Shown here: piece after piece, positions 1 through 64,000 of the stretch
Position numbering within the stretch: the first letter of the stretch is position 1
How the letters are laid out: each line of letters opens with the position of its first letter
Assembly (NCBI RefSeq): GCF_004365355.1
Contig: NZ_SODP01000002.1
Span: 1,235,838-1,299,837, forward strand
Direction of reading: 5' to 3'
DNA: 64,000 nt
Origin: Kribbella pratensis
GTDB lineage: Bacteria > Actinomycetota > Actinomycetes > Propionibacteriales > Kribbellaceae
Translations under genes and position numbers: made by a program
Notes under the pieces: generated by a model
What the model was told of the DNA's origin: nothing
The model's input: only the letters and a program-made list of their open reading frames with translations
The model's database searches: none

Positions 1-364
1 GGCGATCAGCGCGCTGGTCAAGTGGTCGGTCTTCTCGCTCGCCACCGGCCGTCGCAGCAAGGTCGACCTCCACACCGAGCGGTACTTCGAGATCGCCGAT
101 GACCCGTCGCTGGACTACGACGCGAAGGTGGACGCCTATCTGGCCCTCGCGGACGAGTACTTCGAAACCCCGAAGTACCACGAATGGTGTGCGGCTCATC
201 TGGGCGACTTCGACCTCCGCGTCCGCGACTGGGTCGCCGGCCCCGACTTCGACCGTCTGCTGCGCGAGACGGTCGTCGCGACGTACCCGGAGCACGAGCA
301 GGAGAAGTTCCACGCCCACTTCAAGGGCCTGACCGACCTCTGGCTGGCGGATCAGGCAGGCTAG
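1..364 (+). CDS. Hypothetical protein, C-terminal part (5' end outside window)
   Basis: The reading frame is open from the window edge and ends with TAG at 362-364. About 120 residues are visible; they are rich in aromatic and acidic residues, with no transmembrane segment and no motif I recognise. The tail reads FHAHFKGLTDLWLADQAG. The next gene starts 5 bp downstream on the same strand, so the two are probably one operon, perhaps with a shared role in the amidohydrolase pathway (inference). The N-terminal domain is missing, so no function is assigned. Confidence 0.7.
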   Translation, partial: AISALVKWSVFSLATGRRSKVDLHTERYFEIADDPSLDYDAKVDAYLALADEYFETPKYHEWCAAHLGDFDLRVRDWVAGPDFDRLLRETVVATYPEHEQEKFHAHFKGLTDLWLADQAG

Positions 365-369
365 AGGGC

Positions 370-1254
370 GTGCGTGACGCGGAGGTACCGGACTGGTGGC
401 GGCGGCTCGGGTTGGATGGGCTGGTGGATGTGCATGTGCATTTCCTGCCGGACCGGGTGATGAATGCGGTCTGGGCGTACTTCGACCAGGCCGGTGAGCA
501 CTACGGGACCGAGTGGCCGATCACGTACCGGACCTCGGTCGAGGAACGGTTGAAGACCCTCTCCGAGCTGGGCGTGCAGGCGTTCCCCGCGCTGGTCTAT
601 CCGCACAAGCCCGGGATGGCGGAGTCGCTCAACTCCTGGGCCCGGGACTTCGCATCGCGCACTCCCGGGTGCGTGCCGAGCGGGACGTTCTTCGACGAGC
701 CCTCAGCGGCCGGCTATGTCCACGAGGCGCTGGAGCTCGGCACGCGCATCTTCAAGGTCCACGTGCAGGTCGGCGACTACGATCCGCGGTCGGGTGAGCT
801 CGACGATGTGTGGGGACAGCTCGCCGAGGCCGGCACTCCAGTGGTCGTGCACTGCGGCTCCGGCCCGATCCCCGGCCGGCACACGGGTCCGGGGCCGATG
901 GGCGAGGTGTTGCGCAGACACCCTCGGCTCACCGCGATCATCGCCCACCTCGGCATGCCGGAGTACGCCGAGCATCTCGCGCTCACGTCGTACCCGAATG
1001 TGCATCTGGACACGACTATGGCGCTGACCCCATTCACCGAGGCGATGATGCCGTTCCCCCGCGAGCTGGTCCCACGGCTGGCCGACCTGCAGGACCGAAT
1101 CGTGCTCGGTACCGACTTCCCCAACATCCCCTACGAGTACGCCGTCCAGCTGGCCTCACTCGACGCGCTCGAACTAGGCGACGACTGGCTGCGCTCGGTG
1201 TGTCGGCACAACGGCGCCCGCCTACTCGGCCTTGCAGGAGCCGCCGAGGGGTGA
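370..1254 (+). CDS. Amidohydrolase family protein (amidohydrolase 2 / TIM-barrel metal hydrolase)
   Basis: About 294 residues. The N-terminal metal-binding motif is visible as DVHVHFLPD about 20 residues from the start. Later come the strand-end histidines VVVHCGSGP and IIAHLGMPEY and the aspartate in VLGTDFPNIPYEY, the usual order H-x-H, H, H, D of the amidohydrolase 2 family (decarboxylases and lactone or amide hydrolases). The GTG at 370 is chosen because it follows the upstream stop by 5 bp and lies just before the first beta strand; longer in-frame extensions would overlap the upstream gene. The substrate is unknown. Its last 33 bp overlap the convergent cation-efflux gene. Confidence 0.85.
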   Translation: MRDAEVPDWWRRLGLDGLVDVHVHFLPDRVMNAVWAYFDQAGEHYGTEWPITYRTSVEERLKTLSELGVQAFPALVYPHKPGMAESLNSWARDFASRTPGCVPSGTFFDEPSAAGYVHEALELGTRIFKVHVQVGDYDPRSGELDDVWGQLAEAGTPVVVHCGSGPIPGRHTGPGPMGEVLRRHPRLTAIIAHLGMPEYAEHLALTSYPNVHLDTTMALTPFTEAMMPFPRELVPRLADLQDRIVLGTDFPNIPYEYAVQLASLDALELGDDWLRSVCRHNGARLLGLAGAAEG

Positions 1255-1896
1255 GCAGCAGCCCTCACCTCGCCAGGCCTCGACGCCCTCGCGGACTGCC
1301 ACAGCGGCGATGATCAGGCCGGCGATCGGATCTGCCCAGGACCAGCCGAGGGTTGCGTTCAGCACCAGGCCGACCAGGAGCACCGCGGACAGATAGGTGC
1401 AGAGCAGCGTCTGCGCCGAGTCCGCAACAACCGCGTTCGAGCCCAGCGCTTTGCCTGTGCGTCGTTGAGCCCAGGACAGGAACGGCATCACGATCAAGGA
1501 CGCGATCGCCAGACCGATGCCGACCGGAGACGTGTCCGGATCGGCTCCGGTGATCAGGCTGCGCGCCGACTCGAAACCGACGTACGCGGCGAGGACGAAG
1601 AAGGAGAAGGCGAGCAGACGAAGGGCTCGGCGTTCGCGGGACTCCGGGAGCGGGTGGCGGAACTGCCAGAGGATGATCAGGCCGCTCGAAACCTCGACGA
1701 CCGAGTCCAGCCCGAATCCGACTAGGGCCACCGAGCCGGCGACGATCCCGGACGAGACTGCGACGACGGCCTCGATCACGTTGTAGGTGACGGAGGCCCC
1801 GGCCAGCAGTTGGGCGCGGCGACCGAGGCGGCGACGCTCGGCAGGGTCGACGACCCAGGCCGAGCCCGCGGAGCCGAGCTGCAGCGGTTCAGCCAT
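1222..1896 (-). CDS. Cation diffusion facilitator-type transporter (short form)
   Basis: 224 residues with five to six hydrophobic helices. The helix-2 segment GFGLDSVVEVSSG and the later WADPIAGLIIAAVAVREG match the metal-site helices of cation efflux (CDF) proteins. The usual cytoplasmic C-terminal dimer domain is absent; the protein ends soon after the last helix with a Cys-rich tail (GCCSPLGGSC) that could bind metal. It overlaps the upstream ArsR-type gene by 8 bp, so the two are translationally coupled. The likely role is proton-coupled export of a divalent metal, controlled by the neighbouring sensor. Metal identity is inferred from that sensor only. Confidence 0.85.
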   Translation of the reverse strand: MAEPLQLGSAGSAWVVDPAERRRLGRRAQLLAGASVTYNVIEAVVAVSSGIVAGSVALVGFGLDSVVEVSSGLIILWQFRHPLPESRERRALRLLAFSFFVLAAYVGFESARSLITGADPDTSPVGIGLAIASLIVMPFLSWAQRRTGKALGSNAVVADSAQTLLCTYLSAVLLVGLVLNATLGWSWADPIAGLIIAAVAVREGVEAWRGEGCCSPLGGSCKAE

Positions 1897-2239
1897 GATT
1901 CAGCCCGTAGTTCGGGCAGAGGGCGACGGCGTCGCCGGTGAGGCCGAGGAGGCGCTCGGCCGCAGCGAGCAGGTCCATCGTCGCCTCGGGGTGCGACAGG
2001 CTGAAAAACGAAGCCCGCCCTTGCGGTCGCGACTCGACCAGCCCGCAGTCCCGCAGACACGCAAGATGCTTGGACACGGTCGACTGCGCCAGCCCCAGGT
2101 GCTCGGTCAGATCCACGACCCGGTGCTCCCCCAACGCAAGGTGCCGCACGATCGCCAACCGCGACGCATCACTGAAACCGTGGAACAAGCAGCTCGCGAC
2201 CGCCAGCGCCGAGGCCTCATCCACCACATCCATCGCCAT
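1889..2239 (-). CDS. ArsR/SmtB-family metal sensor, CmtR-like
   Basis: 116 residues. The winged-helix core contains FSDASRLAIVRHLALGEHRVVDLTEHLGLAQ followed by a recognition helix STVSKHLACLRDCGLV. The C-x3-C pair in ACLRDCG and a C-terminal Cys in ALCPNYG match the arrangement of the Cd/Pb ligands of mycobacterial CmtR (two Cys in the recognition helix and one in the tail). It precedes and overlaps the CDF transporter gene, so it very likely represses this efflux operon until metal binds. An N-terminal extra Cys (SCLFHG) is also present. Confident for the family, moderate for the metal. Confidence 0.88.
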   Translation of the reverse strand: MAMDVVDEASALAVASCLFHGFSDASRLAIVRHLALGEHRVVDLTEHLGLAQSTVSKHLACLRDCGLVESRPQGRASFFSLSHPEATMDLLAAAERLLGLTGDAVALCPNYGLNHG

Positions 2240-2298
2240 TCGACGATGTTATCGCACCTGAGCGAACTCCGCACCCCGCCGTCCCCAGGCCCCGTCGG

Positions 2299-3054
2299 TC
2301 ACCGGACGCGGGTGAGGACGTACGCCGTGGGGGTGGCTCCGTTGTACTTGAGGAGGCGTTGGCGGACGACCTTGAGAGCACGGTGTCGCTGGATCGCGTT
2401 CTGTAGAAGGCGTTTGTCCTCGGTCAGCAGGACGGCGCGACCGTCGGCGGCGAGGACGCGGTCGACCTCGCGCAGGACTGCCGGGTACAGCGTGCGGTTG
2501 AGCTCGTGACTGCCGACCTGCTTGCCGAACGGCAGATTCGTGACGACGCGATCCACGCTTCGGTTTTTCAGCGGCAACGCGTCGGCCTTCGCCTCCACGA
2601 GGTCGTGGGCCTGGTTCCTGGACGCGATCTCGAGTGCGCGGGGGTCGTGATCCGTCCCGATGACGTGGGCGCCCGGCGCACGACGGCGTACCGCTCGAAG
2701 AATTGTTCCCGTACCGCAGAACGGATCGACCACGCGATGCCCCGGCCGGACCTTCGCCAGCCGGACGAGCACCTCGGCGACCACCGGATTCGTTGACCAC
2801 GGCAACCGCTCCAGCCGGCCGAAGCGGCGCATCCAGGACAACGACGAGACCTCGACCGCCGGTCTGCCCGGATCACCGACGGCGATCGTGAAATAGAGCG
2901 TGCAGGCAACGAGTTCGTCCCACGGACCGTCGACCGCACACTCGACGGTCTCGGCGGACAGCTGACAGATCGAGCGGACGGACGGCATCGCACGCAACTC
3001 CTCCAGGAGGAGATCGGCGGCGCCATCGATGGTGCGCAGGACAAGGTGTGGCAC
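2299..3054 (-). CDS. Putative RNA methyltransferase (UPF0020/TrmN-like, class I SAM fold)
   Basis: 251 residues. The SAM-binding motif DPFCGTGT is at residues 110-117 and the catalytic NLPFGK (a variant of NPPY/F) at about 173-178. Both are diagnostic of the THUMP-associated N2-guanine or related RNA/DNA methyltransferases. The first ~95 residues form a small N-terminal domain where THUMP would be expected but look shortened. The C-terminus ends in a basic stretch (LKYNGATPTAYVLTRVR). It stands alone between the ArsR operon and a divergent GNAT gene. The target (probably tRNA guanine) is inferred. Confidence 0.82.
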   Translation of the reverse strand: MPHLVLRTIDGAADLLLEELRAMPSVRSICQLSAETVECAVDGPWDELVACTLYFTIAVGDPGRPAVEVSSLSWMRRFGRLERLPWSTNPVVAEVLVRLAKVRPGHRVVDPFCGTGTILRAVRRRAPGAHVIGTDHDPRALEIASRNQAHDLVEAKADALPLKNRSVDRVVTNLPFGKQVGSHELNRTLYPAVLREVDRVLAADGRAVLLTEDKRLLQNAIQRHRALKVVRQRLLKYNGATPTAYVLTRVR

Positions 3055-3229
3055 GGCAATGCTCCTGAAGGCTCGCGATCGACGGAACAGTCGAAGCGCG
3101 GCGTACGCACGACACAGCCGGCCGACTCCGTCCGGAGCCGGCCGCGGCCGTACCTACGCCTTCAGAAACACGACATCGGTGGCAGGGTATTCGGTCGCGC
3201 CACCGATCCTCATCTGATTTTGTTGGCGG

Positions 3230-3691
3230 ATGGCAGACGTGGAGGAACGGCCGGCCGACGACGCGGAGCTGGCCGTCCTGTTGAAGGCCGCGTTCGACGA
3301 GCTCGTCTCGCGGAACGGGGCCGAGGGACGGACGCAGGTCAAGGACGGAGCGCGGTACTTCGTGGCGCTCGACGACGATGGCCGGGCCGTCGGGTGCGGC
3401 GCCGTCCAGGTGTTCGAGCCGGGCAGTGCTCATCCGGGCGACGCCGAGGTCAAGCGGATGTACGTGACACCGACAGCTCGTGGCAAGGGATATGCGCGGG
3501 CGCTACTGGCCGGGCTCGAGCGGGCGGCTCGGGCGAAGGGACATCCGGTTCTCCGCCTGACCACCGGCGAGCGCCAACCGGAGGCGATCGCGCTGTACGA
3601 GTCGAGCGGATTTGTGCAGACGGCTCCATGGGGCAAATACGTCAACGAACCACTGACCCGCTGCTACGGGAAGACCCTCACTAGACTCTGA
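3230..3691 (+). CDS. GNAT-family N-acetyltransferase
   Basis: 153 residues, the normal size for a single GNAT domain. The acetyl-CoA-binding loop is visible as RMYVTPTARGKGYARALL (R/Q-x-x-G-x-G/A), followed by the final strand ALYESSGF. The substrate cannot be told from the sequence. The start ATG at 3230 gives a protein beginning MADVEERPADDAE. The stop is followed 2 bp later by the start of a methyltransferase gene, so the two are co-transcribed. Confidence 0.87.
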   Translation: MADVEERPADDAELAVLLKAAFDELVSRNGAEGRTQVKDGARYFVALDDDGRAVGCGAVQVFEPGSAHPGDAEVKRMYVTPTARGKGYARALLAGLERAARAKGHPVLRLTTGERQPEAIALYESSGFVQTAPWGKYVNEPLTRCYGKTLTRL

Positions 3692-3693
3692 CA

Positions 3694-4398
3694 ATGTCGC
3701 GGATCCACACGGTCGATCAACTGCTGGACGTACTCGATCAGATGGTGGCCTCGAGCGGCCGCGGCGATCGATCACATGCCTCCGCGGCGGAGTACTGGAC
3801 CGGGTTGTTGACGACGCCTGGACATCCACTGACCAGCCGGTTGCCGGACGAGCCGTTGGTTGATTGGCATGAGCGCGGCTTGCTCGGTGATCTCGCGGGC
3901 GCGCGGGTGCTCGACGTCGGGTGCGGCGCCGGACGCAACACCCGGTGGTTCGCCGAACAGGGAGCCACGGTCGAGGCGGTCGATCTCGCCGGCGAACTGC
4001 TCGACGCGATCCGTCCGACCATGCCTGCATCAGTCACCTTGACCGCACTCGACGTGCTGCGGGATCCGCTGCCGGCCGGCCCGTTCGACCTGGTGTACGA
4101 CTCGGGCTGCTTCCACCACATCGCGCCACACCGGCGCATCACCTACCTCGACCGCATCCTTCCCCTGGTCCGCGGCCGGTTCGCAGTCGTCACCTTCGCG
4201 GCGGAGCGGATGGAGACCCCGAGCGACCTCGACATCGTCACCACCGGCGACACCTACGGCGGCATGACGTTCTCCCTCGACGACCTCCGCACGATCTTCG
4301 CCACCCTCACCCCGGTCGAGCTCCGCCCCGTAAACCCCGCCCGCCCCAACACCTTCGCCCCCGACTTCCTGAACACCGCGCTCTTCACCAACCTGTAG
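3694..4398 (+). CDS. Class I SAM-dependent methyltransferase
   Basis: 234 residues. Motif I is VLDVGCGAGRNTRWFAEQG, with the acidic end of strand 2 in VEAVDLAG and motif IV FDLVYDSGCFHHIAPHRR. This is the TehB/UbiE-type small-molecule methyltransferase fold. The C-terminal half has the MTFSLDDLRTIF pattern common in this group. It starts 2 bp after the GNAT gene. The substrate is unknown. About 280 bp without a recognisable gene follow before the glycosidase. Confidence 0.87.
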   Translation: MSRIHTVDQLLDVLDQMVASSGRGDRSHASAAEYWTGLLTTPGHPLTSRLPDEPLVDWHERGLLGDLAGARVLDVGCGAGRNTRWFAEQGATVEAVDLAGELLDAIRPTMPASVTLTALDVLRDPLPAGPFDLVYDSGCFHHIAPHRRITYLDRILPLVRGRFAVVTFAAERMETPSDLDIVTTGDTYGGMTFSLDDLRTIFATLTPVELRPVNPARPNTFAPDFLNTALFTNL

Positions 4399-4610
4399 CG
4401 ACTCGGCTACCGGCGCGTCGTCAGTCGGCGTCTGCGGACGTGGGGCACTGATCAACTGAGGCCGGCCGGCTGCGGTGAGGCGTGGCCACGCGTGCGGTGC
4501 CGTCGTTCGGGTGGGGGTGTGGCGGGTTGGTCAGTGTCGGCGGTCCGCTCCGCCATGCCGCCGGGACTCGGGAGCCGGCGCGAGTGGTGACCCCATTTGC
4601 TCCGCACCCA

Positions 4611-4637
4611 TTGATGCACTGATTTCAACGTTGTAAA
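4611..4637 (+). promoter_or_regulatory. Candidate promoter with a LacI-like operator upstream of the GH2 gene
   Basis: TTGATG (4611-4616) and TGTAAA (4632-4637), 15 bp apart, could be -35 and -10 elements. The -10 overlaps a near-palindrome TTTCAACGTTGTAAA (4623-4637) centred on CAACGTTG, the CG-centred layout typical of LacI-family sugar operators. No LacI gene is present in the window, so the regulator would be encoded elsewhere. Confidence 0.4.
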
Positions 4638-4678
4638 GTGCGGGTGTCCCGCCACCGATCAGCTTCACGGGAGAGTTC

Positions 4679-6487
4679 ATGTCGCAGCCTCGTGCGGAGT
4701 ATCCGCGTCCGCAGTTCGTTCGTTCGGAGTGGGTGAATCTGAACGGTGACTGGCAGTTCGAGATCGACCTGTCGGACTCCGGGCTGGAGCGAGGGCTGCG
4801 GGAGCGGGAGCTGACGCAGCGCATCGTCGTACCGTTCGCGCCCGAGACCGAGTTGTCCGGGATCGAGGACGTCGACTTCCTGGAAGCGGTCTGGTATCGC
4901 ACCACCGTCACGATCCCCGCCGACTGGGCCGGCAAGGAGGCCGTGCTGCACTTCCAGGCAGTCGACCACGACGCGACCGTCTGGGTGAACGGCGTCGAGG
5001 TCGTCCGGCACCGCGGCGGGTTCACGCCGTTCAGCGCCAACCTCCGCCACGTTGCCGCCCCGGGCGAAGAAGCAACGATCGTCGTCCGCGCGCGCGACAG
5101 CCACCGCGGTCCGCAGGCGCGCGGCAAGCAGAGCCAGCTGTACTTCAACCACAGCTGCCTGTACACCCGCACCACCGGCATCTGGCAGACCGTCTGGCTC
5201 GAAGCAGTGCCCCCGGTGCACCTGAAGCGCCCGCGCATCACCCCGGACGTCGCCGGCTCGAGCTTCCACCTCGAAGTCCCGGTCTCCGCGAACAAGCCCG
5301 GCCACACGATCCGCGCCACCCTCAAGGACGCCGACGGGGAGGTCACCACGGCCGACGTACGCGCCGACCTGGACCTCGCCCCGCGCCTGACCCTCCAGCT
5401 CCCGGCCGAACGCGTCCGCCTCTGGGACACCACCGACCCGCACCTGTACGACGTACGCCTCGAGCTGATCGATGCCGATGGCAACGTTATTGACCAGGCC
5501 GACTCGTACGCCGGTCTGCGCTCGGTGAGCATCAACGGTAAGGCGATCCTGATCAACGGCAAGCACGTGTACCAGCGGCTCGTGCTGGACCAGGGGTACT
5601 GGCCGGAGAGCCTGATGACCGCGCCGTCCGAGGAGGCGCTGATCCGCGACATCGAGCTCAGCCTGGCGGCCGGGTTCAACGGCGCGCGCCTGCACCAGAA
5701 GGTGTTCGAGGAGCGGTTCCTGTACCAAGCGGACCGGCTCGGCTACCTGGTCTGGGGCGAGTTCGGCGACTGGGGCTCCGGCGTCGGCAACACCGACAAC
5801 GACAACCAGCAGCCGACGGCGTCGTACGTCGCCCAGTGGCTCGAGGCGGTCGAGCGCGACTACAGCCACCCGAGCATCGTCGGCTGGTGCCCGCTGAACG
5901 AGACCCACCAGCTGCTGCACGACCGCATCACCCAGCTCGACGATGTCACCCGCGCGATGTTCCTTGCCACCAAGGCAGCCGACACCAGCCGTCCTGTGCT
6001 GGACGCGTCCGGCTACAGCCACCGCGTGCCCGAGACCGACGTCTGGGACTCGCACAACTACGAGCAGGACCCGGCCAAGTTCGCCGAGCAGATGGCGGAC
6101 CTGGTCAACAACAAGCCGTACGGCAACACCGGTGGTCCCGAGGGCAAGCCGATCTCGCTCCCGTACGACGGCCAGCCGTACTTCTGCAGCGAGTTCGGCG
6201 GCATCTGGTGGAACGCCGAGAAGGCCGCCGCCGGGAAGACCGGGAACTCCGCCGACTCATGGGGCTACGGTCAGCGCGTCGCGGACGAGGAGGAGTTCTA
6301 CACCCGCTTCGCCGGCCTGGTCGACGCGCTCCTCGACAACGAGCTGATGTTCGGCTACTGCTACACGCAGCTGACCGACGTCTTCCAGGAAGAGAACGGC
6401 ATCTACAACTTCGACCGCTCCAACAAGCTCGACGTGCCGCGGATCAAGGCGGTCCAGGACCGCCAGGCGGCTTACGAGAAGGACTGA
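4679..6487 (+). CDS. Glycoside hydrolase family 2 protein (beta-galactosidase/glucuronidase-like)
   Basis: 602 residues. The order is an N-terminal jelly-roll sugar-binding domain (NLNGDWQFEID, FQAVDHDATVWVNG), an immunoglobulin-like beta-sandwich, then a TIM barrel. The acid/base Glu is in CPLNE (E408) and the probable nucleophile in FCSEFGG (E505), both as in GH2. There is no signal peptide, so it acts in the cytosol on an imported oligosaccharide. The protein is much shorter than LacZ (about 1000 residues) and resembles compact GH2 enzymes. A GGGAG ribosome-binding site lies upstream of the ATG. The exact sugar is unknown. Confidence 0.9.
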   Translation: MSQPRAEYPRPQFVRSEWVNLNGDWQFEIDLSDSGLERGLRERELTQRIVVPFAPETELSGIEDVDFLEAVWYRTTVTIPADWAGKEAVLHFQAVDHDATVWVNGVEVVRHRGGFTPFSANLRHVAAPGEEATIVVRARDSHRGPQARGKQSQLYFNHSCLYTRTTGIWQTVWLEAVPPVHLKRPRITPDVAGSSFHLEVPVSANKPGHTIRATLKDADGEVTTADVRADLDLAPRLTLQLPAERVRLWDTTDPHLYDVRLELIDADGNVIDQADSYAGLRSVSINGKAILINGKHVYQRLVLDQGYWPESLMTAPSEEALIRDIELSLAAGFNGARLHQKVFEERFLYQADRLGYLVWGEFGDWGSGVGNTDNDNQQPTASYVAQWLEAVERDYSHPSIVGWCPLNETHQLLHDRITQLDDVTRAMFLATKAADTSRPVLDASGYSHRVPETDVWDSHNYEQDPAKFAEQMADLVNNKPYGNTGGPEGKPISLPYDGQPYFCSEFGGIWWNAEKAAAGKTGNSADSWGYGQRVADEEEFYTRFAGLVDALLDNELMFGYCYTQLTDVFQEENGIYNFDRSNKLDVPRIKAVQDRQAAYEKD

Positions 6488-7560
6488 AGTCCGAGGCTGC
6501 CGACCGCGACCAGGACCCAGAGAATCGCTCCGAGCAGGAGCGGCCTGGGTCCTGCGTCGCGCAGCTCACGCGGCCGCAGTGATAGTCCGATGGCAACTAG
6601 TGCGGATGTGATCAGTGTGCTGCCGATGATCGTCAGAGTCGGCAGCCAGGAGTCGGGGACGACGCCCGCGGAGCGCAGGCCCGCGGCGGCGATGAACCCG
6701 ATCAGGAACAGCGGGACGAGCTTGCGCCACGGCAGCGGCTTGCGGATCGACGTCGTGGCGCCGTCGTACGAACCCTCTCCCGCGGCGTCGAGCGCACGAG
6801 CCGCGCGGTTCTCACGCCGGATCTTCAGCGCGACCAGCGTCAGCACGATCGGGATGAGCGTCAGCGAGCGGGTCAGCTTCACCACGATCGCCTGATCGCC
6901 GGCGGCCTGGCTGTACGCGTACCCGGCCGCGACGACGGACGACGTGTCGTTGACCGCAGTACCGGCCCAGAGGCCGAAGGATTCCGAGCTCATCCCGAGC
7001 AGATGGCCGAGCGGCGGGAACGTCAGCACAGCGACGATGTTGAACGTGAAGATCGTCGCCATCGCATAGGCAACCGACGAACGCCGGGCCCCGATCGCGG
7101 CAGTCGCGGCGGCGATCGCGGAGCCGCCACAGATCGCCGTACCGACGCCGATCAGCGTCTGAGTATCTCCGCGTACGCCGAGCAGCCGCCCGAAGAACCA
7201 TGCTCCGCCAAGGGCCAGCGCGAGCGTGCCGAGCATGACCGGCAGCGACGAGACACCGACGCGGGCGACCTGCTGAAGCGACAGACCAGTTCCCAGTACG
7301 ACGATCGACAGCTGGAGCAATGTCTTCGAGGCGAAGTCGTACCCCGGGCGGCAGGCCTCGCTGCGGAGCGGCTGGATGAACAGGCCGGCGATCACTCCGA
7401 GCACGATCCCGAAGACAGGCCCGCCCACAACGGGCACCAGCCGCCCGAGCGGGACCGCCACCGCGGTGATCACCAGGACAGCTGCCAAGCCTGGGATCCG
7501 GGACGCCGGCTTCGCAGCGGCAGCCGAGGTGTGCCGTGGCCTAACCTCAAGGTGCACCAC
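6472..7560 (-). CDS. YeiH/UPF0324-family putative sulfate exporter
   Basis: About 362 residues with 10-11 hydrophobic helices. Typical family signatures are FGIVLGVIAGLF near the N-terminus, FASKTLLQLSIVVLGTGLSL, GTAICGGSAIAAATAAIGA and WAGTAVNDTSSVVAAGYAYS. These are integral membrane anion exporters of poorly known substrate. The GTG at 7560 is chosen since it precedes the first helix and longer starts would run into the divergent gntR promoter. The 3' end overlaps the convergent GH2 gene by 16 bp. A GntR gene is divergent, with a shared operator between. Confidence 0.88.
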   Translation of the reverse strand: MVHLEVRPRHTSAAAAKPASRIPGLAAVLVITAVAVPLGRLVPVVGGPVFGIVLGVIAGLFIQPLRSEACRPGYDFASKTLLQLSIVVLGTGLSLQQVARVGVSSLPVMLGTLALALGGAWFFGRLLGVRGDTQTLIGVGTAICGGSAIAAATAAIGARRSSVAYAMATIFTFNIVAVLTFPPLGHLLGMSSESFGLWAGTAVNDTSSVVAAGYAYSQAAGDQAIVVKLTRSLTLIPIVLTLVALKIRRENRAARALDAAGEGSYDGATTSIRKPLPWRKLVPLFLIGFIAAAGLRSAGVVPDSWLPTLTIIGSTLITSALVAIGLSLRPRELRDAGPRPLLLGAILWVLVAVGSLGLQSFS

Positions 7561-7580
7561 TGAGCCGGTCCTTCCTGCGG

Positions 7581-7596
7581 AAATGTACGCACATTT
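7581..7596. promoter_or_regulatory. Inverted repeat operator AAATGT-N4-ACATTT between yeiH-like and gntR genes
   Basis: AAATGTACGCACATTT has perfect 6-bp arms around a 4-bp centre. It sits in the 79-bp gap between the two divergent starts (7560 and 7640). Inverted repeats with TGT/ACA half-sites are usual for GntR-family regulators, so the adjacent GntR protein most likely controls both directions from here. Confidence 0.6.
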
Positions 7597-7639
7597 ACGG
7601 TAGGAGATGACCGGACATTTAGCAACCCGGAAGGAACGG

Positions 7640-8419
7640 ATGAGCGTGGGCAGGCTGGACCGTGCCGGCGGCGGGCCGCTGTGGAAGCAGTTGCAGGAGG
7701 ATCTCGTCCGGCGACTGCGGTCCGGGGAGTTCGACGACGCCTTCCCCGGAGAGCTCGCGCTGGTCGACGAGTACGAGGTCAGCCGGCACACCGTTCGCCA
7801 GGCGCTCGTTCAGCTGCGGGCCGACGGGCTGATCATCGCCGAGCGCGGACGGCAGCCGCGGGTCGCGACGGTGCCGGAGATCCGGCAGCCGATGGGCGCG
7901 CTCTACAGTCTGTTCTCCTCAGTCGAGGAATCCGGCCTCCCGCAGCGCAGCGCCGTACGCGCGCTCGATATCCGTGCGGACGGCGTGATCGCCGCCCGGC
8001 TCAACCTGGACGGATCCACTCCGCTGCTCTACCTCGAGCGCCTCCGGTACGCCGGTGATGAGCCGCTGGCACTCGACCGCGTGTGGCTCCCCGCGACCCT
8101 CGCGGAACCGCTCCTCGACGCCGACTTCACCCATACGAGCCTCTACAACGAGCTCTCCACCCGCACCGGCATCAATCTGGACCACGGCCGCGAGGACATC
8201 CGCGCAGTGAACCCGAGTCCGTCGGAGCGAGCGCTCCTGCACTGCCCCGCCGACGCCGCGGTCTTCTCGATCGTCCGGCAAGGCACCGCACAGAACCGCG
8301 CGGTCGAGTGGCGCCACACCCTCGTGCGCGGTGACCGATTCGCCCTGTCTGCGGAGTTCTCCGCGAACGCAGGCTACCGTCTGACGCCGAGCACCACGGC
8401 CCTGTCTCAGGCCTGGTGA
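7640..8419 (+). CDS. GntR-family (HutC subfamily) transcriptional regulator
   Basis: About 259 residues. The N-terminal winged helix shows PLWKQLQEDLVRRLRSGEF and the recognition segment YEVSRHTVRQALVQLRADGLI. The C-terminal UTRA ligand-binding domain begins around LYSLFSSVEESGL and ends SAEFSANAGYRL, the HutC type. The ATG at 7640 is preferred over an upstream in-frame ATG because GGAAGGA lies at the right distance. It is divergent from the exporter gene and probably represses it. Its last 13 bp overlap the convergent lysR gene. Confidence 0.9.
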   Translation: MSVGRLDRAGGGPLWKQLQEDLVRRLRSGEFDDAFPGELALVDEYEVSRHTVRQALVQLRADGLIIAERGRQPRVATVPEIRQPMGALYSLFSSVEESGLPQRSAVRALDIRADGVIAARLNLDGSTPLLYLERLRYAGDEPLALDRVWLPATLAEPLLDADFTHTSLYNELSTRTGINLDHGREDIRAVNPSPSERALLHCPADAAVFSIVRQGTAQNRAVEWRHTLVRGDRFALSAEFSANAGYRLTPSTTALSQAW

Positions 8420-9318
8420 AACGGGTCGTCCGCAGGTAACCAGGACGTCGCCGGGTCGAAGTCGACCTTCACGTCCCGGGTCAACGCGTCAACAGCCGCG
8501 AGTACGGCGGGACGCGATTCGTCCTGCCGAGCTACCAGCGCCCACGTCCAGACCGGAACCGGCTCGACGACGGGGCGGCGAACGAAGCCTCGCGGCAACG
8601 GTGTCGCATCCCGTTTCGGCGAACTGACGATCGGCCGGCCCAACCGGCGTACGTGATCGAAGAACCCCGGACCGGTGATCCCGTGGTCCTCGATCCGCTC
8701 GACCGTGGCGCCGGTCGCCCGGGCGAACTCGACCGCGTAGATGTTCCACGAAGCCCACGCCTCGGTGTCCGCATCGACCAGCACGACCGTGTCCCGCGCC
8801 CGGACCGGCAGCTCGTCGCCGGCCGATACCGCAAACAATCGATCCGCTCCCAGCAGCCGGCCGGACAGTTCCTGCTCGGCCAGGTCGGTCGCACGAACCC
8901 AACAGATCGCGAGGTCGATACTCCCGTCCGCGACCCGCGCGGCCTGCGTATGCGACGGCATCACCCAGGCGTCGACCAGCAACTGCGCTACCCCGGACAC
9001 CCGCTCGGCCAGATCCGGAGGTCGCCAACTGACGTACCCCAACCGCACCGGCTCGCTCGCCGCGAATCCCCGCGCCGTCCGCCGCAACGCATCCGCCTGC
9101 TCGAGCAACGCCCGCGTCTGCGGCAGCAGGGTCTCGCCATTGGCGGTCAACGTCACGGTACGGCGGTCGCGCTCGAACAACCGCACGCCGAGGTCCCGCT
9201 CGAGGGACTTGATCTGCTGCGACAACGAGGGCCCGGCGATGTGCAACCGGGCCGCGGCCCGCCCGAAGTTCAGCTCCTCGGCGACCGCCACGAAGTACCG
9301 CAACTGCCGCAGCTCCAC
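8407..9318 (-). CDS. LysR-family transcriptional regulator
   Basis: About 303 residues. The N-terminal HTH is canonical: VELRQLRYFVAVAEELNFGRAAARLHIAGPSLSQQIKSLE. A periplasmic-binding-protein-like effector domain follows. The GTG at 9318 is chosen because it directly precedes this canonical start; the longer frame runs into the divergent SDR gene. It is divergently arranged with the SDR-MFS-NTF2-like operon (start 9425), and LysR proteins commonly activate such divergent neighbours. Confidence 0.9.
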   Translation of the reverse strand: MELRQLRYFVAVAEELNFGRAAARLHIAGPSLSQQIKSLERDLGVRLFERDRRTVTLTANGETLLPQTRALLEQADALRRTARGFAASEPVRLGYVSWRPPDLAERVSGVAQLLVDAWVMPSHTQAARVADGSIDLAICWVRATDLAEQELSGRLLGADRLFAVSAGDELPVRARDTVVLVDADTEAWASWNIYAVEFARATGATVERIEDHGITGPGFFDHVRRLGRPIVSSPKRDATPLPRGFVRRPVVEPVPVWTWALVARQDESRPAVLAAVDALTRDVKVDFDPATSWLPADDPFHQA

Positions 9319-9424
9319 CTGCCACAGCGTAGTAGGCGGAGCCTCCCAGCTGGGAGCAAAGCGGTCGTGGAAAAGCTCGCATGGTTCGACCACCATCGAA
9401 TCAACAACCTCGAGAAGGAGAACC

Positions 9425-10135
9425 ATGAACCACCAGAAAGTCGCCGTGATCACCGGAGCGTCCCAGGGCATCGGGGCGGGCCTGGTCACGGCGTACCGCA
9501 AGCTCGGCTATGCCGTCGTCGCGAACTCGCGGACCATCACCCGCTCCGACGACCCGCTGGTGCTGGCCGTCCCGGGCGACCTCGCCGAGCCGGGCGTCGG
9601 CGCGCAGGTCATCGAGCAGGGCCTCGACACCTTCGGCCGGATCGACACGCTCGTCAACAACGCGGGCATCTTCGTCGCCAAGCCGTTCACGGAGTACACC
9701 GACGAGGAGTACGACCAGATCACCGGCCTCAACCTGCGCGGCTTCTTCGACACCACGCGGCGCGCGATCACCGCGATGCTCGAGAACGAGGACGGCGGGC
9801 ATGTCGTCAACATCACCACCAGCTTCGCGGAACACGCCTTCAGCACGGTTCCGTCCGCGCTCGCGTCGCTGACGAAGGGCGGGCTGAACTCGGTCACCAA
9901 GTCGCTCGCGACCGAGTACGCCGCGCGGGGGATCAGGTTCAACGCGGTGTCGCCGGGCGTCATTCGTACACCGATGCACCCACAAGAGACGCACGAGTTC
10001 CTCGCGGCGCTGCACCCGGTCGGCCGGCTCGGCGAGATCGAGGAGATCGTCGACGCGGTCACGTACCTGGAGAGCGCGAAGTTCGTCACCGGCGAGGTGC
10101 TGCACGTAGATGGCGGCCAACAGGCAGGCCACTGA
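9425..10135 (+). CDS. Short-chain dehydrogenase/reductase family protein with atypical active site
   Basis: 236 residues. The NADP-binding motif is VITGASQGIGAG and the structural NNAG motif is LVNNAGIF. Where catalytic Tyr-x3-Lys is expected, the sequence reads SALASLTKGG, so Lys is kept but the residue four before it is Ala rather than Tyr. The upstream serine region (ITTSFAEHAFS) is present. The Rossmann fold should still bind nucleotide, but ordinary SDR chemistry is doubtful. GAGAAGGAG lies upstream of the ATG. It leads an operon with an MFS transporter and an NTF2-like protein. Confidence 0.85.
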   Translation: MNHQKVAVITGASQGIGAGLVTAYRKLGYAVVANSRTITRSDDPLVLAVPGDLAEPGVGAQVIEQGLDTFGRIDTLVNNAGIFVAKPFTEYTDEEYDQITGLNLRGFFDTTRRAITAMLENEDGGHVVNITTSFAEHAFSTVPSALASLTKGGLNSVTKSLATEYAARGIRFNAVSPGVIRTPMHPQETHEFLAALHPVGRLGEIEEIVDAVTYLESAKFVTGEVLHVDGGQQAGH

Positions 10136-10136
10136 G

Positions 10137-11273
10137 ATGTCGGCGACTGCCACGCTCACCGAGAGGTTCGCAGCTGGTCGAGCCGCCTGGCGGTTGGCCG
10201 GGCAGGGGGCTGCGGCGCTGGCCGGCGGGATGGGGATCGGCCGGTTCGCGTATACGCCGATCCTGCCGATGATGCATGCACAGGTCGGCTTGTCCCCGCG
10301 TCTCGGCGCGGGGCTCGCGACGGCCAATTACACCGGCTACCTCGCCGGGGCGTTGGCCGCCATCGCCGTACCGCGGTTGATCCACTCACGCTGGGTCCTC
10401 CGGCTGTCGATGCTCATCCTCGCCGCGACGCTCGCCCTGATGCCGCTGGGCCGGAGCGGATCGCTCTGGCTCGGGCTGCGATTGATCGCGGGGATCGCGA
10501 GCGCGCTGGTGTTCGTGATCGCGGTCAGCGCCGTACTCCCCCGGCTGCACAGTCACCACGTGGGCTGGACATTCGGCGGAGTCGGCGCCGGCATCGCGCT
10601 CTCGGGCGCAGTGCTTGCCGGCGGCAACTGGCGTACGGCGTGGTGGATCACGGCGCTGCTCACCATCGCCTGCACGATCCCGGCCTGGCACCTCACTGGG
10701 TCGGCCAGGCCAGCAACTGTTGCGCGGGGCACCAGATCGCGACACTTCAACGCGCTCCTGGCCAGCTACACCTTGGAGGGCATCGGTTACATCATCGCCG
10801 GCACGTTCCTCGTTGCAGCGATCAACGAAACGGCGTCCGGTGCTGTCGGCAACGGAGCCTGGATCATCGTCGGCCTGGCCGCCCTGCCGTCGACCGCGCT
10901 CTGGGCCTGGTTGAGTCGCTCGTGGTCGCGGTCGACGCTGCTCCTGGTCGCGCTGCTCCTGCAGGCAGTCGGCATCGCGCTACCGACCTTCATCCACGGG
11001 ATCGCGGCCGCGCTGATCTCCGCGGCGCTCTTCGGTGCGACGTTCCTCGGCGTCGCCAATCTCGCGATCGCGATCGGCGCCGAACTGAACGTGCCGCACG
11101 CGGTCGCCATCCTCACCACCGGCTACAGCCTGGGCCAGATCATCGGCCCGCTGGCCGTCGGACCTTTGCTCCACAACGGATATCACCAGGCGCTCCTGGT
11201 CAGCGCCGGCGTCGTGGCTCTCGCCGCGGCGGCCGCGCTCCTGGTGCGCCGTCAACCGAAGGAACTCACATGA
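10137..11273 (+). CDS. MFS transporter, YbfB/YjiJ type
   Basis: 378 residues with about 12 hydrophobic helices. The N-terminal GGMGIGRFAYTPILPMM and LATANYTGYLAGAL are signatures of the YbfB/YjiJ MFS family. The ATG lies 1 bp after the SDR stop and the stop overlaps the next gene by 4 bp (ATGA), so the genes are translationally coupled. The cargo is unknown; efflux of a small organic molecule linked to the SDR is plausible. Confidence 0.87.
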   Translation: MSATATLTERFAAGRAAWRLAGQGAAALAGGMGIGRFAYTPILPMMHAQVGLSPRLGAGLATANYTGYLAGALAAIAVPRLIHSRWVLRLSMLILAATLALMPLGRSGSLWLGLRLIAGIASALVFVIAVSAVLPRLHSHHVGWTFGGVGAGIALSGAVLAGGNWRTAWWITALLTIACTIPAWHLTGSARPATVARGTRSRHFNALLASYTLEGIGYIIAGTFLVAAINETASGAVGNGAWIIVGLAALPSTALWAWLSRSWSRSTLLLVALLLQAVGIALPTFIHGIAAALISAALFGATFLGVANLAIAIGAELNVPHAVAILTTGYSLGQIIGPLAVGPLLHNGYHQALLVSAGVVALAAAAALLVRRQPKELT

Positions 11274-11620
11274 ACGACATCCTGTACGACGTCCTCGCCC
11301 AGTGGAAGTCAGCCATCGACGACCACGATCCGCAACGCGCCGCCGCGCTCTTCACCAAGGACGCGATCTTCCAAGGCCTGCATCCGTACGGCGTCGGCCG
11401 TGACGCCGTTGCGGAGTACTACGAATCACAGCCCGTCGGCTTGTCCCCGCAGTACAAGCTGCTTGAGACCCGGGGCCTCGGTGAGGACACGCTGCTCGCC
11501 TACTTGGCCGTCGACTTCAGCTTCACCGACCGTCCGACGATCCCGGTGAATCTGCTTGTCATTCTTCGGCGGACTGATGACGGCTGGCTCATCTCGCACT
11601 ATCAGGTCTCGCGGTTGTAG
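11270..11620 (+). CDS. NTF2-like (SgcJ/EcaC type) protein
   Basis: 116 residues. The pattern WKSAIDDHDPQRAAALFTKDAIFQGLHPYGVGRDAVAEYY and the closing VNLLVILRRTDDGWLISHYQVSRL is that of the cone-shaped NTF2/SnoaL fold of the SgcJ/EcaC group. It is translationally coupled to the MFS gene. Such proteins bind or isomerise small molecules; no specific activity can be assigned. Confidence 0.82.
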   Translation: MNDILYDVLAQWKSAIDDHDPQRAAALFTKDAIFQGLHPYGVGRDAVAEYYESQPVGLSPQYKLLETRGLGEDTLLAYLAVDFSFTDRPTIPVNLLVILRRTDDGWLISHYQVSRL

Positions 11621-11631
11621 ATACTGATCGC

Positions 11632-12033
11632 ATGACGGTCAAGGAACTGCGGTTGGTGGTCACGGCGGACGACTACGAGGAGGCGGTCGCCTTCTACCGC
11701 GACGCACTCGGGCTGCCGGAGCGTGCGTCGTACTCCTCGGAGGACGGGCGGGTGACGATCCTCGAGGTCGAACGGGCAACCCTCGAGATCGCGGATCCCG
11801 GACAGGCGGACTTCATCGACGCGGTCGAGGTCGGTCGGCGGGTTGCGGGCAAGTACCGGGTCGCGTTCGAGGTGGAGGACTCCGCGGCGACGACGCAGAA
11901 GCTCGCCGACGCCGGCGCGACGGTGATCGCGGAGCCGACCCGTACGCCGTGGAACTCGCTCAACGCGCGGCTCGAAACGCCTGGTGGCATTCAACTCACG
12001 CTCTTCACCGAACTTGACCTGAAGCAGGCTTGA
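11632..12033 (+). CDS. VOC-superfamily (glyoxalase/bleomycin-resistance) protein
   Basis: 133 residues with two beta-alpha-beta-beta-beta halves: ELRLVVTADDYEEAVAFYRDALGLPE and RVAFEVEDSAATTQKLADAGATVI, ending TPGGIQLTLFTE. The last Glu and an early acidic or His position would form the metal site. It follows the NTF2-like gene by 11 bp on the same strand, so it may be the end of that operon or a separate unit. Substrate unknown. Confidence 0.82.
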   Translation: MTVKELRLVVTADDYEEAVAFYRDALGLPERASYSSEDGRVTILEVERATLEIADPGQADFIDAVEVGRRVAGKYRVAFEVEDSAATTQKLADAGATVIAEPTRTPWNSLNARLETPGGIQLTLFTELDLKQA

Positions 12034-12051
12034 AGTGTTGGGCTAGGGATC

Positions 12052-12837
12052 ATGTGGAACATCGAGAACCTTGACCTGGACGCCTACCTCGCCCGGATCG
12101 GGCACGCCCGGGTGGCGCCGTCGGCGGATGCGTTGCGGAGTCTGCATCGGGCGCATGTGCTGGCGATCCCGTTCGAGAACATCGACGTGATCCTCGGGAC
12201 GCATCCCGGGATCGGGCTCGATGCGATCCAGGCGAAACTGGTCGGCCGGCAGCGCGGCGGGTACTGCTACGAGCACGCACTGTTGTTCGGCGCGGCGCTC
12301 GAGCAGCTCGGATTCGACGTCGTACGACGGGTTGGCCGGGTGCAACCGCACAAGGCGGGACCGCGTACGCACGCCCTGCTGAAGGTGGGGGTTGGTGGGT
12401 CGTGGTTCCTGGCCGACGTCGGCTTCGGGGCCGGTCAGCTCTATCCGACTCCGCTGAAGGACGGGGCCGTGGTCGACCAGGCAGGATGGGACCATCGACT
12501 CACGCTCGACGGCGACGTGTGGACGCTGTCGAAGAAGACCGCGGACGGCTGGGAGCCACAACACGCCTCCAACGACGAGCCGGTGCGACCCATCGACTAC
12601 GAGGTCTACCACCACTACGTCTCCACCCACCCAAACTCCCCGTTCACCGGCCGCCCGGTGGTCATGCGCGTGTCCGACGGCGTCGTACGACGCTTGATCG
12701 GCAACACCCTCACGACGGAATACGCCAACGGCCGCACAACCGAGCAAACCGTGCCAACGCACGACCTCCCCGACGCGCTCAAGTCCCTCGACGTACACCT
12801 GACCGACGAAGAACTCGACCGCCTCCGACTGCTGTAA
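12052..12837 (+). CDS. nat: Arylamine N-acetyltransferase
   Basis: 261 residues, close to the usual bacterial NAT length (about 275). The Cys-His-Asp triad is clear: C72 in RGGYCYE, H107 in PRTHALL and D122 in LADVGFG. The N-terminal LHRAHVLAIPFENIDV is also conserved. It transfers acetyl from acetyl-CoA to arylamines or hydrazines in the cytosol. The gene is 18 bp from the VOC gene. Confidence 0.93.
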   Translation: MWNIENLDLDAYLARIGHARVAPSADALRSLHRAHVLAIPFENIDVILGTHPGIGLDAIQAKLVGRQRGGYCYEHALLFGAALEQLGFDVVRRVGRVQPHKAGPRTHALLKVGVGGSWFLADVGFGAGQLYPTPLKDGAVVDQAGWDHRLTLDGDVWTLSKKTADGWEPQHASNDEPVRPIDYEVYHHYVSTHPNSPFTGRPVVMRVSDGVVRRLIGNTLTTEYANGRTTEQTVPTHDLPDALKSLDVHLTDEELDRLRLL

Positions 12838-12850
12838 GCCGACCGGCCTT

Positions 12851-13462
12851 CTAGGTCCGTTTTCTTGGGGTTTCTGTTCGGAAGGACTCGCCTAGTTCCT
12901 CGGCCAGGCCGAAGTAGTGGCGGAAGTTGTAGATGAGGGGCGACCAGGCCGCGGGGTCTACGTGGGACGTTCCCGGGACGACGATTGCTTCCTCGGCGTG
13001 GACTCGTAGGACCTCGGCTTGCGCGATGAGGAAGTTGCCCTTGGCATCCAAGTCGGCCTGGGTGACGGTCGCTTCGAACTGGATGGGGCATTCCGCGACG
13101 CGGGGTGGCGCGACCAGTTCTGACGGGACCGGCGTCAGGCCGGCGGCGGTGAACTTCTCGCGTTCGAAGCGGAAGCGGGCTTGTTTGTGCTCCGGCACGG
13201 GATTGCGGCCGGTCAGCCCGGCGATCCGCTCGACGGCTTCCCACTGAGACGGCGACGGGAAGTTGATCACCACGTCCGGACGAGAGCGCAGGTTGATCGC
13301 GGTCTGACCGGTCATGCCGACACCCAGGACCACAACATCGCCCAACGCCCACGCGGACGACATCGGCGCGAGGTTCACAGTCCCGTCCTCGTTGACCGTG
13401 CTGAGGAGCGCTACCGGAGTCCCGACGTACAGGATGGAAGGTTCGATGGTCAGATGGGTCAT
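12851..13462 (-). CDS. Flavin reductase-like FMN-binding protein
   Basis: 203 residues. The split-barrel flavin reductase fold is shown by PVALLSTVNEDGTVNLAPMSSAWALGDVVVLGVG near the N-terminus and by the later HYFGLAEELGESF. Proteins of this set bind FMN and supply reduced flavin or act as oxidoreductases. The ATG at 13462 gives a start directly before the first strand. An ArsR-like gene is divergent 67 bp away and may regulate it. Confidence 0.82.
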   Translation of the reverse strand: MTHLTIEPSILYVGTPVALLSTVNEDGTVNLAPMSSAWALGDVVVLGVGMTGQTAINLRSRPDVVINFPSPSQWEAVERIAGLTGRNPVPEHKQARFRFEREKFTAAGLTPVPSELVAPPRVAECPIQFEATVTQADLDAKGNFLIAQAEVLRVHAEEAIVVPGTSHVDPAAWSPLIYNFRHYFGLAEELGESFRTETPRKRT

Positions 13463-13529
13463 GTGAATCGACAGTAGGCACCGGACGATTCGGCGGTCGC
13501 CTAACTGACGCCAAGGCATGATGGGCGGT

Positions 13530-14207
13530 ATGAGTGCCGAAGGTGAGGAGCTGGCCGGCTGGGCGCGGATGCTTGCCGACGGGACCCGGGCGACGGTTTG
13601 CCTGGCGTTGCTCGACGGGCGGGCGTGGACGGCGACCGAGCTGGCGAAGTTGGCGAAGGTGTCGCGGCCGACGATCAGTGAGCACCTCAACCTGCTGGTG
13701 GGCGGCGGTCTGCTGACCGAGGTACGGCAAGGGCGCCACCGCTACGTGAAGCTGGCCGGACCGGATACGGCCGAGTTGATCGAAGGGCTCGCCGCGCTGG
13801 CACCCCGACGTACCGAAGTCGCGAACAGCCTGTCAGCAGTGAGCAAGCGGGACGCGTTCGCTAGAGCTAGGACGTGCTATGACCACCTGGCCGGCAAACT
13901 CGGCGTCGCCCTGGCCGACGCGATGACAGAGCGTGGCCTGATCGATTGGTCGGACGGGATCGCGTTGACGCCGGAAGGCCAAGCCTGGTTGGAGAATCTC
14001 GGCGTCAAGGTCGAGGTACGACGGGGTCGCCCCGCCGTGAGATCCTGCCTGGACGTGACCGAACGACGCCCGCATCTGGCCGGTGCGGTCGGCGCGGCGT
14101 TGTGTTCACATGCGTTGCAACAGGGTTGGGTAAGTCACATACCGGGCGGGCGTGCCCTGAAGGTAAACGGCGCAGTACAAGCGTTTGGACTCTCGTCCGG
14201 AGTCTGA
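13530..14207 (+). CDS. ArsR-type winged-helix regulator with C-terminal domain
   Basis: About 225 residues. The HTH is seen in WARMLADGTRATVCLALLDGRAWTATELAKLAKVSRPTISEHLNLLVGGGLL, close to ArsR proteins that carry an additional ~100-residue C-terminal part (CYDHLAGKLGVALADAMTERGLI). Three in-frame ATGs exist (13518, 13521, 13530); none has a strong ribosome site and the last gives the most conserved N-terminus, so the start is uncertain. It is divergent from the flavin reductase gene, its probable target. Confidence 0.8.
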   Translation: MSAEGEELAGWARMLADGTRATVCLALLDGRAWTATELAKLAKVSRPTISEHLNLLVGGGLLTEVRQGRHRYVKLAGPDTAELIEGLAALAPRRTEVANSLSAVSKRDAFARARTCYDHLAGKLGVALADAMTERGLIDWSDGIALTPEGQAWLENLGVKVEVRRGRPAVRSCLDVTERRPHLAGAVGAALCSHALQQGWVSHIPGGRALKVNGAVQAFGLSSGV

Positions 14208-14270
14208 GAAGTGTATGAGGGAACACGCTTTCAGGGAGCGCTCAGCGCCGATAGCACTTAACCTTCGGCC

Positions 14271-14507
14271 ATGACTGAGTTCGAGCCCGGCACCGAGCTG
14301 GTGTCCCGTCTCCCTCTGCCGAGCCATGTGGTCGTCCGCGTTGACGGTCAGTGGCGTCACGGCTGGCTGATCGGCCGCGACCACGAGGAATCGGGATGGA
14401 CCGCCATGGTGCAGTACGAGGGCGACGACGGTACGGAGCGGACGGAACGCCTGCCGGCGGACCGGATCGCCTTGCCGGAGTCGGAAGGCACGGAGAGAGC
14501 GTCCTAG
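14271..14507 (+). CDS. Small hypothetical protein (78 aa)
   Basis: 78 residues, soluble and acidic. The text reads VVVRVDGQWRHGWLIGRDHEESGW with a later VQYEGDDGTERTERLPADRIAL, a small beta-barrel-like (SH3/Tudor-like) pattern. The codon pattern is typical for the genome. A strong hairpin follows 20 bp after the stop. Function unknown. Confidence 0.65.
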   Translation: MTEFEPGTELVSRLPLPSHVVVRVDGQWRHGWLIGRDHEESGWTAMVQYEGDDGTERTERLPADRIALPESEGTERAS

Positions 14508-14527
14508 GGAGAGGGAACGCACAGACA

Positions 14528-14559
14528 ATGGCCCCCGGGTGAGCATCACCGGGGGCCAT
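14528..14559. terminator. Rho-independent-like hairpin
   Basis: ATGGCCCCCGG pairs with CCGGGGGCCAT, and the inner GTGA/TCAC extends the stem around a GCA loop with one bulged G. No U-tract is visible, which is common in actinomycetes. It closes the 78-aa gene unit. Confidence 0.6.
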
Positions 14560-14896
14560 CGTCGGTATAACGCCGCCGTGGCGCCTCAGACGAACGAGAG
14601 GAACCCCGGCCCAGGCCCTTCGGGCGGTTGACCTGGGACGGGATCCTCAGTGGCGTTACACAGGGTGTATCGCCGATAACGGGGTGAGTGTTACAGGATC
14701 CCCGGAATTTCTTCCGACCAGGTCACGCCGCCGCGGCCATGTCACCGGCGCGGCCAGGTCACACCGGCGCGGCCATGCCGCGACCCCGGTGCACGTCCCT
14801 GAACACCGGGGCCTGGATCGGCGGCCTCTCGAGCGACAACCGTTCGTGACCACCAAGTGCCCCGACAGCGCGTGATCAATCGTGTCCGAAATCGAC
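14560..14896. other. Gene-free stretch with short GC-rich direct repeats
   Basis: No convincing gene. The 14-mer CACCGGCGCGGCCA occurs twice (14743-14756 and 14762-14775), with a third degenerate copy just before. A GGATCC...GTTACA-type dyad lies near 14640-14700. The stretch separates the 78-aa gene terminator from the 3' end of the anti-sigma gene. Confidence 0.5.
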
Positions 14897-15559
14897 TCAG
14901 AAGTGCACGGCGAGCAGGATCCGGCCGGTCTCCGAACTGCGGATGTCCAGCGCCTTGATCTCACTGCGCTGCAGCTTCGTCGTGGCCGCCGGTTTGACCG
15001 TCGTACCGGGCGACGAGGTCCAGCTCGCGATCAGCGACGCTTTGCCGGAAGTGTCGGTGACATACAGCTCGTATCCGCGGGCGCGCTCACTCGGCGTCGC
15101 GAGTTCGTCGTACCGGCAGCTGATCTCGATCGTCGTACCCCAGCGCTCCGGCACCAACCGGGCGTCCGCCGACAGCTTGCTGCTCACGGTTTGCGCGAGT
15201 ACGACGTAGTCCCCCTGCGGCTCGTCATTGGTCAGCGGGACTGCGACGACCGCGCCGATCGCGGCGGCCACGACCGCGACTCCGGCGATCAAGGCGCCGA
15301 TCCGGATGCGCTGCTTGCGCCGATCGCGCTGGACATTGCGGACCAGACCAGGCAGCAAGTTCGGCGGCTCAGCCTCGATGGTCGCCAGCGCCCGCTCGGC
15401 CGGAAGGGCGGCGAGTACGCCGGGGACGCCGGCCAGCGATGCCACCGCTGCCGAGCATTCGGCGCAGTCACGCAGGTGCTCCTCGTACGCGTGCCGGTCC
15501 TTCGCCGACAACGCCCCGAGCAGGTACGCCGAATCCCACTCCCGGTACGGGTCGCTCAC
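14897..15559 (-). CDS. Anti-sigma factor, zinc-finger (ZAS) type
   Basis: 220 residues. The N-terminal anti-sigma domain has H-x3-C-x2-C in EEHLRDCAEC. A single transmembrane helix at about 87-110 (IGALIAGVAVVAAAIGAVVAV) is followed by an extracytoplasmic domain that ends in LLAVHF. It overlaps the sigma gene stop by 4 bp (GTGA) and is co-translated with it. It should hold the sigma factor at the membrane until a signal or proteolysis releases it, as in RskA/RslA-type systems. Confidence 0.92.
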   Translation of the reverse strand: MSDPYREWDSAYLLGALSAKDRHAYEEHLRDCAECSAAVASLAGVPGVLAALPAERALATIEAEPPNLLPGLVRNVQRDRRKQRIRIGALIAGVAVVAAAIGAVVAVPLTNDEPQGDYVVLAQTVSSKLSADARLVPERWGTTIEISCRYDELATPSERARGYELYVTDTSGKASLIASWTSSPGTTVKPAATTKLQRSEIKALDIRSSETGRILLAVHF

Positions 15560-16065
15560 TGACTTGTCACCCCCTTCTCCTGCAGCGCGAGCTTCAACGC
15601 GCGCAACCCGTAGTGCAGCCGCGACTTCACGGTGCCCGACGGGATGTCCAGCTCCTCGGCGATATCGGTGACCGTCCGGCGGCCGTAGTACGCCCGAACG
15701 ATGACCTGCCGATGCTCTTCGGACAACTGTGCCAGGGATTCAGCCACCAACCAGGCGTCGAGTACTGCGTTCGCGTGGTCGGCGCTCGGCTTCTCCGGAA
15801 GGTCGTCGCTGGCAACCTCCCGGCTGACGCGCGCGCTGCGGCGGTCGTCGATGACGAGGTTGCGCGCCACCGTGAACAGCCAGGCCCGGGCTCCCGCCTC
15901 GTCCTCGGACAGGATGTGCGGCCGCCGCCACGCCCGGAGCAGGGTCTCCTGTACGACGTCCTCGGCCAGCCGATCGTCGCCGGTCAGCCGGACGACGAAC
16001 CGCCACAGCGCCGGGGCATGCACGTCGTGCAGCTCACGGAGCAGCGCCGCCCGGTCGTCGGCCAT
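15556..16065 (-). CDS. ECF RNA polymerase sigma factor (SigK/SigL-like)
   Basis: About 169 residues. Region 2 is visible as AEDVVQETLLRAWRRP and ARAWLFTVARNLVIDDRRSA; region 4 as LSEEHRQVIVRAYYGRRTVTDIAEELDIPSGTVKSRLHYGLRAL. An ATG at 16065 has a better-spaced AGGAG than the upstream ATG at 16089, so the shorter form is chosen. It is followed by its anti-sigma gene. Confidence 0.92.
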   Translation of the reverse strand: MADDRAALLRELHDVHAPALWRFVVRLTGDDRLAEDVVQETLLRAWRRPHILSEDEAGARAWLFTVARNLVIDDRRSARVSREVASDDLPEKPSADHANAVLDAWLVAESLAQLSEEHRQVIVRAYYGRRTVTDIAEELDIPSGTVKSRLHYGLRALKLALQEKGVTSQ

Positions 16066-16198
16066 CGGCGCTCCTGCTCTGTCGGACATCGCTCACTCGG
16101 CTGCTGCGGTTGCTTGCTGTGGCCTGCGGTTGCTTGCTGTGGCGCCTTCCCGCCACCATTCTGCACAGGAAGCAAAGCACCTGTCCGGTGGATGCCGA

Positions 16199-17047
16199 TC
16201 ACCGCGTGATTTGAAGATCACATTCCGGATCGGTTGCCCTGCGGGTCGCGAATTGATAGCCGCGGGCGGCGAGCGTGAGGCCGACGCCCCACACGACGTA
16301 CGCCGGCACCGCCACCCAGAAGAACGCGTCCGGCAGACCCACATCGCCGTACACCGGTTTGCCTTGCACCACGGCGACGACCATCTGGATCAGACCGACA
16401 CCGAAGTACGCCGTCATGGCGACGCCGAGCGTGAAACCGGGGACGAGCAGCATCCAGCGGGGGAAGCGCCGCCCGATCGGATGTACCAGCAGGAACGGCA
16501 GGAGCGTGCCGACGAGTAGGAAGCCTCCTTCGAAGAGGACCAGCGACAGATTCCCGCCGTACGGCGTTGTGCCGAAGCCGACGGCTGCTTGTGCCGCGAG
16601 GCGCGTGAGGCAGCCGGTCACCGCAAGGTATGCACCGAGGGTGGCGATCCAGGGCGGCCAGGGCTTCGCTTCGGATTGGTGGGCTTTCGCGGTCATGCCT
16701 AGCAGGACCGCGCCGAGGATCGCGCCGAGCCGGCAGAGCATGCCGAGCGGATCGAACGGGATGCCGAGGCCCGGCAGGACGGCTGCGACGACGTCGAGCA
16801 AGATGAAGGCAGCCGCGGCAACCCAGGCGGCAGCCAGGACCCAGAACAAGCGTGCACTCCAGCCTTTGAGCCGTTCCGGGCGGCTGGCGATTGCGGCCAG
16901 GGCTGTGATGGCGCAGCCGGCGACTGCGACCCAGTGCGGAATGAGCAGATCGTTGCCGGGCAGCTTCCAGGGCGGTGCATGGCCGGTCGCGAACCAGATC
17001 CGCAGACCGCCGTACGCCAACGCCCACCCGACAACCGCACGCCTCAT
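16199..17047 (-). CDS. Integral membrane protein, unknown function
   Basis: 282 residues with about seven hydrophobic helices. No catalytic motif is recognised. The lone Cys residues and Trp/Pro-rich loops (HAPPWKLPGND, AKPWPPW) give no family. It starts about 64 bp from the end of the marR gene on the same strand and lies upstream of the sigma locus. It may be an export or sensory membrane protein; no function is assigned. Confidence 0.75.
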   Translation of the reverse strand: MRRAVVGWALAYGGLRIWFATGHAPPWKLPGNDLLIPHWVAVAGCAITALAAIASRPERLKGWSARLFWVLAAAWVAAAAFILLDVVAAVLPGLGIPFDPLGMLCRLGAILGAVLLGMTAKAHQSEAKPWPPWIATLGAYLAVTGCLTRLAAQAAVGFGTTPYGGNLSLVLFEGGFLLVGTLLPFLLVHPIGRRFPRWMLLVPGFTLGVAMTAYFGVGLIQMVVAVVQGKPVYGDVGLPDAFFWVAVPAYVVWGVGLTLAARGYQFATRRATDPECDLQITR

Positions 17048-17110
17048 GCAGCCAGTCTGTTGAGCCTCGGCCGCAACCGGATCACCCGCGCGAGGGAGCG
17101 GGCTCCACCG

Positions 17111-17530
17111 TCAGCGTGAAGCGTGGAGCTGCTGCAGGAGACGGATGAAGGTCTTGCGGTCCGGAACCGGGAGGCTCTCGAGGACCTGCATCTCCTTGAT
17201 CTGGATACCCCGGCGGACGGCGCGGCGGACACGGCGACCCTCCGCGGTGATGGACAGCAGTCGGACTCGGCGGTCGTCCGGGTCCGGTGTGCGCTCGATC
17301 AGGCCGGCCTTCTGCAGCTCGTCGAGCGTGCCGATGATGCGCGACTTGTCCGCGCCGATCGCCTCCGCGAGCGCGGCCTGGGTCCGGACCGGGGTGTCGT
17401 CGAGCGCGGTGAGGACCGAGTAGCCCCACATCGAGACCTCGTGTGCGGCGAGCACCGGCAGCTCGAGCGCGATCAGTTCCCGCACCAGCGGGTACAGCAT
17501 CGCAGCCAGATCGGGGCGCTCGGTTGCCAT
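17111..17530 (-). CDS. MarR-family transcriptional regulator
   Basis: 139 residues. The wHTH is clear in VRTQAALAEAIGADKSRIIGTLDELQKAGLIERTPDPDDRRVRLLSITAEGRRV, with the DDRR wing. It is divergent from a DinB/maleylpyruvate-isomerase-like gene; a palindrome in the gap is its probable operator. Confidence 0.93.
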   Translation of the reverse strand: MATERPDLAAMLYPLVRELIALELPVLAAHEVSMWGYSVLTALDDTPVRTQAALAEAIGADKSRIIGTLDELQKAGLIERTPDPDDRRVRLLSITAEGRRVRRAVRRGIQIKEMQVLESLPVPDRKTFIRLLQQLHASR

Positions 17531-17554
17531 GGGTGAAAAGGTAGCACTAGCGCA

Positions 17555-17576
17555 ATCATATGCACGGGCTTATGAT
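17555..17576. promoter_or_regulatory. MarR operator candidate ATCATA-N10-TATGAT
   Basis: Perfect 6-bp arms ATCATA and TATGAT are separated by 10 bp, in the short gap between the divergent marR (start 17530) and the + strand gene (start about 17577). ATATGCAC is also repeated directly. The position over both starts is typical of MarR autoregulation. Confidence 0.6.
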
Positions 17577-18176
17577 ATGCACATGCCTATCGTTGACTAC
17601 GTCGTACTAGATGCCGAAGCCGTCCGGACCAGCATTGAGCTGGTCTCCACCGTTACCGACGCCAATCTCTCCAAGCCGACCCCGTGCCGCGCCTGGACTC
17701 TGTACGGTCTGCTCGCCCACATGGCCACCCAGCACTACGGTTTCGCCGCCGCCTCTCGTGGTGAGTCCGACCCGACGATCTGGAAGCTCCGCAACCTCGG
17801 CGACGATCCGGTGAAGGCGTACGTCGAGTCCGCCGAGCACGTCCTCGACGCCTTCGCCCAGCCCGGCGTCGCCGAGCGCACGTTCCCGCTGGCCGAGTTC
17901 GGACCCGGCGCAGCCTTCCCCGGCGCGCAGGCTGTCAGCTTCCACTTCATCGACTACATCGTCCACAGCTGGGACGTCGCGAAGTCGATCGGCAAGACGG
18001 TCACCTTCGAGCCCGCCACTCTGGAAGCCGCCACCGCAGTCGCGCAGATCGTCCCCACCGGCGACGTCCGCCGCGCCCCCGGCACGCCCTTCGCCGCCGA
18101 CATCCCCTGGTCCGGCGACAACCCCCTCGACCGCATCGTCGCCTACCTCGGCCGCAACCCCAACTGGCCGAACTGA
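17577..18176 (+). CDS. TIGR03086-type / maleylpyruvate isomerase-like metal-binding protein
   Basis: About 199 residues. The N-terminal four-helix DinB-like domain is shown by LVSTVTDANLSKPTPCRAWTLYGLLAHMATQH and FHFIDYIVHSWDVAKSIG: the metal-binding His residues fall in LLAHM and VHSWD as in the mycothiol-dependent isomerase family of actinobacteria. ATG 17577 and ATG 17583 are both possible, and neither has a clear ribosome site. It is likely under control of the divergent MarR protein. Confidence 0.82.
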   Translation: MHMPIVDYVVLDAEAVRTSIELVSTVTDANLSKPTPCRAWTLYGLLAHMATQHYGFAAASRGESDPTIWKLRNLGDDPVKAYVESAEHVLDAFAQPGVAERTFPLAEFGPGAAFPGAQAVSFHFIDYIVHSWDVAKSIGKTVTFEPATLEAATAVAQIVPTGDVRRAPGTPFAADIPWSGDNPLDRIVAYLGRNPNWPN

Positions 18177-18180
18177 GCCG

Positions 18181-18621
18181 TCAGTTGATATCGAACTCGT
18201 TGCCTTCCGGATCCTTCATGCCGACCGCGTAGTGGTCGAGCCCTTCCTCGAACGCGCCGGTGATGGTCGCACCCAACTCCGCCAACCTGGCCGCCTCGGC
18301 ATCAACACGCTGAATCCGCGCCTCGATCGGGTCCGACCAATCACCGCTCGCGTGAATGTCGAGGTGCCACCGGTTCTTCACGACCTTGCCCTCCGGCACC
18401 ACATGGAACCAGATATCCGGCCCCCGCCCCTCCGGATCCCTGATCCGATCCACCCCGTCACCCAGCTCCTCCTCCGGCACCCCCAACCGCCGATAGAAGT
18501 CCTTCCAGGTCGCAAACCCCTCCGGCGCCAGCGCAAACTCATACCCCAACGCCCCAGCCCAGAACCGCGCCATCACCTCAGCCTCACCACAATCCACCAC
18601 CAACTGAAACGCCGCACCCAT
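18181..18621 (-). CDS. VOC-superfamily glyoxalase-like protein
   Basis: 146 residues. AAFQLVVDCGEAEVMARFWAGALGYEFALAPEGFATW and NRWHLDIHASGDWSDPIEARIQRVDAEAARLAELGATI are typical of the glyoxalase-like set common in actinomycetes, ending DPEGNEFDIN. ATG 18621 is preceded by GGGAGAAG. It converges on the DinB-like gene 4 bp away. Substrate unknown. Confidence 0.85.
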   Translation of the reverse strand: MGAAFQLVVDCGEAEVMARFWAGALGYEFALAPEGFATWKDFYRRLGVPEEELGDGVDRIRDPEGRGPDIWFHVVPEGKVVKNRWHLDIHASGDWSDPIEARIQRVDAEAARLAELGATITGAFEEGLDHYAVGMKDPEGNEFDIN

Positions 18622-18696
18622 CAACTTCTCCCTCACACCGGCAACCCGTCCCCACCAGCGTGCCCGCCCCCACCGACAACCCGCCTCGATTGAGCC

Positions 18697-19044
18697 TCAG
18701 AGCCAGATGTACTCCTCGGCGATGGCGCCGTCGCGCCACTTTGCGATGGTTACCATCCGACCGCCGGCCTCGAACTCGCCGACCACACAGGTCCAGTCAC
18801 CGGAGCCGAACATGATCGGGTGCGAGGCGAGCTGCATCGGCGTACCCCCGGCAGACTCGACCAGCGCTTCCATCGCCTCGATGTGCTCCTGAAGACCACG
18901 AGTGGTCGGTTGGCCTTTGAGTTCCACGACCACGTCGTCGGTGTGGCAGCGCGCGAACACGCCGTGCCAGTCAGCCCGGTTCCAGCCGTGGAAGTCGAGC
19001 CCCTCCATTTGCTTGAGGTTGCGGCCCACCTCATCATCTGCCAT
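18697..19044 (-). CDS. SnoaL-like (NTF2 fold) protein
   Basis: 115 residues. DFHGWNRADWHGVFARCHTDDVVVELKGQPTTRGLQEHIEAMEALVE and the terminal IAKWRDGAIAEEYIWL are SnoaL/NTF2-like. ATG 19044 follows a strong GGAAGGAGG, so the longer N-terminal extension is not used. It stands alone; function unknown. Confidence 0.83.
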   Translation of the reverse strand: MADDEVGRNLKQMEGLDFHGWNRADWHGVFARCHTDDVVVELKGQPTTRGLQEHIEAMEALVESAGGTPMQLASHPIMFGSGDWTCVVGEFEAGGRMVTIAKWRDGAIAEEYIWL

Positions 19045-19210
19045 GACGAAGGCCTCCTTCCGGGACCGTTCCAGATCTCCTGAGCGGACGTACGCCGGCT
19101 CACCCGACGTCACCCACAACGACCGGGCAGGGCAACGCAATGTGACATCTGCCGCCTGCACCTACCAGCCTTGGTGTCCTCGCGGGCGGCGCGATACATT
19201 GGGTGGGAAA

Positions 19211-19226
19211 TGGACTATATGGTCCA
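19211..19226. promoter_or_regulatory. TetR-type operator copy 1 (TGGAC-N6-GTCCA)
   Basis: TGGACTATATGGTCCA, 32 bp before the start of the acetyltransferase-like gene at 19258. The same TGGAC-N6-GTCCA pattern occurs twice more upstream of the nearby tetR (21066) and oxidoreductase (21280) genes. Confidence 0.65.
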
Positions 19227-19257
19227 TGGTGGACGCGTGCTGCACGAGGACGTAGTG

Positions 19258-19986
19258 ATGACTGATCAGGTTGTTAAGCCCGATGGAACAGGCTTCTATC
19301 TCTGCGGTGGCGAGCTATTGGCGGCCGGCGTGGAGGGCGGGAGTGTCGACGTCAGCGTTACCGCGCGCCTGCTCGGCGGTTTCGATGTGACGCTGGCGAG
19401 CCGGAGTAGCGCGGATCTGGGCGGCGTACGGCCGGAAGACGGGCACAGCGTCCTGCCGCTGGAGACGCGGCCGCTGATGCTCAACTCGCTGCCGAGCAGT
19501 GTGCGAGTGGAATTGCGCACAGACGCCGCCGACAACGACTGGCGATTGGTGTTGCACTTCCGCAATCAGGCCGGAGCGAGCCTCACGTGGCGGGCCGACC
19601 TTCCCACTGAAGCTTTCGAGGCAGGGTGGGAGGCCCCCTTGGCCGATCTGCTGACCATCGACCAGACAGCCGACGACCCGGCACCGCAGTCACCGACGGT
19701 CACCGTGGTCCACCACCCGGACGACGAGTACTACGAGCTCCTCGTCGACGGCCAGCAGGCGGGGCTGCTCGTTTACCACGTGATCGGTTCGAACCTGTCG
19801 ATCACGCACACCGTGATCGAGCCGACGTACCGCGGACGAGGGCTTTCCTCGGCGCTCATCGGCGGAGCACTTGACGACATCCGCACGAAGTACGCGACCG
19901 TGATGAACTACTGCCCGGTCGTCAGCCGATTCGTCGACCAGCATCCGGCGTACGGCGATCTTCTCAGCGGGCCGCGGCGGGTCTGA
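19258..19986 (+). CDS. Two-part protein with C-terminal GNAT-like domain
   Basis: About 242 residues. The last ~95 residues (VVHHPDDEYYELLVDGQQAGLLVYHV, then EPTYRGRGLSSALIGGALDDI and NYCPVVSRFVDQHP) match the small YjdJ/NATD1-type acetyltransferase fold. The first ~140 residues are a beta-rich domain I do not recognise. ATG 19258 is preferred because GAGG is upstream and longer starts would overlap the operator. A TGGAC-N6-GTCCA site lies in front, so it belongs to the TetR regulon proposed here. A TetR fragment follows by 5 bp. Confidence 0.75.
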   Translation: MTDQVVKPDGTGFYLCGGELLAAGVEGGSVDVSVTARLLGGFDVTLASRSSADLGGVRPEDGHSVLPLETRPLMLNSLPSSVRVELRTDAADNDWRLVLHFRNQAGASLTWRADLPTEAFEAGWEAPLADLLTIDQTADDPAPQSPTVTVVHHPDDEYYELLVDGQQAGLLVYHVIGSNLSITHTVIEPTYRGRGLSSALIGGALDDIRTKYATVMNYCPVVSRFVDQHPAYGDLLSGPRRV

Positions 19987-19991
19987 CGGCC

Positions 19992-20426
19992 GTGATGCAC
20001 GATGTGGTCGAGGCGCAGTCGCAGCTGGTGCTCACCAGGGAGGAAGGCCTGCTGGCAGGTGTGAGAACTCTTGCCGGGTTGCGGCGCTGGCGCGACGCGC
20101 TCGTCCAGGCGAACACACGGCCGGACGGCTCCTACGGATGCGCTCTCGGCACACTGTGCGCCCAGCTATCCGACGACGACGAACGATCCCGCGCGGCGCT
20201 GGCGGCGGCGTTCGACAGATGGCATCAGCTGCTCATCGAGACACTGACACGCCTGCGCGATCTCGGCGTACTCACGAGAGACGCCGACCCGGACAAGCTC
20301 GGAACGGGGCTACTCGCCGCTCTGCAAGGCGGATACATCCTCGCTCAGAACGCCCACGACCCTCAGCCCATGGCTGACGCGTTGGACATGGCTCTGGACC
20401 GCATCGACACCTTCGCCAACCGCTGA
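19992..20426 (+). CDS. TetR C-terminal domain protein lacking the DNA-binding domain
   Basis: 144 residues. It aligns by eye with the ligand-binding half of the full TetR protein encoded next door at 20431-21066: LRRWRDALVQANTRPDGSYGCALGTLCAQLSDDDE against LERWRDALVQRNALQNGAYGCALGSMASELSDQDDE, and DPDKLGTGLLAALQGGYILAQ against DPDKLAVGLMAALQGGYLLAE. No HTH precedes it; the upstream stop is only 5 bp away. It is either a fragment left by a deletion or a DNA-binding-free partner that could heterodimerise with the intact TetR (inference). Confidence 0.65.
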   Translation: MMHDVVEAQSQLVLTREEGLLAGVRTLAGLRRWRDALVQANTRPDGSYGCALGTLCAQLSDDDERSRAALAAAFDRWHQLLIETLTRLRDLGVLTRDADPDKLGTGLLAALQGGYILAQNAHDPQPMADALDMALDRIDTFANR

Positions 20427-20430
20427 ACGC

Positions 20431-21066
20431 TCACTTCGTGAGGAACGACCGAATGTGGTCAAGAGCCATGTCGAGCGCGGTCTCCATCGGCGTGATGTCG
20501 TGCTGGGTCTCGGCGAGAAGATATCCGCCTTGCAGCGCCGCCATCAGTCCCACAGCGAGCTTGTCGGGGTCGGCCGTATCACTCAGTGAGCCGGCATCCT
20601 GCATGCGTCGTAGGCCGGCCGCGATCAACCCGGTCCACTCCGCGAAAGCCTCCGCCAGCGTTTGGCGGGCTTCGTCGTCCTGATCGGACAACTCGCTGGC
20701 CATCGAGCCGAGCGCGCACCCGTACGCCCCGTTCTGAAGGGCGTTGCGTTGGACCAAAGCGTCCCGCCAGCGTTCGAGTCCGCGAAACGAGCGCAGCCGC
20801 TGCAGGTACCCCTGCTCGCGCTCGAGGATCTGGCCGGCGCGCCGCGCGACAACGGCCCGGACCAGCTCGTCCTTGTCGGCGAAGTGCTGGTAGAGCTGCG
20901 ACTTGCTGGTGCTGCTCGCCGCCCGAACATCGTCGAGCGTCGTGGCATTCACGCCTTTCACGTACATCAGGTCCGCCGCCGCGTCGACGATCCGCGCCCG
21001 GGTCGCCAGACCGCGCGCCGTCAACTGGCGAGGCGGAGCTACCGTCGCGCTTCCGGGTCGAGTCAC
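20431..21066 (-). CDS. TetR-family transcriptional regulator
   Basis: 211 residues. The HTH is in TRARIVDAAADLMYVKGVNATTLDDVRAASSTSKSQLYQHFADKDELVRAVV; the rest is a TetR_C ligand-binding domain. It converges on the HTH-less paralogue (4 bp gap). A TGGAC-N6-GTCCA site lies 63 bp upstream of its start and two more sit before neighbouring genes, so it very likely represses itself, the oxidoreductase and the acetyltransferase-like gene. Confidence 0.93.
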   Translation of the reverse strand: MTRPGSATVAPPRQLTARGLATRARIVDAAADLMYVKGVNATTLDDVRAASSTSKSQLYQHFADKDELVRAVVARRAGQILEREQGYLQRLRSFRGLERWRDALVQRNALQNGAYGCALGSMASELSDQDDEARQTLAEAFAEWTGLIAAGLRRMQDAGSLSDTADPDKLAVGLMAALQGGYLLAETQHDITPMETALDMALDHIRSFLTK

Positions 21067-21128
21067 GCTCCCACGGTACCTTTTCGGGCCGCACCGGTCT
21101 CTCCGAATGACGCAACATCAGCTCTGCG

Positions 21129-21144
21129 TGGACCTTATAGTCCA
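21129..21144. promoter_or_regulatory. TetR-type operator copy 2 (TGGAC-N6-GTCCA)
   Basis: TGGACCTTATAGTCCA lies upstream of the tetR start at 21066 (minus strand). It shares both 5-bp arms and the 6-bp spacing with copies 1 and 3. Confidence 0.65.
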
Positions 21145-21242
21145 ATTTAGCAAACCCACGGTCACCGACATCGTTGCCATAGGACGCTTGGCAAGGACCG
21201 ATCCAGCGCACTGTTTGCCGACACCGCCATCCAGGACTACTC

Positions 21243-21258
21243 TGGACGAATTGGTCCA
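21243..21258. promoter_or_regulatory. TetR-type operator copy 3 (TGGAC-N6-GTCCA)
   Basis: TGGACGAATTGGTCCA ends 21 bp before the ATG of the oxidoreductase gene at 21280, where it would cover the promoter or transcription start. Confidence 0.65.
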
Positions 21259-21279
21259 GTAGTAACGCGGAGGTGCGTG

Positions 21280-22197
21280 ATGAAGGCGATCGTTGTGACG
21301 GATGAGGCCGCGGGAACGGCCGGGATGACGCTGGTCGAGCGTCCTGAGCCGGCGGCGGCGATCAACGACGTCATCGTCGCGGTCCATGCGTCGGGATACG
21401 TACCGACCGAGGTGACGTGGCCCTCGACCTGGACCGATCGCGCCAACCGGGACCGTCGACCGTCGATCGTCGGGCACGAACTCGCCGGCGTGGTCACCTC
21501 GCTCGGCTACGGTACGACGGGGCTGTCCGTCGGTCAGCGCGTGTTCGGCCTCGCGGACTGGCATCGCGACGGCACGATGGCGGAGTACGTCGCAATCGAG
21601 TCACGCAACCTCGCACCGCTCCCTGGCGACGTCGACTTCACGGTCGGGGCGAGCCTGCCGATTTCGGGGCTGACTGCTTGGCAAGGACTGTTCCAGCACG
21701 GCCGTCTCCAGGCGGGGCAGAGCGTTCTCGTACACGGCGCGGCCGGCGCAGTCGGGTCGATCGTGGCGCAGCTCGCGCGTGAGTTCGGTGCGTACGTGAT
21801 CGGCACCGGTCGCACGGCCGATCGTGAAGCCGCGCTGGACTTCGGCGTACAGGAGTTCGTTGACCTCGGCAACGACTCGTTGGCAGACATCGGCGGAGTC
21901 GACCTGGTCATCGACGTCATCGGCGGAGACATCCAGAAGCAGTCCGCGGCCTTGGTCCGCCCCGGAGGCACGCTGGTGACTGTCGTCGGGCCACCCGAGG
22001 CGCGCCCCGGCGACGGCCTGGCGATCGACTTCGTCGTCGAGGCCGACCGCGCCCAGCTGACCGAGATCGTCCAGCGAGTGCGCGACGGACGTCTGCGGAC
22101 GAACATCGGCACCGTCGCCTCCCTCGACGACGCCGTCGCCGCCTTCAACCCGACCGAGCGAACCAGGGGCAAGACGATCATCCGAGTTCGGCCGTAA
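21280..22197 (+). CDS. Zinc-independent medium-chain NADP-dependent oxidoreductase (quinone reductase-like)
   Basis: 305 residues. The GroES-like N-terminal domain (IVGHELAGVVTSLGYG) precedes a Rossmann domain with the nucleotide loop VLVHGAAGAVGSIVAQLARE. There is no structural zinc Cys cluster, as in quinone oxidoreductases. The ATG at 21280 has GCGGAGG upstream. It is divergent from tetR, with one operator on each side of the gap. The reaction is probably NADPH-dependent reduction of an enone or quinone; substrate unknown. Confidence 0.9.
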   Translation: MKAIVVTDEAAGTAGMTLVERPEPAAAINDVIVAVHASGYVPTEVTWPSTWTDRANRDRRPSIVGHELAGVVTSLGYGTTGLSVGQRVFGLADWHRDGTMAEYVAIESRNLAPLPGDVDFTVGASLPISGLTAWQGLFQHGRLQAGQSVLVHGAAGAVGSIVAQLAREFGAYVIGTGRTADREAALDFGVQEFVDLGNDSLADIGGVDLVIDVIGGDIQKQSAALVRPGGTLVTVVGPPEARPGDGLAIDFVVEADRAQLTEIVQRVRDGRLRTNIGTVASLDDAVAAFNPTERTRGKTIIRVRP

Positions 22198-22199
22198 GC

Positions 22200-22535
22200 G
22201 TGGACATCACAGCAACCGCAGACGGAACGCTGCTGGCAGAGGCCCCCGCCGCCGAGGTCGTCATCATCGAGGGAAACCACTACTTCCCCCAGGCCGCCCT
22301 GACCATCGGCGTACTCCGCCCGTCAACACAGCCCTACGTGTGCCCATGGAAAGGCCACGCCGAGTACTTCGACGTCACAACCCCACACCGCACCCTCGCC
22401 GACGCGGCCTGGACCTACCCCGCCCCGAAGCACTCCGCCATCGAACGAGTAGGCCACGACTTCACCGGCTACGTAGCCTTCGACCCGAAGCAGGTCAACG
22501 TGGCAATGCAAGGAGAGCAAGCAGGAACAGGATGA
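22200..22535 (+). CDS. DUF427 domain protein
   Basis: 111 residues. YFPQAALTIGVLRPSTQPYVCPWKGHAEYFDV and the later VGHDFTGYVAFDPKQV are the DUF427 signature. The function of the family is unknown. The GTG start is 2 bp after the oxidoreductase stop, so it is co-transcribed. The 3' end overlaps the convergent membrane gene by 41 bp. Confidence 0.88.
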   Translation: MDITATADGTLLAEAPAAEVVIIEGNHYFPQAALTIGVLRPSTQPYVCPWKGHAEYFDVTTPHRTLADAAWTYPAPKHSAIERVGHDFTGYVAFDPKQVNVAMQGEQAGTG

Positions 22536-22983
22536 AGGCCGACCAAGTCGTGGCCAGCTGAATCCAGTTGATGGTGAAGTACCGCTGGCGGTCCGCCTCC
22601 CAGCTTGCGGGTAGCGCGTCGGGGTCCCAGGCCAGGATCACCTTGTACTGCGGGGTTTTCCAGACGTTCGACACGACGTACACACCGACGAGCACGATCA
22701 CGAGACCGATCGCGGTCAGCACGAACGACGCGGACCCGGGATCGTGCCGAAGTAGCACGAGCGCGACGATCGGCCCGATTCCCATCCCGAGCGACCAGGC
22801 GTAGTTGTACACCTTGCCCCACCCGCTGTCGGCGTACCGGAGAAACGTCTCCATGAACCCGTGAAACTCGCGCCCGCCCATCTCCCCTTGCACCGGCCGC
22901 AAAATCAGACACAACCCACCCAAGAAACCCGCGGCCAGCCCCGCAAAGAACGAGGCCGCCACCAACACCCACGCCGCAGCCAT
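22495..22983 (-). CDS. DUF1772-type membrane protein (anthrone oxygenase-like family)
   Basis: 162 residues with four hydrophobic helices: the N-terminal LVAASFFAGLAAGFLGGLCLI, GPIVALVLL, LTAIGLVIVLVGVYVVSNVWKTP and a C-terminal FILFLLALLALP. The helix-2/3 loop resembles DUF1772/anthrone oxygenase proteins of actinomycetes. ATG 22983 is chosen before the first helix. Enzyme activity is not established for most members. Confidence 0.7.
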   Translation of the reverse strand: MAAAWVLVAASFFAGLAAGFLGGLCLILRPVQGEMGGREFHGFMETFLRYADSGWGKVYNYAWSLGMGIGPIVALVLLRHDPGSASFVLTAIGLVIVLVGVYVVSNVWKTPQYKVILAWDPDALPASWEADRQRYFTINWIQLATTWSAFILFLLALLALPR

Positions 22984-23130
22984 CGCGCACCCCCTCCCGA
23001 ACCACGCCAGCACAAGCAGTCTCGGTCCCCCACACTCGACTGTCACCCCTGAGCAGGCCTCACACCAGCCAAGAAACCACGTAGCCCAGTCGAGGACAGG
23101 CTGCTCTGACAGGCCGGCCGGAGAATCGGT

Positions 23131-23790
23131 TCAGCGTTCGCGGGGCGGGAGCTCCGGCATCGAGTCGCCGTACAGGATCGAGGTCCAGGCGGTGGTGAGC
23201 GTGTCGATGAGGACTTCTTCGTCATCGAACGGCGGGACCGAGGCTGCGGCAAGGTAGTAGAGGCGTTCCCCCATCCAGGTCAGCGATGCGGCGACGGCGC
23301 GCGCCCGCGTGGAGCCGAGTCGCGGGCCGGCGTGGGGGTCGGATTCGATGCGTGCGGTGGCGGCCTCGGTGAACAGGTACATCTGCTCGAGCCATAGCTC
23401 TCGAAGCCCTTCGTCCGATCCCCAGCTCTCGACAATGGCCATCAGAACGCCGGCGTTCTCGCGCCACAGCCGGGCCCCATCGGTCACGCCGGCCCGAAGC
23501 GCGGTGATCGGATCTAGCTCCTGCTCAGTCCAGGGGCGAGCCGCCTGCTGTCCCTGCGCGACCGCCTCACGTACCAGGTCACCGAGCACTGCCTGCTTGC
23601 TCGGGAAGTAGAAGTAGAAGCTGGCCCGGGATACACCGGCGGCGTCGAGGATGTCGGCCACGCTGAGGCTGTCGAAGCGGGATTCCCGCAGCAGCTCGCG
23701 CGTCGCGGACAAGATTCGCTCCCGCAGATCCGCGGCGGCCGGGGATGGTGCGGATCGACGCGCAGAGCGCACGGTGCGTCTGGAAGGCAT
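23131..23790 (-). CDS. TetR-family transcriptional regulator (EthR-like)
   Basis: 219 residues. The HTH is in LRERILSATRELLRESRFDSLSVADILDAAGVSRASFYFYFPSKQAVLGDLV. The ATG at 23790 opens an Arg-rich N-terminus. A 20-bp perfect palindrome lies 10 bp upstream of the start in the gap shared with the divergent VOC-AKR operon, so it probably controls itself and that operon. Confidence 0.92.
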   Translation of the reverse strand: MPSRRTVRSARRSAPSPAAADLRERILSATRELLRESRFDSLSVADILDAAGVSRASFYFYFPSKQAVLGDLVREAVAQGQQAARPWTEQELDPITALRAGVTDGARLWRENAGVLMAIVESWGSDEGLRELWLEQMYLFTEAATARIESDPHAGPRLGSTRARAVAASLTWMGERLYYLAAASVPPFDDEEVLIDTLTTAWTSILYGDSMPELPPRER

Positions 23791-23799
23791 GCAGCTCAG

Positions 23800-23819
23800 C
23801 ATAGTGTCCGGACACTATG
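23800..23819. promoter_or_regulatory. 20-bp perfect palindrome, TetR operator
   Basis: CATAGTGTCCGGACACTATG is fully self-complementary. It lies between the TetR start (23790) and the VOC gene start (23858). A second, weaker dyad around CATACTGTATG follows 20 bp later and may contain the -10 of the divergent promoter. Confidence 0.75.
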
Positions 23820-23857
23820 TATGGACTCTCTGACCAGACATACTGTATGGTCACAAC

Positions 23858-24301
23858 GTGACTCAGATAGCGATTCATTTGGTCGTCGACGACCCGGATC
23901 AGGCCGCCTCCTGGTACGCCGAGGCACTGGGCGCGCACGAGTCGAGCCGCGTCACCCTTCCCGATGGCCGGACGCTGACCGTAGAGCTCCTCCTCGGCGA
24001 CACGACGCTGGCGATAGCGGGAGAGATGCCCGGCCGAGGCCAGCGCACACCGGCTGCGCTCGGCGGTACGTCGGCCGCACTGCACGTCGAGGTCTCCGAC
24101 ATCGACTCCGCCTGGGCACGGGCGCTGCAGGCGGGAGCCACGGTCGTCGAGCCAGTCCACGATGCCTTCTGGGGAGACCGGACCGGCCAGTTCCTGGATC
24201 CGTCCGGACACCGCTGGGCATTGGATCAACACATCGAGGATGTGCCATCAGCGGAGGTCGCCGCCCGGGCCGCCGAACTGTTCGGATCGGCGACCCCATG
24301 A
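23858..24301 (+). CDS. VOC-superfamily protein (PhnB-like)
   Basis: 147 residues. IHLVVDDPDQAASWYAEALGAHESSR and LHVEVSDIDSAWARALQAGATVVEPVHDAFWGDRTGQFLDPSGHRW are typical of the glyoxalase/PhnB group. The GTG start follows a TetR operator. The stop overlaps the next gene by 4 bp (ATGA). Probably modifies or binds a small ligand; substrate unknown. Confidence 0.87.
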   Translation: MTQIAIHLVVDDPDQAASWYAEALGAHESSRVTLPDGRTLTVELLLGDTTLAIAGEMPGRGQRTPAALGGTSAALHVEVSDIDSAWARALQAGATVVEPVHDAFWGDRTGQFLDPSGHRWALDQHIEDVPSAEVAARAAELFGSATP

Positions 24302-25308
24302 GATATCGCACCTTCGGAACCAGCGGCCTTCGAATGTCCGAGCTGATTCTGGGCGCGATGACGTTCGGAGAACAGGGCGGCGTCGGCGCACCGATCGCGG
24401 AGTGCCGACAGATGCTGGACCTGTACGCCGAGGCGGGCGGCAACGCGATCGACACCGCCATCAACTACCGCGACGGAGCCAGCGAAGAGTTCCTTGGCGA
24501 GCTGCTGACCGGCCGTCGTGAGTCATTCGTGCTCGGAACGAAGTACACCGTCTCCCGCGAGCGCGCCGATCCCAATGCCGCCGGGAACCACCGCAAGAAT
24601 CTCCGCGCATCGCTGGAGACCAGCCTTCGCCGCCTGCGCACCGATTACCTGGACGTGTACTGGGTGCACATGTGGGACCGGGACACGCCGCTCGAGGAGA
24701 CCATGCGAGCGCTGGACGACGCAGTACAGGCCGGCAAAGTCTTGTACGTGGGCATCTCCGACGCACCGGCCTGGGTCGTGGCCCGCGCCAACACATTGGC
24801 CCAGTGGCGCGGCTGGAGCTCGTTCATCGGCCTGCAGGTTCCCTACAGCCTGCTCCAGCGCGACATCGAACGCGAACTGCTGCCGATGGCCGAGTCGCTC
24901 GGTCTCGGCATCACATCGTGGAGCCCGCTGGCCGGCGGAGCGCTGTCCGGCAAATACACGCTACCGACGCCGCCCTCGGGGGGCCGGCTGGCGCCAGAAT
25001 CCCTGTCGGCCAGGGATCACGCCGTTGCCCGAGTCGTGCAAGACGTCGCCGATGAACTCGGCGCAACGCCTTCACAGGTAGCGATCGCCTGGACGATGAG
25101 CCGCTCGCCGCTGATTCATCCGATCGTCGGAGCGCGCACCGCCGACCAGCTCCGCGACAATCTCGCCGTCGTCGACCTGGTCCTCCCGCCCGAGACCATC
25201 GCCCGTCTTGACGAGGCCACCGCTGTCGCCCTGGGATTCCCGTACGACTTCATCGCTCAGACATCCTCGTGGGTGTTCGGCGCCGCTCTCGTCAACTCAG
25301 TTGGGTAG
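24298..25308 (+). CDS. Aldo/keto reductase
   Basis: 336 residues. The start MRYRTFGTSGLRMSELILGAMTFGEQGG, the catalytic Asp and Tyr in NAIDTAINYRDGASEEFLG and the later VYWVHMWDRDTPLEETMRALDDAVQAGKVLYVGISD are canonical for the NADP-dependent aldo/keto reductase barrel. It is translationally coupled to the VOC gene and is under the same TetR-type operator. Its 3' end overlaps the convergent gene by 12 bp. Confidence 0.92.
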   Translation: MRYRTFGTSGLRMSELILGAMTFGEQGGVGAPIAECRQMLDLYAEAGGNAIDTAINYRDGASEEFLGELLTGRRESFVLGTKYTVSRERADPNAAGNHRKNLRASLETSLRRLRTDYLDVYWVHMWDRDTPLEETMRALDDAVQAGKVLYVGISDAPAWVVARANTLAQWRGWSSFIGLQVPYSLLQRDIERELLPMAESLGLGITSWSPLAGGALSGKYTLPTPPSGGRLAPESLSARDHAVARVVQDVADELGATPSQVAIAWTMSRSPLIHPIVGARTADQLRDNLAVVDLVLPPETIARLDEATAVALGFPYDFIAQTSSWVFGAALVNSVG

Positions 25309-26127
25309 CCAGCTCCAGGGGAGGTTGGGGCGGCAGTCCTTGGGGGCAGGGAGGGGTCTTTCCGAGCCGGCCAAGGCGTACGTGCGGCCTGTCGGGTCGG
25401 CGCGGCAGGCGACCTGATCGGCCTTGCGGTCGGCCTCGGTCTTCGCGCTGGTGTAGACGAGGTTGCCGGTGGCGTCGTACCCGCGAACGACGTACGGACG
25501 AGGGGTGCTGTCGGTCGGCGCCTTGCTGACCGGCACAGACCTCACCGGGGCGTAGTAGAAGCCGTTGCGGAGCACGGCCTCGACGGGCTCGCCGCCGAGC
25601 GGTGTGACGGTGATACGCGTGACCGGCTTCACGTAGGCGCCGCTGCCTGGCCCGCCGGCCTGCACCTCGTTGAACAACCCCAACCTCGGCGCGGCCGCCG
25701 TACCCGAGACCATGACTCCGGCCTGGTCGAACCCGCAGTTAACCCACAGGCCGGCGCCGTACCCGACGACCCACGTACGGACGTACGCGTCGCTGGGCGG
25801 GTTCACGAACCGGAAGCCGTCGAGAACCGCGTGGCCCGTGGACGTCGCGAGGTTGTACCTGACCAGGCAGCGCTGACCGAGATGGGCCTTCTCCGCCGCG
25901 CTCAAGGGCTCGACCGCCGGCGCCACCTGCTCAACGCGCGGCTTGTCGTCCCTCAGAACGAGACCAAGAGCCGCGACCAGGACGACTGCCGCGGCCGCGG
26001 CCAGCGGAACGAGCAATCGGCGGCGTGACGGCGTACCGGATTCGCTCTCGAGGATCGCGATCAGTTCGTCGCGCTGACGGTCTCGGGTCGACGAGCGCAG
26101 ATCGCTGTCGGGCAGCAGAATGTTCAT
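25297..26127 (-). CDS. Membrane-anchored hypothetical protein downstream of ECF sigma (possible anti-sigma partner)
   Basis: 276 residues. A short cytoplasmic N-terminus (RDRQRDELIAILESESG) precedes one transmembrane helix at about 37-58 and a ~215-residue extracytoplasmic domain with four Cys (QRCLVRYN, VNCGFDQ, VACRADP, KDCRPN) that could form disulfides. There is no zinc-finger anti-sigma motif. It overlaps the upstream sigma gene by 4 bp. This layout (sigma gene, then single-span protein) is common for sensor partners of SigE-like ECF factors in actinomycetes, which supports a regulatory role. Confidence 0.72.
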   Translation of the reverse strand: MNILLPDSDLRSSTRDRQRDELIAILESESGTPSRRRLLVPLAAAAAVVLVAALGLVLRDDKPRVEQVAPAVEPLSAAEKAHLGQRCLVRYNLATSTGHAVLDGFRFVNPPSDAYVRTWVVGYGAGLWVNCGFDQAGVMVSGTAAAPRLGLFNEVQAGGPGSGAYVKPVTRITVTPLGGEPVEAVLRNGFYYAPVRSVPVSKAPTDSTPRPYVVRGYDATGNLVYTSAKTEADRKADQVACRADPTGRTYALAGSERPLPAPKDCRPNLPWSWLPN

Positions 26128-26702
26128 GCCTGGGTCTCCAGATCGAGTTCGCGCAGGTGCTTCCGAGCGCGGGACAGCCGCGACTTGACCGTGCCGATCG
26201 GTACGTCGAGCGCTACCGCCGCCGCGGCCAGATCGAGTCCGGCCCAGACGCAGAGCTCGACGATCTCGTGTTCGTGTCTGGGCAGGCGTTTCATCAATGC
26301 CAGGACCGCCCGGATCCGGCGGTCGTCGTCGAGGCGCTGCGCCACATCATCCGCAGGATCCTCGACCTCCCTGTGCAGGAGATGCGCGGCGGCCAGCGCG
26401 CGGCGATAGCGGAGCTTGCTCCGCCACTCGTTGCGGACGGTGTAGTCCGCCGTCCGAAGCAGCCAGGGCAGGGCAGAGTCACGATCGAGTACGACGTCAC
26501 CTCGCCGCCGCCACGCCTGCAGAAAGACCGCGGACGTCAGGTCCTCCGCATCACTCCAGGACCCGGTCCGGCGGTGCAGGAAGTTGTAGATCGCCCGAGC
26601 ATGCCGGTCGTACAGCTGCGCGAACGCCTCGGAGTCGCCTTCCGCGGCTCGACCCCAAAGATCCCGATCCGACACAGCAGGCACAGCCCGTACGCCGCCC
26701 AC
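26124..26702 (-). CDS. ECF RNA polymerase sigma factor
   Basis: 192 residues. Region 2 FAQLYDRHARAIYNFLHRRTGSWSDAEDLTSAVFLQAWRR and region 4 LPRHEHEIVELCVWAGLDLAAAAVALDVPIGTVKSRLSRARKHL are clear. The GTG at 26702 has GGGGAG at the right distance. Coupled by ATGA overlap to the membrane-anchored partner gene. Confidence 0.92.
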   Translation of the reverse strand: MGGVRAVPAVSDRDLWGRAAEGDSEAFAQLYDRHARAIYNFLHRRTGSWSDAEDLTSAVFLQAWRRRGDVVLDRDSALPWLLRTADYTVRNEWRSKLRYRRALAAAHLLHREVEDPADDVAQRLDDDRRIRAVLALMKRLPRHEHEIVELCVWAGLDLAAAAVALDVPIGTVKSRLSRARKHLRELDLETQA

Positions 26703-26898
26703 GCCGCACTCCCCTCACGATTGCCATTGCAGTCGTTAGGTGTCGGGCCGAGCAGGCGGGTTCCCGATCCAACAGCGATTTCTCCACGGGGTGGGCGGCC
26801 TTGAGCCGGGAGGCAGTGCAGACCAGCGGCCTCCTGCCGGGTGGTTCATCCCACCCATGGGATCACGGTGCAGAGGACCGGTCCTACTCTTGTTCGCC

Positions 26899-27231
26899 AT
26901 GAGGTGGCTGGGCAGATGGTTGGAAGTTTCCGCGCGGCGCGAACTGGGTGTGTTGTCCAGGCTCGTCCTCAGCAGGATGGTCGTCACGCCGGCAGTTCAG
27001 GCCGCGATCGACCAGCACGCTGCGGCGGTCCGCGACATTCTCACCCTGAGCCCTGGCCGGGTCGGACCGGTTGAGCTGGCCGGGTATGCCCAAGGCGTTG
27101 AGGACGGCGCCTTTCGTCGGGGTTGGCGGCCCGGCGCCGATCTCAGCACCGACTGGGTCGGCCTGCGACTCGCGGCGGCGTGTGGCCTCGCCACCGCGAG
27201 TGCAGGAGATGTGACGGCGACGATTCAGTAA
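26899..27231 (+). CDS. Small protein, DUF6401-like
   Basis: 110 residues. VVTPAVQAAIDQHAAAVRDILTL and ELAGYAQGVEDGAFRRGWR resemble the small DUF6401 proteins of actinomycetes. ATG 26899 is preferred; the frame is open further upstream but the upstream part is compositionally unlike a protein. It converges on the TM-helix-repeat gene with 7 bp overlap. Function unknown. Confidence 0.6.
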   Translation: MRWLGRWLEVSARRELGVLSRLVLSRMVVTPAVQAAIDQHAAAVRDILTLSPGRVGPVELAGYAQGVEDGAFRRGWRPGADLSTDWVGLRLAAACGLATASAGDVTATIQ

Positions 27232-28085
27232 GTTCCGTCGTCCCGGGCAGATCCAGGCGAGGAGCCGGGCGTCTCGGGCGTGTGACCGTGACGCAGGGGA
27301 TCAGCCGTGCCCTCCGCGCCGTACCCTCCGTACGGCGCAGTCGACTCGGGACCGCTCGCCGGTGTCGTCCACGCGTCCCGTTCAGCGTCTTCGCGCCCGC
27401 GCTGGTAGGCCTCTTCGCGCGACCGCGCCTGGGGCAGATCCCGCTCGGCGCGATCCAGCCAGCGCTCCCAGCGCTGCTGCATCGGCCGAACCAGCCCACC
27501 GCCCATGCCGACCACGATCACGCCACCGACGGTCGCGAGGACCGCGATCAGAACCGGAGTGGTGACCGCCGTGGCGATACCCATCTGGTTAAGGGCAGCG
27601 ATGATGCCCAACGCGATGACGAAGACCTGGACGATCCGTGCCACGAGTTGGCCCCAGCTCAGCCCACTGAGCGCACTGCCGACCAGGTCACGTAGTGCGT
27701 TCGCGATCGCTGCTGCGACGACGACGATCACGATCGCGACGACCGCCCTCGGCAGCCAGCGGACGACGGTCGCGAGCAGATCGCTGACCGGGTTTGGCCC
27801 GAACACGCCAAAAGCGAACTGCAGTGCGATCAGCAGCACCGCGTAGTACACCAATGCCGCGATCAGCCCGCTCGCGTCGTACTTCGACCGCTCAAGAGCG
27901 CGGCCGACCCCGCCGCGTTCGACAGCCCGGTCGAAGCCGACGCGGCTCAGTACGACGTCGACGAGTTTGCGCAGCGCTTTGGCGATCAGCCATCCGACCA
28001 GGAGGATGACCAGGAAGATCGCGAACTTGGGCAGGAACGTGATGATCGCGCCGACCGCGTCATTCCACGACTTGGTGAGATCCAT
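27225..28085 (-). CDS. Conserved TM-helix-repeat (mechanosensitive channel-like) membrane protein
   Basis: 286 residues. The N-terminal TM helix repeat FLPKFAIFLVILLVGWLIAKALRKLVDVVLSRVGFDRAVE is followed by three further paired helices (ALVYYAVLLIALQFAFG, AVVAIVIVVVAAAIANALRDLV, VLIAVLATVGGVIVVGMGGG). This is the repeat found in small MscS-related proteins. The ~90-residue tail is polar, Arg/Glu rich then Gly/Pro rich, and predicted to be disordered. Possibly a small-conductance mechanosensitive channel. A 237-bp gene-free gap separates it from the divergent gas-vesicle gene. Confidence 0.82.
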   Translation of the reverse strand: MDLTKSWNDAVGAIITFLPKFAIFLVILLVGWLIAKALRKLVDVVLSRVGFDRAVERGGVGRALERSKYDASGLIAALVYYAVLLIALQFAFGVFGPNPVSDLLATVVRWLPRAVVAIVIVVVAAAIANALRDLVGSALSGLSWGQLVARIVQVFVIALGIIAALNQMGIATAVTTPVLIAVLATVGGVIVVGMGGGLVRPMQQRWERWLDRAERDLPQARSREEAYQRGREDAERDAWTTPASGPESTAPYGGYGAEGTADPLRHGHTPETPGSSPGSARDDGTY

Positions 28086-28178
28086 GGGTTTGTCCTTTCG
28101 ACCAGCCCGGCGGATCTCCCCAGCCGATCTCGGGCACTCTCAATCTGTGCGCACTCCGGTACCCCCGCGAACCGGAAA

Positions 28179-28196
28179 GATTCGGAGCTCCGAATC
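28179..28196. promoter_or_regulatory. 18-bp palindrome in the gap between TM-repeat and gvp genes
   Basis: GATTCGGAGCTCCGAATC is perfectly self-complementary. It lies between two divergent genes (starts 28085 and 28323) and could be a regulator site for both; no dedicated regulator is next to it. Confidence 0.45.
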
Positions 28197-28322
28197 GCTT
28201 GCAGCCGGCCGGGTACCGGGTGCCAGACGCGACTCACAAGATCTGGGTGGATTGGGGACTGCCCGTTGATCGCGGAGGCGCGGCCGCCCAGCTCGAGTAC
28301 ACCTTGACTGGAAGGTAGACCG

Positions 28323-28673
28323 ATGACTGTCTCAGCCTCGGGTCCCCGTCGCTCCGGCGGCTATCTCGAGCGTCCGGGGACGAGAAGTCTCGCGGATGTG
28401 ATCGACAGCATCCTCGACAAGGGACTCGTCATCGATGCCTATGTCCGGGTGTCTCTGGTCGGGATCGAGCTGCTCACCATCGACGCGCGCATCGTGGTCG
28501 CCAGTGTCGACACCTATCTGCGCTTCGCCGAAGCTACGAACCGCCTCGACCTGGACGAACAGGACGGCACGGACCTTCCGGAAATCATGGCTGAAACAGC
28601 CGAGAGCGGCCTGGAGGCCGCGGCGCGCTGGAAGACCCGCAGGGTGATAGAGGGTCTCTTCGGACGAGACTAG
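28323..28673 (+). CDS. gvpJ: Gas vesicle protein, GvpA/GvpJ family
   Basis: 116 residues. [54 protein letters not shown] is the conserved GvpA/J core (two beta strands between helices). The N-terminal ~20-residue Ser/Arg extension and long C-terminal tail fit the J type, a minor shell component, rather than the main GvpA. GGAAGG precedes the ATG. No gvpF, gvpK, gvpL or gvpN neighbour is present, so a full gas-vesicle set is not encoded here. Confidence 0.85.
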
Positions 28674-28759
28674 ATGGCTCGGCGCTGGACGCGTGGAGGT
28701 AAAGACAGCAGGCGAGCACAGCGACGCCCGAGATCCGGTTCGGGGAGGTCGTCGCAGAG

Positions 28760-29038
28760 TCACCGAGGCGGATCATGCCGCGGCGGCAGCTCTCTTTGCC
28801 ACTGGTAGAGCGCCTGCAAGGCCTGCGCCCGCAGTTGCTCGCCCAGCGCAGTGGCCAACGCGACCAGAACGGGCCGGTGAACCCGCCAGTACGCCTCGGC
28901 CGACGCGCGCAGTTCGGCCGTATCGATCTCCCCTTCGCCCGCCCGGATCAATTGCCGATGCAGGTCGCCCAGGTCGGCGGTCGCCCGCTCGACCCGTTGC
29001 GCGGATTCGTCTACCGGCTCGCGGGCCACGCCGTTCAC
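28760..29038 (-). CDS. Small hypothetical protein (92 aa)
   Basis: 92 residues, mostly helical (ESAQRVERATADLGDLHRQLIRAGEGEID and SAEAYWRVHRPVLVALATALGEQLRAQALQALYQW). The GTG start overlaps the upstream stop by 4 bp (GTGA), which supports it as a real gene. No family recognised; it may be a small structural partner of its upstream neighbour. Confidence 0.5.
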   Translation of the reverse strand: MNGVAREPVDESAQRVERATADLGDLHRQLIRAGEGEIDTAELRASAEAYWRVHRPVLVALATALGEQLRAQALQALYQWQRELPPRHDPPR

Positions 29039-29340
29039 GCGGGGGGAACGATAGGTCGCGCCGCACCGCCGCCGGCACCGAGGCCTTGGAGCAGCCGGAT
29101 CAGGGCATCGAGCAGATTCTGTAGCAGGTTGCCCAGTACGCCGCTGAGATCGACGTTGTCCAGCAAACCGGCGATGGCACAGAGCAGGTTGCCCAGCAGG
29201 TTGCCGGCGCCAGGGATGGCTTCGACGTTGAGAACCACCTCGTTCAGGTGGACATGCAACCCCAGAAGATTAAGGTCGAGAGGTCCCAGGTCCAGGTGCA
29301 GGATCGGACACGGTGTGGGTGTGGGCGGGGGTTGGGTCAT
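29035..29340 (-). CDS. Small leucine-rich protein (101 aa) of a common actinomycete type
   Basis: 101 residues. The pattern PTPCPILHLDLGPLDLNLLGLHVHLNEVVLNVEAIPGAGNLLGNLLCAIAGLLDN is a familiar actinomycete hypothetical family with amphipathic Leu-rich repeats (GNLL, NLLQNLL). No signal peptide is obvious. It is coupled to the 92-aa gene downstream. Function unknown. The next 300 bp (29341-29644) contain no gene that I can support. Confidence 0.65.
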   Translation of the reverse strand: MTQPPPTPTPCPILHLDLGPLDLNLLGLHVHLNEVVLNVEAIPGAGNLLGNLLCAIAGLLDNVDLSGVLGNLLQNLLDALIRLLQGLGAGGGAARPIVPPA

Positions 29341-29644
29341 CAGGCACCTCGGTAGCTTCAGCCGGGTTTCAGCCCTGGGGCGGAGGGGCCCTCCTGCCCA
29401 GTCTCGGACCGCCTTCTCAACACGCGCAAGCACGCCCCGACTCATACCCGCCCGAGGCCGATGACACCTCTCAGAGTGGCGACGTTCGAATCGTAGGCTG
29501 CAACGCCTGCAAGACAACGCCTTGGCGATCCGTTGGTCTGACCCGGATACGAACGCTGTGTAGAGGCGCAGGATTTTTGTACCTCCTCCGCCGTGGCCGA
29601 ATCCGCTGGCGATGGTGCGAATCTCAGAGTCTGCCGCGATCAGT

Positions 29645-31063
29645 TCAATTGCTGGGACACCGGTTGGGTTCAGTTCGCGTCCCGAGCGTGTCATGCAATC
29701 CCCGCTGTGGTGCTGTCCGAACCCGCCAATACTGAACCGGCCGCCGGCCATGGCCGCCGCGACCGCCGCACAGCACGCCGGCAGCGATGAGTACGGCGGT
29801 CGCGGCGACTGTAATCCAGCCGGCGCGGTAGTTCAGCGGATCGCCGGTCGCGCCGGCGATGCTGATGCCGACGGCAACCATGATCGCGGTACCAAGTTGA
29901 GCGGCGGTGTTGAGGAGTCCGGCCGCGGGCGCCTGCTCGTCCGGTGCTACCGCCGTACCGAGTGCGTACGCCGCGACCGCGCCGATTCCATTGCCCAGAC
30001 CGCTCGCGGCCAGCGCGACGAGCACGATCCCCAGACCGGGATGCACGGCGGCAAGAACCGCGCTGCCGCCGATCATCGTCAGGGCGATCAGCAACGCCGT
30101 CCCTGGCGTGATGAGCCGCAACAGGCGGCCCGCGACGGCCGCGCCGATCACGACGGCGAAGCTGAACGGCAGGATCAGCAGGCCCGCGTGCGCCGCGTCC
30201 AGGCCGCGACTGTCCTGGAAGTACAGCGTGGTGAGTACGACGAGGCTGCTCGTCGTCGCCGTGATCCCGAAGGATCCGACCACTCCTGCCGCCACCCCGG
30301 ACCGTTGCCGGAGGCCCCTGGGAATCAGCGGTTCCGCCGTACGCCGCTCGCGGATCACCAGCGGCGGCACAGCGACCGCCGCCACGACCAGCAGCAGGAC
30401 GGCGAGGCGCCACGACCCGGTGGCTGCGTTGGCGGCTCCAACGAGCGCGCCGACGGCCAGGATCTGAAGCGAGATCGACGGCAGGTTGAGCGGTCGCGAC
30501 ACGGCAGGCTTGTCCGGTACGACGACGTAAACGATGGCGACCGCGAGTACGGCGACAGCCACCAGCCCCGACCAGAAGATGACCCGCCAGCCAAGCGCGG
30601 ACGTGACCAGACCGCCGACAAGCAGGCCGGAGGCGCCGGCTAGTCCCCCGGTCGCGTTCCAGGCGCTGAGGACGCGGCCGCGCTCCCGTTGGCTCGCGGG
30701 GCGGACGAGAAGCACGAGCGCATTCGGGACCGATCCCGCGGCACCCACTCCTTGCAACAGCCGACCGGCAACCAGCAAGACCGGCGACTCGGCGACCGCG
30801 CAGAGCAGCGAGCCGGCCGCGAAGACCGCGAGCCCGGCAAGCAGCACGCGACGCGAAGCGTAGAGGTCGCCCAAGCGGGCCGTCAGGAGCAGCAGCCCGC
30901 CGAACCCCACGGCGTACGCCGGCACCAGGAGCCCGGCGTACGCCGCGGGCGCGTCGACGTCGGCCAGCATCCGCGGCAACGCCGCGACGACGACGGTCAC
31001 ACCCATCACGTCGACGAACTGCACGGCGCAGATGATCGCGGTCCGGAAGCGTTCGGAGGTCAT
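29645..31063 (-). CDS. MFS transporter, DHA2-like (drug/H+ antiporter)
   Basis: 472 residues with about 14 helices. The first helix FVDVMGVTVVVAALPRML and the cytoplasmic loop ARLGDLYASRRVLLAG, plus GRLLQGVGAAGSVPNALVLL (motif C), place it in the DHA2 family. The last ~35 residues (after LCGGRGGHGRR) are polar. The start of a CGNR gene is divergent 66 bp away with a shared dyad. Likely an efflux pump; the drug is unknown. Confidence 0.87.
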   Translation of the reverse strand: MTSERFRTAIICAVQFVDVMGVTVVVAALPRMLADVDAPAAYAGLLVPAYAVGFGGLLLLTARLGDLYASRRVLLAGLAVFAAGSLLCAVAESPVLLVAGRLLQGVGAAGSVPNALVLLVRPASQRERGRVLSAWNATGGLAGASGLLVGGLVTSALGWRVIFWSGLVAVAVLAVAIVYVVVPDKPAVSRPLNLPSISLQILAVGALVGAANAATGSWRLAVLLLVVAAVAVPPLVIRERRTAEPLIPRGLRQRSGVAAGVVGSFGITATTSSLVVLTTLYFQDSRGLDAAHAGLLILPFSFAVVIGAAVAGRLLRLITPGTALLIALTMIGGSAVLAAVHPGLGIVLVALAASGLGNGIGAVAAYALGTAVAPDEQAPAAGLLNTAAQLGTAIMVAVGISIAGATGDPLNYRAGWITVAATAVLIAAGVLCGGRGGHGRRPVQYWRVRTAPQRGLHDTLGTRTEPNRCPSN

Positions 31064-31084
31064 ACCTCGACCGTAGATAATGGT

Positions 31085-31098
31085 TTTACTCTCGTAAA
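31085..31098. promoter_or_regulatory. Dyad TTTAC-N4-GTAAA between MFS and CGNR genes
   Basis: TTTACTCTCGTAAA is flanked by TAATGG and GCGTTA, giving a longer imperfect repeat over 31078-31104. It lies between the divergent starts (31063 and 31129). The CGNR protein may be the factor that binds here (inference). Confidence 0.5.
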
Positions 31099-31128
31099 GC
31101 GTTAGCGTGTCGCGATAGGCTCAGAGGC

Positions 31129-31680
31129 GTGAGCGAGACACCGACCTGGGAGTGGCTCGAGGGCTATCCAGCGCTGGACCTGGCCAACACCGTCATCCGG
31201 CGCGGCTGGACCGAGCTGGAGCTGATCCACACCCCCGCCGACCTCGACTCATGGCTCAACGCCGCCGCCCTGCCCGCCCCACGGCCCCCGACGGTCGACG
31301 AGGCAGACGTGGCCGCCTTCTTGAACCTCAGGGACCCATCCCTCCGCCTGTTGCGCGCCGCGGTCGGCAGAGAATCCTGGGAAACCCACGATGTCGAGCA
31401 ACTGACCGAAACCATCGCCTCGGCGCCCGAAATCGAGGCCCTCGGCACCGAACCAGGCACCACAGAACTCCGCCCCATCGGCTCCCCCAGCCCCTTCACC
31501 CTCCTACTGTCCCGCCTGGCCCGCGAGGTCCGCGACGTACTGACATCGCAGGACCGGCTGGCTTTCTGCGACGCCCCCGGCTGCGGCCAACTCTTCTTCC
31601 GCCACCGCCCCAACCAATCCTGGTGCGGCCCCGCCTGCGGCAACCGAGCCCGAGTCTCCCGCCACCACAAAACCCCGTAG
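31129..31680 (+). CDS. ABATE/CGNR zinc-finger protein
   Basis: 183 residues. The N-terminal ligand-binding ABATE-like domain (PTWEWLEGYPALDLANTVIRRGW) is followed by the CGNR zinc finger: FCDAPGCGQLFFRHRPNQSWCGPACGNRARVSRHH, four Cys with the CGNR motif. These proteins are stress-responsive DNA-binding regulators in actinomycetes. It is divergent from the MFS pump and probably controls it. Confidence 0.9.
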   Translation: MSETPTWEWLEGYPALDLANTVIRRGWTELELIHTPADLDSWLNAAALPAPRPPTVDEADVAAFLNLRDPSLRLLRAAVGRESWETHDVEQLTETIASAPEIEALGTEPGTTELRPIGSPSPFTLLLSRLAREVRDVLTSQDRLAFCDAPGCGQLFFRHRPNQSWCGPACGNRARVSRHHKTP

Positions 31681-31812
31681 CAGGCCTGCCAACCCAGGCC
31701 GGAAGCCGACGACGCTCGGATCGGCAGGCGCTCGACTCACGATTCCGCACAGAGGTACCCGCAGCCGCGGTCGTACGTCTCCGTCAAGGACGATCCGGAC
31801 TCATGCAGGGTT

Positions 31813-31827
31813 TGGTAGGCCCCGTGG
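31813..31827. repeat. Target-site repeat copy 1 (tRNA 3' terminus 15-mer)
   Basis: TGGTAGGCCCCGTGG is the reverse complement of a tRNA acceptor 3' end plus CCA. It flanks the left end of IS copy 1 and is repeated at 33175 and 34518, so each IS sits between two copies. The chromosome resumes to its left. Confidence 0.75.
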
Positions 31828-31917
31828 TGTTGTGGTTCAGGACATACCGGACGGGTGTCTCACGACATGCCGGACTGATGTCGCGGGTCATGCCGGACGG
31901 GTTGCTGATGCTCGGGC

Positions 31918-33126
31918 ATGTCGAAGGCCCGGTTGGTGATCACGGCTGTGGTGGTGGAGAAGCGGTCGGTGGGCGAGGTAGTTGCGGAGTACGGCGTGGC
32001 CCGGTCGTGGGTGTACGAACTTTTGGCGCGGTGGCGCCTGGAGGGTGAGGCGGCGTTCGAGCCCAGGTCGCGGCGTCCGAAGACCTCGCCGCGAGCCACA
32101 CCGGCCGAGACGGTCGAGTTGGTGCTGGCGCTGCGCAAACAGTTGTCCGAGCAGGGCCTGGACGCGGGCGCGGACACGATCGGCTGGCACCTGGAACACC
32201 ACCACGCCACCGTGGTGTCGCGGGCCACGATCCACCGGATCCTCACCCGCGCTGGCGCCGTCGTCTCGGACCCTGGCAAACGGCCCAGGTCGTCGTACCT
32301 GCGGTTCGCCGCCGACCAACCCAACGAGTGCTGGCAGTCCGACTTCACCCACTACCGCCTCACCCGTCCCGACGGCTCACCCGGCGCGGACGTGGAGATC
32401 ATCTCCTGGCTCGACGACCACTCCCGCTACGCCCTCCATGTCACCGCCCACCGAAGGATCACCGGGCCGTCGTGGTCGCGTCGTTCCGGGAAACCGTTGC
32501 GGAGTACGGGATCCCGGCCTCCACGCTCACTGACAACGGGATGGTCTATACGACCCGGTTGTCGGGTGGGAAGGGCGGCCGCAACGGCCTGGAGACCGAA
32601 CTGCGGCGCCTGAACATCGTCCAGAAGAACTCCCGCCCGAACCACCCCACCACCTGCGGGAAGGTGGAGCGGTTCCAGCAGACCCTGAAGAAGTGGCTAC
32701 GCACCCAACCGATCCAGCCGACCACGCTCACCGAGCTCCAGGCCCTGCTCGAGGTCTTCGTCGCCCAGTACAACCACCGCCGGCCGCACCGGTCGCTGCC
32801 ACACCGATCCACCCCAGCTGCTGCCTACAGCCCGGCCGAAAGCGACCCCGAGCACCGACCGAACCGGCGAGGTCCACCACCGGGTCCGCACCGACAAGGT
32901 CGACGACACCGGCGTGGTCACCCTCCGCGTCAACGGCCGACTGCACCACCTCGGCATCGGACGAACCCACGACCGAACCCACGTCTTGATCCTGGTCCAG
33001 GACCTGCACATCCGCGTCGTCGACGCCGCCACCGGCGAACTCCTCCGCGAACTCACCCTCGACCCCACCAAGGACTACCAACCCACCGGCAGACCACCCG
33101 GACCCGTCCCCAAAAGAAACAGGTGA
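31918..33126 (+). pseudogene. IS481-family transposase with two frameshifts (copy 1)
   Basis: Compared with the intact copy at 33261-34469. The N-terminal HTH (MSKARLVITAVVVEKRSVGEVVAEYGVARS) and first catalytic Asp (CWQSDFTHY) are in frame one. A 1-bp loss near 32470 moves the rest (LTDNGMVYTTRLSGG, NHPTTCGKVERFQQTL with the catalytic Asp and Glu) to a second frame. A second indel near 32830-32880 shifts the C-terminal part (VTLRVNGRLHHLGIG) to a third. Not functional unless programmed frameshifting occurs twice, which is unlikely. Confidence 0.85.
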
Positions 33127-33149
33127 ACCCACGAACCGTGGGTTCACCT
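33121..33149. terminator. 13-bp perfect hairpin at the end of transposase copy 1
   Basis: AGGTGAACCCACG pairs with CGTGGGTTCACCT around an AAC loop; the TGA stop of the transposase lies in the left arm. Copy 2 has the same structure with a compensated base pair, so the structure, not only the sequence, is conserved. Confidence 0.6.
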
Positions 33150-33174
33150 GTCCGGTATGTCTTGAGACATCACA

Positions 33175-33189
33175 TGGTAGGCCCCGTGG
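33175..33189. repeat. Target-site repeat copy 2 (between the two IS copies)
   Basis: TGGTAGGCCCCGTGG, the sole sequence between the two tandem IS copies. It serves as right flank of copy 1 and left flank of copy 2. Confidence 0.75.
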
Positions 33190-33260
33190 TGTTGTGGTTC
33201 AGGACATAGGAAACGGGTGTCTCAAGACATAGGAAACACCGTGGGGTTTGAGACTCGGGC

Positions 33261-34469
33261 ATGTCGACGGCCCGGTTGGTCATCACGGCGGTGTTGGTGG
33301 AGGGGTGTTCTCAGGCCGAGGTTGCGCGCCGGTACGGGGTGTCGCCGGGCTGGGTGAGCAGGCTGATGGCCAGGTACCGGGCCGAGGGCGAGGCGGCGTT
33401 CGAGCCACGCAGCCGGCGGCCAAAGACCTCGCCGCGGTCAACCCCGCCGGCGACGGTGGGGCTGGTGCTGGCGCTGCGCAAACAGCTGGCCGAGGCCGGG
33501 CTGGATGCGGGTGCGGACACCATCGAGTGGCACCTGCAGCACCACCACGACGTGCGGTTGTCGCGGGCCACGATCCACCGGATCCTGACTCGGGCCGGCG
33601 CTGTCGTCCCGGAGCCGGCCAAGCGGCCCAGGTCGTCGTACCTGCGGTTCGCCGCGGAGTTGCCGAACGAGTGCTGGCAGTCCGACTTCACGCACTACCG
33701 CCTCGCCAATGGCCACGACGTGGAGGTCATCACCTGGCTGGACGACCACTCCCGCTACGCCCTGTCGGTCACCGCCCACCCGCGGATCACCGGCCCGATT
33801 GTGACCACTACGTTCCGCGAAACCGTTGCAGAACACGGCATCCCGGCCTCGACGCTCACTGACAACGGCATGGTTTACACGACCCGGCTCTCGGGCGGGA
33901 AGGGCGGCCGCAACGGCCTCGAGACCGAGCTACGGCGCCTCAACGTGGTCCAGAAGAACTCCCGACCGAACCACCCCACCACCTGCGGGAAAGTGGAGCG
34001 GTTCCAGCAAACGATGAAGAAGTGGCTGCGCGCCCAACCGATCCAGCCGGCCACGATCGCCGAGCTCCAGACCCTGCTCGAGGTCTTCGTCGACGAGTAC
34101 AACCACCGCCGCCCGCACCGGTCCCTGCCCCACCGCGCCACCCCAGCGACCGCCTACCACGCCCGCCCGAAAGCCGCCCCCAACACCGACCGCACCGATG
34201 AGGTTCACCACCGGGTCCGCACCGACCGCGTCGACGACACCGGCGTGGTCACCCTCAGAGTGAACGGCCGGCTCCATCACATCGGCATCGGGCGAACCCA
34301 CGCCCGAACCCACGTCCTACTCCTCATCCACGACCTCGAAATCCGCGTCGTCGACGCCGCCACCGGAGAACTCCTCCGCGAACGCACCCTCGACCCCACC
34401 AAGGACTACCAACCCACCGGAAAACCACCCGGCCCCGCCCGCAAACACCCCAAACAGACCAACAGCTGA
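33261..34469 (+). CDS. IS481-family transposase (copy 2, intact)
   Basis: 402 residues. An N-terminal HTH domain (LVITAVLVEGCSQAEVARRYGVSPGWVSRLMARYRAEGEAAF) precedes an RNase-H-like DDE core: D in CWQSDFTHYR, D in LTDNGMVY, E in TTCGKVERFQQTM. The C-terminal beta-domain (GRLHHIGIGRTHARTHV) is the part found in longer IS481 transposases. It moves the IS by cut-and-paste or copy-out. The flanking repeats suggest it targets a tRNA 3' end. Confidence 0.92.
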   Translation: MSTARLVITAVLVEGCSQAEVARRYGVSPGWVSRLMARYRAEGEAAFEPRSRRPKTSPRSTPPATVGLVLALRKQLAEAGLDAGADTIEWHLQHHHDVRLSRATIHRILTRAGAVVPEPAKRPRSSYLRFAAELPNECWQSDFTHYRLANGHDVEVITWLDDHSRYALSVTAHPRITGPIVTTTFRETVAEHGIPASTLTDNGMVYTTRLSGGKGGRNGLETELRRLNVVQKNSRPNHPTTCGKVERFQQTMKKWLRAQPIQPATIAELQTLLEVFVDEYNHRRPHRSLPHRATPATAYHARPKAAPNTDRTDEVHHRVRTDRVDDTGVVTLRVNGRLHHIGIGRTHARTHVLLLIHDLEIRVVDAATGELLRERTLDPTKDYQPTGKPPGPARKHPKQTNS

Positions 34470-34493
34470 ACCCACGAATCGTAGGTTCAGCTG
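34463..34493. terminator. Hairpin at the end of transposase copy 2
   Basis: CAGCTGAACC-C-ACG pairs with CGT-A-GGTTCAGCTG around AAT, with one mismatch. The second base pair differs from copy 1 (G-C to C-G) but pairing is kept. Confidence 0.55.
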
Positions 34494-34517
34494 TCGCCTA
34501 TGACTTGAGACATCACA

Positions 34518-34555
34518 TGGTAGGCCCCGTGGGACTCGAACCCACAATCCGCGGA
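34518..34555 (-). repeat. Left attachment repeat: 3' half of a tRNA (att)
   Basis: Read on the minus strand this is an anticodon-stem 3' arm (TCCGC), variable loop, T-arm GTGGG-TTCGAGT-CCCAC, acceptor strand GGGGCCT, discriminator A and CCA. The same 38-bp block, with one mismatch, is at 55935-55972 in the same orientation. No 5' half is present, so it is not a working tRNA but an integration scar. The first 15 bp are the IS target. Confidence 0.75.
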
Positions 34556-34810
34556 CTCTGACATGAATGCACTCATCGTTTCTCATCAATCAGCAAATCT
34601 ACCCGTGACCCGCGGGTTCACACTGCCAGCCTTCGCATCGCTGACTGTACACAGTCATAGTCTTCTGTCGATGTGCAGAGAAAGGCAGCCTAAGCGGGAC
34701 CGCCGGCGCGGTTGCGACCGGCTGCACGGTATCGCAGGACGCTGCCTCTACGTGGCGCTCATCCTCGCTGACCCTCGTGCGTTGGCCGACGACTTGCTGC
34801 GGTCAGCTGG

Positions 34811-35047
34811 CTATCGACTACGAAGCCTCACGAGCATGGCAGACGTGACCGTCCCGTCGTAGTACACATGTGGAGGTCGCTCGTCGTTGATGAGATAGGC
34901 ATCACCGATGCGAAGGTCTCGATGGAGGTCAGCCAACTCGACACCGTCCTGGCACCGTCTGGCGACAATCCTGCACTTGTTGGTTCCGACCACCCGAGAG
35001 TCGAGCCGGGGAAGGTTGATGTCGTACTTGCTCGGCTGAGGTCGCAC
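34811..35047 (-). CDS. Small hypothetical protein (78 aa)
   Basis: 78 residues: KYDINLPRLDSRVVGTNKCRIVARRCQDGVELADLHRDLRIGDAYLI, then NDERPPHVYYDGTVTSAMLV. The GTG start has a strong GGAGGG six bases upstream. Soluble, slightly basic. No family recognised. It lies at the left edge of the island, where short accessory genes are common. Confidence 0.5.
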   Translation of the reverse strand: MRPQPSKYDINLPRLDSRVVGTNKCRIVARRCQDGVELADLHRDLRIGDAYLINDERPPHVYYDGTVTSAMLVRLRSR

Positions 35048-35128
35048 CCCGCTCCCTCCTTCACGATCAAGTTCCGTCGCTCAAATGTTCCCGCACGGGC
35101 AGTCGACCTGGACCTTGCGGGGACCGCA

Positions 35129-35325
35129 TTACAACACAAACGCGCAGGTCAGCGGCCAGCAACGACTGGTCAAGCCCGGAATCATAAGCTTCGAGAAATC
35201 GACCTTGAGGATTTTGGCCGCGACAGTCTTCAAAATGCCTTCGAGCTGCGGCGCAACCTGTGCCGCAATGGCCTTGTTGACCTCAAACAGGTGAGGTCGG
35301 ACAGCCGTCCTGATCGCATTTGAAG
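35129..35325 (-). pseudogene. Start-less open stretch, probable gene remnant
   Basis: The minus strand is open for about 65 codons and reads NAIRTAVRPHLFEVNKAIAAQVAPQLEGILKTVAAKILKVDFSKL, which is protein-like and amphipathic, but has no ATG, GTG or TTG start before that segment. Probably the 3' part of a gene cut off at the island edge. No family assigned. Confidence 0.3.
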
Positions 35326-35372
35326 CTGCGCAGGCGGGGCGCCAATAGGCACATCACCCGGTGATTTCCCAC

Positions 35373-36098
35373 TCACGCGCCCCATTCGTCGTGCCTTAGG
35401 GGAGATTCGTTGAGGCGCTCGCGTCGGATGCGCCAGTCTGGGAGGAATTGGTCCATGAGTTTGGTGAATTGGCCGCCATGGCTGCGTTCCAGGTAGTGAG
35501 TCATCTCGTGGACGGTGATGTATTCCAAGCAGTCGGGGTGTTTCTTGGCGAGCTCGACGTTGAACCAGATGTGCCCAGTCTCGCGGTTACAGGAGCCCCA
35601 CTTGGTCTTCATACGCCGGATGCTCCACCGTGATACTGAGAGGTTGAGTGCTGGCTCCCATTTGGCGATGATCACAGGGATGGCCTGTCGTAGTTGCTCT
35701 CGGTACCACTTGTCGATCAGCTCGCGTCGGCGCTCGGCACTACTACCGGATGGCGTGTAGAGGAGCAGTCGATCTCCGTCGACTTCAAAGTGGGCTCGCC
35801 CAGGTCGCTCTACGACCTTGAGCCTGTGTCGGATGCCCCAGACGTAATGAGACTCACCGGTGACCATCTCACGTTCAGACTGCCGCTCAGCAGCTCTGAG
35901 CTGCTCGCGCTGTCGCTTGATCCAGGTCAACCGCTGGATGACGGCGAGCCGTACTTGATCATCGTCGAGACGCTCAGGAGCTGCGACTCGGACGCGACCC
36001 ATCGGTGGATAGACACCGATATGCAGGTTTTTAATGTTCTTATAGATGACATCGACATCGATGCCCCTGATAGTCAGGTACGCACTAGCGGTACTCAT
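35373..36098 (-). CDS. YgjP-like (DUF45) zinc metalloprotease-like protein
   Basis: 241 residues. The zincin motif HEMTH is at residues 197-201, with a third His in ERSHGGQF (207) and the family motif RRMKTKWGSCNRETGHIWFNVELAKKHP before it. It lies at the downstream end of the type I restriction operon and overlaps hsdR by 14 bp. YgjP-like genes are often found next to hsdR; a role in subunit turnover or control has been guessed for such pairs but is unproven here. Confidence 0.88.
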   Translation of the reverse strand: MSTASAYLTIRGIDVDVIYKNIKNLHIGVYPPMGRVRVAAPERLDDDQVRLAVIQRLTWIKRQREQLRAAERQSEREMVTGESHYVWGIRHRLKVVERPGRAHFEVDGDRLLLYTPSGSSAERRRELIDKWYREQLRQAIPVIIAKWEPALNLSVSRWSIRRMKTKWGSCNRETGHIWFNVELAKKHPDCLEYITVHEMTHYLERSHGGQFTKLMDQFLPDWRIRRERLNESPLRHDEWGA

Positions 36099-39000
36099 GG
36101 CGCGCCTTCACTAGTTCAAGCAGCTCATCGAGACGGTCGAAGCCGACCGGGAGTTTGCTCTTGAGAGCGTTCCTTACTTTTCGCTCCTTGATCGGGTTGC
36201 CGACCCAGGAGTCTGGTTTGGTGTGCCGAACGACCCTGTCGACATCGATGGCAAGGTGTTGATCCGGGTATAGGAGATCGAACAACGCCCGCTTGGCGCC
36301 ATCGTCGGCCCACTCGGGGTATGCGGTATCGGACTCTTGGATGCCGAGCTTCCTGGCGGCTTCGAGGAGCTGTGCAAGGTACGCCTGGTAGTCCAAGGCC
36401 CCCTCACGACGTTTCTGGATCAGGGAATCTAGCAGTTCAGACATCCTGTCGTAATACTTGGGGTTCATTGCGCGCTCGTCGACGATCAGCTTGCGCATGT
36501 TGTTGGTGATCGTTTCGGCGACGGCCTCGTGATCCTTCTTGATCCCCTCGGGCAGTTTGTCGATCGCGCCAGCACCTAGCTGCACGATGAGCTGGATCAG
36601 GCCGGTGTCTTCGAACTCGGACACGACCTCAGATGCGCTTGCGTTGATGTAGGTATCGAGCAGGAAGCGCATGCCAGCTTCATACTGCTTGAAGTCGACA
36701 TCTTCACCTGCACCGAGCTTCACCTCATCGCGCACCGCGGCGTAGTGGGCAATCTCCAACTTGATAGCGGTGCCCTCGGCTTCGGAGTAGCCGGCCTCGG
36801 TCATCTCATTGGCAAGGTTGGCGTACGCACGGGTAGCCGCTGCGACAGCCTTGTAAAGCTCGACGCGTTTCGGCTCGTTGGCCTTGAGCTGTTCGGCGTT
36901 GCCTTGGTCTTTGGCGCAGAAGTACTGCTGATACTGCAGGGTGTTCTTGGGAGGCGCAACAGGCTCGCAGATGGCCCGGACACGTTCGAGTGCCTCGTCG
37001 AGATCTTCGCGAGCCTTCTCCACGCGGTCCGACAGGAGGCCTTCGATGTCCTTCTTTTCGTAGCCATCGAGCGCACCAGACGTGTAGTCGGTGATGGCGA
37101 CCTCGAGAGAGTTGAACAGATCCTGGTAGTCGACGATGTAGCCGTAGTCCTTGTCGTCACCGTCGAGCCGGTTGACTCGGCAGATCGCCTGGAACAGACC
37201 GTGGTCACGCATCTTCTTGTCGATGTAGAGGTAGGTCGCGCTCGGTGCGTCGAAGCCGGTGAGGAGCTTGTCGACCACGATGAGCAGTCGCATCTGGCCG
37301 GGGTTCGTGACGAACCGCTCTTTGACCTCCTTCTCGAACTGCTCGACCTTCGTCATAGCCGCATCCTCAGACTCGCCGAAGTGGTCGGCCAGCATCTTGC
37401 GGTACGTGTCGTACTGGCGAATCTTCTCGGTCTTACCCTCGCCAGAGTCCTCTTTCGAGATGTCACCGACGTTGGGTTCGTAGCTGGTGACGATGGCGCA
37501 CTTGCCCTTGAAGCCGGCGGCAACGAACAGCTCGTAGAACTTGCAGGCCTGGTAGATGCTCGCACCGACAAGCATGGCGTTGCCGCGTCCATCCATCAGG
37601 CGAGGCTTGGTCTCCATGTCGAGCAGGATGTCGTTGACGATCTGCTTGGCGCGCGGCTCCGAAGAGACGACCTTCTGCATCGTCCCCCACCGCTTCTTCA
37701 GCTCGGCCTTTGACAGATCGGTCATGCCCCTGGTCTTGACGTCGAACCACTTGTCGACCTGCTGAGGGGACGTCAGGTTCTGATCAATGTTGCGTGCCTC
37801 GTAGCGCAAGTCCAGCACGACGCCGTCCTCGACGGCTTCGTCAAACTTGTAGGTGTGGATGAAAGATCCGAACGTCTCGATGCTGGTGGCCTTGTCGGCC
37901 TTCAGCAGTGGAGTGCCTGTGAAGCCAATGAACATGGCTCCGGGTAGGAGCTCCTTCATCGCGGCGTGCATCTTGCCGGACTGGGTTCGGTGGGCCTCGT
38001 CCACGAAGATGAACAGGTTGCCTTTGGCCATGAAGTTCTTGGGGATCTTGGCGCTGAGATCCTTGATGAAGTTGCCGTCCGCCTCGTCGCGGGCAGCCTC
38101 ATCGTCTGAGCCACGGAACTTGTGAACCAGGGAACAGATGAGCCATTCAGCCGACTTGTTCAGAGTGTCCAGAAGGTCAGCACCGCTGGACGTCCGGTAG
38201 ATCTGCTCGTTGACGCCGTTGAAAACCTTCTCGATCTGGTCATCGAGCTCGGTGCGGTCGGTGATCAGCAGGACCCTCGCATCGTCCTGATGCTCCCTGA
38301 TCCACTTGGCTAGCCAGACCATCGTCAGTGACTTGCCTGAGCCCTGGGTATGCCAGACGATGCCGCCCTCGCGCCTGGCGATCCGCGCCTGCGCCGCCTT
38401 CACGCCAAAGTACTGGTTGTGACGAGCCGTCTTCTTGGTGCCCGAGTCGAAGACCATGAAGTCGTGGACTAGCTCCAGCAAGCGATCCTTGCTGCACAGC
38501 TGTATCAGTCCTCGGTCGAGCGGATCCTCAATATCCGACGGCTCTCTCCACTCCAGCCAATATTTCTCTGGCGTGTCGATCACGGCGTAGCGCAAGCCCT
38601 CGACATCGTTGCCGGTCATAGTCAACTGGACGGTGCTGAAGAACGGTCGAATGAACTCTGGCCTCTGGTTGCCGATGGTCTGTCGGATGCCCTCAGACAC
38701 GGCGACGAGCGAGCGTTTCAGCTCGATGGTGACAAGGGCGATGCCGTTGACGTAGAGCACGACGTCGGGCCGCTTGGTGTGCTGTCCCAACAGTGTGACT
38801 TCTTCGACCGCGACGAAGTGGTTCGCCTCTGGCGTGCTCCAGTCGATCAGCCAGACCGTCTCGTAGTGCTCACCCGCACCCGGCTTGACTTTGACCCCAT
38901 AGCGCAACAGATCGTAGACCTCACGGTTGGCCTCGTACAGATCGTGTCCGCCACCCAACGCGGCCGCCTTCTTTAGCTGCTCGATCGCTTTGTTGAGCAG

Positions 39001-39171
39001 GCTATCGTTGTAGCCACGCGCACGCAGGTTCTGCGTCAGCAGATCGATTTCGACGTTGGAGCTGCCGTCGCGGTGCCCCCAGTTACCCAAGTACTCGTAG
39101 CCGAGTCGTTCACTAAACAGCCGGACCACCCGGTCCTGTGCCTTGCGCTCGATTTGGCCGACGTCGGTCAT
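36085..39171 (-). CDS. hsdR: Type I restriction enzyme R subunit (HsdR)
   Basis: 1028 residues, normal size. The nuclease motif is RPDVVLYVNGIALVTIELKR (PD at ~135, E150-x-K152). The SF2 translocase follows with Walker A TQGSGKS (275-281), DEAH box VDEAHRTQ (~391-394), FTGTPL and the later DKLLTGFDAP. The C-terminal helical domain binds the methylase core. It cuts unmodified DNA after ATP-driven translocation. It overlaps hsdS by 4 bp. Confidence 0.95.
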   Translation of the reverse strand: MTDVGQIERKAQDRVVRLFSERLGYEYLGNWGHRDGSSNVEIDLLTQNLRARGYNDSLLNKAIEQLKKAAALGGGHDLYEANREVYDLLRYGVKVKPGAGEHYETVWLIDWSTPEANHFVAVEEVTLLGQHTKRPDVVLYVNGIALVTIELKRSLVAVSEGIRQTIGNQRPEFIRPFFSTVQLTMTGNDVEGLRYAVIDTPEKYWLEWREPSDIEDPLDRGLIQLCSKDRLLELVHDFMVFDSGTKKTARHNQYFGVKAAQARIARREGGIVWHTQGSGKSLTMVWLAKWIREHQDDARVLLITDRTELDDQIEKVFNGVNEQIYRTSSGADLLDTLNKSAEWLICSLVHKFRGSDDEAARDEADGNFIKDLSAKIPKNFMAKGNLFIFVDEAHRTQSGKMHAAMKELLPGAMFIGFTGTPLLKADKATSIETFGSFIHTYKFDEAVEDGVVLDLRYEARNIDQNLTSPQQVDKWFDVKTRGMTDLSKAELKKRWGTMQKVVSSEPRAKQIVNDILLDMETKPRLMDGRGNAMLVGASIYQACKFYELFVAAGFKGKCAIVTSYEPNVGDISKEDSGEGKTEKIRQYDTYRKMLADHFGESEDAAMTKVEQFEKEVKERFVTNPGQMRLLIVVDKLLTGFDAPSATYLYIDKKMRDHGLFQAICRVNRLDGDDKDYGYIVDYQDLFNSLEVAITDYTSGALDGYEKKDIEGLLSDRVEKAREDLDEALERVRAICEPVAPPKNTLQYQQYFCAKDQGNAEQLKANEPKRVELYKAVAAATRAYANLANEMTEAGYSEAEGTAIKLEIAHYAAVRDEVKLGAGEDVDFKQYEAGMRFLLDTYINASASEVVSEFEDTGLIQLIVQLGAGAIDKLPEGIKKDHEAVAETITNNMRKLIVDERAMNPKYYDRMSELLDSLIQKRREGALDYQAYLAQLLEAARKLGIQESDTAYPEWADDGAKRALFDLLYPDQHLAIDVDRVVRHTKPDSWVGNPIKERKVRNALKSKLPVGFDRLDELLELVKARHEYR

Positions 39172-40346
39172 GATGCGACCTCCACTGGCAGACGTGACCG
39201 ACCTGTTAAAAGTTCCTGCATGACACCACTAGCAAGTTCATGGGTTTTCACCGAACAGGCCTCTAGAGCAATAAGCACTGCCTCGGCGTCGTCGAGTGCG
39301 GCAGCGATTGCGACCTGCTCCTCAATAGGTGGCAGATTGATGTGGAAGTTCTTGAATGTAGGCAGACGCAACGAGTCAACCGTCGCTTTGACACTGTTCT
39401 CCATTGCATGAGCTCCGAAGAATTGCCTCATGTAATGGTAGATGAATCGACCGTGCACTCCCGTCCGGAAGTCGCTAATCTTATAGACCCGCTGATGCAC
39501 CTCAAACTTCCCATTAACGTAGTGGAAGATCGAGCCGATGCCTCCTTCCCCTGGGATCAGGATCGCCTCGCAGTCGTAGGAGTACGAGTCAATCCGTTCG
39601 ACCGTCGCCGATCGCACAAAGAATGGGTACCTGCCACTAGTGATCTTGTCTTGGTTGTTCTTCGAGCCGGTCTTTATGCGCGCAAGGTCCCCAAGACTGT
39701 GGCTATACCAGGCCCCATCGAACCCATGAAGTCTGGCGCTGCCCGATAGAAGTTGTTGTGACAGGGCAGATCTGACGAACCTTTTCTTAACAGCCAAAGC
39801 GCCTAGATCGGTGATCTCCTTCTCCACACGAAGAATTGCCTCGGCGACAGCCCTCTGCTCCGTAATGTCGATTGGGAGCGCAATAGGGACATGCGCTATA
39901 TCGCCCATGTTGATCTTCTTAGGGATAGCCCAAAGCAGGGATCGATCCTCGACCGCCTTAATGAATTGCCGCGACTTCGTATAGGCGTAAAGGTACCTGC
40001 CATCGACCTTTTTGCCAGGACGCAAGAGCGCGAGACTCACGTAGATGCTTGCATCGACATCCCAGTCAAGATATTTCGTGTCGGCGAGTGAGCCAATACG
40101 CGTCATCAGGATGTCTCCGCACTGGGGACGGCAGCGGCGGATTAGTCGCTCGTGCTCATCTCGGCTGATGCGTTTTACATTCACAAAGTCGTCATTGGTA
40201 ACACTCTCGACGCTATAGAATGGGACGCCCTGTGTGACGTAGGTGGGTGTATGGTGTGTTCCATCAGTGATTACGTCGCAGAGCTCTCCAAGCGTGCTCA
40301 TGCGCCACCCCGGAGGAATTTGATCAATATTAGCTGGCGCGGTCAT
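39168..40346 (-). CDS. hsdS: Type I restriction enzyme specificity subunit (HsdS)
   Basis: 392 residues. Two target-recognition domains are visible, each ended by a conserved helix: WRMSTLGELCDVITDGTHHTPTY ... INMGDIAHVPIALPIDITEQRAVAEAILRVEKEI and HSLGDLARIKTGSKNNQDK ... LPTFKNFHINLPPIEEQVAIAAALDDAEAV. It dictates the bipartite DNA target for both modification and restriction. It overlaps hsdR and hsdM by 4 bp each. Confidence 0.94.
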   Translation of the reverse strand: MTAPANIDQIPPGWRMSTLGELCDVITDGTHHTPTYVTQGVPFYSVESVTNDDFVNVKRISRDEHERLIRRCRPQCGDILMTRIGSLADTKYLDWDVDASIYVSLALLRPGKKVDGRYLYAYTKSRQFIKAVEDRSLLWAIPKKINMGDIAHVPIALPIDITEQRAVAEAILRVEKEITDLGALAVKKRFVRSALSQQLLSGSARLHGFDGAWYSHSLGDLARIKTGSKNNQDKITSGRYPFFVRSATVERIDSYSYDCEAILIPGEGGIGSIFHYVNGKFEVHQRVYKISDFRTGVHGRFIYHYMRQFFGAHAMENSVKATVDSLRLPTFKNFHINLPPIEEQVAIAAALDDAEAVLIALEACSVKTHELASGVMQELLTGRSRLPVEVAS

Positions 40347-42781
40347 CGAGTGCGCACCCCTAGCTTGTCAAGCAGGCTATCCACGCGAACTCCTGTTTCT
40401 CGCAACGTCGCCTCCAACTCCTCGACAGTTGCGGAGTATCGACTACCAAGCTCTTGAATACGTGCAACAAGTGCGAGAGTAAGGCCGTTGACCTCGGCGC
40501 CAACCCGGCCGGCAAATGTGGCATGCCATTTGTCGTCGAGGACCAGAGTCCTAACGTCCGACTCCATCAGATCGCCGTACTTCTTTAATGCCGCCAAGTC
40601 AATCGCAGCCTGAGCTTGCTTAACGGCCTTCTTCGCCGACTGCTCAACCTCGTAGAGCTTAACTAGGTGTTCGAGGGCTTCCACTTCATCCGGGTCAGAG
40701 CCCTCTCGCTTAGCGACTCGAAGTCGAGATGTGACGAGTGCCTTGCTGATCTTTTCCTCATCCATCGCCCCGACGAGTAGACCGTCCTCAACAGCGTGCT
40801 CCTCGACATACTCTTCAACGGCGCCGCTTGCGTCTATGGCGGCCGTGCTAAGTTGGTCAAGTTTGTTCTGCTCGGCGGCAAAATAGCGCTTCACGATCAG
40901 ATCAGGTGGGATAAGGTCCATCTTGTATTTTTGAGAATTTCTGCCGGTCCCGACAACCAAGTCCGGTGTCTCAGAGAGCTTGCGATCCTTGTCTTCGATC
41001 GTAAGCCGAGGTTTGGCCGCGCCTAGCCAGCCTTCGTTCATGATAAGAAAGACGTCGTCGTGCATGATTGCGTGCCAGTAGGTCATAAGCTGCTCATAAA
41101 CGTCGTACTCGTCGAGCAGTGGCACCGGCTTGAACCTGGCCAGCAGGTCATCGCTGATGCTGGCGATGAGTTCGTTCGGCTGCGTATCCGCGTCGATGCT
41201 CGCGAGCTGATCGCGGTGGGCGTCGAACCACTCGGTGGTCAGGCCGCGAACCTCGGCGGCGAACTTCTGAAACTCGGGCGAGTCGAGGATGGACTGCTGT
41301 ACCTCGCTAACGTCCAGCGTCAAGTCGCTGTAGTCCGGCCGATTCACCTTGAACAATTGGCCCCGCAGCTGAGGGAAGGCCTCCCAGTAGCCACTGAGCG
41401 CGTCCAGATCGCGGTCGGGGATACCGCCGTGCAAGTGGGCGTGCAGGTCCTGGATGTCCTCGGGTTCGGAGGAGTCGATGTAGCGGGGAATGTTCAGGTT
41501 GTAGTCGTTCTTCGGGTCCGCGACCTCCGCCAGGGGCACCATGCGTGAGTAGCGATCGATCTCGGTCTGCTTGTTGAAGACGTCAACGATCTTGTGGATG
41601 TCTTGGCTGCGGAGGCGGTTCTTGTTGCCATCCTTCATGAGGCCCTTGGAGGCGTCGATCATGAAGACGCCGGTCCGAGCCTGGGCGTTCTCTTTGTCGA
41701 GCACGACGATGCAGGCCGGTATACCGGTGCCGTAGAAGAGGTTGGCAGGCAGTCCGATGATGCCTTTGATGAAGCCTTGCTTGAGCAGGCGCTGCCGGAT
41801 GGTGGCCTCGGCATTCCCCCTGAACAGTACGCCATGGGGAAGGATGACGGCTGCTTTACCTGTACTCTTGAGTGACTTGAGGATGTGCAGCAGGAAGGCG
41901 TAGTCGCCGTTCTTCTCGGGAGGCCGGCCGTACTCGAAGCGTCCGAACTCGTTTTCTAGACCGTTGCTCCATGACTTGACCGAGAAGGGAGGATTGGCGA
42001 CGGCGAAGTCGAATGTGCGTAGTTCGCTGCCCTTGGTGAACTGGGGGCTGGTGATCGTGTCGCCCTTCTCGATCTCAGCATCCTCGCTGCCGTGCAGGAT
42101 CATGTTCATCTTCGACAAGGCCCAGGTGGCGTTGTCCTTCTCCTGGCCGTAGATCGTGATGCCTCGAGGGGCTTCGGCGGCGACTTTGAGTAGCAGCGAA
42201 CCCGATCCACACGTCGGGTCGTAGACCGTCTGGTCCTGACGAGTGGTCTTGTTGATACCGACAACCTTGGCGAGGATCCGGGACACCTCGGCTGGGGTGT
42301 AGAACTGGCCCTTGCTCTTGCCCGACTCGGTGGCAAAGTGCCGCATCAGGTACTCGTAGGCATCGCCAAGCAAGTCGTCACCCTCGGCGCGAGAACCGCG
42401 GAAGTCGAGGTCGTTGAAGATCGTGACGAGCTTCGAGAGCCGATCCTGCATCTCCTTACCCTTGCCGAGCTTCTCCTCATCGTTGAAGTCGGCCAGGTCG
42501 ATGACGTTGCGGAGTCCGTTCGCCTCGGCGAGCTTTGCGATGATTTTGTTGAGGCGATCTCCGATTTCCTTGTCGCCCTTAGCAGCGAGCATGTCCTCAA
42601 ACGAGCCACCATTAGGAACATCGATCAGGCTGTCGGAATCGGCCTTAGCTTTATCGGAGACGTACTTTACGAACAGCAGCGTCAGGATGTAATCCTTGTA
42701 CTGGCTAGCATCCATTCCGCCGCGCAGCTCGTCGCAACTTTTCCACAGCGAACTGTAGAGGTCCGATTTCTTGAGCGCCAC
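40343..42781 (-). CDS. hsdM: Type I N6-adenine DNA methyltransferase subunit (HsdM), extended form
   Basis: 812 residues; typical HsdM is about 500. The N-terminal helical domain (ELRGGMDASQYKDYILTLLFVKYVSDKAK) precedes the SAM motif DPTCGSGS (188-195) and the catalytic NPPF (263-266). After the methylase core (to about 440) there is a ~370-residue extension with a coiled-coil-like end (EGSDPDEVEALEHLVKLYEVEQSAKKAVKQAQ). GTG start with AGGAAGG upstream. First gene of the operon hsdM-hsdS-hsdR-ygjP-like. Confidence 0.95.
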   Translation of the reverse strand: MALKKSDLYSSLWKSCDELRGGMDASQYKDYILTLLFVKYVSDKAKADSDSLIDVPNGGSFEDMLAAKGDKEIGDRLNKIIAKLAEANGLRNVIDLADFNDEEKLGKGKEMQDRLSKLVTIFNDLDFRGSRAEGDDLLGDAYEYLMRHFATESGKSKGQFYTPAEVSRILAKVVGINKTTRQDQTVYDPTCGSGSLLLKVAAEAPRGITIYGQEKDNATWALSKMNMILHGSEDAEIEKGDTITSPQFTKGSELRTFDFAVANPPFSVKSWSNGLENEFGRFEYGRPPEKNGDYAFLLHILKSLKSTGKAAVILPHGVLFRGNAEATIRQRLLKQGFIKGIIGLPANLFYGTGIPACIVVLDKENAQARTGVFMIDASKGLMKDGNKNRLRSQDIHKIVDVFNKQTEIDRYSRMVPLAEVADPKNDYNLNIPRYIDSSEPEDIQDLHAHLHGGIPDRDLDALSGYWEAFPQLRGQLFKVNRPDYSDLTLDVSEVQQSILDSPEFQKFAAEVRGLTTEWFDAHRDQLASIDADTQPNELIASISDDLLARFKPVPLLDEYDVYEQLMTYWHAIMHDDVFLIMNEGWLGAAKPRLTIEDKDRKLSETPDLVVGTGRNSQKYKMDLIPPDLIVKRYFAAEQNKLDQLSTAAIDASGAVEEYVEEHAVEDGLLVGAMDEEKISKALVTSRLRVAKREGSDPDEVEALEHLVKLYEVEQSAKKAVKQAQAAIDLAALKKYGDLMESDVRTLVLDDKWHATFAGRVGAEVNGLTLALVARIQELGSRYSATVEELEATLRETGVRVDSLLDKLGVRTR

Positions 42782-43385
42782 CGCCTACCTTCCTGTCGTA
42801 TTTTTCCTATTCATATGTAAGCCATAGCGATTTTACCATTAGCTATGCCGAAGGGCCTAATATGCGCGCCCGCGTTTAGCCATTTGCGCCTACACTTCGA
42901 CCGACTCAGGTTCTACTGAGCATAGTTCCGTGATCCGTCGTACGCCACGTTCGACATTCGGCGTCAGTCGCGATCTTTAGAACCTCGCGCGGTCCTTCGC
43001 GGCAGTCCAAGTGGAGACAGTGAACGACGCTGCGGTCGCCGCCGACGTCTGCGGACACGCCGAGATATCAGATGGGGTGAGGATGGCAAGCTTGAAGTCC
43101 TCCGTCGTGCTCCAAGCCATGCCCTCCGATCTTTGCGCCGCTGGCATCAATCGCAGCGACGAGTATCGACGCGGAATCGGGGGCGGTAGGGCCACCAACA
43201 CACAGGCGAGATGCCGCCGGCGCGTCGGCCGCGCGTCAAGCCTGAGGTCCCCAGCCCCACCGAGCAGAGTCTTCGTGCGTCCCGCGCGGAAATCGGTAGT
43301 TGGTAAACGCTTGAATCCCGTTGGGCCTGTCGAAACACTGCGGTTGTGCGCCACAGCGGCGTGACATGCAACGGGAGGAGACAGG
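42782..43385. other. 604-bp region without a supportable gene; hsdM promoter side
   Basis: The first ~120 bp next to hsdM (42790-42900) are AT-rich for this genome (CATATGTAAGCCATAGCGATTTTACC), which fits the hsdM promoter. The rest contains only weak frames on both strands with no codon or motif support. Confidence 0.4.
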
Positions 43386-43640
43386 GTGGCGCAGAGCGAC
43401 GAGCAGCAGATCGAACTGTCGGAGGCGCTCAACGAGTACGTCGCTGCAAGCGATGCACTTAATGCAGTGCATGGCGGTGGCGCCGAGCTGGCAGACCGGA
43501 TCAGCGAGCTCAAGGTGCCGGCGGACTATAAGGAGATGGTTGAGACGTTCCGTCGGGCCGCGAACCGGTACGCCGACGCGCTGGACGCGGTCGGCTCGGG
43601 CGCGCCGGTAGGCCTCAGAGAGGAGGTCGAGCAGGCGTAG
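43386..43640 (+). CDS. Small hypothetical helical protein (84 aa)
   Basis: 84 residues, mostly alpha-helical and acidic (SDEQQIELSEALNEYVAASDALNAVHGG, then DYKEMVETFRRAANRYADALDAVGSG). The GTG start follows GGGAGGAG at proper spacing. No family recognised. It stands alone in a remnant-rich part of the island. Confidence 0.55.
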   Translation: MAQSDEQQIELSEALNEYVAASDALNAVHGGGAELADRISELKVPADYKEMVETFRRAANRYADALDAVGSGAPVGLREEVEQA

Positions 43641-44362
43641 CTGCCAGCACAAGAAACTACGGACCGAAGGCCTCCGGTTGCAGGTGAGGCCTGCAGGCGG
43701 GGCTGCGCCACTTCAGTCGGATGCGCTCGGCCCAGGCCGAAGGCCGAGCGGGTGCGGTTGCTTCGCGGGCAGCGCGCTGACGATTACTACCGCAGAGCAG
43801 TCCAGGGGCGGCGTCCCCGCTGGTGTGAATGGAGCTGTCAATGAAACGGTGGCCGGTCCAGGCATCGAAGACAACCTAGACAGCGGATTGGCACTCTGGC
43901 CACGCTCAGGCACCCCAGCCTTTGGCGAACCTCAGACTTTGATCCGTGGCTCGACGTTTCGTCAGCGAGCGATCCGCCACGTTAGACACGGCGGCCACGG
44001 CACCTCCCTGAGCGCCGACCTCCTAGCCCTCCTGGCCTGGTCCACGCAGCCCTATCAGCTCCGCCCTCGCCGCCGCGACCAAAGCCTCTGGCCAGCAAAG
44101 AAACTCCAGCCGGAGTCGGTGCTGCAGGTATCCCGGGGATTTCGTGCTCGAATACGAACGGTGCGCACCCCGGCACGCCGAGCTCATACCGCTGCTCGCA
44201 ATCGCCGCTAAGATTGATAGTCCGTCCTCAGGAGGTTCCGGTATGTCGAGGAGGTGGCCAGATGGCCTACTCTTCGGTCGACACACCGCACCTGCGGAGG
44301 ATCTCAGAGTTGCAGGCATGTAATTCTGATCAGAGGTCAGTCGTCGATCGTGGGGGATCGCC
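43641..44362. other. Gene-poor stretch with mobile-element debris
   Basis: No supportable gene. The 15-mer GAAGGCCTCCGGTTG at 43666-43680 recurs at 44584-44598 inside the IS481 remnant, so older IS debris is likely here. An open plus-strand stretch near 44130-44320 (EYERCAPRHAELIPLLAIAA) has no clear start and may be a decayed gene. Confidence 0.4.
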
Positions 44363-44527
44363 ATGCCAAGGAAGAACACCCGGACCGCTTTCGAGAAGCT
44401 GGGCACCCGAATTGAGGAAGGCCGCCCGGTCACGTCGGTTCCGATCCCCGAGCCACGCTCGAAGGTCCGAGCTGTTCAAGAACCCTACCCGATCGGCGCC
44501 CGGCGGGGCGGACAGAAGCGGGACTAG
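44363..44527 (+). CDS. Very small hypothetical protein (54 aa)
   Basis: 54 residues, basic: MPRKNTRTAFEKLGTRIEEG, then PVTSVPIPEPRSKVRAVQEP and a GGQKRD tail. GGGGGAT lies before the ATG. The stop ends 1 bp before the terminal repeat of the IS481 remnant, so the gene may be truncated at its 3' end by that insertion. Function unknown. Confidence 0.4.
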   Translation: MPRKNTRTAFEKLGTRIEEGRPVTSVPIPEPRSKVRAVQEPYPIGARRGGQKRD

Positions 44528-44528
44528 G

Positions 44529-45234
44529 TGTGATGTCCAGGCAGGTTGTTCCTGGACATGGACGGTGAGTCGGTCTGACAGGTGAAGGCCTCCGGTTGTG
44601 AAGTGGAGCTGTCTAGGAACCGCTTCACTCACCAGGAGGCCTTCGTGTCCCACGTTAACGCGACCCTGACTCCACGGACCCGGTTGCGGCTGGCGCGTCT
44701 GGTCGTCGAGGAGGGCTGGACGTGTGCTGCCGCGGCGAAGATGTTCATGGTTGCGCCCCGCACGGCGCGCAAGTGGGCTGAGCGGTACCGGCTCGAAGGC
44801 CCGCCCGGGATGGCCGATCGCAGCTCAAGGCCGCGCCGGAGCCCGGCAAAACGTCGCCTGCGCTGGTACGACGGATCGTGCGTTTGCGGTGGCGGTTTTG
44901 GCTCGGCCCCGTGCAGATCGCCGGCCGGATCGGTCTACCGGCCTCGACCGTGCACGCCGTACTCGTCCGCTGCCGGGCCTGGCACGACGCCTGCACCCAA
45001 CTCGGCATCACACCCAAAAGACCCGGCCCTACCGGCCGCAAACCAACGGCAAGATCGAGAGATTCCACCGCACTCTGGCCGACGGCTGGGCCTACGCCCG
45101 CTTCTACACCTCAGAAACCCAACGCCGAACAGCCCCGCCCGGCTGGCTCCACTTCTACAATCACCACCGACCCCACAGCGCCATCGGCGGCCAACCACCC
45201 ATCACCCGACTAACCAACGTCCCTGGACATCACA
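44529..45234 (+). mobile_element. Deleted IS481-type element with perfect 13-bp terminal repeats
   Basis: 706 bp. TGTGATGTCCAGG at 44529-44541 is exactly inverted at 45222-45234 (CCTGGACATCACA). Inside, only the N- and C-terminal thirds of a transposase remain. GAAGGCCTCC/GGAGGCCTTC forms a large hairpin just inside the left end. It is a non-autonomous remnant that could be mobilised by a full-length relative. Confidence 0.75.
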
Positions 45235-45239
45235 ACTAG
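44645..45239 (+). pseudogene. IS481-family transposase with internal deletion
   Basis: The N-terminal part reads LTPRTRLRLARLVVEEGWTCAAAAKMFMVAPRTARKWAERYRLEG (HTH). After a frameshift around 44850 and loss of the catalytic middle, the C-terminal part continues PQTNGKIERFHRTLADGWAYARFYTSETQRR and AIGGQPPITRLTN, ending at TAG 45237-45239. The two Asp of the DDE triad are missing; the Glu (GKIERF) remains. Not functional. Confidence 0.8.
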
Positions 45240-47047
45240 GCGCCGCTCGGCTTGAATGGCGAGGTAATGATCGCTGTCACGACATCGCTGACGGCTTCGG
45301 CGATCGCCGCCAGCTCGCCAACCTCGTCCGCCCACGAAATGAGTGACCGAGGCAACTTGTGCTCGTCGACGTTCGCGGTGGTGTTGAGGGTGGCGACACC
45401 GACTGTGACCCGATCGAGCATGTCGCTGACGCTTCCGCTGACCGAGACGCCGACGCCGGCACCGTAGATCGTGAGCGGGGTCGCAAGTATGCCTTTCCAC
45501 AGCGACGATTTGTCGGTCGGCTTCACACCGCCGACCTCGGTGCGTCCGCGGTAGAGGCACTTGGCAGCGATGAGATCACTGCGGCCGTTCACCTCGACCT
45601 GATGATCGAAGGACCAAGCATCGTGGGGCGTACCTACTGATGTGCCCATCAATCGAATCGTGTATGGCGCAGGTTGACCTTGCTTGCCCCGGACGCGGAG
45701 CCACAAGCCCAGCCCAAGATGTTCCTCGTCGAGACCAGGGATTGCCTTACCCTGTCTCGCGAGTCTGGCCCGCAACTCCTTGAGCGCCGGCATCGGACCA
45801 TCGGGCGCCGACAGCGCGTCGCGCAGTCGGCGGCTCAGGACGTCGGCAGCCTCACCGAGTGGAACTTCATCGCGGGGTCCGCACCCGACCTGTTTGTAGA
45901 CATCCGCGAGGGCCTTGTGCAGCCTGGTTCCGTATCGGATCGGCTTCGTTCCCTTCGGCGGTCTCCGGCTGTAGAGGCTGGGCTCGGCCGACGCCAGACC
46001 CATGTCGTTGGCCAATTGGATCAACTGCGAGAACGACTTCAGAAAGACGGGTCGCAACCGAAGATTCGTGTCGAGGTATGAAGCCTTCTCCAGTTCGTAC
46101 CTGCATACGTCGTGGAACTGCCGGGCGACGGCAGTTGCGTCCTGAGACTGGCCGTCCTCGTCATCCAGGTGTATGTCGGGGACCACCGTCAGCACGAAAT
46201 GTTCGCGGGCTACCGAACTCGACCCTTCGTGGGCCAGGTCCCACAGCGGTCCAACTAGATTGGGATCGGTCAAGCTCAATCCAACGAAAATCACGGTCGA
46301 TACCCGCAGCCGCTCCGAGATGATGCTCCGCACCCTCGGACCCTCGCGCAGAAACTCCGACTCGGTCAGGATCACTGGCTCCAGATGCCTATCGTTGTTT
46401 CGTTGCACCATGCCGTGCAGGTGAGTGACCCTGAACGTGAGTTCGTCGCAGCCGAGACTCACCTCGCCGGACGTCGCGTCGTTCAATCCGAGGCTGACCG
46501 CCCGAACGGCCGTCTTCGATTGGTCGCCATGCCGGACCCGCGCGTTCGCTTCCAGTGCCGCTTCGAAAATCCGGTCAAAGTTCGTCGTCAGCACTGTGAA
46601 GCGCTCAGGTTTTGTCCCGACGAAACGAGCCAGCGCGTTCGCAAGCGCACCCGGTTGAGGATCGACCGCATCGGGGTACAAGCCGTCGCGAACGATCTCG
46701 AGCGTCGACCGATTCGACTTCCAGGTAGCCAGACGTTGGATGTACTCCGCCTTCCGGGCAGGATCGGTCGACGTGTCCGCGGTCGCGAGACGTCGCATCT
46801 CGTCGTCGCGTATCTGCTCGAGCATGAACTTGAGCAGGCCGGTCCAGTTCGGCAGGCCCGAATCGATGGAAACACCGGCACCGAGCACCAGCGTTATCTG
46901 TTTGGTCTCGTCACGAACGATCCGCAGCAATCGCTTCAGATAGGGCTGATTCTCGGTGGACAGCGCGTGTCCCGAAGCCAGTTCGTCAGCGGAGACCAAT
47001 CCCGGTACCGGCGCTTCCGGCGCGGTGGTCCTCGTCCGTCTACGCAT
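45236..47047 (-). CDS. SIR2-domain protein (predicted NADase defence effector)
   Basis: 603 residues. The N-terminal ~300 residues are a SIR2-like domain: nucleotide loop LGAGVSIDSG (GAGVS 56-60), TTNFD (154-158), the catalytic-type His in THLHG (209-212) and FVGLSLTDPNL (254-264). The C-terminal ~300 residues hold no motif I recognise and are probably the sensor. Bacterial SIR2 proteins of this layout (DSR, Thoeris ThsA and others) degrade NAD+ on phage infection. It stands alone; the next gene on the strand is a membrane protein about 700 bp upstream. Confidence 0.85.
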   Translation of the reverse strand: MRRRTRTTAPEAPVPGLVSADELASGHALSTENQPYLKRLLRIVRDETKQITLVLGAGVSIDSGLPNWTGLLKFMLEQIRDDEMRRLATADTSTDPARKAEYIQRLATWKSNRSTLEIVRDGLYPDAVDPQPGALANALARFVGTKPERFTVLTTNFDRIFEAALEANARVRHGDQSKTAVRAVSLGLNDATSGEVSLGCDELTFRVTHLHGMVQRNNDRHLEPVILTESEFLREGPRVRSIISERLRVSTVIFVGLSLTDPNLVGPLWDLAHEGSSSVAREHFVLTVVPDIHLDDEDGQSQDATAVARQFHDVCRYELEKASYLDTNLRLRPVFLKSFSQLIQLANDMGLASAEPSLYSRRPPKGTKPIRYGTRLHKALADVYKQVGCGPRDEVPLGEAADVLSRRLRDALSAPDGPMPALKELRARLARQGKAIPGLDEEHLGLGLWLRVRGKQGQPAPYTIRLMGTSVGTPHDAWSFDHQVEVNGRSDLIAAKCLYRGRTEVGGVKPTDKSSLWKGILATPLTIYGAGVGVSVSGSVSDMLDRVTVGVATLNTTANVDEHKLPRSLISWADEVGELAAIAEAVSDVVTAIITSPFKPSGA

Positions 47048-47633
47048 CCGCTGTCGACCTCACCGCGTTTCGAGAAGATTTGACTAGCAGAGTAGTCGTG
47101 TTGTTCCGGCCCAGCCAGAGTTGCGCGCCCGAATGACCATTGCGGCCTCGGCGGTTCGACGGAGTACGACCTGATCGCATTGTCCGAGTGCAGCACGCGT
47201 CCCGAGCAATCGGTTGACTGATTGCAGCTGCTTTGGGTACTGGCGCGGCGCTAGCCTGCAGATGCCGACGGTATCCGGCAGGGTACAGCGCTGAGCCGGC
47301 CTGGGTCGGAGCTCGTGGTGCGGCTTGTGGTGCGAAGTGCTGGCAACTCATGCGGGATGTATTGCCGGGGTGCGAATTTAATGATGGCAAAGTTGCTGGT
47401 AGAGGCCGGATGTGGCGGTGTCGTTCCTTCTCGTAATGAGAAGGTCGACAGTTCGAGTCAACGCCCCTCCACCCGTGGCAGGGTCCTAGCGATTGGCCAT
47501 CTCAGCCTGCCATCCGGTGATCGCCACCCGCGCCGGAGTTGAGTCCCCGATTGCGGTCTTCAGGCAGGCTGGCGAGCTGCTCGACTGTCCAAACCATTGC
47601 CCGACCAAGGCGGCCGGGAGGACACTAACGTGC
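47048..47633. other. 586-bp region without a supported gene, includes a tRNA-like fragment
   Basis: No clear coding region. It holds the promoter side of the SIR2 gene and a tRNA-like fragment at 47426-47473. Confidence 0.4.
47426..47473 (+). other. tRNA-Thr(CGU)-like 3' fragment
   Basis: CCTTCTCGTAATGAGAAGG forms a 7-bp stem around GTAAT, with CTCGTAA as in threonine (CGU) anticodon loops, and is followed by GTCGACAGTTCGAGTC, close to a T-arm. The stems do not pair as a normal cloverleaf and no acceptor 5' strand is seen. It is likely a decayed tRNA end or attachment-site relic. Confidence 0.3.
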
Positions 47634-47783
47634 ATGACAGGCAGGGAGGTACCAGGGACGCCGAAAAGCGGCCTCCGTACCTATCGCTGCAAGGTGTGCG
47701 GTAGAACAGACGAGCTGCGGAGGCCGGAGATGTGTCACGGCCGCCATATGTCCGAGGTCAAGGATGGGCGACCGGATCGTTGA
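47634..47783 (+). CDS. Small zinc-ribbon-like protein (49 aa)
   Basis: 49 residues. YRCKVCGRTDELRRPEMCHGRHM holds C-x2-C and a later C-H...H set, which suggests a small zinc ribbon. GGGAGG lies about 11 bp before the ATG, and longer in-frame starts exist. Its end overlaps the convergent membrane gene by 26 bp. Function unknown; low certainty that it is translated. Confidence 0.4.
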   Translation: MTGREVPGTPKSGLRTYRCKVCGRTDELRRPEMCHGRHMSEVKDGRPDR

Positions 47784-48597
47784 TCTGCTTGTCTATCCCT
47801 GTCAGAACTGTTGCGTACCCCTCCGCGGTCATCACGGCGCCGCGGTAGCACGCCCATGACAACACGAGCATCGCTGCGGTGATCAGCACGAGGCTACTCA
47901 CCTCAACCTCCGATCTGAGGATCGCGAGATTGACCGCTGACAGCGCCGACGTGATCAAACAAAGACTGGCATACATGTCAAGGCGACTTCGGTACTGGTC
48001 ATGCTCAGCGAGCGTAGCTGAGTCGATCGAGCTCAGGTTTCGAATTACGAAGCCTCGGAGGTCAGCGCCTGCCTGACCTGCGCCGAGTCGATCTTCCATC
48101 GACCGGAGGACGAGACCAAGTCGAGTCGGCATCATGCGGTCGTCGTCCGGAAACCTCTGAACGGCGTCGTCGACGGCCGTTATCCGATGAAAGAGTCTCG
48201 CGGGAGCGACCTCCATCCATGCCTGTGCCTTGATGTAGTCCGCAGCGCGCCGCCGGGTGTCCGCATCGATCGCTGCGTCGTCTATCGCGCGGATCTTTCG
48301 CTCGATGGCGGTTGCCAGAAGAGGCTCGTTGATGAAGGTCTGGTGAATGTGCGGCAAGCACTTCTCCAGGGCCCGAGCGTCGAGCTTCCCTCCCAACCGG
48401 ATCAGTCTCCCCTTACGCATCTGATGTCTTTGAATCCCCACCGCTGCGAGTCCAGCTCCAAGCCACGATGTACCCCAATAGCCCTCTAACAGACGGATCG
48501 CGACGAATTCGAATGGCTGAGTGAGGATGGTCGCCAGCACCAATGTGAAGACGACCGCCAGGATGACGCCGATCGGTTTCGTGTCAAGCGTGCTCAT
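47758..48597 (-). CDS. Membrane protein with four predicted helices, unknown function
   Basis: 279 residues. Two N-terminal helices (GVILAVVFTLVLATILTQPFEFVAIRLL and WLGAGLAAVGI), a ~130-residue soluble helical middle (KLDARALEKCLPHIHQTFINEPLLATAIERK...), then two C-terminal helices (SLCLITSALSAVNLAIL, SLVLITAAMLVLSWACY). It lies in the defence island upstream of the SIR2 gene on the same strand but ~700 bp away, so co-expression is uncertain. No family recognised. Confidence 0.7.
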   Translation of the reverse strand: MSTLDTKPIGVILAVVFTLVLATILTQPFEFVAIRLLEGYWGTSWLGAGLAAVGIQRHQMRKGRLIRLGGKLDARALEKCLPHIHQTFINEPLLATAIERKIRAIDDAAIDADTRRRAADYIKAQAWMEVAPARLFHRITAVDDAVQRFPDDDRMMPTRLGLVLRSMEDRLGAGQAGADLRGFVIRNLSSIDSATLAEHDQYRSRLDMYASLCLITSALSAVNLAILRSEVEVSSLVLITAAMLVLSWACYRGAVMTAEGYATVLTGIDKQINDPVAHP

Positions 48598-48887
48598 GAT
48601 TGCCCGCCATCGTTCGCTTGGCAAACCGCTGGTCTAGGTGTAGCCGATGGCGAGCGCCAGATCTCCCACCAGAAAGGCGGCCGGCAACCAGGCTGTCACG
48701 CTGAGTTGATTTAGGATCCGGCCAGCGACAGCAGAAAAGTTCGATGCAGGGATGGGCGCGGCGGGCATCGCCTTTGGCGCCTCGACTACAACAACGCGTG
48801 GCGATCGGCGCGCTGACCGACCGACCGACGCTGCCATCCTTCAAGTGTTGCCAAAGACCGTGCTCAAGCCTTAACAACACGCTGTTG

Positions 48888-48994
48888 GATGTGCGGCGGG
48901 ATCGCCCGCCGCCGTGCCTCGGCGCCGTGGATGCGCCGCATATGCGGCGGCGAATAGCCCGCGACGGCAGATGCCGAGGCACGGAGGGGACATC
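48888..48994. repeat. Nested inverted-repeat cluster
   Basis: From outside in: GATGT (48888-48892) with ACATC (48990-48994); CCGTGCCTCGGC (48912-48923) with GCCGAGGCACGG (48973-48984), 12 bp perfect; within it CGCCGCATATGCGGCG (48934-48949), a 16-bp palindrome; beside it GCGGCGGG-ATCG-CCCGCCGC (48893-48912). The whole ~107 nt could fold as a branched structure. Possible replication, transfer or recombination site, or structured RNA. Confidence 0.6.
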
Positions 48995-49108
48995 TGTTGA
49001 GCGGCGTCGGAGTAAGTGGAAAGCGTGATCAGTGACGGCAGCTGCTGAGCCTGAAGGCGCGGGTCATGAGTCGTTGATGTGGGAGTGTCGCCGATCTCGC
49101 CAATAGCA

Positions 49109-49135
49109 CTGCCAAGATCACCCAGATCTTGGCAG
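49109..49135. terminator. 11-bp perfect hairpin
   Basis: CTGCCAAGATC pairs with GATCTTGGCAG around ACCCA. No U-tract. It could be a bidirectional terminator or part of an attachment region downstream of the integrase remnant. Confidence 0.45.
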
Positions 49136-49366
49136 GTTGAGACTGCATGCGGGAGCTGCGGCTGGTCTCTGCAAGTGGGTGCAGCATTACTCGTCTGTGT
49201 AGCCGCCGGGTACATCGCAGTCGACGGCGATCCAGAACGACTCCGAGCCTGTCAGGTGGCCGCCCCGCGGTGTGCCGACGGGCACCCGGCTCCGACGCAG
49301 GTGCCGCCGTCAACGGCCAGCGCGAGCTCGACCCAACCTCCAGAGGCCAAACGCGCGGTGCCGTTC

Positions 49367-50794
49367 TCACCAGAATTCGAGGTCGGCGAACTCCTGGTCC
49401 AGGGCGGTTGCGGCGGAGGGGTTGTGGATTCGGCGGCCCATGTAGACGTCTCGGGTTATGGAAACTTGGGCTTGGCCTAGGTGGTCGGCTATTTGGCGGG
49501 CGGATTGGCCTCGGCGGTCCAGGGCGGTGGCGGTGGTCTTGCGGAAGGTGTGGGAGCGGATCCAGGTGAGGACGTCTGAGAGCGAGGGTTCGGCTGCTTG
49601 GTCGACTTGGGCGCTGAGGGTGGGGGATGCGTCGAGGTTTATGCGGTAGGTCTTCACGAGGGCGGCTACGAGTTCTCGGCCGAGCTTGATGCGGCCGCTC
49701 TCGATGAGCTCGAGTCTGGTCTTTGGCCAGCCGAGTTTCGTGACGACCTCTTTGCGGGTGAGGCCGGCTTGGAGGCGGATGGATCGGAGAGTCCTGCCTA
49801 GGTCGCAGCGAGCACTGCTGGCTACGGGAGACAGTGCACGGCGGAGGGCTCGGCGGACGTTGGATGGGTCGCGGAAGCCTCCTCGGGAGTCGGCGAAGAT
49901 GGGGCGTCGAGGTGGATGCCGGCTGTGTGGCGTCGGCGGAGCATGGTGACGGCCCAGTCTCTGAGGGGTAGGGCGCGTTCGCCGGCCTTGGACTTCGGGG
50001 CCTCGCGGATCAAGCCTTGGCCTGGGACGCGAACCATGGTGTGAGTGATCTCGACTGCGCCGGACTCGAGGTTGACCTGTGACCAAAGAACGGCGAGCGA
50101 CTCGCCGATCCGGACTCCGGTCCCGAGCATGAAGAGCACTAGGTCCGGCAGGTCGGCATGCACGGCGGCTTCGTCGGTGGTCAGGAGTTGCCGGAGGCCG
50201 GCGATCTCCTCGTTGGTCAGGGCGCGGGGCGGGTTCTTCGGGCGGGACTCGACCGCCTCGACTTCGCGGACCGGGTTGACGGTCAGGGCGCCATACCGGA
50301 CGGCGAGTTGCATCATCCCGGGGATCACCGCACGGCAAGTCTTCGCGGTGGGGCGGCCGGCGTTGCGCTTGATGGTTCCGATCACCCTGTCGATGCGTTG
50401 CGTGGTTGCCTCACCGATCAGGAGTTCACTGAGTGCCGGCCGTACGTAGTTCTTGATGGCCGTGCGGTACGTCGTCAGCGTCGTCGGAGATCGACGGCCG
50501 TCTTCGATGCGTTCCTCGAACTTCTCGATCCAGAGGTCGATGAGGTCGTTGATCCTATCCGCCGGGCTTAGCTCGCCGGACTGTGTGATCTTTGCGCGGC
50601 CTCACAACTTCGTGAGGAGGCGGTACTCGGCTGCGGTCTTGGTCTTGGCGGACGCGGTACCTCACGGGTGCGCCCGTCGTGGTCACGGAGTAGGCGGCGG
50701 CGCGCCAGGCAACGACTTTGCCTTTGCCATCCTTCCTCTCGGCTCGGGATCGGATGCTGCCCCACGTTCCGATCGGAAGGTGCGGTCTGCTCAT
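49367..50794 (-). pseudogene. Tyrosine recombinase (phage/AICE integrase), broken, with embedded HTH
   Basis: The N-terminus MSRPHLPIGTWGSIRSRAERKDGKGKVVAWRAAA is in one frame. Frameshifts and an in-frame TGA occur between 50590 and 50720 (KTKTAAEYRLLTKL then stop). The middle (DLWIEKFEERIEDGRRSPTTLTTY; LGTGVRIGESLAVLW with the first catalytic Arg) is open from about 50590 to 49822. A 1-bp loss near 49898 shifts to the frame of DSRGGFRDPSNVRRALRR and the HxxR box SHTFRKTTATALDRRG with Tyr in DVYMGRR. Between these lies an XRE-like HTH (LGRTLRSIRLQAGLTRKEVV, LGWPKTRLELIESG). Four or more lesions; not functional. Confidence 0.85.
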
Positions 50795-50902
50795 CTCCGC
50801 CCTCCAGCGTCCAACCGCACGTGGCAGCTCAACGGCTGGGCGGGCCGGAGATCGGACGAAACGAGAGCAATGCGACAGGATGCGAAACGTCGCTCAACAA
50901 CG
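50745..50902. repeat. 158-bp direct repeat copy A (integrase 5' end and upstream)
   Basis: The segment from CGGGATCGGATG to CGCTCAACAACG matches 54296-54452 with a handful of mismatches. It covers the first ~17 codons of the integrase and its upstream region. The ~3.4 kb between the copies carry the HhH, 109-aa and DUF262 genes. Confidence 0.75.
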
Positions 50903-51012
50903 AGTGGGACTGCCTGCGCCGAAGCTGCAAAGTGGAGATGGTGGCTTGCGGTGCATCAGAGGAATCGCGCTGGCTCACCAGGTTCGCTACAGGTGTGACT
51001 CGTCACTGAGAT

Positions 51013-51711
51013 TCAACCGTCGCGGCCCCACAGCAGTTGATCGAGGACGAGCAGGCTGACGCCAAGCTCGGCCGCCGCTGCCCGCGCCACAACCAGGATG
51101 GAATGTTCATCGCCCGGCACGTCGAACCCCAGCTTGCGGAGTGCACCGGCGACCCGTAGATCCGGCTTCAAGGCGTCGGATCCACATCGCATGCGCATGT
51201 ATGCGAACAGTGCCGGACCGATCCCCGACACCCCGCCAACGATCGGGTCCAACTTCGGAGCGTGCTCGAGACCCTGAACCCCGTCGGCCCATGCTCGACA
51301 ACCTTCGTCCTCCGAAATCGCTTGGTCACGGCAAAAGGCGAGGAGGTTAGCCGCCACCGTCTGAAGCGTTACCGGCTCGGTCCGCTGCAGCCCGAACTGC
51401 TCGGCCTGCACCTGGCTCTGCGCCAGCCTCGCCAAGGAGGGGTCACCTGCAGCGGCCCACTTCTCGACGCGCGGCAAGACGACTTTGTGATACTTCCGCT
51501 GCCGGGAGACCACCACATCGAAAACCATCGCCCCGCGGCGTCCGCGATACACCTCGCCGTACTCTTCAGCGGCACTATGGGGCCCGTCCCCGCGCGAAAC
51601 GGCGAGGTCCCGAAGGCGCTCGACGGCTTGCGACCATTGTTGCCGCTTCCGCATGACCGCCAAGACACCTGCAGTGGTAGACGCGGTGCGATCTGTCGAC
51701 TCGTGGTTCAA
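51013..51711 (-). CDS. Helix-hairpin-helix protein resembling an HhH-GPD fold
   Basis: 232 residues. IVGGVSGIGPALFAYMRMRCGSDALKPDLRVAGALRKLGFDV matches a helix-hairpin-helix loop (GVSGIGPA) followed by an Asp in KPDLRV, where HhH-GPD DNA glycosylases carry their catalytic Asp. The N-terminal half is helical and lacks an FeS cluster or other motif. It may bind or process damaged or modified bases; this is an inference from the fold pattern. It is divergent from the 109-aa gene and the DUF262 nuclease. Confidence 0.6.
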   Translation of the reverse strand: MNHESTDRTASTTAGVLAVMRKRQQWSQAVERLRDLAVSRGDGPHSAAEEYGEVYRGRRGAMVFDVVVSRQRKYHKVVLPRVEKWAAAGDPSLARLAQSQVQAEQFGLQRTEPVTLQTVAANLLAFCRDQAISEDEGCRAWADGVQGLEHAPKLDPIVGGVSGIGPALFAYMRMRCGSDALKPDLRVAGALRKLGFDVPGDEHSILVVARAAAAELGVSLLVLDQLLWGRDG

Positions 51712-51825
51712 AATGAGGCACCTTTGCCGCTAAGTGGCACGCGCCAAGTGTCTACAGGACGCGACTGACTGTAGCTCGCATCTTCAGCCATTCCGGGTTT
51801 AATACACATCGCCTTCGTTGGGGAG

Positions 51826-52155
51826 GTGGCATTCGTGATCGTCACGCGGTTCTCGACGACCCAGCCCAGAGTGGTTGAGGTTCCTGCCCGTCGGTGTGAT
51901 GGTCGTGAACTGGAGCGAGTCAGCAAGTCGTGCGACAGTGAAGTCGTGAGCCGTCTCGTCGAAGACATCCGCCTTGCACGCAGGCGTGGCGACTTACCCG
52001 AGCGCTTTCGGCCGGCTGATGTGCGTCGCACTTGCCCAGGGTGGGCCGATCGCACATATGGTGTCTTCCTGCCCAAGCACCGCCGAGGCAATCCGGTGGG
52101 CTACACGGAGTACTTCGTTCGTCATCCCGATGGCTCCTACAGCCTCATCGAGTAA
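51826..52155 (+). CDS. Hypothetical protein (109 aa)
   Basis: 109 residues. The core is VVSRLVEDIRLARRRGDLPERFRPADVRRTCPGWADRTYGVFLPKHRRGNPVGYTEYFVRHPDGSYSLIE. This has the look of a small wHTH or SSB-like accessory protein (DIRLARRRG ... FRPADVRR is often seen in start-proximal proteins of restriction loci). GTG 51826 or GTG 51835 could start it. It is 141 bp upstream of the DUF262 gene and may be co-transcribed. Confidence 0.6.
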   Translation: MAFVIVTRFSTTQPRVVEVPARRCDGRELERVSKSCDSEVVSRLVEDIRLARRRGDLPERFRPADVRRTCPGWADRTYGVFLPKHRRGNPVGYTEYFVRHPDGSYSLIE

Positions 52156-52296
52156 CGGCGAAGTAGTGGGCGGATAAGTCCATTCCTTGCCACCGCATTA
52201 CAAGTTGCCTGCTCAGTACCGCCAAGTCGGTCACTTAGCCGGTGCGGATGTCGGAAGTCCGCACTAACCTTTCCTTCGCACGAAGAGGAGACATGA

Positions 52297-54087
52297 ATGG
52301 CGAAGTACTCGGTAACGCAGTCAGCGGTCACGCAGTTGCTGGCTGCCGTCAAGAGCGACCACATCGCCATCCCCGAGCTCCAGCGCCCGTTCGTCTGGGA
52401 CAGCATCAAAGTCCGCGACCTCATGGACTCGCTCTACAAGGGCTACCCCGTGGGCTATCTCATCACGTGGCAGTCGGTCGGCGCCAAGCTCAAGGGTGGC
52501 CAGGTCGCAGCCCACCAGCAGATCCTCATCGACGGGCAACAACGGATCACTGCCCTCCGCGCCGCCGTCGCCGGGCTCAAGGTGATCAATAAGAAGTACA
52601 AGGCCGTTCGGATCACGATCGCGTTCAACCCGATCACCGAGGAGTTCGCGACCCTAACCCCGGTCATCGGCAAGAACCCGCAGTGGATCTCCGATATCAG
52701 CGAGTACTTTAACGCCGACTCGCCGTTGTCCTTCGCGCGCGAGTACCTCGAGCGCAACCCCGACGTCGACGCCAAGACGTTCGAGACGAACCTGGCCCGG
52801 CTCGAAGGCATCAAGAACGCCCAGATCGGCATCATCGGGCTCGCCGACGACCTCGACGTCGAAACCGTCTCCGAGATCTTTATCCGGATCAACTCCAAGG
52901 GCGTCCCCCTCAGCAGTGCCGACTTCGCCATGAGCAAGATCGCGACCTACGGCGATCGCGGCCGAAACCTGCGCAAGCTCATCGACTACTTCTGCCACCT
53001 CGCTGTCGCACCCCACGCCTACGCCGATATCAACGAGAACGACCACGAATTCGCGGGCACTCCATACCTCAAGGCCATCAGTTGGCTGAAGGACGAGGCC
53101 GAGGACCTCTACGACCCCGAGTACAGCGACATCATTCGAGTCACCGGCCTCGTCGGCTTCAGCCGCGGCAAGGCGTCAAGCATCGTGAGCGAGCTGTCAG
53201 GGCGCGATCCGGAGACCCGGAGGGTCGACGAGGAGCGGATCCCTGTCGCGTACGACAAGCTCGAACGCGCGTTGCTGCAGATCGTGAACAACTACCACTT
53301 CGACAACTTCTTGATGCTCATCAAGTCCGCAGGCTTCATCACGCCGGGCATGGTGAACTCGAAGAACGCCCTCAACTTCGCCTACGCCCTCTACCTGCGC
53401 CTGCGCGAGGACAAGGGCATGAGTGAAGGCGAGCGGAAGCGGATCGTGAAGCGCTGGTTCGTGATGTCGATGCTCACCGGCCGCCACTCCGGCAGCTTCG
53501 AGTCGACCTGGGAGCAAGACATTCGCCGGATCGGCGAACAGGGACCCGCGAACTACCTCAAGCAGGTTGAGGAGTCCGAACTGTCGGATGCCTTTTGGGC
53601 AGTCGCTCTCCCTGCTGCTCTCGAGACGACGAGCACGGTCAGTCCGTTCTTCCAGACGTTCCTGGCCGCACAGGTGGCGAACAATTCTCGCGGATTTCTG
53701 TCAAAGGGCATCACCGTCGCGGCCATGCAACAACAGTCGGGCGACATTCACCACATCGTGCCCAAGGACTACCTGCAGAAGAACGGCTACCCGGACCGCG
53801 GCGACTACAACCAGGTTGCGAACTTCGCGCTCACGGAGACGGCGATCAACATCAGCATCAGCAACAAGCCGCCGATGCAGTACATGGCCGAGATCGCCAC
53901 CCAGACCGAGTCCGCGCAGCTAGTCCTCGGAGAGATCACAGATCCTGATGACTTGGCTGCGAACCTCGCCGAGAACGCCGTCCCAGCCAAGCTGGCCGAG
54001 GTCAAAGCCGGGAGTTACAAAGAGTTCTTGGTCGAGCGTCGGAAGCTGATGGCGGCGACCATCCACAACTACTACCAGGCCCTGTGA
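52297..54087 (+). CDS. DUF262 (GmrS-like) protein with HNH-type C-terminal domain
   Basis: 596 residues. The ParB-like DUF262 domain shows IPELQRPFVWD (25-35) and the nucleotide-hydrolysis motif IDGQQRITAL (D79-GQQR). The C-terminal DUF1524-type HNH motif is DIHHIVPKDYLQK, with NQVANFALTE after it. This is the arrangement of single-chain GmrSD/SspE/BrxU-type modification-dependent restriction proteins, which use NTP to cleave modified phage DNA. GAAGAGGAG precedes the ATG. It is a lone gene in the island, with a small protein upstream. Confidence 0.9.
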   Translation: MAKYSVTQSAVTQLLAAVKSDHIAIPELQRPFVWDSIKVRDLMDSLYKGYPVGYLITWQSVGAKLKGGQVAAHQQILIDGQQRITALRAAVAGLKVINKKYKAVRITIAFNPITEEFATLTPVIGKNPQWISDISEYFNADSPLSFAREYLERNPDVDAKTFETNLARLEGIKNAQIGIIGLADDLDVETVSEIFIRINSKGVPLSSADFAMSKIATYGDRGRNLRKLIDYFCHLAVAPHAYADINENDHEFAGTPYLKAISWLKDEAEDLYDPEYSDIIRVTGLVGFSRGKASSIVSELSGRDPETRRVDEERIPVAYDKLERALLQIVNNYHFDNFLMLIKSAGFITPGMVNSKNALNFAYALYLRLREDKGMSEGERKRIVKRWFVMSMLTGRHSGSFESTWEQDIRRIGEQGPANYLKQVEESELSDAFWAVALPAALETTSTVSPFFQTFLAAQVANNSRGFLSKGITVAAMQQQSGDIHHIVPKDYLQKNGYPDRGDYNQVANFALTETAINISISNKPPMQYMAEIATQTESAQLVLGEITDPDDLAANLAENAVPAKLAEVKAGSYKEFLVERRKLMAATIHNYYQAL

Positions 54088-54295
54088 CGACGGCGGGCGA
54101 CCCTCTGTTCTCGCGGTGGGGCGGCTGGTCCGGCTCGGCGTTGACGGTGGCTTCTACGCGCATTTGATCGACGAGACCTCGGGGATGCTGCGAGGAAGCA
54201 CGGGGCACCACGGGCATCGAGGAAACTGGGTCCTCACCTGGAGGTTTGGCGGATCGTCCTCTCGGAATCGGACCGACGACGTTCTCCTCTCACCA

Positions 54296-54452
54296 CGGGA
54301 TCGGATGTTGCCCCACGTTCCGATCGGAAGGTGCGGTCTGCTCATCTCTGCCCTCCACCGCGCAGCTGCACGTGGTAGCTCAACGGCTGGGCGGGCTGGA
54401 GATCGGAGGAACGAGAGCAGTGCGACAGGATGCGAAACGTCGCTCAACAACG
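54296..54452. repeat. 157-bp direct repeat copy B (integrase 5' end)
   Basis: Near-identical to 50745-50902. On the minus strand it encodes MSRPHLPIGTWGNIRSRGER from 54345 and then loses the integrase reading frame. It marks a second, deleted integrase gene copy next to the IS481 at 54586. Confidence 0.75.
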
Positions 54453-54585
54453 CGCAGCCAGCCGCCTGCGACCACTCTGAGTATTGGGAGAGTTAACGCA
54501 GACCCGACGGTCCCGGCCGAGGCGCCGATCTGCGCCTGACCTGGGGAAAGCGGTAGGCCTGTTTGGCTTCGGGTGATCGTTGACG

Positions 54586-55856
54586 TGGTGGCTTCGGTTG
54601 TTGGTTGACACTTCTGGTTTGAGGTTAGTCCTGGTTTCGGGGGATGGACGCGTGCTTCTTTCGCACGTCGCCGTGGGTGGTGCGGGGGACGGTTTTGAGG
54701 AGTTGGCGGCCGTCCCAGATGTGGAGGAGCTGGGTGGTGACGTGGACGTCGACGTTGTGGCCAGCGGCTGCTTTGCCGAGGCAGATCTGTTGCCAGGACA
54801 CGGAGATGACGCCGTTGGATCCGGCGCGGCGGGCGATCCAGTCGTCACCGGTGCGGTCCTCGAGCACGCCGGTGAGTGTCGTGGGCATGCGGAGGGGTTC
54901 GATGCGGCGCTGGAAGCGTTCGGCGGGCGGGATCATGCCGATGCCTTGGTGGGGTCGGTGGGTGTTGTAGCCGCACACCCAGGCGTCGAGTTCGGCCTGC
55001 GCGGTGGCGAGGTCAGGGAAGATCCGGTCGGTGCGGAACTCCGCGCGCAGGGTGCGGTGGAACCGTTCCACCTTGCCGGTCGTGGTGGGTGAGCGAGGCT
55101 CGGTAAGCCGGTGGATGATGCCGTTCTCGCGGCACACTCGGTCGAACAGCACCTCCACGGGCGGGTGGTTGAACCGCCCGGTGAACACCTTCCCGTTATC
55201 GGTCAGGATCTCCTCCGGCACGCCGTAGGTGCGCATCGCTGCCGCGAGCCCGTCACAGACCCTGGGCGCAGTCTCACGGACCATCAGATACGCGCAGACG
55301 CAGAACCGGGAGTGGTCGTCGACCCCGGTCAGCGCCTTCGCGCGACGCCCGTCGGCCAGCTCGAACCCGCCGACCACGTCCATCTGCCACAGTTCCATCG
55401 GCTCAGCCCGTTCCCACCGGCGCCAATGCTCGCCGCGGCGCCGCCGCGCTCGCGGGTCGAGCAGCCCGGCCCGCACCAGCGCCCGGTAGATCCCCGACCG
55501 CGACGGCACCAACTCCTCGGCGAGCGTCTGATCGTGCTGCAAGTCGTACAGGATCCGGCGCGGGCCCCAGCCTGGATGCACCCGGCGCAGCTCCAAGATT
55601 CTGGCCTCGACGACCCCGCCGAGCTGATGCGCGCACGACGCCGGCCGGCGCGACCGCGGCGCCAACCCGGCCAGGCCCTCGTCTTCGTAACGCCGCAGCC
55701 AGGCATGCACCGACTGACGCGACACGCCCCACTGCTCGGCCACCTCGCTCACCGACCGTCCATCGGACAGCACCGCGAGTACCGCCTGGTACTTCTGCTC
55801 CTGCACGCTCAACTCCTGCAACATGAGTCGAGTGTCAAGAAACAACCGAAGCCACC
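54586..55856 (-). mobile_element. IS481-type insertion sequence, third element
   Basis: About 1.27 kb. GTGGCTTCGGTTGTT followed by TTGACACT at the left (from ~54587) is inverted at the right end (AGTGTCAAGAAACAACCGAAGCCAC, 55831-55855 region). The exact boundaries are uncertain by a few bases. It has inserted beside the truncated integrase repeat. Confidence 0.75.
54625..55824 (-). CDS. IS481-family transposase
   Basis: About 399 residues. HTH in YQAVLAVLSDGRSVSEVAEQWGVSRQSVHAWLRRYEDEGLAGL; DDE core with D in LWQMDVVGGF, D in ILTDNGKVFTGRF and E in TTTGKVERFHRTL; C-terminal beta-domain present. ATG 55824 gives the conserved start MLQELSVQEQ. The gene is intact. It differs from the two copies at 31.8-34.5 kb, so it belongs to another IS. 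Confidence 0.92.
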   Translation of the reverse strand: MLQELSVQEQKYQAVLAVLSDGRSVSEVAEQWGVSRQSVHAWLRRYEDEGLAGLAPRSRRPASCAHQLGGVVEARILELRRVHPGWGPRRILYDLQHDQTLAEELVPSRSGIYRALVRAGLLDPRARRRRGEHWRRWERAEPMELWQMDVVGGFELADGRRAKALTGVDDHSRFCVCAYLMVRETAPRVCDGLAAAMRTYGVPEEILTDNGKVFTGRFNHPPVEVLFDRVCRENGIIHRLTEPRSPTTTGKVERFHRTLRAEFRTDRIFPDLATAQAELDAWVCGYNTHRPHQGIGMIPPAERFQRRIEPLRMPTTLTGVLEDRTGDDWIARRAGSNGVISVSWQQICLGKAAAGHNVDVHVTTQLLHIWDGRQLLKTVPRTTHGDVRKKHASIPRNQD

Positions 55857-55934
55857 GTCAACCATCTACCGGAGCCACGTAAGCAAGAGCCCGAGCCAAC
55901 CTGTCAAGGATGACCCGGACTCATACAAAGAAAC

Positions 55935-55972
55935 TGGTAGGCCCCGTGGGACTCGAACCCACAACCCGCGGA
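55935..55972 (-). repeat. Right attachment repeat: 3' half of a tRNA (att)
   Basis: The same 38-bp block as at 34518-34555 with one mismatch (T to C). On the minus strand it reads AATCCGC (anticodon arm 3' side), GGGTT, GTGGG-TTCGAGT-CCCAC, GGGGCCT, A, CCA. AATCCGC suggests tRNA-Lys(CUU), but the anticodon itself is not preserved. A 22-bp segment just outside it (from 55905, GTCAAGGATGACCCGGACT...) is also repeated before the 31813 copy, with two mismatches. Confidence 0.75.
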
Positions 55973-56173
55973 TTGGGTATCCACGTTGTGCAGTGGTCCG
56001 CATCGCTGATCGAGTATTGCGTCTGACCTGGGAAGTCTTACTCAGAGCACCTGCCGTCGGTTCTCATCGCTTGGCGCTAGTTCGCGTCCAAAATGGTGGG
56101 CAATTTGGTGGGCGGCAACCTGCGTTCGCACGATGCGGCGGCTTGCCGACTTCCCTCCCCGACAGCCCTTCAG

Positions 56174-56189
56174 TGACACGTAGGTGTCA
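56174..56189. promoter_or_regulatory. Inverted repeat TGACAC-N4-GTGTCA
   Basis: TGACACGTAGGTGTCA, perfect arms, lies 35 bp before the 93-aa gene. Related dyads with TACGTGTCA occur at 57398-57417 and 62444-62463 in the same element. Confidence 0.5.
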
Positions 56190-56197
56190 ACTTGTGA

Positions 56198-56213
56198 TCG
56201 AACAGCCGTTCTA
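56198..56213. promoter_or_regulatory. LexA-box-like site
   Basis: TCGAACAGCCGTTCTA differs from the actinobacterial SOS box TCGAAC-N4-GTTCGA by one base. It is 11 bp upstream of the ATG at 56225, so the cargo end of this element may be induced by DNA damage. Confidence 0.45.
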
Positions 56214-56224
56214 TAGTTCTCCGC

Positions 56225-56506
56225 ATGGGGAGCAATCGTCGATACCCTCGGGAGTCGCCTCCGAACCTCGTGATGCGGCACTGCTGGGTGCTGCGTACGG
56301 CTCGGGAGCGCGGGCCGTGGCCCGGCCTGATTCTGGAGTGGCGACAGACCAACTCTGGCGGCTGGGCGGCCTGCGTGGTCTATGTTCCAGATCATCGGGA
56401 GGGGCGTTCCGTCGAGGATTGGTTTGCCGACTACCACCTGCGGCCGATCGATGTATGGCCAAGCGATGCCACGCAACAGGCCGCGCGCAGGGGCAGCGAG
56501 CGCTAG
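56225..56506 (+). CDS. Small hypothetical protein typical of actinomycete mobile elements (93 aa)
   Basis: 93 residues: NLVMRHCWVLRTARERGPWPGLILEWRQTNSGGWAACVVYV, then PDHREGRSVEDWFADYHLRPI. Proteins with HCWV...PGL-LEWR...GW are common in AICE-like elements of actinomycetes; role unknown. It follows a LexA-like box and lies 32 bp before the DUF6602 gene, so both may be one transcript. Confidence 0.7.
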   Translation: MGSNRRYPRESPPNLVMRHCWVLRTARERGPWPGLILEWRQTNSGGWAACVVYVPDHREGRSVEDWFADYHLRPIDVWPSDATQQAARRGSER

Positions 56507-56538
56507 TCGCTGCTCTGGTGAATGGGGATGATGGCGGC

Positions 56539-57402
56539 ATGTCATCAACGGACGCTTCGGGTCAGGGCAAGCTTCCCGAGATCCTCCGCGCATCGGCGAA
56601 GAAGCTGCAGGGTGCATTCGAGGAGACCGCCCACATCAGGCATCGTGGCGCTCGCGGAGCGTCACGTGAGGATCCAATTCGCATCTTTCTAAGCGAACGG
56701 ATGCCACGGACTGTTTCCGTACTGGGCAGCAGCGAAGTCGTATCTGTTGACGGACGTACGTCAGGACAGTGTGACATTCTGATCTCTGATCCGGTAACGC
56801 CGCCGTTTCTTGTGAGCGACAGTCACCAAGTTGTGCCAGTGGAATGCGTTTTTGGGGTGATCGAAGTCAAATCGAGGCTCACGAAAAAGGAAGTCCTCAA
56901 TGCATGCGATCAGATTGCGCGCGTGAAGGATCTCCCCAAGACGGCCTATTATGCAGATACCGGCTTACGCGGGCCTGCTCATGCGGACGCTGGCGCCGGT
57001 AAGCAGACCGCCGGATACGTCTTCGCGTATACGTCGACGATTTCCATGGGTACGTTGGCCCGCCATGTTGTTGAATGGTGCGAGAGGCATGATCCCAATC
57101 TGTGGCCCGATGGAATTTACGTACTCGATAAGGGATCGCTGCTTTGGAGCCGTCGAGATTTGCCCTTCAATCTCATTGGCTCTCCCGTGCCGGGCACGGA
57201 GTTGGTGTTCCTGAAGCCCAATTCGCCTGGCGATGTGATACTCACCGCAGTGTTTCAACTTTATATCCGCTTTGTAAATTCCTGGATGCCTCCGATCGAT
57301 ATTGCGCCGTATATGAGCACCTCATTGCTTGGCGTTCGTCATTTCAACCGCTCGCCCGCGCCGGAGTGGCCCAACGAATCGGATGCCTCCGGGACGTCTT
57401 GA
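56539..57402 (+). CDS. DUF6602-type protein, predicted PD-(D/E)xK nuclease
   Basis: 287 residues. The nuclease-like core is SGQCDILISD ... ECVFGVIEVKSRLTKKEV, giving D-x~20-E-x-K as in restriction endonuclease folds. The surrounding FLSERMPRTVSVLGSSEVVSVDGRTSGQCD and the later PGDVILTAVFQLYIRFVN fit DUF6602. The family occurs in phage-defence neighbourhoods. ATG 56539 is chosen; the frame is open much further upstream but that part is antisense to the transposase. Confidence 0.78.
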   Translation: MSSTDASGQGKLPEILRASAKKLQGAFEETAHIRHRGARGASREDPIRIFLSERMPRTVSVLGSSEVVSVDGRTSGQCDILISDPVTPPFLVSDSHQVVPVECVFGVIEVKSRLTKKEVLNACDQIARVKDLPKTAYYADTGLRGPAHADAGAGKQTAGYVFAYTSTISMGTLARHVVEWCERHDPNLWPDGIYVLDKGSLLWSRRDLPFNLIGSPVPGTELVFLKPNSPGDVILTAVFQLYIRFVNSWMPPIDIAPYMSTSLLGVRHFNRSPAPEWPNESDASGTS

Positions 57403-57417
57403 CAGTTACGTGTCAAG
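57398..57417. terminator. Inverted repeat CTTGACA-N6-TGTCAAG at the DUF6602 stop
   Basis: 7-bp perfect arms; the TGA stop lies inside the left arm. It may be a terminator, but its right half TTACGTGTCAA is identical to part of the dyad at 62444-62463, so it may also be a protein site. Confidence 0.5.
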
Positions 57418-57975
57418 CGCACGGGCAGACCTCCCGCATCGCCCCGATAGCTGCCGCCCTTAGGTGCGGTGCGGTGCGGGTCAAGGGTCGAGCTTGCGAG
57501 TGGAGCGGAGCGACTTGCCCTTGACGCGTGCCGTGCCGCACCGATCCCTTCCATGATTGCTGTCGGGGCGATGCGGGACCCACCGGCGAACTCGCGCGTG
57601 GGCCAGCAGGCGAAGGTGAGTGGCCGGCCTTTCGGCGAGTGATGCGCCGGCAGGGGTGTCGGATCGTTGATGGCGAGGTCTGCTGTCTTCGACCGGCACC
57701 CTTTGGCACGTGCGCGCCAAGCCAAGGGACGCGCCGGGAGCGCAGCGAAGCGGAGCGAAGCGGAGCGGGAGGCAGGCGTCCCGTCCTGCGGTGGCGGCGC
57801 GCTTTCGGGCCCTGGAAGGGCCCGTCTTGAAGACGTAGAGAAACTTGTCAGGTAGCAGCAGCTTGGCAGCCGATTGAGAACGGGTTTCGCTCGCGACGGA
57901 AAAGCAGACTTGGGATAGCATCAACGACCTGAGCCATCGGGGGGAACTGATGGTGGGGTCGAAAGGGTGCTACTC
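57418..57975. other. 558-bp non-coding region with tandem repeats before the TIR operon
   Basis: No gene that I can support. It has three tandem GGTGC units near 57461-57478, tandem GAAGCGGAGC units near 57741-57766, and a hairpin at 57806-57824. In AICEs such repeat-rich gaps can be transfer (clt) loci; this is speculation. The promoter of the TIR operon must lie in its right part. Confidence 0.4.
57806..57824. terminator. GC-rich hairpin CGGGCCCT-GGA-AGGGCCCG
   Basis: 8-bp perfect stem with a 3-nt loop followed by TCTTGAAGAC. It lies about 150 bp before the TIR operon, where it would insulate it from upstream transcription. Confidence 0.5.
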
Positions 57976-58569
57976 GTGACGTATTACACGGTGACAGAGG
58001 TTCGAGCTGAAGGCCGTAGAGCTGGGTCCGTGGTGTTCGGCGGGGCGCGAGAAGCGCTCCGCAAGTCGGCGAAGCTGGATAGCTATGACATCTTCCTCAG
58101 CCACAGCTTCCGGGACGCCGAAATAATCCTGGGTGTCAAGAAGATCCTCGAAAGATCCGGACGAACCGTTTACGTCGACTGGATAGAGGATGCGCAGCTG
58201 GATCGCAGTTCGGTGACTGCTGAGACTGCCGATCTACTCCGAAGGCGAATGAAGCAGTCGCTGTCCCTTGTCTACGCATACTCGGAATCGTCGACAACAT
58301 CCAAGTGGATGCCTTGGGAGCTTGGGTATTTCGATGGCTACCGCAGTGGTCAGTCGATCGGAATCATGCCGTTGGTCAGTGGCCCAGGCGTGAAGCCAGC
58401 CGGACAGGAGTACCTCGGTCTCTATCCGCGCGTCGAGGAGCTGAAAAGTGAGAGCGGTCGACTGCTTCCATATGTGGTCCGCGGACCAGGTGATGGCACA
58501 CAGTGGAAGTCCCTAGAAGATCTAGGCAGGGCAACCTCGTCCTTCAAGCGGCTCGCAAATGGACGATAG
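57976..58569 (+). CDS. TIR-domain protein, predicted NAD+-consuming enzyme
   Basis: 197 residues. The TIR fold begins at ~37 with YDIFLSHSFRDAEIILGVKKILE, the BB-loop region is VYVDWIEDAQLDRSSV and the catalytic motif is SKWMPWELGYFDGYR (W111-x3-E115), matching the SxWxxxE Glu of TIR NADases. There is a ~35-residue N-terminal extension and a ~60-residue tail. GTG 57976 is chosen because AAAGGG lies 8 bp before it; GTG 57967 is possible. Its stop overlaps the next gene by 11 bp. As first gene of the operon it may be the signal synthase or the NAD-degrading effector. Confidence 0.85.
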   Translation: MTYYTVTEVRAEGRRAGSVVFGGAREALRKSAKLDSYDIFLSHSFRDAEIILGVKKILERSGRTVYVDWIEDAQLDRSSVTAETADLLRRRMKQSLSLVYAYSESSTTSKWMPWELGYFDGYRSGQSIGIMPLVSGPGVKPAGQEYLGLYPRVEELKSESGRLLPYVVRGPGDGTQWKSLEDLGRATSSFKRLANGR

Positions 58570-59056
58570 TTCGGTGATTAGGCGTCTTGCTAGGGCGCTA
58601 CGCGAGTCAGAGAAAACTGGCCCTCCTCCTGAGGAGGACTTCAGCGAGGCCCGAGTCAAGCACCTTGAGTTCATCCAAGGCAGTATCATACGGATGTCGA
58701 AGAATTCGTTCCTCTTCAAAGGATGGGCAGTCTCAGTCGCGAGCGGTCTTGCAGCGTTTGCCGCGATCGGCGACAGACGTGCATTACTAGTGTTCGCGGT
58801 GACGTCGACGACGCTATTTTGGGCCATGGACGGCTACTATTTATGGCTTGAGCGCGGGTTCGTTGCCTTGCATAACAAGGTAGCCGAGGCGCCAGCGTCG
58901 CAACCCGTTGATTACGTAATGTCAGTAGATAAGACAAAAGCATTTCGTAAATGGCTTCGGACGATGCTGCGATGGCACTTGGTTCTGTTCTACGGCACAA
59001 TAGTAGCGATCGATGTGATTGCGGCCATCTACTTTCGGAAGGTAACCAATGGCTAG
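58559..59056 (+). CDS. Three-helix membrane protein of the TIR/ThsB operon
   Basis: 165 residues. A ~45-residue cytoplasmic helix-rich N-terminus (EARVKHLEFIQGSIIRMSKNS) is followed by helices at about 51-70, 74-97 (FAVTSTTLFWAMDGYYLWLERG) and 139-159 (HLVLFYGTIVAIDVIAAIYF). The motifs NSF-x-FKGW and FW-x-x-D-x-YYL-x-x-E recall small membrane proteins seen next to TIR genes in many bacteria (recollection, not searched). It could be a pore-forming effector like the membrane subunits of other signalling systems. Overlaps 11 bp upstream and 8 bp downstream. Confidence 0.78.
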   Translation: MDDSSVIRRLARALRESEKTGPPPEEDFSEARVKHLEFIQGSIIRMSKNSFLFKGWAVSVASGLAAFAAIGDRRALLVFAVTSTTLFWAMDGYYLWLERGFVALHNKVAEAPASQPVDYVMSVDKTKAFRKWLRTMLRWHLVLFYGTIVAIDVIAAIYFRKVTNG

Positions 59057-59489
59057 GCGTACATTCTTTAGCTTCAAGTACGACGATGTTTCCCGTGCAA
59101 TGGTGGTCAGGAACAGTTGGGTTACGCAGGATCGGTCGGCACGTGGTTTTGTCGACGCCGCCGAGTTTGAGAAGCTGAAGAGGATCGGCGACTCTGCGAT
59201 TAAGCGTTGGATTGATGAACAGATGGATGGAACCTCGGTTACGGTCGTATTAGTCGGCGCACATACGAATCAGAGCCGCTGGGTTAAATATGAAATTGAA
59301 CGCAGCGAGTACCTTGGGCACGGCCTGCTAGGGATCGATGTTTCAAAGATTAAAGACCTTAACGGTCTGACGACTGATTGTTGTGGCAGAATGCCTGCAG
59401 GCTACGACTTCTATCGATGGAACAGCGACAGTGGCTACGCTAATATGGCCGCGTGGATAGAGAAGGCAGCGGCGGCGGCAGGCAGGTGA
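59049..59489 (+). CDS. thsB-like: ThsB-like TIR protein (MTH538/DUF1863 family)
   Basis: 146 residues. It matches the Thoeris ThsB layout along its length: RTFFSFKYDDVSRAMVVRNSWVT near the start, then DAAEFEKLKRIGDSAIKRWID, TSVTVVLVGAHTNQSRWVKYEIERSEYLG and GLLGIDVSKIKDLNG. W78-x3-E82 corresponds to the catalytic Glu region of ThsB. ThsB senses phage and makes a cyclic ADP-ribose-type signal from NAD+. No ThsA (SIR2-SLOG) gene is adjacent. It overlaps the membrane protein gene by 8 bp and the HIT gene by 4 bp. Confidence 0.85.
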   Translation: MARRTFFSFKYDDVSRAMVVRNSWVTQDRSARGFVDAAEFEKLKRIGDSAIKRWIDEQMDGTSVTVVLVGAHTNQSRWVKYEIERSEYLGHGLLGIDVSKIKDLNGLTTDCCGRMPAGYDFYRWNSDSGYANMAAWIEKAAAAAGR

Positions 59490-59938
59490 CTGCCAGGTCG
59501 CCAGGCGTTGATGATTGCTCTTTCTGCCGCATCGCGCATGGTGACGAGCACCCGGCTCAGGTTGTCGCGGAGGGCGAAGATTGGATCGCATTCTTTCCAC
59601 TGCATCCGGCAACGATCGGCCACACGTTGGTAATACCGAGGGTTCATGTCAGCGATCTCTGGCAGGCGTCCCCAGAACTGGCTGGCAGCCTGACGGGACA
59701 GTGCGTGAGAGTTGGCCGCGCGATCGAATTGGCTTTATCACCGGATGGGATGAATCTCATTACCTCGAAAGGCGCCGCCGCAGAGCAGAGTATTTTCCAT
59801 TTGCACCTTCACTTAGTGCCGCGATGGTCAGGTGACGGATTCGGCACAATTTGGCCGGATTCGTCTGCCGACGACGGCGTGGACCTGTCGAAGGTCGCGG
59901 CGAGCATCAGGGACGCATGGCGAACCGGATCGTCGTGA
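59486..59938 (+). CDS. HIT-family nucleotide hydrolase/transferase
   Basis: 150 residues. The histidine triad is FHLHLHLVPRW (H-x-H-x-H-x-x), with the N-terminal CSFCRIAHGDEHPAQVVAEGEDWIAFFPLHPATIGHTLVIPRVHVSDL. C-x2-C at the N-terminus is common in HIT proteins with a zinc site. It hydrolyses or transfers nucleoside monophosphates, e.g. from dinucleotides or adenylated compounds. GTG 59486 overlaps the ThsB-like stop (GTGA), which ties it to the same operon. It could degrade a TIR-made nucleotide signal (inference), or be AICE housekeeping cargo. Confidence 0.9.
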   Translation: MTARSPGVDDCSFCRIAHGDEHPAQVVAEGEDWIAFFPLHPATIGHTLVIPRVHVSDLWQASPELAGSLTGQCVRVGRAIELALSPDGMNLITSKGAAAEQSIFHLHLHLVPRWSGDGFGTIWPDSSADDGVDLSKVAASIRDAWRTGSS

Positions 59939-60038
59939 TGCTCCGTGCGATTCGCTGCTGATAGAGAAGCGCGAGGCGCGCCACAGATCGAGACCCGAGA
60001 AGTCGTGAGTGAACTTGTCCCATGACAGGGTGTCGTCG

Positions 60039-60728
60039 CTAAGCAAGGTCGGAGACGGCAATAGCCAGGAGGTTCATGTCCTCGACAATGGAATCGGCGC
60101 CGGCCGCCGCAAGGTCGTCCGACTTTCCTGGCTTGTTGGCGTATCCGATGCTCCCGCAGCGGGCTGCTAGTGCGGCCTTGATGTCGCTGACTTGATCTCC
60201 GATCAGGACGGCCTGCGGCGGGCTGACTGCGAGGGCTCGGGCTGCTTGCTCGAGGAGGAATGGACTCGGCTTCATCCGGTCCACATGAAGTGGATCCCGG
60301 GCCTGGATGTGCTGGATTCGGGACGCGAGGTCAGCGTGATCGAGGTAAGTACGGACAGACGCCTCGCAGTTGTTGCTCACGATCGCTACGTGGCGATCTG
60401 AGGCACCACATGCACTAAGGAACGCGTCTGCACCTGGGGTTGCCGTAGCGCTCTCCACGGCCTTGATTTCAGCGGCTTGGAGGGCTTGCTCTACTCGTCG
60501 CCAGAGGTCGTCGCCGAAGGAGGCGGTCGCCGTCAGAACCTCATGCGGACCATTAGCCTCGGCGATGGGTCGAGGAAGGTGACCTAGCGCGTCTTGGATG
60601 AGCGCCTTTAGTTCTTGTGCGATCTGTGTCGCCGGGTAGCCCGCGAACACCGAGCATACGGGACCGTCGAAGTCCAGGAGCACGGCTTGGGTACGGCGGA
60701 AGACAGAGGCAGGGGATTCGCCGGTCAC
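60039..60728 (-). CDS. HAD-superfamily hydrolase (phosphatase)
   Basis: 229 residues. Motif I is LLDFDGPVCSVFAGYP (the Asp nucleophile in DFDG), motif II VAIVSNN, motif III MKPSPF (Lys) and motif IV LIGDQVSDIKAA. This is the phosphoglycolate-phosphatase-like type. It overlaps the upstream gntR gene by 4 bp (ATGA), forming a regulator-phosphatase pair; similar pairs occur near the transfer genes of AICEs. Substrate unknown. Confidence 0.88.
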   Translation of the reverse strand: MTGESPASVFRRTQAVLLDFDGPVCSVFAGYPATQIAQELKALIQDALGHLPRPIAEANGPHEVLTATASFGDDLWRRVEQALQAAEIKAVESATATPGADAFLSACGASDRHVAIVSNNCEASVRTYLDHADLASRIQHIQARDPLHVDRMKPSPFLLEQAARALAVSPPQAVLIGDQVSDIKAALAARCGSIGYANKPGKSDDLAAAGADSIVEDMNLLAIAVSDLA

Positions 60729-61570
60729 GGCGTGTGGGTCCGACTGATGGTGCCCCAGACGCTCTCGAACCAGATTCGAGCCTGGTCGACGTATTGCGAA
60801 CCGGTAGCCCGGTCGTCATCGGTAACTGAGTGATGGAAAAGCACGGTGTCCTTACCTACGGCATCGAAGATGGGGACGTTCTTCCCATCGATACGGACGT
60901 CCCGTTCAACCACGGGATAGAAGCCGAAGAAGACCTCCTCCTCGTTGAGGAGGTACAGCTTGAACATCATCGGGAGGCTCATGACACGGCACTCGACGTT
61001 GGTCTTCTGAACCAAGCCGATCTTGCCGAGCTCCTCGATGGACTCAATGATTTGGCCGGCCGATCGGTGTGCGATCTGCTCGGCGCGTCCACGGACTGCG
61101 GGGTCGTCCCCTGGCTTGCGGCCAGCCCGAGATGGCACGGCCAACGGTTGTGACATGTCCGGGATCAGCAGCCGAACGCTGATCGACTCCGGAGTCAGTC
61201 GCCCGCGTCGGATCCGATCGACGGGCTCTTCTAGCGCCCCGAGCAGGGTCTCTCCTGTGAGACCTGCGAAGTCGATGGTCACTCTAGGGTGCTCGAATGC
61301 GCGCTCGATGGACGGGCGTAGCCCCACGGCCTGATCGGCACGATCGCGGACATACACCCCGCTGCCAGCACGAGAGACGATCAGCCCCTCGTCTCGCAGC
61401 AGGCGGAGCGCTTGCTGGATTGTCATCCGGGCAACCCCGAACTGGGTCGCGAGGTCGTTCTGCGATGGCAGCTTCTCGCCCGCGTTGTATCGATGGGTGA
61501 GGATCGCCGCACGCAGTGTGTTGGCTACCTGCTTATACGGCGGACGCGGGTCGTTCGGGTCAAGCTCCAT
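60725..61570 (-). CDS. GntR-family regulator of the AICE
   Basis: 281 residues. HTH in PPYKQVANTLRAAILTHRYNAGEKLPSQNDLATQFGVARMTIQQALRLLRDEGLIVSRAGSGVYV. The C-terminal part differs from ordinary UTRA proteins. AICEs carry GntR-type KorSA repressors of transfer genes; this gene is divergent from the element's backbone genes with repeated CTAGGCAG sites in between, which fits that role. Named by role only. Confidence 0.9.
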   Translation of the reverse strand: MELDPNDPRPPYKQVANTLRAAILTHRYNAGEKLPSQNDLATQFGVARMTIQQALRLLRDEGLIVSRAGSGVYVRDRADQAVGLRPSIERAFEHPRVTIDFAGLTGETLLGALEEPVDRIRRGRLTPESISVRLLIPDMSQPLAVPSRAGRKPGDDPAVRGRAEQIAHRSAGQIIESIEELGKIGLVQKTNVECRVMSLPMMFKLYLLNEEEVFFGFYPVVERDVRIDGKNVPIFDAVGKDTVLFHHSVTDDDRATGSQYVDQARIWFESVWGTISRTHTP

Positions 61571-61585
61571 ACCCTCAGGTTAACG

Positions 61586-61604
61586 CCTGGCTAGGCAGCC
61601 TAGG
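61586..61604. promoter_or_regulatory. GntR operator candidate copy 1
   Basis: CCTGGCTAGGCAGCCTAGG contains the dyad CTAGG-CAG-CCTAG. It lies 16 bp upstream of the gntR start and recurs at 61627. Confidence 0.6.
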
Positions 61605-61626
61605 GAAAACGCATCCAGGTTCTTGA

Positions 61627-61645
61627 CCTGGCTAGGCAGCTTAGG
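61627..61645. promoter_or_regulatory. GntR operator candidate copy 2 over a promoter
   Basis: CCTGGCTAGGCAGCTTAGG is a direct repeat of copy 1 (18/19). TTGACC at 61624-61629 could be the -35 of the rightward promoter, with TAGCTT at 61646-61651 as -10 after a 16-bp spacer, so a repressor bound here would block the transfer genes. Confidence 0.6.
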
Positions 61646-61742
61646 TAGCTTAGGCCACATCAAATCTGACTAGCGAGGCTAGCTCGCTTGCTCAGCGGCA
61701 CCGATGAGGGTGCCGATCTAACGCCTAGGAGGGCGATTCCTG

Positions 61743-62072
61743 ATGAAGCTGAACATCGACACCACGGGCAAGACGTTCACGGTCTGCCGGGCAGTGGAGG
61801 AGAAGCGAGAGCAGGGCGAGAAGGGGCGTCCGGGTCGTCAGAAGACGGACCGGAACACCGATGAGCTCCTGTGGACTGTCCAGGTGATGGTGCTCGACGT
61901 GTCGGGCGGCGAGGTGATCAACGTGACCCTGGCGGGCAACACTGCCCCGAAGGTGACCGTTGGCGCTGTCGTCGTGCCGGTCGAGTTGGAAGCCATCCCG
62001 TGGGCCACCAACGGGAAGAACGGTGTTGCGTACAAGGCGAAGGCCCTGAACGCCACCAACGCCAAGGCCTGA
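61743..62072 (+). CDS. Small conserved AICE protein (109 aa)
   Basis: 109 residues: MKLNIDTTGKTFTVCRAVEE, then TDELLWTVQVMVLDVSGGEVINVTLAGN and TVGAVVVPVELEAIPWATNGKNGVAYKA. I recognise this as the beta-rich protein usually encoded between the GntR regulator and the FtsK/TraB gene of Streptomyces-type AICEs; its function is not known. GGAGGGCG precedes the ATG. First gene of the rightward backbone transcript. Confidence 0.8.
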   Translation: MKLNIDTTGKTFTVCRAVEEKREQGEKGRPGRQKTDRNTDELLWTVQVMVLDVSGGEVINVTLAGNTAPKVTVGAVVVPVELEAIPWATNGKNGVAYKAKALNATNAKA

Positions 62073-62122
62073 TCTCCACACGTCCCGTGACTTCGTGCAA
62101 CTGCTCAGTTAGAGGGGTAGTC

Positions 62123-62485
62123 ATGTCGCAATCGATGGAACATCGAACCATCACAGCGAATCAAGCACGGTCCGAGTACGTGGCCAAGTGCAACGAAATC
62201 ATCGAGATCGAACTGGTGATCGTCTTCTTGGACAAGGCAATCGCCGACAGCCTGAACCGGGCTGAACCGGTCGTTGCGATCAGCAACGACATTACGGCCG
62301 TCTACGCCTCGGAGGCGTTCTGGCAACTGCTCGATCTGTACCGCGAGGCTTGTGATCGTCGCCTCGATCTGTGCGCCGCACGCGACTACGCGTACGCGGT
62401 CTGGAAGTCGGCCTCGCCCGCGGAATCGGGTGGAGCCACCGTCGTTGACGCTTACGTGTCAACACCGCTCAGCTCCAACAGCTAG
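62123..62485 (+). CDS. Hypothetical protein of the AICE backbone (120 aa)
   Basis: 120 residues, mainly helical: YVAKCNEIIEIELVIVFLDKAIADSLN and SEAFWQLLDLYREACDRRLDLCAARDYAYAVW. AGAGGGG lies upstream of the ATG. It is followed by a dyad and a hairpin, so it ends a short transcript or marks a processing site before the membrane and translocase genes. No family recognised. Confidence 0.6.
   Translation: MSQSMEHRTITANQARSEYVAKCNEIIEIELVIVFLDKAIADSLNRAEPVVAISNDITAVYASEAFWQLLDLYREACDRRLDLCAARDYAYAVWKSASPAESGGATVVDAYVSTPLSSNS
62444..62463. promoter_or_regulatory. Inverted repeat GTTGAC-N8-GTCAAC
   Basis: GTTGACGCTTACGTGTCAAC overlaps the 3' end of the 120-aa gene. TTACGTGTCAA in it is also found at 57406-57416. 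May be a regulator-binding or processing site. Confidence 0.45.
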
Positions 62486-62495
62486 AAACCAAGAA

Positions 62496-62513
62496 CGGCC
62501 CTCGAAAGGGCCG
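62496..62513. terminator. Hairpin CGGCCCT-CGAA-AGGGCCG
   Basis: 7-bp perfect stem, tetraloop CGAA, 10 bp after the stop of the 120-aa gene. Likely terminator or attenuator before the next AICE genes. Confidence 0.65.
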
Positions 62514-62611
62514 CTCCCTGGAACTGGACACGAAGTCGGGCTCTTGGCCTAGGAAACCTTTCCCGGCTTCGTGTCTCTCCTGACGCAACCCCCTATGAGG
62601 GAGGTCTTGTC

Positions 62612-63445
62612 ATGCCCAAATCTACCCGTAAGCGCTCCTCTGGTCGAGCGCGCAGCACCGCACGCGGTGCGATCGAAACCATCACCCGGCCGAACCAGTC
62701 CTGGCCGGTCAAACTGCTGCTCACCGTCTGGCGCTGGCGCTGGGAACTCTACGTCCTGGCCGCGATCGCCTACATCGTCATCGCCCACGGCAGCGCGATC
62801 ACCGGCTACTTCCAGTCGAACCCACTGTGGCTCAACGCCCTGTTAATCGTCGTCTTGTGCGGCTGGATCGTCACCGACAACCCTGCACGCCGGTTCGCCA
62901 TGAACCGGATCTGGTGTGTCACCACCCGGCACCGCCTGCGCGCCTGCCTGATCGAGATGCGGGTCCTGAACTACTCAGGGAACCTGCCGTTCATCCTGGG
63001 CTGCTTTGCCACGAAGACCGGTCAGGTCGTCTGGCTGTGGATGCGTCCCGGACAGTCGGTCGAAGACCTCGACAACAAGGCCGAAAGCCTGGCGTCTGCC
63101 TGCTGGGCCAGCAAGGCCACCATCGCCCGGTCGAAGCGCAACGCCGCCATTGTGCGGATCGACATCGACCGTCGCGACCCCCTGGCGAAGACCATCGACT
63201 CGCCACTGCTCGAAGACACCAGCGGCGTGCCCGAAGCGGCCGTCGCCGACGACGCAGTCATGGCGTTCCTCACGCCCGACAACACAGACAGCGTCCCCGA
63301 CGAGTTCACCACCGAAAGGCCGGCCAAAACCGGCACTGGTGAGACCCGTACTCGAACATCCAAGACCAAGACCACCGCTGCCGTGAACGACAGCCAGACG
63401 GTGATCTTGGGCGCCAACGGAGAAGACGTGTCCGACTATGTCTAG
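62612..63445 (+). CDS. AICE membrane protein preceding the DNA translocase
   Basis: 277 residues. A basic N-terminus (STRKRSSGRARSTARGA) is followed by two transmembrane helices (WELYVLAAIAYIVIAHGSAI and LWLNALLIVVLCGWIV) and a ~175-residue cytoplasmic domain. This type is regularly encoded just before the FtsK/TraB translocase in AICEs and may anchor or regulate it. GGGAGG precedes the ATG. Overlaps the translocase start by 8 bp. Confidence 0.78.
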   Translation: MPKSTRKRSSGRARSTARGAIETITRPNQSWPVKLLLTVWRWRWELYVLAAIAYIVIAHGSAITGYFQSNPLWLNALLIVVLCGWIVTDNPARRFAMNRIWCVTTRHRLRACLIEMRVLNYSGNLPFILGCFATKTGQVVWLWMRPGQSVEDLDNKAESLASACWASKATIARSKRNAAIVRIDIDRRDPLAKTIDSPLLEDTSGVPEAAVADDAVMAFLTPDNTDSVPDEFTTERPAKTGTGETRTRTSKTKTTAAVNDSQTVILGANGEDVSDYV

Positions 63446-64000
63446 CTTCAAAGCCACTCGTTTCAAGGTGTTCCCCCGGCGCGAGCCGGGGGCCACCCCC
63501 GTACCCAAGGGTGCGCTCTCGATCTACAACCCGATCTACCTGGGCCTCGATACACGCGGCAAGCCCGTCTACGTGACCCTGATGTATCGCAATATCCTCA
63601 TCGGCGGCGAACCCGGCGCGGGCAAGTCCGTAGCCCAAGGCAACATCGTCGCCCACGCCGCACTGTGTTCGGACGTGGACCTGGTCCTCATCGACGGCAA
63701 GATCGTCGAACTACTGCCGTACGCGCCCGTCGCGAAAGAGTTCGTCGGCAACGACATGCGCAAGGCACTGCGAGTCCTGCACACCCTGCAAGACGACCTC
63801 GATGAACGCTACCTGCACCTGGCCCGCACGGGCCGCAAGAAGATCGTCGATGGCGACGGCTTCCGCGCCAAGCTTCTGTGCATCGACGAGCTGGCGTACT
63901 TCACCGTCACCGTAGGCACCAAGGAACAGCAAGAAGAGTTCCGCGTCCTGGTGCGCGACATCGTCGCCCGTGGCCGCGCTGCGGGCATCATCACCGTCGC
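63438..64000 (+). CDS. traB-like: FtsK/SpoIIIE-type DNA translocase (TraB-like), N-terminal part; runs off window
   Basis: About 187 residues visible, no stop before the edge. The Walker A motif is LIGGEPGAGKSVAQGN and Walker B LLCIDELAYF, typical of the single-protein double-stranded DNA translocase used by AICEs for conjugation between mycelia. It lacks the long membrane N-terminus of chromosomal FtsK, which fits TraB-type proteins. The replication, excisionase and integrase genes of the element should follow to the right. Confidence 0.9.
   Translation, partial: MSSFKATRFKVFPRREPGATPVPKGALSIYNPIYLGLDTRGKPVYVTLMYRNILIGGEPGAGKSVAQGNIVAHAALCSDVDLVLIDGKIVELLPYAPVAKEFVGNDMRKALRVLHTLQDDLDERYLHLARTGRKKIVDGDGFRAKLLCIDELAYFTVTVGTKEQQEEFRVLVRDIVARGRAAGIITV

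Follow-up and report, generated by a model that had tools for sequence, protein, structure and literature searches.

Clade A, as we call a branch of the IS481 family of insertion sequences (ISs) that is widespread in actinobacteria, is, on the evidence of sequence comparison, specific throughout the lineage and to the exact base for the 3' ends of tRNA genes, on a molecular basis that we infer below. Very probably its members transpose almost exclusively to such ends, in one fixed orientation, rebuilding the tRNA as they insert and accumulating in tandem stacks. Two of them stand in tandem at a tRNA-Lys remnant in the window, by which we mean the whole stretch of 64,000 nucleotides of Kribbella pratensis DNA that was analysed.

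The tandem pair is bounded by the 15-mer TGGTAGGCCCCGTGG, exact copies of which lie at 31813-31827 (the outer copy of the target-site duplication, complement of tRNA-Lys positions 62-76), at 33175-33189 (the copy common to both elements) and at 34518-34532 (the inner copy, still attached to the T-arm of the tRNA), with a fourth at 55935-55949. With up to two mismatches allowed, 0.12 copies are expected per window by chance, and four copies occurred in no shuffle. An earlier, sequence-only reading had placed the word at all three junctions of two tandem IS481-type elements, and it is indeed exact at each, starting at 31813, 33175 and 34518. The word corresponds to the 3' end of tRNA-Lys(UUU), including CCA. 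ARAGORN calls an intact tRNA-Lys(UUU) gene at C2:1306114, 6.3 kb to the right of the window, and no tRNA gene within the window, because the window holds remnants only. The remnant beside the pair (34518-34555, minus strand) comprises the acceptor strand and the T-arm, and agrees with the intact gene at every one of the first 30 positions and at seven of the next eight. It is the target of both insertions, and is probably an attachment-site copy of an integrative element. A second 3' remnant and attachment-site copy (55935-55974, minus strand) equals the intact gene over its first 40 positions. In the region from 34518 to 55950 and on to C2:1306114, tRNA-Lys appears to hold two integrative elements in tandem, marked by the remnants at 34518 and 55935 and by the intact gene further right. 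The first of these contains type I restriction-like and GmrSD-like genes, and a tyrosine-integrase-like C-terminus is found beside the intact gene.

Both elements lie on the plus strand and have TGT...ACA ends. Copy 1 (31828-33174, 1347 bp) is decayed, being recovered by tblastn in three pieces (31918-32469, 32469-32828 and 32830-33114; 75-87% identical to the protein of copy 2) in frames 1, 3 and 1, which implies two frameshifts. Copy 2 (33190-34517, 1328 bp) is intact, with a transposase ORF of 402 amino acids (33261-34469, plus strand), as the same reading had described for the pair. Each carries a subterminal inverted repeat at its right end, at 33119-33151 in copy 1, where it bears the T-arm word, and at 34462-34494 in copy 2, where it has the form YGRACCYRC-loop-GYRGGTYCR.

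The copy 2 protein scores 239.1 bits against the NCBIfam IS481 profile NF033577 (cutoff 224), while the next NCBIfam match, IS3, reaches 107 bits against a cutoff of 160; its Pfam matches are rve, rve_3, HTH_28 and HTH_32. The elements also have the 5'-TGT...ACA-3' ends with inverted repeats of the family, and their 15-bp duplication falls within its published range of 2-15 bp, in which most duplications are of 6 bp and some of about 15 (PMC10045372). The transposase is laid out as an N-terminal helix-turn-helix, a DDE core and a C-terminal beta domain, with a catalytic triad (D142, D201, E246) that is invariant across 40 relatives. In an AlphaFold2 model (pLDDT 77.8; pTM 0.53, too low for domain arrangement to be read), the predicted core resembles those of retroviral integrases (VIA, Z of about 17-18, rmsd of about 2.4 over about 150 residues), and the closest overall Foldseek matches are IS21 IstA and TnsB. 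Neither a TnsC ATPase nor TniQ/TnsD is present in the 1.33-kb element, which has only the transposase ORF between its ends. Likewise, no tyrosine integrase is encoded within the elements, whose sole coding product is the IS481 transposase, and Pfam and NCBIfam scans gave no match to a Cas1-family casposase.

Repeats at all three junctions would also arise from one insertion followed by duplication of the IS with one repeat, or by recombination between the 15-bp repeats, with no repeated targeting. Recombination between copies seems to be real in clade A, since exact duplications are missing from about one third of the relatives in which both ends are resolved. However, copies 1 and 2 are only 83% identical overall, and each pairs with a different outside element in the tree: the partner of copy 1 stands at a tRNA-Ser gene in Kribbella sindirgiensis (support 82/74), and that of copy 2, which does not group with copy 1, is in K. 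turkmenica (90/96). Neighbours in other tandem loci whose second protein can be read are similarly divergent (about 76% in L050 and about 71% in L081). A single insertion with later duplication is therefore very unlikely. As the copies have different nearest relatives, separate arrivals are the most likely account of their sequences, in agreement with the earlier proposal of two independent insertions rather than a simple recent duplication.

The copy on the tRNA side is the intact one and the outer copy is decayed, which fits the entry of new copies on the tRNA side. Outermost in the stack is a relic left end (31780-31807, minus strand) of an element of a second IS481 clade, clade B. It matches 23 of 28 positions of the left end (55900-55927) of the clade B element that lies beside the second tRNA-Lys remnant (54560-55927, minus strand; ORF 54625-55842, minus strand), and is the second best match in the window, the next having 20 and 18. 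It lies 5 bp from the CCA position, which is the usual place of clade B left ends. We infer that a clade B element inserted first at this tRNA-Lys end, followed by copy 1 and then copy 2.

The 80 best relatives of the transposase in GTDB genomes (57-84% identical) were chosen purely by protein similarity, and element ends were set by TG/CA, inverted repeats and duplications, then by an end profile, with tRNA information unused. These relatives, together with six loci from whole-genome searches, yielded 79 resolved right junctions, 77 of which have the T-loop motif of a tRNA 14-17 bp away (75 at 15-17 bp, two at 14 bp), as against 0.41% of control positions within these loci. The motif is absent from all 69 left flanks, which means that the orientation is fixed. 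An intact tRNA gene adjoins the right end at 63 of the 77 (ARAGORN; Met, Arg, Ser, Pro, Ala, Thr, Leu and Lys), and the targets cover at least eight isotypes and many genera. Random targets with unrelated flanks were looked for among these relatives and were not found, and the preference of the lineage for tRNA 3' ends, which had been suggested from the window, is borne out. The two remaining insertions (L031 and L092) are not at recognisable tRNAs, although the flanks of both have a T-loop-like word. A further candidate exception, L105, was dropped, as that locus is simply oppositely oriented.

In tRNA numbering the duplication spans 62-76, i.e. four bases of the T-stem, seven of the acceptor, the discriminator and the CCA positions. 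The join of the left end at 61/62 is constant and that of the right end shifts by about one base, giving mostly 15 or 16 bp. Exact duplications of 14-17 bp flank 44 of the 65 elements with both ends (15 bp in 29; 16 bp, slightly beyond the published range, in 13). Most of the other 21 have 15-mers resembling tRNA 3' ends on both flanks, often from different tRNAs. Seven elements (L070, L054, L064, L104, L079, L090 and L091) have the 3' end of one tRNA gene on one side and that of another on the other, a sign that copies at separate tRNA loci may have recombined and caused rearrangement.

Could integrative elements have placed the ISs at tRNA ends through a tyrosine integrase and attachment-site exchange, rather than their own transposase? 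The tRNA-Lys copies of the window are attachment-like remnants, and integrase-like sequence adjoins the intact gene. However, the boundaries of each element are exactly TGT/ACA plus a 14-17 bp duplication, with no other cargo inside, and the geometry is identical at eight or more isotypes in many genera, mostly at intact tRNAs, so that we regard placement by integrative elements as extremely improbable. Of the two kinds of site first suggested, a tRNA 3' end or the attachment site of integrative elements, only the former stands as such. Any of several tRNA genes can supply the site, which consists of the T-arm and the 3' strand of the acceptor; the remnants that integrative elements leave behind retain the T-arm and for this reason serve as well.

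A single genome can carry many copies. G513 has 12 near-full clade A copies, eight of which adjoin tRNA genes (Thr, three Arg, Met, two Ser and Pro), while in three a tRNA end is followed by another copy in a stack, and one is at a truncated target. At 10 of 69 loci another right end lies 15-16 bp upstream, making these candidates for tandems, of which about eight are strong. The tRNA is restored by the inner duplication, which leaves the site available for further insertions. Among 72,556 plasmids searched, one relative was found, on a 754-kb replicon, beside a tRNA 3' fragment and with an exact 15-bp duplication; a search of phages found none. A distribution of this kind might reflect broad insertion followed by selection that left only harmless sites, with tRNA 3' ends among the few, and the site is probably neutral, given that the tRNA is left intact. 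However, selection does not readily explain a base-exact register, a fixed orientation and the almost complete lack of insertions in intergenic and plasmid DNA, and other IS481 clades of this class have different targets. We consider selection alone highly improbable and retain targeting by the transposase.

At about 10 relatives, as in the window, there is a T-arm but no complete tRNA, and the insertions are thus at remnants. Remnants would therefore suffice as targets, which argues that the T-arm is recognised as DNA, rather than as transcribed tRNA, and that a working tRNA is not required; in any single case, though, the gene may have been whole at the time of insertion and have been broken afterwards. 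Among the targets, A59 is enriched (65 of 75, as against 20 of 47 tRNAs of this genome, p 5e-7), as is G49 (71 of 75 against 32 of 47, p 2e-4), although this preference could reflect isotype composition, as isotypes are hit unevenly and the background is one genome.

A related word is found inside the elements themselves. GGTYCR occurs in each of the 70 distinct right ends, 29-34 bp in from the tip, and has an inverted partner in 64 of them (0.02% in shuffles), in the form YGRACCYRC-loop-GYRGGTYCR seen in copy 2. GYRGGTTCR corresponds to tRNA positions 49-57, and on average the right-end word agrees with the T-arm of the element's own target at 7.0 of nine positions. At variable positions the two covary weakly above permuted pairs (p 0.003, uncorrected for relatedness). 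These matches hint that the right-end inverted repeat and the T-arm are recognised by a single surface, though the similarity could be due to chance or to a terminator hairpin. Capture of a T-arm was rejected as an origin of the hairpin, because the two arms point outward, the reverse of their arrangement in a T-arm. As for the hairpin being a terminator, either for the transposase gene or in place of the tRNA's own, with no role in targeting, it lies where the transposase gene stops, 20-60 bp in from the right end, and in most members its fold is strong. On the other hand, its loop-side half keeps GGTYC while the outer stem varies, and a terminator requires structure rather than sequence. For this part of the element alone, we rate the terminator as a real possibility, at somewhat under an even chance.

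Clade B also appears, from its flanks, to target tRNA 3' ends, in another register and in the orientation opposite to that of clade A. The 13 relatives considered are those with a visible tRNA or T-arm, some other members on that side of the tree being at contig edges or having ends that could not be placed. In the 13, the left ends lie 6-9 bp beyond the end of the tRNA as called, near position 81-83, the transposase is co-directional with the tRNA, and four of the 13 have exact duplications of 15-16 bp. The clade B element of the window, which is 34% identical to clade A, has decayed duplications at 54544-54559 and 55928-55943 (12 of 16 alike). In L183, on the clade B side, the tRNA is at a greater distance.

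The tree separates clades A and B (SH-aLRT 99 and 98); elements that target hairpins fall on the side of A, and B', a non-tRNA group, lies next to B, so that target type has changed at least twice. As clades A and B differ in register and orientation, two origins of tRNA targeting within IS481 are favoured by these comparisons, and a single origin with losses would be the less favoured history. Three elements on the clade B side with frames of about 620 amino acids (L149, L150 and L151) have 15-bp duplications by a shared non-tRNA word, GGCCCGCCTTGA....GTAG.GAAA.TCT, upstream of the left end, which is probably another specific target. Rfam found no RNA family at the flanks of the non-tRNA outgroup elements. 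In other IS481 clades, L117, L158, L112 and L133 are inside the loops of long inverted repeats that resemble terminator hairpins, with duplications of 14-15 bp in the first three and of 6 bp, centred on CTAG, in L133.

The position and orientation of clade A insertions, their duplications, the reconstitution of the tRNA, the recurrence across genera and the several copies per genome can all be read from the sequences, and the following mechanism would account for them. The DDE transposase, a single protein, would join the left end inside the T-stem, between positions 61 and 62 and beside the T-loop GGTTCRANTC, and the right end just beyond position 76. Fill-in of the 15-bp stagger would then give the element's right end a copy that restores the whole tRNA, toward which the transposase gene would always point. 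Since the rebuilt tRNA is a target again, tandem stacks would follow, later copies entering between the tRNA and the older copy and pushing the latter outward, so that the youngest is innermost. The target would be read as DNA via the T-arm, as the sufficiency of remnants and the T-loop-like words at the two insertions off tRNAs suggest. The transposase presumably acts without a partner, because the element has no other gene, and its target-reading surface may also bind the right-end inverted repeat that bears the same word. A fuller version, possible but somewhat doubtful, is that this is a single-protein DDE family that attains near-absolute specificity for tRNA genes by reading its own right-end word in the target (two outward-facing GYRGGTYCR in the element, GGTTCR in the T-loop), and that tRNA targeting emerged on two occasions within IS481, each time with its own register and orientation.

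Clade A resembles ordinary IS481 members, such as ISLxc2 with its target NCTAGN (PMC2516522), in transposase family, TGT/ACA ends and a single DDE ORF, but differs in its 15-16 bp duplications, tRNA 3'-end target, fixed orientation and C-terminal extension. tRNA targets are not mentioned in PMC2516522 or PMC10045372, and we found no earlier report of IS481 elements targeting tRNA genes in the open-access literature, though a prior description is possible. Among simple ISs, the nearest behavioural parallel is the ISAjo2 group of the IS1202 family, which has a single transposase, a pdif/dif target, constant orientation and repeated hits at one site, and whose target specificity was assigned to the transposase by the authors (PMC10132070). 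It is set apart by description as a different family, with a Xer site as target and a 5 bp duplication. The nearest parallel in target is the casposon of Aciduliprofundum boonei, which is found at the 3' end of tRNA-Pro with a 14-15 bp duplication and, near it, the motif TCAAATC that is recognised (PMC6614799). This motif looks like T-loop sequence, but the casposon is large and multi-gene and uses Cas1, not a DDE transposase. Tn7-like elements and type V-K CASTs reach tRNA att sites via extra proteins or guides (PMC11406308). They share with clade A a transposase of related kind (TnsB), TGT/ACA ends and the use of tRNA genes as safe sites, but require TnsC, TniQ/TnsD or a guide RNA, where clade A has one gene. 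In tRNA genes, box B overlaps the T-loop. The Dictyostelium elements TRE3 and Skipper-2 insert downstream of tRNA genes, TRE3 being positioned relative to box B (PMC5911963); unlike clade A, they are eukaryotic retrotransposons, with a loose distance of 8-150 bp.

Most ISs use loosely defined sites and damage genes, whereas clade A appears to have a built-in, base-exact and orientation-specific safe harbour that occurs many times per bacterial genome, and neither a partner protein nor a guide RNA is apparent. Casposons and amoebal retrotransposons offer a parallel, as they use the same part of the tRNA gene, and clade A could seed compact site-specific insertion tools. Targeting of tRNA ends accounts for the IS stacks, and probably also for rearrangements between tRNA loci. 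Clade A is a natural experiment in the gain of target specificity by a DDE transposase.
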